From the IMG/VR virus record IMGVR_UViG_3300048592_000266, positions 1-20,927 of that record: DNA of 20,927 nucleotides; one strand, written 5' to 3'. Below the pieces are notes generated by a model. That model saw only the letters and a list, made by a program, of their open reading frames with translations, had not been told where the DNA came from and did no database searches. The position numbers and the translations under genes are program-made. The stretch's first letter is position 1. Each line of letters opens with the position of its first letter. Source of the DNA: a virus. This document shows, in pieces, positions 1 through 20,927 of the stretch.

Positions 1-111
1 ACTTTCACGAGTATTGATACCCAGGGGGGGGGCCATTATTACTTTGCTGTACACCACCCTTTCAGAGTGTTCACTTATTATTCTAAATATACTTTTATAT
101 TTAGAATACAT
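1..111 (-). CDS. Partial unknown gene running off the left edge
   Basis: A minus-strand reading frame is open from an ATG at 111 to the left edge (37 codons), with an in-frame stop directly upstream of that ATG. A second in-frame ATG at 36 begins MAPPLGINTRES and is an alternative start. Neither start has a strong ribosome binding site: GGTGG lies 13 bases before the first, and an AAAGGG run lies well upstream of the second. A run of nine C (G on the plus strand, 24-32) encodes the Ala-Pro-Pro-Leu stretch just after the second ATG. The gene follows the tail genes in the same direction, so a virion or late function is possible, but nothing in the visible residues identifies it. The existence of a gene here is plausible; its start and function are unsettled. 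Confidence 0.42.
   Translation of the reverse strand, partial: MYSKYKSIFRIISEHSERVVYSKVIMAPPLGINTRES
24..32. repeat. Nine-base homopolymer (G on plus, C on minus)
   Basis: Nine consecutive G residues on the plus strand lie inside the left-edge open frame, immediately after its internal ATG. The surroundings are AT-rich, so the run stands out. Runs of this length are prone to slipped-strand errors, and one base more or less would put the gene out of frame. A sequencing or assembly length error is an equally simple explanation. Confidence 0.8.
79..108. repeat. Perfect 13-bp AT-rich inverted repeat
   Basis: Arms 79-91 and 96-108 are exact reverse complements with a four-base loop. The stem is entirely A/T except for one pair, and no U-run follows on either strand, so it is not a typical intrinsic terminator. 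It lies just inside the upstream ATG of the left-edge frame. If the internal ATG at 36 is the true start, the hairpin is in that gene's leader. Confidence 0.7.
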
Positions 112-209
112 CTAATAATTTATACCACCGTCTGAAAAGAGAGAGAGAGCGAAACAGACCAACCTCTAGAAAATAGCACCTATCAACTGCGTCAAAGTAG
201 CTACTTTTA
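112..209. other. Gap between beta-sandwich gene and left-edge gene
   Basis: This short gap contains an (AG)6 dinucleotide run at 138-149 and a 14-bp perfect palindrome at 194-207 directly after the stop of the upstream gene. On the minus strand I see no hairpin followed by a U-run and no well-spaced sigma-70 promoter, so transcription may simply continue into the left-edge gene. Confidence 0.5.
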
Positions 210-617
210 TCATAAAGTCCACCCTCTTACGATTCTTGCAACTTTCCAAGACGTTCCACCATTAAAGGTATAAGCTTCAAACATATCTACTGCATTAGCT
301 GCAGTTGAGAATCCTTGAGTACTAGTGGGACCTTCTGTAGGGTATGTTGCATTTGTCCAAGTAAGTGTCTCATTGCCGGAAGTAGTCTGTTGTACAAATA
401 TTCTTATAGTATAATAAGAAAAACCTGATGGAGCTGGACCTATAGTAACACTTAGGTTAACTGCATTTGTCAAAGTAATAAAGAAAGTTCTACCTAAAGT
501 ACAGTCTAAGGTGGTAGATACACCAGGATTTGTTATTGTAACTAAATTAAGATCATCACCAACTATATTCATCTTTTCGATGTAGTCAGTTTGTTTATTA
601 TAGAATAGTTTAGACAT
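210..617 (-). CDS. Small beta-sandwich virion protein (putative tail/fibre accessory)
   Basis: This 135-residue protein is rich in Thr, Asn, Ser and aromatic residues and has no membrane segment or signal peptide. From about residue 40 it follows a pattern common in small phage structural domains: a hydrophobic-Thr strand (FFITLTNAVNLSVTI), a Gly/Pro turn, a strand ending in TLTW, then a Gly-Gly-Thr-x-Trp near the C-terminus. In T4-like and other phages such domains often decorate tail fibres or capsids. The start is well set: ATG overlaps the TAA of the upstream gene (TAATG), and a strong AGAGGAG ribosome site lies five bases upstream. The stop TGA is followed directly by TAA. It is the last complete gene of the tail-tip set, so a minor virion role is likely. 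The exact function is not known. Confidence 0.6.
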   Translation of the reverse strand: MSKLFYNKQTDYIEKMNIVGDDLNLVTITNPGVSTTLDCTLGRTFFITLTNAVNLSVTIGPAPSGFSYYTIRIFVQQTTSGNETLTWTNATYPTEGPTSTQGFSTAANAVDMFEAYTFNGGTSWKVARIVRGWTL

Positions 618-1522
618 TACAGCTCCTCTATATTAACACTTGTCTTATATAGAGACAACACAGGGTGCTCTAAATCAGAAATATCCGTTAATTTTCCGTA
701 AATTTGATGGGATAATTCCTTATTATAGTCCTCACTGTTTTCAGGAAACAACGATATGAATAGCGGTATAGTTTTTCCGCATTTTTGAAACATTCTTAAA
801 CATTCGGCTCTATCTGTATCAGTAAGCCAATCTAGCTTAAACTTAAGAGTGTTATGTTTAGGGCCGTAAACTGAGATTATGTCGCCAGCTTCGGAGCGTT
901 TGTTAGTAGAGCTATCAACAACTCCAGTAGATAAACCATATGAAGTGTTATATTTAGGTGACCAATAGTTACCTACAATAAGAGCAGATGCCTCTATGTA
1001 CTTATCGGTATTATCTGCATCTACTATCTCTATCAGATAACTAGTACAAGCGACCGTATTAGCTAGAGGAATATATACTCTAGCGTACCCCGGTTTACCG
1101 TTTGTGTAGGGGGTACTACCTAGTTCGGTAGTACCCCACTGCCATGTACCTAAAGAGCCATATGGTGTTGCTATAACAGCAGTGGAATCTACCAATAGAG
1201 TTCCAGGCGTTGTAGCTACAGGATCAGCACCGCTACCGGTAGTAGGTGCAGTACCTGTAAAGCCGCGCACTCTAATAGTAGCAGTAGAGGTAATATTACT
1301 GCCAAATAGCACGAAAGTATCCAAAGCTGTAGGAGTACTAAAAGTTAACACTAAGTTAGCCTTGGTAGTAGCTTGTACCGTTGTAAGACTTCTCCATATA
1401 GCAGATTTTTTATCTGTTTTTAGATTAGTTACCGGAGTGCTAACAGCGGCACTAGACGATAGTAAAGAACTAGCCTGATGTACTTTATTATCATACACTA
1501 TTCTTAGATTATTTAGTGCCAT
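617..1522 (-). CDS. Minor tail protein with discoidin-like (F5/8C-like) N-terminal domain
   Basis: This 301-residue protein is not strongly named but resembles a recurring phage virion family. Residues about 1-180 look like a carbohydrate-binding beta-sandwich: an unfolding-state pattern NLRIVYDN at the start, then WRSLTT, NLVLTFSTPTALDTFVLFG, and the strand IRVRGFTG. The middle has EASALIVGNYWSP, and the C-terminal third (KLDWLTDTDRAECLRMF, then PLFISLFPE) is the part most conserved in the family as I recall it. The protein ends IEEL. No signal peptide or membrane helix is visible. The ATG follows the previous stop after 11 bases, with AAGG six bases upstream. G+C returns to the AT-rich backbone level here, so this gene belongs to the resident phage rather than to the neighbouring cassette. 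A tail-tip role in binding surface glycans is inferred. Confidence 0.6.
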   Translation of the reverse strand: MALNNLRIVYDNKVHQASSLLSSSAAVSTPVTNLKTDKKSAIWRSLTTVQATTKANLVLTFSTPTALDTFVLFGSNITSTATIRVRGFTGTAPTTGSGADPVATTPGTLLVDSTAVIATPYGSLGTWQWGTTELGSTPYTNGKPGYARVYIPLANTVACTSYLIEIVDADNTDKYIEASALIVGNYWSPKYNTSYGLSTGVVDSSTNKRSEAGDIISVYGPKHNTLKFKLDWLTDTDRAECLRMFQKCGKTIPLFISLFPENSEDYNKELSHQIYGKLTDISDLEHPVLSLYKTSVNIEEL

Positions 1523-1533
1523 ACAATACCTTA

Positions 1534-2166
1534 TTAATTATCCCAACTTATTGCGTCGATTTCCTCGACTGTCGCGGCCGCCTGCACTGCGTCGATCTTG
1601 TCGCGCAGCTTGACCAACAGCGTGCGCTCCAGCGACTTTAGGGCATCCCACAGGGCTCGCGCCTTCGCCGGTGTGAGCAGTTCGAACGTTCCGTCGGCCA
1701 ACGGGATCGGCACGTCAATCCACGTCCCGGCGTCCTCGACCATGGTCTTGAGCGCAAGATAGCGGGTCCACGAATCGGCGTCAGTTGGCGCGGTCTTGCC
1801 GCCCAGCGTGACGCCTGCCGTGCGCTCTGCGTTCCAGGCGGCGGCTAGCTCCTGATGTTTGCGTGAGCGCACGACTTTAATGTCTTTCGTCGGCGATGAC
1901 TCGACAGCGCCTTGGAGCGGGCCGCCGATCCCAGTGAGCGAACTGATGATCGCGGCAGGCAAGGCACCGACTCCCACTTCCGACAGCGCAATCGCCACGC
2001 GCTGACGCTCAGCGGCGAAACCCGTCGTCGCCGCCCCTATTGTCGGCCAGCTCGCCAGGTCCACAATCAACCGCGCATCCACGAGGTCGATTTCGACTCT
2101 CTCAATGCGATGCCACGCACCCGAACCGCCGCTTGGCAGAACCACATACCCTGAGAAATCTATCAT
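1534..2166 (-). CDS. DUF4376-type tail fibre accessory/assembly protein
   Basis: This protein has 210 residues when begun at the ATG at 2166. A GTG at 2184 would add six residues, but ATG at 2166 overlaps the TGA of the fibre gene as ATGA and is the better choice. From about residue 95 the sequence matches the DUF4376 layout: a helix with AAAWNAERTAGVTLGG, a middle with dispersed Asp and Trp, ADGTFELLTPAKARALWDAL, and the typical end AATVEEIDAISW. DUF4376 proteins are common beside tail fibre genes of proteobacterial phages and prophages, where they are often taken as fibre assembly or accessory proteins. The gene is about 60% G+C with GC-ending codons, unlike genes on its left. It appears to have travelled with the fibre tip upstream of it. 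The chaperone role is an inference from position and family. Confidence 0.68.
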   Translation of the reverse strand: MIDFSGYVVLPSGGSGAWHRIERVEIDLVDARLIVDLASWPTIGAATTGFAAERQRVAIALSEVGVGALPAAIISSLTGIGGPLQGAVESSPTKDIKVVRSRKHQELAAAWNAERTAGVTLGGKTAPTDADSWTRYLALKTMVEDAGTWIDVPIPLADGTFELLTPAKARALWDALKSLERTLLVKLRDKIDAVQAAATVEEIDAISWDN

Positions 2167-5100
2167 GCTATATACCCCAACCACAGGCGGATGTAGCCCG
2201 TGGAAATGATGTTTGATCCACTAGCGTCGGACGCGATCTCTACACCGATGACGGCCGCATCCTCACCGTAGGCGGAATAAGTCTTCGAGATCGCCACGAT
2301 CTTCTCGCTCGTGATCTGCGTCCAAGAGTCGTAGATACCGGTCCACGTCACGGCGCCCGAGCCCAAGATGCTAAGCTTGCTGAACCGCACGTAACGACCT
2401 GTGCCTACTCCGGCCGTTGTCGGATTCCACCAGTTCTGCGTGTAGGTCCACGACCCGGTCCCAACGCGCGAACCGAGAGTGCCATTGGTGTTGACCGATG
2501 CGCTGGCCGTCCGTGTCCCAGTGGTCGCGGCTACGTGCAATACGCCAACGAGCGGCATGGACGGCTTTGGACCAGCGTAGGTCGGCGACTTGATTTCGAG
2601 TTGGCTGCCGGTCCACCGCATATAGGCGTCGGCGCTGCCGATGTCCAGTCGAGGCGTGCCGCCGTTGTATTCGATCAGCCAGCCCGTGCCGGACCCGTAG
2701 GCCGTCTTACCACTGCGGAGCTTGCCGTTTGTCGACACCTGCATGTCGCCGATAAGCACGTTGCCTGCGACCTCAAGCACCCCGTTGGTATTCCAGCGCA
2801 GGAAGTACGTGCCGTTACCGATCTCGGCCCGCACCGTGCCGTCAGACAAGGTCTCGAACACGTAGCCGTTCGTGGCCCCGGCGAATACCTTGCCCAGTGA
2901 CTTGATGAGACCGCCCACGCCGGGGCTGCCTACGGTCAGGGATCCGGTGCTGGTGCTCAACGCCGCCAATGTGCCGATGGACGCAACCTTGATGTTGGCA
3001 AGGTCGATTGCGGCAGCCCCAATGTAGGTCGTCGCGTTCGCAGCCGTGATCTGGCTCAGGGTGGCAAAAGCTCCCTGTCCCGCAATTGCCTGCGCGGTCT
3101 TATTGGCCGTTATGTCACCGGCCGAAACCCACACGCCGCCCGACCGGACCTTCATGGTCCATGTACTGGAGTCATACCAGAGGTCACCGTTCACCGGCGA
3201 CACTGGAGCCGTCGTGCCGACCGTCAGTGCGTTGCGCGTTGCGTTCGTCTCTCCGGTGTAGCCCAGGCCACCAAGCGTGACTGTACCACCCCCTGCGCCT
3301 GAGAGCGCACCATCGCTGCTGATGGTGATGTTGCTGTTGAGGACCGTACCCGGTGGTGTGCCCACGAGGTTGTTCCAGGTCGCGGAAAGTCCGAGCCCGG
3401 CATCGTCGGTCAGTTGCGAGGTCGCGGTCGTAAGATTAGCCGCACTCTGCCATGCGCCAGCAACTCGGACCTTGGTTATGTTCGGCGTCACACTTGTGTC
3501 GACCCACACGTCACCGTTCACCGGTGACGTCGGCGCAGAGGACTGTCGGTAAACGATGTTCTTCGTCGCGTCGAGGGCTCCGGTGTAACCGAGACCACCG
3601 ATCGTCACCGTTCCGCCACCTGCACCGCTGAGCGTCCCGTCTGAGCTAATACTGATCGACGAGTTAGCGATACTGGATGCGGGTGTGCCGGTTAGCTGTG
3701 AGTAATTGACAGTTCCGCCACTGCTGAAGACGACTTGGTTGCTGCTGTTGTAAATAGAGAATGTGGTTCCATTCCATTCAGCTCTGGCACCCGCGGGATT
3801 TCCGAACCTCACCTTATATTGCCCGGCATCGTATCCTAAAAAGTAACCGGTGGTGCTTGAGAATGTCGTGCTTGGAGTGGAAACCTGACCTGCAGTACCC
3901 ACAGTCAAAGTGCCGTCAACCGTTAGAGAACCAGTGTTGACCGTCAACGCGGATAACTGTCCTACTTTAAATGCGCTTATGTATGGGGCATACCAAGTTA
4001 TTTCGAGAGTGTCCGGATCATATAAACCGTCAGTTTGCCAAAGCCTCTCCCCAGTTGCATACGTCGGAGGTGTGGTATACCAGACTACGCCGGGACTGAA
4101 AGAACCTGTTGCCGGTACACTATTAATTCCGCTGGAGGTTACGGAAGTGGTCCCCATGGCGGATACGGAAGATGCCGCATAAGCTCTCCTGGCGCTGACA
4201 CCATCACTACCTATTGTGCCGGCCGTACCTTGCTTAGACTTGCTGAAGGTTTGAACTTTGGTGAGAGAAAGATTGACACCATCAGTTCTGGTGTTGATCG
4301 TGTATGTGATCGATCCAGTATCGGCCGTCATCGCGGTCAAATTCGAAACTGAGGCGGCCGTACCCGAAACTGCTATGCTCCCGCTGGTGCTTCCGGAAGT
4401 TACACTGGAAGTCGTGAACGTTACTCTGAATCTACCATTTACTATTGGGTTTCCTGTTCCTGTTTCATATTGGAGGGCTGTCGTTCCACTATAAGCGTAT
4501 ATAAGAGTTCCAGACCCACTGAAATTTGGATTGGATCCGTCCGAATCGGAAGGTATGGTATGAGCTTCATTTGTGAGGATCGCCGTTCTGACATCAGTTC
4601 CATCAGCACCGTCACTAATTTTGGCAATTGTTAGAATATCCGATAGCGAGCCATCACCCATGAGAACGGCGATGGTTTTCGCGGTCATCGTACTTCCCGT
4701 GATGGTCACTGTATTCCCGGTACGTGACACGCCGGTGGGGACTGTACTGGAGAAGGCCCCACCGTCGACACTGTACTGCCAAACGCTGATCGTGGTTCCT
4801 TGAGACGTACCCGTGACAACCGCTGTTGTCGGTGTAGTAGCCCCACCGGCAGCCGGAACCGCCAATACTTGAGTAGTGGTGGTTAAAGATATATTGTTGG
4901 CAACCGTTCCATCTGCGCCCACATAAGCCACAGACCAGCTTATGATTTTCGTGAACAGTACTCCATCAACGGTGATCGGGACCGTAAGAACCCCGTTTTG
5001 AGTCACCAAAGCCGTCGTGACGTCTATCGTTATCACGGGAGCCGTCGTACCGTTGTTCGTGATCGAAGTGGTCAGTCCCGTCACCGCGCCCGTGATAGTC

Positions 5101-6812
5101 CCGACGGTGGCCGCAAACTGGGTAGAGCCTTTGTAAGCTTTTACGGTACTCGTTGTACTGCCGTTTATCGCCGCGTTCGTGGAGCCTGGGAAGATATGAC
5201 TCTCATTGCTGAGTAAGACCGTATAAGAATCAAGACCATCGACGCCATCGATTAGTCTGATAATGTTCACTGTATCGGTGAAAGTATCCCAAGTGGCCGT
5301 GATTGCTACTGAATTATTCGTTCCAAAATCGGCCTTGGACAATGTCCGTGTGGTCGCCGTTGGAAGACCTCCCAACGTTACGACAGGTACCGTACTCCAA
5401 GAAACGTCACCAGCGAGATTTTGGCCAGAAGCTGAGATCTCGATAGAATTAGGTGTTACTACACCGTCTTTATCTTCTTTGAAAGTTAGACTATTGGCAC
5501 TGACGGTAAGTATCTTAGCATCTGTTCCGCCAGATCCGTCGGTACCCTGATAACCGATCGGAGAAACTGTTGCATTACCCCAAAAAAACCCTGTAGTTGT
5601 CTCATCCGCCAGGGCTGTTATTCGAATAATAGCGGCATACAAGGTCTCGCCCGGAATGCCGGTTCCTGGTTCTACGGTCCAGCCGGACGGAAGAATATCA
5701 TAAGTGCCTGTAGACCAATTATAGGTAGCACTGCCGGCCGATGTCGGCGCCGGAGGCACGGACCATTGGTATGCCTTGATTTCAGCTGTTTGGTATCCGG
5801 GAACCCCATCCGCACCATTTGCTGAAACAGCACTAATGACAAAAGGAGCGACCCATGTAACCGTAGTGGTTACTGCGGTGGCCACATCTGTAACAGCTTT
5901 AGATACAGTCCATAATCTAATACCAGATATGCCCGGATTAGCCGGTGTTGTAACTTCCCAACTACCACCACCAGTAGGAGTATACGCACTAGACACTCCT
6001 GTTGACCAAGTATACGTTGAAGTACCACTAGGGGCAATAGTAGGCTCCGTGGTGCTCCATTGGTATAATGTTGCCGTAGCGTACTTATTAGCAGACGTGC
6101 CTTCAATACCTGCCTTTGCTTTAGTAATAGTATATTGCTTATCAATAGTAACTATACTATTGTAAATAGCTCTAAACGTAACTGTACCGGTATCTGCGGA
6201 CATACTGTCTATAGTATATACTCCGCTAGTAGCACCTATGCTGGCCGTAAGACCGGTAGAGTCGATAATACTGTAAGCTACTGAGCCTGTATTAGTTTTT
6301 TCTGTAGTACCCTCAAACACTCTAAAAGTACCACCTGCGGGCGTGAGCCCACCGACCGGGATTACTCCAGCACTGTCTGTTGCAACTAAGTATGTTTCTC
6401 TGGTGAGATAGCCTGAAACAGCAGACTCCACTTCTTGGTTGTTAAACACCGTGTACGTAGCTTGAGCAGTAGGCTTGTTAGCTTGAGAAACTGTTAACCT
6501 GAACTTAACAAAAGTACTTCCAGTATAAATACTATCATATAAAGTAGAAGTTACTACTAAAGTATCTGTAACTTCCCCCGTAATGATAGACCAAGCATCA
6601 TCATTATTATCTAGCAAATACTCCCACATATACGTAGGCATAGTATAGATATTGCCTTCTATACCAGTTAAGATAATAGAAGAAGGAGTATATTCATTAC
6701 TAATATCAATATTGAAAGTAGAGGCAGTAGAAGTGATAGTAACTCCGTAAGTTTCTACTCTTATAGGGCTACTTTCTAAAGCTTTTTGAACTTCGTGAGT
6801 TGTTACTGCCAT
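2163..6812 (-). CDS. Central tail fibre / host-recognition protein (J-like)
   Basis: A 1549-residue fibre. Residues about 1-900 are a chain of beta-rich, Thr/Ser-rich Ig-like modules separated by short collagen-like linkers such as GADGT, DGADGTD and GVDGLD. Near residue 950 comes LSALTVNTGSLTV, a short segment typical of the J-like fibre shaft, followed by a fibre repeat (YFLGYDAGQYKVRFG, about 987). Residues about 1049-1121 and 1158-1230 are a tandem duplicated module containing SSDG-x-LSGAGGG and SPVNGD-x-W. More shaft repeats follow at about 1317 and 1380, the latter with WLIEYNGGTPRLDIG. The last 130 residues, ending LWLGYIA, are the likely receptor-binding tip. The ATG overlaps the hub stop (TAATG); GGAG lies 11 bases upstream. 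Base composition shifts twice inside the gene. Receptor contact is inferred from architecture and position. Confidence 0.78.
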   Translation of the reverse strand: MAVTTHEVQKALESSPIRVETYGVTITSTASTFNIDISNEYTPSSIILTGIEGNIYTMPTYMWEYLLDNNDDAWSIITGEVTDTLVVTSTLYDSIYTGSTFVKFRLTVSQANKPTAQATYTVFNNQEVESAVSGYLTRETYLVATDSAGVIPVGGLTPAGGTFRVFEGTTEKTNTGSVAYSIIDSTGLTASIGATSGVYTIDSMSADTGTVTFRAIYNSIVTIDKQYTITKAKAGIEGTSANKYATATLYQWSTTEPTIAPSGTSTYTWSTGVSSAYTPTGGGSWEVTTPANPGISGIRLWTVSKAVTDVATAVTTTVTWVAPFVISAVSANGADGVPGYQTAEIKAYQWSVPPAPTSAGSATYNWSTGTYDILPSGWTVEPGTGIPGETLYAAIIRITALADETTTGFFWGNATVSPIGYQGTDGSGGTDAKILTVSANSLTFKEDKDGVVTPNSIEISASGQNLAGDVSWSTVPVVTLGGLPTATTRTLSKADFGTNNSVAITATWDTFTDTVNIIRLIDGVDGLDSYTVLLSNESHIFPGSTNAAINGSTTSTVKAYKGSTQFAATVGTITGAVTGLTTSITNNGTTAPVITIDVTTALVTQNGVLTVPITVDGVLFTKIISWSVAYVGADGTVANNISLTTTTQVLAVPAAGGATTPTTAVVTGTSQGTTISVWQYSVDGGAFSSTVPTGVSRTGNTVTITGSTMTAKTIAVLMGDGSLSDILTIAKISDGADGTDVRTAILTNEAHTIPSDSDGSNPNFSGSGTLIYAYSGTTALQYETGTGNPIVNGRFRVTFTTSSVTSGSTSGSIAVSGTAASVSNLTAMTADTGSITYTINTRTDGVNLSLTKVQTFSKSKQGTAGTIGSDGVSARRAYAASSVSAMGTTSVTSSGINSVPATGSFSPGVVWYTTPPTYATGERLWQTDGLYDPDTLEITWYAPYISAFKVGQLSALTVNTGSLTVDGTLTVGTAGQVSTPSTTFSSTTGYFLGYDAGQYKVRFGNPAGARAEWNGTTFSIYNSSNQVVFSSGGTVNYSQLTGTPASSIANSSISISSDGTLSGAGGGTVTIGGLGYTGALDATKNIVYRQSSAPTSPVNGDVWVDTSVTPNITKVRVAGAWQSAANLTTATSQLTDDAGLGLSATWNNLVGTPPGTVLNSNITISSDGALSGAGGGTVTLGGLGYTGETNATRNALTVGTTAPVSPVNGDLWYDSSTWTMKVRSGGVWVSAGDITANKTAQAIAGQGAFATLSQITAANATTYIGAAAIDLANIKVASIGTLAALSTSTGSLTVGSPGVGGLIKSLGKVFAGATNGYVFETLSDGTVRAEIGNGTYFLRWNTNGVLEVAGNVLIGDMQVSTNGKLRSGKTAYGSGTGWLIEYNGGTPRLDIGSADAYMRWTGSQLEIKSPTYAGPKPSMPLVGVLHVAATTGTRTASASVNTNGTLGSRVGTGSWTYTQNWWNPTTAGVGTGRYVRFSKLSILGSGAVTWTGIYDSWTQITSEKIVAISKTYSAYGEDAAVIGVEIASDASGSNIISTGYIRLWLGYIA
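3121..3668 (-). repeat. Tandem 327-bp module duplication inside the fibre gene
   Basis: Two copies are offset by exactly 327 bp (109 codons): one ends at 3341 and the other at 3668. The 10-base string ctccggtgta occurs at 3251 and 3578, and tcaccgttcaccgg occurs at 3184 and 3511. The protein copies share SSDG-x-LSGAGGG, GGLGYTG, SPVNGD-x-W and KVR. The bases between matching segments have diverged, so this is an old in-frame duplication rather than a recent one. Confidence 0.82.
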
Positions 6813-8371
6813 TATATGGTTATCTCCACGTCTACAAAGCCGTCAGACCATCTTGGGTTTAAAGAAGTAACCTGTGCCGACTTACCTGATTCCATACCAA
6901 ATCTATCGTATGTAATGTTTACCTGCTGCCCTAACTTTAAAGACATAAGTTTAGTTGTGCCGGTAAAAGTATAGCTAGTATGTGGTAGTTTATCGTACCC
7001 AAGTCTAGCGTTTGCTTCATTTTGTGCATCTACGTCTGTAATTATAAGGGTATCTTTTTCTAACGGGTCTCCAAACTGTTTATATAAACTTTTTATAGCG
7101 GAATCCTCTACAGTGACACTTTTCCACTCTTCGCCTAACATCTCTTTATGATCCGACGGTATAGCTGTTAGAAGATCTTGTTGTACTGTCCAGTTTTTGG
7201 CGTAATTAAGTCTAACACTAGCACTAACTATACTTCTTTTTGAGGGCTTAAAGGTATTAATTAATATATCGCCTTTAGTTATATACATTATAGGGTCTGT
7301 AGTATATGTACCTAGTCTTAATAGCTGCAATTTGCCTAATCTATTAAAATATAAAGACAGACCTGCACTAGCTGCTAATTCTTTACATACCGATATTATA
7401 TTTTGCCTATCAGACAACCACAACCCAAAAGCATAACCGTGTGTTGTGTAAAAGCTTGCAAAATTAGAAGCGTCCAGTTCCGATATAGCTAATCTTTGGC
7501 CGGCGTCACCATATTGAGTACATAGAACAGCTATAGCATCTATTATAGTATTTCTATATGTGCTACCATTATATGAATTAAAAGAATTATCGAAAGATTT
7601 CTTTATACCCTGAGCGGATACCGTACACGTCCCTGCTAGAGGCTTACTAAGTTTAAAAGTACTATTGGTTAAATTGACAGTGGCACCTGCAGCTCTAGTG
7701 GTGTTGTCGTATACCGGTACTCCGTTATCCCTTATTTCTATTAGTCTCTCTGAAGGGCCAGAATTAAACATGTATTCTAGTTCAGCAGGATTAATTAGAA
7801 CAGGTTCGACATTGAATACTTCCCCTATAATAATTGGTTGTAGTTGATCTTCGTTCTGCTGTCCTCCTGGCCATACTCCCTGTGCCCCTATTTTTAATTC
7901 AGACACTGGAGAATTAAGCCGCTCCATCTTATCCATTATATTAAATCTAATAGAGGAAATATCAGAAGAGGTAATATCGTATATATTACCATCAAATATT
8001 AACCCAAAAGAGCTTTTTACTGCAGCTAAGTTAACTAGTTTCCAAGTATTGTCGCCGTAGTAAATTTTTATAGACCTGCTGGCCCAAACATATTTACTAT
8101 TATCTAACCAGTCGTCGAATTCACCATTTGCATTATGAACGTTTACAGTACCTGTAGATACTGAAATACCCTCTTGATTTATACTTTCTGAAATTGATAC
8201 AGAGCCCGTTAAGTCAGGAGAGAAATACACATCCGCACTGGTAGTGATATACCCGGTATTAGATAGGTAAAAATAAACAGTACTAGCTGTCATTACGCTA
8301 TACGCTTCAATCTCTACTAGCACACACCTAACCGCTGTACTACTTTCTAACCAGTCTTGCGAATATGCCAT
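6812..8371 (-). CDS. Tail-tip hub protein (distal-tail/baseplate hub type)
   Basis: This 519-residue protein follows the tape measure and precedes the fibre, the usual place for the hub that closes the tail tube. Residues about 1-150 read like a ring-forming domain: CVLVEIEAYS, FYLSNTGYITT, then GTVNVHNANGEFDDWL and DGNIYDI. Residues 150-250 carry a conserved-looking block with QLQPIIIGEVFNVEPV and SERLIEIRDNGVPVYDN. The C-terminal part has LKLGQQVNITYDRFG and ends with SDGFVDVEITI, the usual close of this phage family as I recall it. No enzymatic motif is evident. The start is supported by GGTGAGG seven bases upstream. A sigma-70-like promoter lies just before the gene, and its stop overlaps the fibre ATG. 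Hub identity rests on position and sequence pattern; a combined Dit-plus-hub role is possible, since no separate distal tail gene is evident between tape measure and fibre. Confidence 0.66.
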   Translation of the reverse strand: MAYSQDWLESSTAVRCVLVEIEAYSVMTASTVYFYLSNTGYITTSADVYFSPDLTGSVSISESINQEGISVSTGTVNVHNANGEFDDWLDNSKYVWASRSIKIYYGDNTWKLVNLAAVKSSFGLIFDGNIYDITSSDISSIRFNIMDKMERLNSPVSELKIGAQGVWPGGQQNEDQLQPIIIGEVFNVEPVLINPAELEYMFNSGPSERLIEIRDNGVPVYDNTTRAAGATVNLTNSTFKLSKPLAGTCTVSAQGIKKSFDNSFNSYNGSTYRNTIIDAIAVLCTQYGDAGQRLAISELDASNFASFYTTHGYAFGLWLSDRQNIISVCKELAASAGLSLYFNRLGKLQLLRLGTYTTDPIMYITKGDILINTFKPSKRSIVSASVRLNYAKNWTVQQDLLTAIPSDHKEMLGEEWKSVTVEDSAIKSLYKQFGDPLEKDTLIITDVDAQNEANARLGYDKLPHTSYTFTGTTKLMSLKLGQQVNITYDRFGMESGKSAQVTSLNPRWSDGFVDVEITI

Positions 8372-8396
8372 AATAAACCCTCACCAACAAAGTTTT

Positions 8397-8425
8397 ATTA
8401 TACTACAGAGATATATAAAATACAA
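8397..8425 (-). promoter_or_regulatory. Sigma-70-like promoter for the tail-tip operon
   Basis: On the minus strand, TTGTAT (8420-8425) and a perfect TATAAT (8397-8402) are separated by exactly 17 bases. The -35 box matches only the TTG half of the consensus, so the promoter may need help or be moderate. It lies between the tape measure terminator and the hub gene, leaving a leader of about 20 bases with the ribosome site. Confidence 0.6.
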
Positions 8426-8442
8426 GCGCAACTTTTAGATGG

Positions 8443-8478
8443 AATAAAGGGCCTTAGATTTTTATCTAAGGCCCTTTA
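8443..8478 (-). terminator. Intrinsic terminator after the tape measure gene
   Basis: A perfect 15-bp stem (8445-8459 with 8464-8478) and a four-base loop begin four bases after the tape measure stop. The stem core is GGGCC and is followed on the minus strand by TTTATT, a short U-run. The plus strand also has flanking T residues, so it could act both ways. Confidence 0.8.
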
Positions 8479-8481
8479 AAG

Positions 8482-11400
8482 TTACGCCCCGAATTCTCTA
8501 GGTATATCAAAGAAGTCGGATTTTACAAATGCTGCAGTGGAGTCGTTAACCGCTTCTGCGATAGTAGTGCTACTACTTACTGTAGCTTCTACAACATGTC
8601 CTGTCTGCTCCACTTGTTCTATACGTAGAGCCTCTAGTTGTTGTTCGATCAATTTCAGTTGAGCCACTAATACGTCGGTGTTGTTATTGTTTGTTACAAT
8701 CAGTTCTTGAATGTTTAGATTTGCAGCTTCAAACCCAAGCGACGGCGATGACAGCGCTTCTATAGCTGAATTAAACATTGACTCAGCTAGCGAAGGTAGT
8801 GATTCTTTTATAAGTTGATCAATAGTTAGCGAAGTAGCCGCTCCGCCAGCAGCTACAGAACCTGCTAATGCTGCAGACTCCTGTGCTGCTGCCACCCGTG
8901 CTTGAATAGGAACCAGTTCCTCTAATAGTTGTGCTGTTGTCTTTGTATTTGTATCAATTAAATTTAGGATTGTGGTATTAGTCTCTAATACTGCAAGCTG
9001 TTGTTCTGCTTCTGTTAGCTGCTCTTCAAGAGCCAAACCTGTAGTTTCTAAAATAGAAAATACGTAGTTAAAGTCTTGAGTGTAAGCGCTGGAACTAGCA
9101 TACAGAGTTCTAGAAGCTTCTAGAAACTGAGAAGTTACGGCAGGTAATTTTTCAATTGCTGCGTTTTTGGCCTCTTTCTCTGCATCCGTGGTAGCTATAC
9201 CCATAGCTATAGCGGCTACTTCTTGTGCTTGTCTTTTAGCTTCCTCGTATTTCTCACCCGGAGTAAGCACAGTTAGGTCGCCTAACAGTAGTGCGTCCTT
9301 AGCATCCTTAAGCGTAGTAATAAATGATTTTGTACGACTTATAAGATCTCTTAGTTGAGAACCTTCTTCTTCGTACGAACTCGACAGTTTCTCTTTTAGT
9401 GCAGCCTCGTCCTCTAGTGCATAAATATATAATTGAGCTGGAACTAGCTTTTCATCGAGAGCTGCTAATTCTTGTTCTCTTGTAATAGCTAAAGCTTCTT
9501 CAGCTTTACCTACTAGCTCATATATTCTCTTTTCTTGTGCCGCTCTAGCGTCCAGTAGTGTTTTCTCGTCTTCTAGTAGATAGATTCTAGATAATAACGC
9601 TGCATCGGAATCTGATAGCGCGTTTAACTCTTTCTGTCTAGTAATATTAGTCGCTTCTTGCACTTGGCCTGAAGCAGTTAATAGTCTTACGTAAAGATCC
9701 TGAGTTTTAGCTGCATCTTGTGCTGCATAAACTAATTCTGTAAGAACTCTTTGCTCGTCTGTTAGAGTGCGAAGCTCTAGATCCCTAGTAATCATTAAAG
9801 CTTCATAACTAAAGCCCAGGGCTGCGATTACAGCGGCTTCTCTATTTAATAAATCTAATCTATCTTGTAGTTGCCAAATGTACTTCTGTCCTGGTATTAA
9901 GGCCTCGTCTAACTTACTTAGTTCGTCTTCCCTCTGTCTTGCTAGAGCTTCAGAGGTTTTGCCTTCTAATTTTAGTATCTCAATTAGCTGTTTTGTTTGG
10001 GCTTCGCGCAAAGCCTCAGCGGATAACATCTCGCGGGTCTCTGGGTATACCATAGCAAAAGCTTCGGAAATATCCATCATACTATTAAATAAAGACCTGC
10101 CCGATTCGGTGGTAAGATCTATAGCCTGAACTACCGCAGCAAACTCCTCTCTGGTATCAAGCATTTCGGAATCAAAACCCAGGTTTTCTAGATTTTCTGT
10201 AAGCCTTTGTTTGACTGGTTCCAGCTGTTCTGCTGTGGTTAAGAAGTTATCTTTAAAGAAAGATGTTTTACTTACAAACTCCTCTAGTCCACCCGATATT
10301 TCTGCCATAGATTCAGTAATTGCTATACTTGATTCTGACAGAATATCTCCAGTATTTATAGCAGATATTCCAATACTAAATAGAGCAGTGTTAATCTTAT
10401 CATTAGTATCAATTACACGAAGGGTAGTTTCCAACATGCCTTCGCCAAATTCTCTGTACTGTTCCAAGCTTTTAAATAACCCTGTAGCAGTAGTGTCCAG
10501 AATATTACCAATAATTGCGTTTAATTCTTTTTCTAGGTCTTCACCTTTTAAATCACGTAAGCTAGCTAACTGGTCTATATTAATCTTGGCTAAACTAGAA
10601 TAAACGTCTTCTACACTCATTCCCAGTCTGGTGCCAGTTTCTACGAACAATTCTGCAGCATTTTCAAATACCGCACTCAACTCGTTAGTGATAGAAGTGT
10701 CTAAGTCTTTAAATTCAGTTTTAATTTTAGTACTGGTGCTTGAACCTATGCCTAGAAGACCACTACTCTTCTTCTTTACCTTCACCGTTTCATAGATGTC
10801 AATAGCAGAGGAAGTAGCACTGTTAATCAAATCAAGGAAAGTTCCCTGGAATCTAATACCCGCATCTTCGATAGTCTTGGTTGTTGATGAGCCAAACAGT
10901 CCACTTATTCCACTTGTGCTGGTACTCTCTTTTGTACCGAAAGCAGAACCCGTACGTAATCCAGGTATAGAGTAAATTCCTTTAGAGGCGTCACCTATAG
11001 AGTTATCAATACTTTCAAGTAACATCACCATTTTATTAGAATAGCTAAGTCCTTTAATAGTATTACTGTTTAGTATATCTATAGAATTTGCAATAGACTC
11101 AGACTTGGCTTCTGCGTCGCCAAAGACGCCTCCACCGTTCTCAACCTTTTTACCGTTAACCCAGGACATTCCTGTACCTTGAGTTTCCTGCCTATCTTCA
11201 GCACTATACCCAGCTTTTGATACTGAGGGTCCTTTACCGAATAGACTTTTAACTATAGCTGCAACAGCAGCTGCTGCTGCCACGTTAAGCGGGAATGGTA
11301 CACTAGCTAATGTTTTTGATACCGCAGCAGCACCATCAGCAAGTCCTCTAGTCATTGAGCCTGCTACACCAGTAGCAGTTTTAGCAGCATCACTAGCCAT

Positions 11401-14400
11401 TTCTTGAACGTTTCTGGCTAGTTTCTGAATATGCATAAACTTTTCTAGGGAGTCTAAAGCTTTGAAAGCAACTGTCTTTTCTTTAAATAGTTTCTTACCG
11501 GAGTTTGCTATTGCAATGTCTCGATCTATTTCTAGATTTTTACGTTTTTCGTTATACTCCTCTTCTACAGCCATTTTCTCAGCTATAGTATTTTTCGCGT
11601 CTTTAGCGGCCTGTTCTTGGTTATTTAACTTTTCTGTTTTTTCAGCAAAATCAAACATAGTTTGAGCTACTGACCCAATAGCAGCACCTAAATCTCCAAA
11701 AGCACCCTCCAAGCTTTCTATAATATTAGCTTGTGTAGCCAATTCTTTAGTAAGAATTGCTTGCTCTAAAGCCTGGTCTTTCGTGTCCTCAATGGCAGCT
11801 TTTCTAAATCCTGATAGTTTTAACTCTAAGCCTGCCTGTTTAAAGTATTCAGAGTTAACTCTAGCTATTTGATCTTTCAAAGCACTATCTGCTTGAGATC
11901 CTGAAGTTACTGTTTTTCGCTTATTTTCTAGCGCTGCTACTGCACGAGCTCTAGTGTTCTCTATAGCAGCTAATTTGCTTGCAAGTGTTAATTCTTCTCG
12001 TTGAGTAGCTATTTCGGCCTTTTTAATAGCAAGAGTGTCTGCAGCTATATTGTTTAAAGATGCTTGTGCATCCATACGAGATTCGATAAGGTCGAGTTCT
12101 GCATTTGTACCAGTGCTTGTTCTCTCAGCGTCGGCCTGTACTCTAGCTGCTTCAGCGTCTGCTAAAGCTTGAAGTCCGGTTAGACGAGCAGCCAGGTACT
12201 CTCTCTCATCATTAGCCTGTTTTTCGCTATATACGCTAGCAGATAGCATAAGTTGATTTCGTATCTCTTCCTGCTGTATTTCTGCAGATTTCCTAGCTAC
12301 GGCACTTGTATTTCTATCATCTATAACAGCCTGAAGTTGGCTATATTTAGATACTAGATTTAACTGCTCTACGTTAAGGGCGTTTACATTCTTAGCTATT
12401 TCAAGTTCCCTAACTCTTAGAGCTAATACTTCATTGTACTCACCTACAGCAGACACATCTTGTTTAGCACTGCCAAGTTTGGCATCAAGTCCAGGATTTG
12501 TTGCGTTGATACCGTCAATCGTGTCTTTATATGACCTAGCAATAACATCTAATTTGTTTTGTAATTCTTTAACTACTACAGTTGCAGAAATTTTAGCTAG
12601 TTGAGCGGTTCTGCCGACGTTACGTTGCATCCAATCCTGCAGAATAGCAGCAGCTGCCTTGTCGACTTCCGTAACTCCGACACTGGGGTCAGAGCCTTGA
12701 CTTCCTAAAGTTTTAGCTCTATTAAAGCCATCGGCGGACCTCATTATTTCTCTAGCTTTACTAATTCCCTCTAAAGTGTTGTCTAAAGTTTTTATAAGGT
12801 TTTCTTGCCCTGGAGTATTCTCCAGTGACTTACGCTTAGCTAACAGATTTGACTCCTCCATGGTCAGTGTTAAATCTGCTAGGGCGTTACTATTCGCATA
12901 CTGAGAATTAATTAGCTCTTTCTGTAGTTCGGCTTCTTCTCTTATATTGCTCAGGTCTTGGGCGTTAGTATCCACTCCGAGATTCTTGAGAATAGAAGAG
13001 ATGCCCTTACTAATAGTTAAAGCAGCTTCTCTTAAAGACTGATCTAGTCCGCGTAGTAATAGCGCATTGCCTTTCTCAACGAAAGCTGCTCCCACATTAG
13101 CGAACTCTTTTATCTTACTGTTGATATTATTAAGAGCAGTAGCCTCTTGCATTCTAAGCATAGCAGCTTTCTTTTCGAATGCTTTAGCTTGGAATCCGTC
13201 ACTACTAATACCACTGTTTTTAGATTCGTTTTCTGCGTCTCTAATTTTCTTTCTTACAGCGTCTAGTTCCCCTGACAGTCTGTCTAGTTCTTTACTAGAC
13301 AGAGCCAAATCTTTTGCCATATTTGGAGGCAGAATACTTAACGCTTCAAGATTTTTAGACGTCTCCTTTAACATATTAAGAGCGTTTATAGGATCTTGCA
13401 GCGCTGCTGTTATTTCTTTCCCTGCAGAATATGCACTTATTCCCATTTTACTAAATGGATCAGTGGGAGTTAGTTTGGCATTACTAGACTTTACCTCGTC
13501 TGCTAAAGCCTTAAGGGCTTCTTGGCCACTTTTCAGTCCGGAAGCTATTTGTTGGGATTCTTTATCTACTTCTTTAAGAGCGGCCGCTAGTTCTCTACCA
13601 CTTTTGGCTAGTGCAGGATCTGTAAGACTATCTAAATATTTCTGTACTTCTTTTGCATTCTCTAAATCTATATCGGCACCTAAAATACTTTGTAAGCTCT
13701 GTCTAGCCTTCTCCCTCAAAGCGGGATTCTCTAAAGCTTTGAAACTAGATGCTACTGCATTTGCTAGTCCTTGGCTGAGCTTTTCTGAAGCACTATCTAT
13801 AAAGGGCAGTAGGTCTATGATTCCGTCTACAACCTTATCCCAAGCACTTTCAGCCTTTTGAAGATTTTCAAAAGCCCTAACTGAAGTATTAACAGCTTCT
13901 GTCAAACTGCTCATAGCGTTGCTCATAGCAATGGTGCTATTAATACTAGATTGGTCGACTAGATCCTTATTTCTAATGTTATCTAATGTTGCAGACACGT
14001 TATCTACAGAACTTTCGATACTGTCAACAGCAGCATTAAATTTATCTGCCTCTTTGGCGGAAGTGCTGAACCATTTGTTTAAAACTTGGAAAGCAGCTAC
14101 AGCTATACCAATGTAGAAGAATAGAGACCCTAGAGACGCAAGAAGGGTGCCTGCTGCGGAGGCAGCAAGCCTTAGGGTTCCAGATACTCTGGTAACGCCC
14201 GCGTTAAACGCAGACATTTTCTTTGTACCTTCAGCAAATTTTTCTCCAGTAACATCGATGCCGTCACGAGCCTTAGCAATATTAGCGTTCATGTCTCTAA
14301 AAGACTGAACAAAGCCCTTCTCTGGTGCGTCTTGAACAGCAGCGTTAACAATACTAATTCTTTGTGATTTAGCCGCAGCTCTGTCTGCAATACGCTCCTG

Positions 14401-15870
14401 TTGCTTTTCCAGGCTTAGATACTGCCTTAGTGACTCAGTTTTTCTAACAATCCATCTCTCGTTTCTAGCTTCTTGTTTTTCTAAGTTAGTACGAGCATTT
14501 AGGTTAAGCTGAAGCTGCTGGTTAAGTCTTCTAATTTCTTCCGCCTCTAACTGGGCATTAGCTGCACCTACTGGGGTCTTAAGCTTAGCAGAGGCGGCCT
14601 CTCTAAGTCTGGCCTGCTTTTCTAGCGCGTCAATATTTTCTTGGGTTACGTCCTTTAAGTCACCCGGTAACAGATTCTTAGTTGTTGGAGTAATGGCTCT
14701 ATTAGATGCCGTTCTCATTTTCTCTATAGACTTGGTAGCCTCATCAGCACTATCTTTTAACTGCTTAGTACTCTTTTCAATAGGCTCTAGAAATCTGTTT
14801 TCAGAAAAGATAGCAGCGGACTTACTACGTGCTCTTGCGGTTTCAATAGCAGTTTTTCTAGCTGCTGCATCCGCCTCTTCTAGATTGGCTTTCCACATGC
14901 TTAAAGCAGGGATGGCTTGACGTAGTAATATAGTAGCTAAGCCACCTATAGCCGTGGCAAGGGCCACCGGACTAGAGTTTAGTAGCGAGAGTACTGGGCT
15001 TAATACAGTATTAATAACCCCACCGACCTCTACGGCTAGGGTCTGGATGGAGGCTAACATCTTAGCATATGGGTTTACGGTGAGCTCAATAGCTCCGAAT
15101 TTCTTTTCACCCTGCTCAAGAACAGCGTTAGCAAAAGCCTGTCTACGCTCAAAATCTGTCAACGCCGTAGATGATTTTCCTATTGATGTGGCGTAGGCTC
15201 TGGTAGCGTCGTCAAGGCGTACCATAATACCAATTTCATCCAACAGTTCTGGTTCTAGTTTAGTAATACCACGTGTTAGACGACTAATAGCGTCTGGCAT
15301 AGATACACCAAGAGCTTGGGAAGCCTGTCTAGCTACGTTACCAAGTCTAAGAATATCTTTAGCCGCAAGCCCACCTGCCGAAGCGTTGGCTGTAGCTCTC
15401 AGTGCATCTTCTAAAGAGATGGCACCGTCTGTAGCTACTTGAAGATCTTTAGCAAGACTACCTAGGTTTCTACCGCTTGCAGCACCTAATTGATCAAGAC
15501 CCTTACGAAGGTTATCTAGATCTGCTGCTTTTGATAGCGCTGTAAAGGCTGCGCTGGCAGCGAAGATATTAGCAGCGAAAGTAGCGTATAGTTGAACAAG
15601 ACCACCCATGCCTCGAGCCTGTTTGGCGAAGTCCCGGCCTTCGGCGCCGGTACCGGGCCCAATGCTTCGAGTTATATTAGAAGCATCGGCGGCAGCTCTC
15701 CCTGCAGAAACTTGTGCACGAGCAGCAGCTACAGGCGTAGGTGTGCGACCTGAAGAGCCTGTGGAAGCTTCGTTCAGGTTTCTTCTAAGTACTTCAGACT
15801 TTTTAACTAAAGGGTCTAACGTACCTTTATCAGATGCAATAATATCTACTTTTACTGTTTTATCCGCCAT
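8482..15870 (-). CDS. Tape measure protein
   Basis: A 2462-residue protein, very long for the family. The N-terminal 300 residues are typical: a basic start, a helical Ala-rich stretch, then SMPDAISRLTRGITKLEPEL. Most of the rest is charged coiled coil. Hydrophobic segments lie near residues 560-603 (LLASLGSLFFYIGIAVAAF) and 1520-1541 (NVAAAAAVAAIV), the kind that enter the host membrane at DNA delivery. Residues about 1953-2160 form four approximately 50-residue repeats. The end carries a pattern common in proteobacterial phage tape measures, TPGEKYEEAKRQAQ then FLEASRTLYASSSAY. At about 0.15 nm per residue the tail would be near 370 nm. No lysozyme or peptidase motif was recognised. A consensus promoter and a weak GAGAG ribosome site precede the ATG, and a strong terminator follows the stop. 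Confidence 0.95.
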   Translation of the reverse strand: MADKTVKVDIIASDKGTLDPLVKKSEVLRRNLNEASTGSSGRTPTPVAAARAQVSAGRAAADASNITRSIGPGTGAEGRDFAKQARGMGGLVQLYATFAANIFAASAAFTALSKAADLDNLRKGLDQLGAASGRNLGSLAKDLQVATDGAISLEDALRATANASAGGLAAKDILRLGNVARQASQALGVSMPDAISRLTRGITKLEPELLDEIGIMVRLDDATRAYATSIGKSSTALTDFERRQAFANAVLEQGEKKFGAIELTVNPYAKMLASIQTLAVEVGGVINTVLSPVLSLLNSSPVALATAIGGLATILLRQAIPALSMWKANLEEADAAARKTAIETARARSKSAAIFSENRFLEPIEKSTKQLKDSADEATKSIEKMRTASNRAITPTTKNLLPGDLKDVTQENIDALEKQARLREAASAKLKTPVGAANAQLEAEEIRRLNQQLQLNLNARTNLEKQEARNERWIVRKTESLRQYLSLEKQQERIADRAAAKSQRISIVNAAVQDAPEKGFVQSFRDMNANIAKARDGIDVTGEKFAEGTKKMSAFNAGVTRVSGTLRLAASAAGTLLASLGSLFFYIGIAVAAFQVLNKWFSTSAKEADKFNAAVDSIESSVDNVSATLDNIRNKDLVDQSSINSTIAMSNAMSSLTEAVNTSVRAFENLQKAESAWDKVVDGIIDLLPFIDSASEKLSQGLANAVASSFKALENPALREKARQSLQSILGADIDLENAKEVQKYLDSLTDPALAKSGRELAAALKEVDKESQQIASGLKSGQEALKALADEVKSSNAKLTPTDPFSKMGISAYSAGKEITAALQDPINALNMLKETSKNLEALSILPPNMAKDLALSSKELDRLSGELDAVRKKIRDAENESKNSGISSDGFQAKAFEKKAAMLRMQEATALNNINSKIKEFANVGAAFVEKGNALLLRGLDQSLREAALTISKGISSILKNLGVDTNAQDLSNIREEAELQKELINSQYANSNALADLTLTMEESNLLAKRKSLENTPGQENLIKTLDNTLEGISKAREIMRSADGFNRAKTLGSQGSDPSVGVTEVDKAAAAILQDWMQRNVGRTAQLAKISATVVVKELQNKLDVIARSYKDTIDGINATNPGLDAKLGSAKQDVSAVGEYNEVLALRVRELEIAKNVNALNVEQLNLVSKYSQLQAVIDDRNTSAVARKSAEIQQEEIRNQLMLSASVYSEKQANDEREYLAARLTGLQALADAEAARVQADAERTSTGTNAELDLIESRMDAQASLNNIAADTLAIKKAEIATQREELTLASKLAAIENTRARAVAALENKRKTVTSGSQADSALKDQIARVNSEYFKQAGLELKLSGFRKAAIEDTKDQALEQAILTKELATQANIIESLEGAFGDLGAAIGSVAQTMFDFAEKTEKLNNQEQAAKDAKNTIAEKMAVEEEYNEKRKNLEIDRDIAIANSGKKLFKEKTVAFKALDSLEKFMHIQKLARNVQEMASDAAKTATGVAGSMTRGLADGAAAVSKTLASVPFPLNVAAAAAVAAIVKSLFGKGPSVSKAGYSAEDRQETQGTGMSWVNGKKVENGGGVFGDAEAKSESIANSIDILNSNTIKGLSYSNKMVMLLESIDNSIGDASKGIYSIPGLRTGSAFGTKESTSTSGISGLFGSSTTKTIEDAGIRFQGTFLDLINSATSSAIDIYETVKVKKKSSGLLGIGSSTSTKIKTEFKDLDTSITNELSAVFENAAELFVETGTRLGMSVEDVYSSLAKINIDQLASLRDLKGEDLEKELNAIIGNILDTTATGLFKSLEQYREFGEGMLETTLRVIDTNDKINTALFSIGISAINTGDILSESSIAITESMAEISGGLEEFVSKTSFFKDNFLTTAEQLEPVKQRLTENLENLGFDSEMLDTREEFAAVVQAIDLTTESGRSLFNSMMDISEAFAMVYPETREMLSAEALREAQTKQLIEILKLEGKTSEALARQREDELSKLDEALIPGQKYIWQLQDRLDLLNREAAVIAALGFSYEALMITRDLELRTLTDEQRVLTELVYAAQDAAKTQDLYVRLLTASGQVQEATNITRQKELNALSDSDAALLSRIYLLEDEKTLLDARAAQEKRIYELVGKAEEALAITREQELAALDEKLVPAQLYIYALEDEAALKEKLSSSYEEEGSQLRDLISRTKSFITTLKDAKDALLLGDLTVLTPGEKYEEAKRQAQEVAAIAMGIATTDAEKEAKNAAIEKLPAVTSQFLEASRTLYASSSAYTQDFNYVFSILETTGLALEEQLTEAEQQLAVLETNTTILNLIDTNTKTTAQLLEELVPIQARVAAAQESAALAGSVAAGGAATSLTIDQLIKESLPSLAESMFNSAIEALSSPSLGFEAANLNIQELIVTNNNNTDVLVAQLKLIEQQLEALRIEQVEQTGHVVEATVSSSTTIAEAVNDSTAAFVKSDFFDIPREFGA
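9390..10010 (-). repeat. Four coiled-coil repeats in the tape measure C-terminal region
   Basis: Four successive units of about 50 residues share the pattern leucine-rich helix, Gly-Lys or Gly-x-x-x-Glu-Ala, then Thr-Arg-x-x-Glu-Leu, then a Leu-Asp-Glu turn and Tyr-x-x-Leu-x-Asp. Clear copies contain GKTSEALARQREDELSKLDE, EALMITRDLELRTL, QEATNITRQKELNAL and AEEALAITREQELAALDE. Similar units occur in other phage tape measures, where gain or loss of copies changes tail length. Confidence 0.8.
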
Positions 15871-15900
15871 AAACTCTCTTTCGATATAGGTATCGTTTTA

Positions 15901-15921
15901 TTTGTAGAATACAACTACAAA
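15901..15921 (-). promoter_or_regulatory. Symmetric element at the tape measure transcription start
   Basis: Perfect 7-bp arms (15901-15907 and 15915-15921, TTTGTAG and CTACAAA) surround a seven-base spacer. The element begins about five bases after the expected start of transcription from the consensus promoter. It could be a repressor or activator operator, or a 5' hairpin that stabilises the message. A smaller 5-bp hairpin follows at 15881-15894, before the ribosome site. Confidence 0.45.
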
Positions 15922-15932
15922 ATCTTGCCCCA

Positions 15933-15961
15933 ATTATAGCATTCAACCTCACCAATGTCAA
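15933..15961 (-). promoter_or_regulatory. Perfect consensus sigma-70 promoter for the tape measure gene
   Basis: On the minus strand TTGACA (15956-15961) and TATAAT (15933-15938) match the consensus at all 12 positions, with an ideal 17-base spacer. Transcription should begin near 15926, giving a leader of about 55 bases. It lies between the chaperone terminator and the tape measure ATG, so the tape measure can be transcribed on its own by host RNA polymerase. Confidence 0.85.
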
Positions 15962-15983
15962 TGAGCAAATTTTTTGTAGACAC

Positions 15984-16016
15984 AAAAAAGCCCACCTTAT
16001 TTAGAGGCGGGCTTTT
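15984..16016 (-). terminator. Intrinsic terminator overlapping the end of the chaperone gene
   Basis: On the minus strand the 5' arm (AAAAGCCCGCCT), the loop holding the TAA stop, the 3' arm (AGGTGGGC) and a six-base U-run form a strong hairpin with one G-U pair. The last residues, EKPAS, are encoded by the 5' arm, so coding and termination signals share bases. A second weaker hairpin of A/T pairs (15970-15989) overlaps the U-run. Confidence 0.88.
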
Positions 16017-16775
16017 CCCTAGAAGCGTTTAGTACACTTTTTCGTTTATTATCAATTTTGTTGATAATATCTAAATAAAATTTACGTTCAACTTTTTCGA
16101 TATCGTAAATCTCAAATATAGTACCTATAGTACTTATATCTTTGCCTAAGTATCTACCGTTCATGGTATCTACATCGTCTCTTAGAGTATTATAAATACT
16201 AAAAGAGTATTGGATTTCTACAGGTAGATCTTCAAATTCTACTGGAGTATTTTCTTCTGATGGTTCTTCACCAAAAGCTTCGCAAGCCTGGTAGTACATT
16301 TCCTTTGTCATTCCTACTTTGGCATTTTCAAAGTAGGAATGTAACATACTATCTATTAAGGCTTGCTGTTCTTCGTAAAATTTGACAGCTCTGTAACAGT
16401 CTCGCTAACGAACGAGTCAAAACTTGAAGATTCTTTCATTAAGAATAAGGCATTTTCAGAACTAAACTCTAGTTCTGCGTTAGGGTCATTTTCCCCTAAC
16501 TCCACAGGAGCTAGCTGCTCTACGTATGATAATTTAAGACCCTCCCAACCTTTAACAGCTGCTTCTACGTACAGTTTAAGAAACAACTGGTCGTCTAAAT
16601 CATCTACTACTTGACGACTTTTATAAGATTGTTTTGTGGCTTTCTTACGAATATTTACTAAAGTCTCTCTTGACATAAATGAGAGATTGACCTTAAATCC
16701 GTCGAATCCTGGAAAATCTACTGTAACAGTCTTGCTGGGGGCCAGCATTGACTTTAGTGATAAACTAGCTTTCAT
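15997..16775 (-). CDS. Tail assembly chaperone, long frameshifted form (GT type)
   Basis: Translation begins at 16775 with the short form and moves to the -1 frame at the A AAT TTT site (16377-16383), giving a predicted 259-residue protein: 133 residues from the first frame and 126 from the second. The second frame is open across the site and reads FYEEQQALIDSMLHSYFENA in continuity. Its only in-frame ATG (16347) has no ribosome site, so independent translation is unlikely. In lambda and many siphophages the G and GT proteins bind the tape measure and recruit tube subunits, and their ratio is set by the shift. The C-terminal extension is acidic in its first half and Lys-rich at its end (KRKSVLNASREKPASK). 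Position between the tube and tape measure genes supports the call. Confidence 0.85.
16309..16341 (-). repeat. Perfect 13-bp hairpin downstream of the frameshift site
   Basis: Arms 16309-16321 and 16329-16341 (cattcctactttg and its exact complement) flank a seven-base loop. On the mRNA the stem begins 35 bases after the slippery heptamer, inside the second chaperone frame. That spacing is longer than the usual 5-9 bases for a stimulatory structure, so its role is uncertain. An exact stem of this length inside coding sequence is nevertheless striking. Confidence 0.8.
16356..16775 (-). CDS. Tail assembly chaperone, short form (G type)
   Basis: This 139-residue protein is the unshifted product. 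It has the usual layout of siphophage chaperones: an N-terminal beta segment (KTVTVDFPGFDGFKVNLSF), then SRETLVNIRKKATKQ, then YVEAAVKGWEGLKLSYV, and an acidic helix ending SSSFDSFVSETVTEL. The stop TAA lies about 18 bases after the slippery site, so most ribosomes would end here. The ATG is preceded by AAAGGA at 11 bases, and an intrinsic terminator for the tube gene lies upstream. I see no good promoter in between, so it may depend on readthrough of that terminator, which would lower its level relative to the tube protein. Confidence 0.88.
   Translation of the reverse strand: MKASLSLKSMLAPSKTVTVDFPGFDGFKVNLSFMSRETLVNIRKKATKQSYKSRQVVDDLDDQLFLKLYVEAAVKGWEGLKLSYVEQLAPVELGENDPNAELEFSSENALFLMKESSSFDSFVSETVTELSNFTKNSKP
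16377..16383 (-). other. Programmed -1 frameshift site A AAU UUU
   Basis: In the zero frame the codons are TCA AAT TTT, so the heptamer fits the X XXY YYZ rule with X=A, Y=T and Z=T. After slippage both tRNAs re-pair (AAA, TTT) and the -1 frame stays open for 126 further codons. Location near the 3' end of the first chaperone frame is exactly where lambda-type phages place this signal. Confidence 0.85.
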
Positions 16776-16814
16776 TGTGGAAATTATCCTTTATTGTATT
16801 GATATGAATCTTCT

Positions 16815-16844
16815 AAAAAGAGAGGTGGTGATCAAGCCACCTCT
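16815..16844 (-). terminator. Intrinsic terminator after the major tail protein gene
   Basis: An 8-bp stem (16821-16828 with 16837-16844, AGAGGTGG and CCACCTCT) with an eight-base loop begins 10 bases past the tube gene stop. On the minus strand it is followed by CTTTTT. It probably limits expression of the chaperones relative to the abundant tube protein. Confidence 0.82.
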
Positions 16845-16854
16845 GTTAACCTAT

Positions 16855-18297
16855 TTAGACTGCTGCGAAGTAACGAATACGAATATCGTTAGTTCCAGCA
16901 ATGTCGTAGGTGTTATTTAAAGCATTGTGCCCTTGCGCTGTGAAGTTAATTGTGGTAGAAATAACATCAGCTGTTTCTACTGTAGGTACCTGAAGTAGTA
17001 CCCCCGGCATTTGTGCTTCTACTCGTGTAGCATTAGCTGCTCCACCGATAGCAATTTCCGTAAAGAACTTGGTTTCGGAAGCGTTAGCGGTAAGAATATC
17101 GCTTAACAGCTGGGCGGTAGCATTAGCACCTACACGTAAGTATGCTGTTACGTTACCGCTGATTGAACGAGATCCTGTGAAGTATCCGATAGGCTCGTTA
17201 ACCACACCAAGGTTACTTGGTGTTACGTAACTAACATTATTGGCAATAGTTAAATTACCGCCGGTAATAGCAATATTATATGAAGTGCCGGCACCTCCAA
17301 TATCGGCCTTAAGCTGCATTGTCGATAGTTTGTTGGTAATATAGTTAGCTCCAACAATACTTAAAGGAGAAGCTACGGTACCTGTTGCTAACCCTGCTCC
17401 ACCAAATACTGCAGGTGTGGCTGTAGAAATAGTAGCTCCAGAGATATAATTAAGCTTTGTACCCTTAACAGTCCAGGCTACGGTAGCAATACCGTCTAGT
17501 GAGAAGTCGATAGATGCTTGGTCAACAACGCAGTTGTCAATAACGTATACCGCACTGTCAACTAGGAAAACCATACCGAATTTCAGTAGCTGGTTTTTGT
17601 TGGATGGGGCTGAGGTTACTTGAGCAAACGGAGCGGTTCCACCGTTCGTCGCATGAGTTGTCCAAGCCTTGCTAAATAGTTTTGTGGTTGTACCACTTAA
17701 CGTAATAGTTCCTGCAGCAGGTGGATATAGGTATTTTACTGTAATACTGGTAGCTGCACCCGAGGCAGGGGTTCTATCCGTAACCACTACTGGTGTGTTA
17801 AACGCCTGTGATACACCAGCAGTTGCTGAAGTAACACCTTGTAGTGTGTATACACCGCCGATAGGGACGTCTACAGAGCAAGCAGAAATAACTAGAGTAC
17901 CAGTACCCGCTGTGTACACGCCGGTAGGGCTTCCACCACCAATAGCCGTACCAGCCTCACTGAATGCGGTGTCGCCAAATAGAGCGTTCCACAGATACTG
18001 CTCTTCTGCAACAACGTCAGTGCTTAGCTTTGGTCGCAGATAGGTTGAGAATGTAATGTCTACCGGGTCTAGGGTAACGTTGAAAGCACGCTGACCGCGA
18101 ACGGGAGCTGTACCTGCTTCAGAAATCTGGATGGTAGTCTGTTGAGTTGACTGAGAAAAGCTAAACCCATCTAATACTTTAATTTCAAAAGTATTGGTGT
18201 TTGACATAGTGGCGCCACTTCGTGCTACAACACCAGTATCAGCATTCACGTTAGTAGTGAAGAATAATCTACTGTTACGTACTAAGTTAAATGACAT
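16855..18297 (-). CDS. Major tail tube protein
   Basis: A beta-rich, Thr/Gly/Ala-rich protein of 480 residues when begun at ATG 18297 (MSFNLV). An ATG two codons upstream (18303) leaves only one base after the AAGGA ribosome site, while the chosen ATG leaves seven. The N-terminal part has FEIKVLDGFSFSQ and NVTLDPVDITFSTYLRP, a tube-type pattern. Residues about 130-210 look like an inserted Ig-like domain with GVYTLQGVT and ITVKYLYPPAAG. The C-terminal third repeats the tube-like pattern (YNIAITGGNLTI, then GSRSISGNVTAYLRV). At this length it resembles the two-domain tube protein of phage T5 rather than the short lambda type. Position between terminator and chaperones, with its own intrinsic terminator, fits the most abundant tail protein. 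Confidence 0.82.
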   Translation of the reverse strand: MSFNLVRNSRLFFTTNVNADTGVVARSGATMSNTNTFEIKVLDGFSFSQSTQQTTIQISEAGTAPVRGQRAFNVTLDPVDITFSTYLRPKLSTDVVAEEQYLWNALFGDTAFSEAGTAIGGGSPTGVYTAGTGTLVISACSVDVPIGGVYTLQGVTSATAGVSQAFNTPVVVTDRTPASGAATSITVKYLYPPAAGTITLSGTTTKLFSKAWTTHATNGGTAPFAQVTSAPSNKNQLLKFGMVFLVDSAVYVIDNCVVDQASIDFSLDGIATVAWTVKGTKLNYISGATISTATPAVFGGAGLATGTVASPLSIVGANYITNKLSTMQLKADIGGAGTSYNIAITGGNLTIANNVSYVTPSNLGVVNEPIGYFTGSRSISGNVTAYLRVGANATAQLLSDILTANASETKFFTEIAIGGAANATRVEAQMPGVLLQVPTVETADVISTTINFTAQGHNALNNTYDIAGTNDIRIRYFAAV

Positions 18298-18303
18298 AGT
18301 CAT

Positions 18304-18395
18304 ATCCTTATTTTATGTATCTTAGTGTCTTAACTAGACAATTATCTGTGATTAACACTGTGATACAGATTTCATCGTACTAGAGGTACGAAAAC
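18304..18395. other. Leader of the major tail gene; no firm promoter
   Basis: This 92-base gap holds a 6-bp hairpin (18375-18380 with 18386-18391), ATCTGT/ACAGAT arms and a TGTGAT direct repeat nearby, and a 5-bp hairpin at 18326-18340. The best -35 candidate (TTGTCT) has no well-spaced -10 box. A promoter would be expected here for a highly expressed gene, but I cannot support one. Confidence 0.4.
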
Positions 18396-18839
18396 TCATT
18401 TCATAATCTGGTAGCGTACTAGAAGGTTTATTTCTCCTACGCCGTACGGATTCAGTAGGCCTTCGTCCGTAGTTATAGATGTTATAGATAATTCTGATGT
18501 AGAGTGGTTGTTATCTACATCATACACGATTATGCCATTACTACTATCTATCAAGCTTTCGATATCTTCTAGTAATGATTCTAGCTCTACTAGAGGCTCT
18601 TCGCCCTTAGTATAGACTTTAATAGATACGTTTAGAAATCCCCATGAAAAGTCGGCCGGCATATATTGCCTAGCCTCTTGTCCTGCTACTACGTAAACAC
18701 AAGGAAAGTCGTTGACTTCATCCCAGAATTTAAGTTTAGCATAGCTATTTCCATGTAGGTCAACCTGAAAAGAACCAGTACCGTCAATTTCTTTAAACTT
18801 TTCAGCTAGTGCTTTTGCTATACTGGTTCTTTTACTCAT
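18396..18839 (-). CDS. Tail terminator-like protein
   Basis: A 147-residue alpha/beta protein. It starts with a basic helix (SIAKALAEKFKEI), passes through FPCVYVVAGQEARQY and WGFLNVSIKVYTKGEEP, has the acidic helix LESLLEDIESLID, and closes with LLVRYQIMK. This order (helix, Pro-Cys-Val-Tyr strand, a strand with VSIKVYTKG, Glu-rich helix, final strand) matches tail terminators that cap the tail tube, such as lambda gpU-type proteins. The gene sits directly before the major tail gene, the usual place. Its ATG overlaps the stop of the upstream gene (ATGA), with GAGG 11 bases upstream, which suggests coupled translation. No catalytic motif is visible. Function is inferred from layout and context. 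Confidence 0.68.
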   Translation of the reverse strand: MSKRTSIAKALAEKFKEIDGTGSFQVDLHGNSYAKLKFWDEVNDFPCVYVVAGQEARQYMPADFSWGFLNVSIKVYTKGEEPLVELESLLEDIESLIDSSNGIIVYDVDNNHSTSELSITSITTDEGLLNPYGVGEINLLVRYQIMK

Positions 18840-20266
18840 ACTAGTACGGGCCTCAACTTAGTTACTGCGTTCTCAGCAGCTATTTCCCTAATACTCTTAG
18901 ATATCAACAGCTTAGGGTCTCTGCTTTTAGGATATTGTCTTAGTCCACCTTCGGAGAAAGTAGCGTAAGGGTTTTTCATGTAGCTGTAAAATACACTGAT
19001 CATTCCAGCCCTAGATTCTGTAAGTCTATCAATAGTTACAGAATCTGCTAACCTGCCGGTACGGTAGTTAAGTATGTCTTTTCTGTCACCAGAACCCATG
19101 TTCTTAGCCACTTGTTGGTTAATACGAGCTCTAAGTATGGCTTCTAAATTAGACGTAGAGCTAAGCCGCATTCTGCGGGTAGTATTTAGTTTAGCAATTA
19201 AACTCTCTACTTTTGCACGCTCACTCTTCGCTATCTTATTAACTTCGCGTAAATCTGGTTTAGCAACTTTTTTCGAAGCTACTTTAGTTCTTGGTACTTT
19301 AACAACCTTAGGCTTATACACTTCACCCTCTAAAGCCTCCACTACCTGATTAGACATTAAGTCTACTATAGTAGGACTACTTCTTAGGTCTAATAGTTCT
19401 TTCGCGAACTCCTTACTAGTAATACTAGCAGCCATCTTATCAAATATAGCCAGTCGTTGTGCGTCTGATAGATTACCTGGCGAGAACAGCTTACGAATGC
19501 TACCTATAGTGACTTTTACTTCCTCCGCGGACCTCTGATTCCTGGCTTTTGGTTGAAGTTCTACTAAGTATTTAACTCCTCGCCTAGTCAGTATTTTCTC
19601 AGCAGATGAGTATACATCGACATTTTCTGGTGGTTTAATATTTGCGGAATCAAAGTCTAATTGTTTATAGTATTCTACTACGGCCTTTAGGCCTTTTACC
19701 ATTACCTCTTTCGCCTTAGCGGTACTTAGACCTAAGCCCGCAGCGCCTCTGGCATCTATTGTAGATATCCGATTAGCTGTAATATTTAACAGATTAGTAG
19801 CTAAACCAACAACGTGACCTTTTTCAAATTCTTTAGCTAGTTCACCAGGTTTTAACTCTAAAATATTATTTACTAGAGTTGTGATGGAGTCGAAACTGAT
19901 GCTGTTAAAAAATACCGCTTGGTCGTTACCGACACGGATAGTACGCCTGTTAACGCGTATGCCTGAATTTTTGGCTCGAAACTTATTGAAAACTACGTCA
20001 GTAGCCACCAGCAGCTCTTCGCCTTCTAGCCCACGTATACTGTTTAGTAATTCGGCTACTGTGGTTTTAGTAATTATAAAAGAAGTCTTCTTAGCTGTTT
20101 CTCCAGCAGATCTATATAATTTAGTAGGATTAACTAAAGTATTAATATTAGACTTGGCTAACTCTTCTCTAGCACTGGCACTAGCAATACCCTCTCCTCG
20201 CTCTGTTTTGAACCAGTCGATAAGAGCCTTATTACGCAGAGCTGCACTAAACTCAGCAATAGACAT
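18836..20266 (-). CDS. Large neck-type protein with HK97 gp10-like C-terminal part
   Basis: This 476-residue protein lies between the connector and the tail terminator, where siphophages usually encode head-closure and neck proteins of 100-170 residues. The last 120 residues fit such a protein: RARINQQVAKNMG, then NYRTGRLADSVTIDRL, then YATFSEGG and a final helix. The Arg-Thr-Gly-Arg-Leu-x-x-Ser-Val motif is a hallmark of HK97 gp10-like neck proteins. Residues about 1-350 are helical and charged and were not recognised; they contain a Lys/Arg-rich linker near 315-335 (KPKVVKVPRTKVASKKVAKP). The ATG overlaps the upstream stop (TAATG), and GGAAG lies nine bases upstream. The size suggests a fusion of an unknown domain with a neck protein. 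Function of the long N-terminal part is unknown. Confidence 0.55.
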   Translation of the reverse strand: MSIAEFSAALRNKALIDWFKTERGEGIASASAREELAKSNINTLVNPTKLYRSAGETAKKTSFIITKTTVAELLNSIRGLEGEELLVATDVVFNKFRAKNSGIRVNRRTIRVGNDQAVFFNSISFDSITTLVNNILELKPGELAKEFEKGHVVGLATNLLNITANRISTIDARGAAGLGLSTAKAKEVMVKGLKAVVEYYKQLDFDSANIKPPENVDVYSSAEKILTRRGVKYLVELQPKARNQRSAEEVKVTIGSIRKLFSPGNLSDAQRLAIFDKMAASITSKEFAKELLDLRSSPTIVDLMSNQVVEALEGEVYKPKVVKVPRTKVASKKVAKPDLREVNKIAKSERAKVESLIAKLNTTRRMRLSSTSNLEAILRARINQQVAKNMGSGDRKDILNYRTGRLADSVTIDRLTESRAGMISVFYSYMKNPYATFSEGGLRQYPKSRDPKLLISKSIREIAAENAVTKLRPVLV

Positions 20267-20841
20267 TAGTCAAAACTTCCCATATAAAGGTCCAGCACGC
20301 GTTTTATGTGCGCAGGCAAGTTAGTACTGGTAATATACTCAATCTGTACACTGTTAGTACCGGGGGCTTTTGGACTGTGCACTGCCATGTCATTTTTGAC
20401 GTAGTAGGTAACCAAGTCCAATACAGCCAGTTTTAAATCTTCTGGAAGCGTCTCATATCCTGCTGTGTACGTAACCTTGTATCCGTTTAGATAGTATGGA
20501 AAGGTATCACCTGGTGGGTATTTAATGGCTTCTAATCCTGGAACGTACACCCAATCGGTATACTCTGTGAGCTCTTCGTAGTTCTGTCCATAGTCGTAGC
20601 TAATTTCTACAGAAATAACGCTTAGTACAGGATACTCTTTTAAAAAGAAGCAAGGACCCTCGCCACCTTCAAAATACTCAACCTTTTGATCGTTAACGTA
20701 GTCTACAAAAGTTTTGCGGCAGTAGTTCTTAACCAACGCGCTTACTTTTGGAATGATAGCGTTAATAACAGCATCCTGGTTATCGCTAAGAATGCCAGCG
20801 TATGCTTTGTATTCTGCTAGAGTAACTAGATTTGCTGCCAT
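20266..20841 (-). CDS. Head-tail connector protein (gp6-like)
   Basis: A 191-residue protein. The N-terminus has the helical pattern seen in HK97 gp6-like adaptors: LAEYKAYAGILSDNQDAVIN, then SALVKNYCRKTF. The middle alternates strands and turns (FFLKEYPVLSVISVEI, YLNGYKVTYTAGYETLPED), and a helix follows (LKLAVLDLVTYYV). The short TYTAGYETLPEDL stretch is a recognisable mark of this family, which forms a ring under the portal. The ATG is preceded by AGAGGA at a good distance. A strong terminator lies upstream, so this gene opens a new transcription unit. The identification rests on pattern and on gene order (connector, neck, tail terminator, tube). Confidence 0.82.
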   Translation of the reverse strand: MAANLVTLAEYKAYAGILSDNQDAVINAIIPKVSALVKNYCRKTFVDYVNDQKVEYFEGGEGPCFFLKEYPVLSVISVEISYDYGQNYEELTEYTDWVYVPGLEAIKYPPGDTFPYYLNGYKVTYTAGYETLPEDLKLAVLDLVTYYVKNDMAVHSPKAPGTNSVQIEYITSTNLPAHIKRVLDLYMGSFD

Positions 20842-20856
20842 AGATTCCTCTTTATT

Positions 20857-20893
20857 ATCTTTTATAAGCCGTCATAAACAGCTTATAAAAGAT
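20857..20893 (-). promoter_or_regulatory. Symmetric 13-bp inverted repeat with weak promoter-like boxes
   Basis: Perfect arms (20857-20869 and 20881-20893, 11-base loop) sit between the terminator and the connector gene. On the minus strand TTTATA (20884-20889) and TATAAA (20861-20866) are 17 bases apart, matching four and five of six consensus positions. Because the element is symmetric, the same boxes can be read on the plus strand. The right arm overlaps the terminator stem, so in readthrough RNA the two hairpins compete. A promoter, an operator or an RNase III-type processing site are all possible. Confidence 0.4.
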
Positions 20894-20912
20894 GAGGACC
20901 GAAGTCCTCATC
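20887..20912 (-). terminator. Intrinsic terminator with UUCG tetraloop at the right edge
   Basis: A perfect 9-bp stem (20891-20899 with 20904-20912) is closed by C(UUCG)G on the minus-strand transcript, the most stable tetraloop, and followed by TTTT. It ends the transcript of the gene beyond the right edge. The stop of that upstream gene could be the TAA at 20922-20924 or the TAG at 20917-20919, but the visible part is too short to call. Confidence 0.85.
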
Positions 20913-20927
20913 CTTACTAAGTTAGAT

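Follow-up and report, generated by a model that had tools for sequence, protein, structure and literature searches.

The window analysed here, the whole 20,927-base virus record IMGVR_UViG_3300048592_000266 of IMG/VR, carries a tail module on its minus strand with genes for a head-tail adaptor, a neck-like protein, a tail terminator, a major tail protein and a tape measure protein, as well as two overlapping small frames (ORF1 and ORF2) and further genes (Table 1). The order is that of the lambda type (G/GT), with the two chaperone frames placed between the tail tube gene and the tape measure gene. The window covers a 20.9-kb piece of its genome. A DNA-level search of phages with the region gave no match; ORF1, ORF2 and the tail tube protein matched 903, 907 and 903 phage records respectively, all below 60% identity, and among 22 phage-record regions placed by family 19 belong to the Demerecviridae and three are labelled only 'Viruses'.

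An intrinsic terminator found by scan precedes ORF1 (window 16821-16844, minus strand) and a second, read by eye, its loop being too long for the scan, lies over the ORF2 stop codon (about 15986-16016, minus strand), so that the chaperone gene appears to form a transcription unit by itself; phage KEY has an annotated terminator at the same place. Between ORF2 and the tape measure gene stands a perfect sigma-70 consensus promoter (15933-15961, minus strand; TTGACA, 17 nt, TATAAT, with TG before the second hexamer). An Rfam search returned nothing beyond a sub-threshold Thr_leader match over the ORF2 terminator (15981-16089, minus strand; 36.7 bits against a gathering threshold of 55), which is probably due to the shape of the terminator only. 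Elsewhere in the window the GC content reaches 0.60-0.63 at 1801-3600, compared with 0.36-0.47 outside 1201-6000; this stretch falls in the 3' part of a 1549-residue gene and in the next frame, and may be an import of a receptor-binding part.

On the minus strand the slip region reads ...GAG CTG TCA AAT TTT ACG AAG AAC AGC AAG CCT TAA, where AAT and TTT are zero-frame codons of ORF1, so that the X_XXY_YYZ heptamer A_AAU_UUU stands in phase with six codons between TTT and the ORF1 stop. ORF1 and ORF2 overlap by 49 nt, the -1 frame is open through the heptamer, and slippage there would join 133 residues to 126 in a 259-residue fusion with the junction NF|YEEQQ; the phase, the open -1 frame, its 126 codons and the length of the fusion are as the original prediction had them. 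Both frames and the heptamer recur in an independent contig, L001, of 99% identity, and this speaks against a sequencing error. Both halves belong to a known chaperone family: the PHROG_313 'Tail assembly chaperone' profile, 258 positions long, is matched by ORF1 at 22-142 and by ORF2 at 175-246, and so already covers both frames. The predicted fold of ORF1 (pLDDT 84.9) is matched best among solved structures by YqbN (3klu) with Z 5.9 at 4.4 A over 90, followed by the HK97 tail assembly chaperone (2ob9) with Z 5.0 at 4.3 A over 84; the next row stands at Z 2.6, and the two leading scores are modest, if on topic. Tape measure chaperones of T5-like phages are among the best hits of ORF1 in BFVD (E 8.8e-13), and the ORF2 model found no informative match among solved structures.

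Table 1. Genes, slip site and predicted RNA helices around the chaperone frames of the window
Feature	Position in window	Strand	Basis
Major tail protein, upstream neighbour of ORF1	16855..18303	-	phrog_3575, E 1.2e-57
ORF1, short tail assembly chaperone (G-like part), 139 aa	16356..16775	-	phrog_313, E 1.7e-19; predicted fold
Slippery heptamer A_AAU_UUU	16377..16383	-	sequence; same heptamer in 131 of 169 distinct -1 loci listed
Spacer from heptamer to first helix, 10 nt	16367..16376	-	sequence, fold prediction
Outer helix, 5' arm, GCAAGCCU	16359..16366	-	z -5.50; 0 of 200 shuffles as stable
ORF1 stop TAA	16356..16358	-	in internal loop directly past outer 5' arm of hairpin
Middle helix, 5' arm, 9 nt, containing candidate ORF2 start AUG 16347-16345	16343..16351	-	fold prediction
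Inner 13-bp helix, 5' arm, CAUUCCUACUUUG	16329..16341	-	fold prediction
Inner 13-bp helix, 3' arm, CAAAGUAGGAAUG	16309..16321	-	fold prediction; 7-nt loop 16328-16322
Middle helix, 3' arm	16292..16300	-	fold prediction
Outer helix, 3' arm, AGGCUUGC	16282..16289	-	fold prediction
ORF2, -1 frame continuation (T-like part), 126 codons + stop	15997..16377	-	phrog_3914, E 2.9e-21; phrog_313 positions 175-246
Tape measure protein, 2462 aa, downstream neighbour of ORF2	8482..15870	-	phrog_3779, E 1.1e-51

Downstream of the heptamer the RNA is predicted to fold into a hairpin of three stacked helices (8, 9 and 13 bp, 30 bp in all; 16366-16282), a putative stimulatory structure that was absent from the original prediction and whose first helix begins after 10 nt, within the distance of about 5-10 nt expected of a -1 signal. 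Its predicted energy is -36.6 kcal/mol, compared with -18.5 (sd 3.3) in dinucleotide shuffles, and when the ORF2 codons were redrawn synonymously only one of 500 sequences was as stable. Covariation gives this particular hairpin no support, the sole close relative (L001) differing at unpaired sites only.

Relatives were collected by protein searches of IMG/VR contigs and, along with regions of phage records, were read together with the window. The viral-contig scans kept the best 80 of 521, the best 80 of 574 and 80 of 193 matches, so that the sample is made of near relatives. ORF1 was found in 272 of 273 stretches and ORF2 could be assigned a frame in 269, which merge into 210 distinct loci once identical stretches are joined; the counts omit the window itself (L019), one locus with no ORF1 stop in reach and two (L228, L236) whose contig ends before ORF2. 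Of the 210 distinct loci listed, 169 have ORF2 in the -1 frame and the other 41 have it in the +1 frame. An in-phase heptamer with an open -1 frame is present in all 169 of the former (A_AAU_UUU in 131, A_AAU_UUC in two, G_GGA_AAC in 36), all 41 of the latter carry UUU_CGU (36) or UUU_CGA (5) at the slip site, and no listed locus is without a signal that fits its frame. The original prediction took the loss of the heptamer from relatives retaining both frames as evidence against slippage; literally, 77 of the 210 distinct loci listed are of this kind (79 if A_AAU_UUC is counted as a loss), but they do not refute it, since each has another frame-fitting signal, G_GGA_AAC or A_AAU_UUC at -1 loci and UUU_CGN at +1 loci. 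Such a pattern leaves a splitting of one gene by assembly or sequencing error with a negligible probability: the window is a single contig, taken as given, and the arrangement is identical in L001 and common to all 169 distinct -1 loci listed, so that the relatives exclude it.

Ten further phage records, some of them near copies of earlier ones, gave an in-phase UUU_CGN and a +1 frame in nine. The tenth, AhSzq-1, has an in-frame TAG under the standard code, and with TAG read as Gln it shows CGA UUU CGA and a complete +1 ORF2. The late genes of AhSzq-1 (L275, NC_047949.1 90629-92838; L284:12795-12869) look recoded: there are six in-frame TAG codons in the ORF1 stretch and four in ORF2, all read through cleanly as Gln; the record leaves the chaperone frames unannotated and gives the portal, capsid and tape measure genes in fragments; and ARAGORN reports a tRNA, named tRNA-Pyl, whose CUA anticodon is the one that an amber suppressor would have.

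Clustering at 80% identity gave 78 clusters in the -1 group and nine in the +1 group, 87 in total. All 78 -1 clusters have an in-phase X_XXY_YYZ in the overlap, compared with 34.6 expected when the ORF1 amino acids are kept and the codons redrawn. The expectation is high because E-N-F favours AAAT TTT, and the heptamer alone is therefore modest evidence; we put more weight on its conservation under differing preceding residues, the first A being retained whether the codon is Glu (GAA), Ser (TCA) or Thr (ACA), and on the hairpin. At the +1 slip site all nine clusters have UUU as the Phe codon and CGU or CGA as the Arg codon; elsewhere in ORF1, UUU accounts for 33 of 68 Phe codons, and CGU or CGA for 17 of 46 Arg codons.

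The same clusters bear on whether the frames encode two separate proteins, ORF2 being started independently or by termination-reinitiation at the AUG at 16347. This AUG, the sole early ORF2 ATG near the junction, lies 8 nt beyond the ORF1 stop, near enough for reinitiation to be possible; it has none of AGGA, GGAG or GAGG upstream, in agreement with the original claim that ORF2 lacks a ribosome site of its own, and it sits inside a predicted helix. Across the family an ATG precedes the conserved domain of ORF2 in 21 of 87 clusters and is missing from 66, and a Shine-Dalgarno-linked start is found there in one of 87, compared with 77 of 87 for ORF1. In the T5-like phages, the stretch from the slip site to where ORF2 is usually annotated to start shows 302, 2 and 951 differences at +1-frame codon positions 1, 2 and 3 (256 overlapping pairs); its annotation is intergenic, yet it looks coding. 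On these grounds we reject an independent start of ORF2, which we regard as very improbable.

A hairpin past the heptamer recurs among the relatives. Among the 64 clusters that form the main A_AAU_UUU clade, 61 contain an unbroken helix (at least 7 bp) whose start is 5-13 nt past the heptamer, compared with 15% in synonymous redraws, and in 60 the 5' arm contains or directly adjoins the stop codon of ORF1. Helices of at least 7 bp also occur in 24 and 27 of the 64 clusters in control windows 150 and 180 nt downstream; helix counts alone are therefore not specific, and it is the z scores and the covariation that are. Over 40-nt windows (32 of the 64 clusters sampled) the mean z is -3.91 directly past the heptamer and between -1.2 and +0.2 in 21 others. 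RNAalifold on the 64 rows together yielded no consensus structure (0.0) because two hairpin registers are mixed in them, and we analysed apart a 41-row clade and its 21-row sister, which make up 62 of the 64 rows (L125 and L162, in neither clade, were excluded), with structures read off clade members, a choice that favours those clades in the slide control. The 41-row clade has a covariation of 0.245, compared with 0.109 when shuffled, and 41 double-change cells compared with 14.9, none of 500 shuffles being as high; its pair 23-36 occurs as six standard types (CG, AU, GC, UA, GU and UG), and column 22, a base of the stop codon itself (G or A), changes with its partner (GC 32, AU 7, GU 2). In the 21-row clade the 5' arm is the same but pairs with a closer 3' arm across a 7-nt loop (covariation 0.216 compared with 0.107), a register that fails in the 41-row clade. 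Compensatory change in the main-clade hairpin is clear from these alignments.

The hairpin could instead be a site of RNA processing or protein binding next to a real heptamer at which slippage goes unstimulated. The family can do without a strong hairpin, since none is found locally in the G_GGA_AAC clade or at most +1 loci: after G_GGA_AAC, in the clade nearest to the window, it is mostly absent (mean z 0.09, n=11 clusters), and the +1 clusters have a weak one (mean z -1.17, n=9). Against this, the main-clade helix starts 5-10 nt past the heptamer, the usual distance of a stimulator, in all but one of the 63 clusters whose helix has at least 6 bp (64 clusters in all), z drops only right past the heptamer, and the pairs covary; we judge unstimulated slippage unlikely, and a stimulatory role for the main-clade hairpin the better reading. 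A link between hairpin strength and heptamer (a hairpin with A_AAU_UUU, a weak one with G_GGA_AAC) was suggestive and was dropped given the strong 110-nt structures of two G_GGA_AAC rows, L269 and L224. Slippage of the polymerase rather than the ribosome would yield mixed mRNAs from the A/T-rich AAATTTT, yet runs of three or four equal bases are short for it, the G_GGA_AAC and UUU_CGN relatives have no such run, and the distance of the hairpin and the phase are ribosome-like; transcriptional slippage is accordingly highly improbable.

A tree of both halves with the slip-site columns removed (53 of the 87 clusters) divides the rows into a -1 and a +1 group (support 99/94) with a single change of direction, and an 87-row tree agrees. 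Within the -1 group the window falls in a 14-row clade (100/99) with 11 G_GGA_AAC and two A_AAU_UUC rows, apart from the other A_AAU_UUU rows, and a single clade of 31 A_AAU_UUU rows is rejected (AU p 0.007). We do not claim that the heptamer of the window is convergent with that of the main clade: the window is basal in its clade, so that retention from a -1 ancestor explains A_AAU_UUU equally well, and retention followed by later exchange for G_GGA_AAC would be sufficient. Midpoint rooting nests the -1 group next to L221, a +1 row, without setting the ancestral direction. L221, there the sister of the whole -1 group and so a place to look for the direction switch, is with L222 and L225 an uncultured +1 contig, the three clustering apart from the cultured phages examined.

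The +1 group comprises T5 and all other cultured Demerecviridae examined. In the T5-likes (T5, Sw2, Shivani, Sugarland) both halves are homologous to and alignable with those of the window and the slip codon occupies the same Phe column, whereas ORF2 lies in the +1 frame and the site is UUU_CGU/A (ACU UUU CGU in T5 itself, L194 and L279). Since -1 and +1 loci share this Phe codon, homologous tail chaperones would shift there in opposite directions, and for the T5 branch we predict that the fusion arises when the Phe tRNA slips by +1 at UUU_CGN, from UUU to UUC. As the original prediction expected of automatic annotation, the fusion is mostly missed in cultured relatives: a joined product is annotated in one of 22 phage-record chaperone regions, and two are unannotated there. 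The exception, the Sw2 record MH631454.2, has a joined 'Tape Measure Chaperone Frameshift Product' spanning 835 nt, in keeping with a +1 shift. A Shivani chaperone of 277 residues in BFVD points to a +1 fusion as well (the terms frameshift and chaperone are absent from the Shivani paper), so that the +1 fusion is not wholly unrecorded.

The closest known system is lambda, whose gpG/gpGT tail assembly chaperone frameshift was reportedly the subject of Xu, Hendrix and Duda in 2004. The lambda heptamer is G_GGA_AAG, unlike the A_AAU_UUU of the window, and the family of the window also differs from lambda in its covarying hairpin, which in the main clade includes the stop codon of ORF1. The accessible text of PMC5009743 describes the lambda shift, and together with that of PMC3498833 indicates that -1 chaperone shifts are widespread, that phage Mu shifts by -2 and that halovirus HSTV-2 probably shifts by +1. 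Mu and HSTV-2 likewise show that chaperone frameshifts need not be -1; they are, however, distant phages, whereas here the direction differs inside one alignable family at one homologous codon. The +1 site of influenza A PA-X, UCC_UUU_CGU in the accessible part of PMC3498833, resembles our proposal for the T5 branch in UUU_CGN and in P-site slippage from UUU to UUC, but differs in its unrelated gene, its eukaryotic ribosome and the codon before UUU. In the accessible portions of PMC6256483 the T5 and Sugarland chaperones are reported to lack any predicted frameshift signal, and neither the +1 site of T5-likes nor the -1 clade of the window is described in those of PMC3498833, PMC5009743, PMC10885494, PMC6256483, PMC8718954, PMC10721106, PMC3711429, PMC7660901, PMC5313236 and PMC4342426. 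In the openly accessible literature searched we found no description of the conserved UUU_CGN site, of the -1 branch with its covarying hairpin or of the one-codon change of direction.

Considering the frames, the heptamer and its conservation, the compensatory hairpin of the main sister clade, the lack of an ORF2 ribosome site and the chaperone-family homology of both halves, we hold it to be very probable that ORF1 and ORF2 form one tail assembly chaperone gene in which -1 slippage at A_AAU_UUU yields a minority fusion. A -1 frameshift joining the two frames is thus the best reading, as originally proposed, and from its sequence the signal in the window is of the lambda G/GT type, with slippage, its rate and product ratio, and the binding roles and partners being what we infer. 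Most ribosomes would translate ORF1 to its stop and release the 139-residue chaperone, while a minority would stall at the hairpin, AAU occupying the P site and UUU the A site; both tRNAs would then re-pair one base upstream (on AAA and UUU), as is assumed of tRNAs in the host, and translation would resume in the -1 frame to give the fusion. By analogy with lambda G/GT, the short form may coat the tape measure protein, and the rare fusion may recruit the tail tube protein through its ORF2 part.

For the family as a whole we consider it likely that one orthologous, alignable lineage of chaperones flipped its frameshift direction (+1/-1) at the same Phe codon, by exchange of neighbouring codons (UUU CGN versus A AAU UUU ACN) and a compensating change in the relative frame of ORF2, and that the -1 branch then exchanged heptamers (A_AAU_UUU, A_AAU_UUC and G_GGA_AAC) and hairpin registers with the fusion kept. 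For the model phage T5, annotation gives the tail chaperones as two proteins, and the accessible text of PMC6256483 states that they are without a frameshift signal; the uncultured relatives indicate that the family very probably shifts frames, and point to UUU_CGU as the T5 site. Direction, heptamer and hairpin would all have turned over while the fusion stayed, a natural experiment on the replacement of recoding signals without loss of the product, and if this history is true, selection acts on the two-product output and not on the way of slipping.
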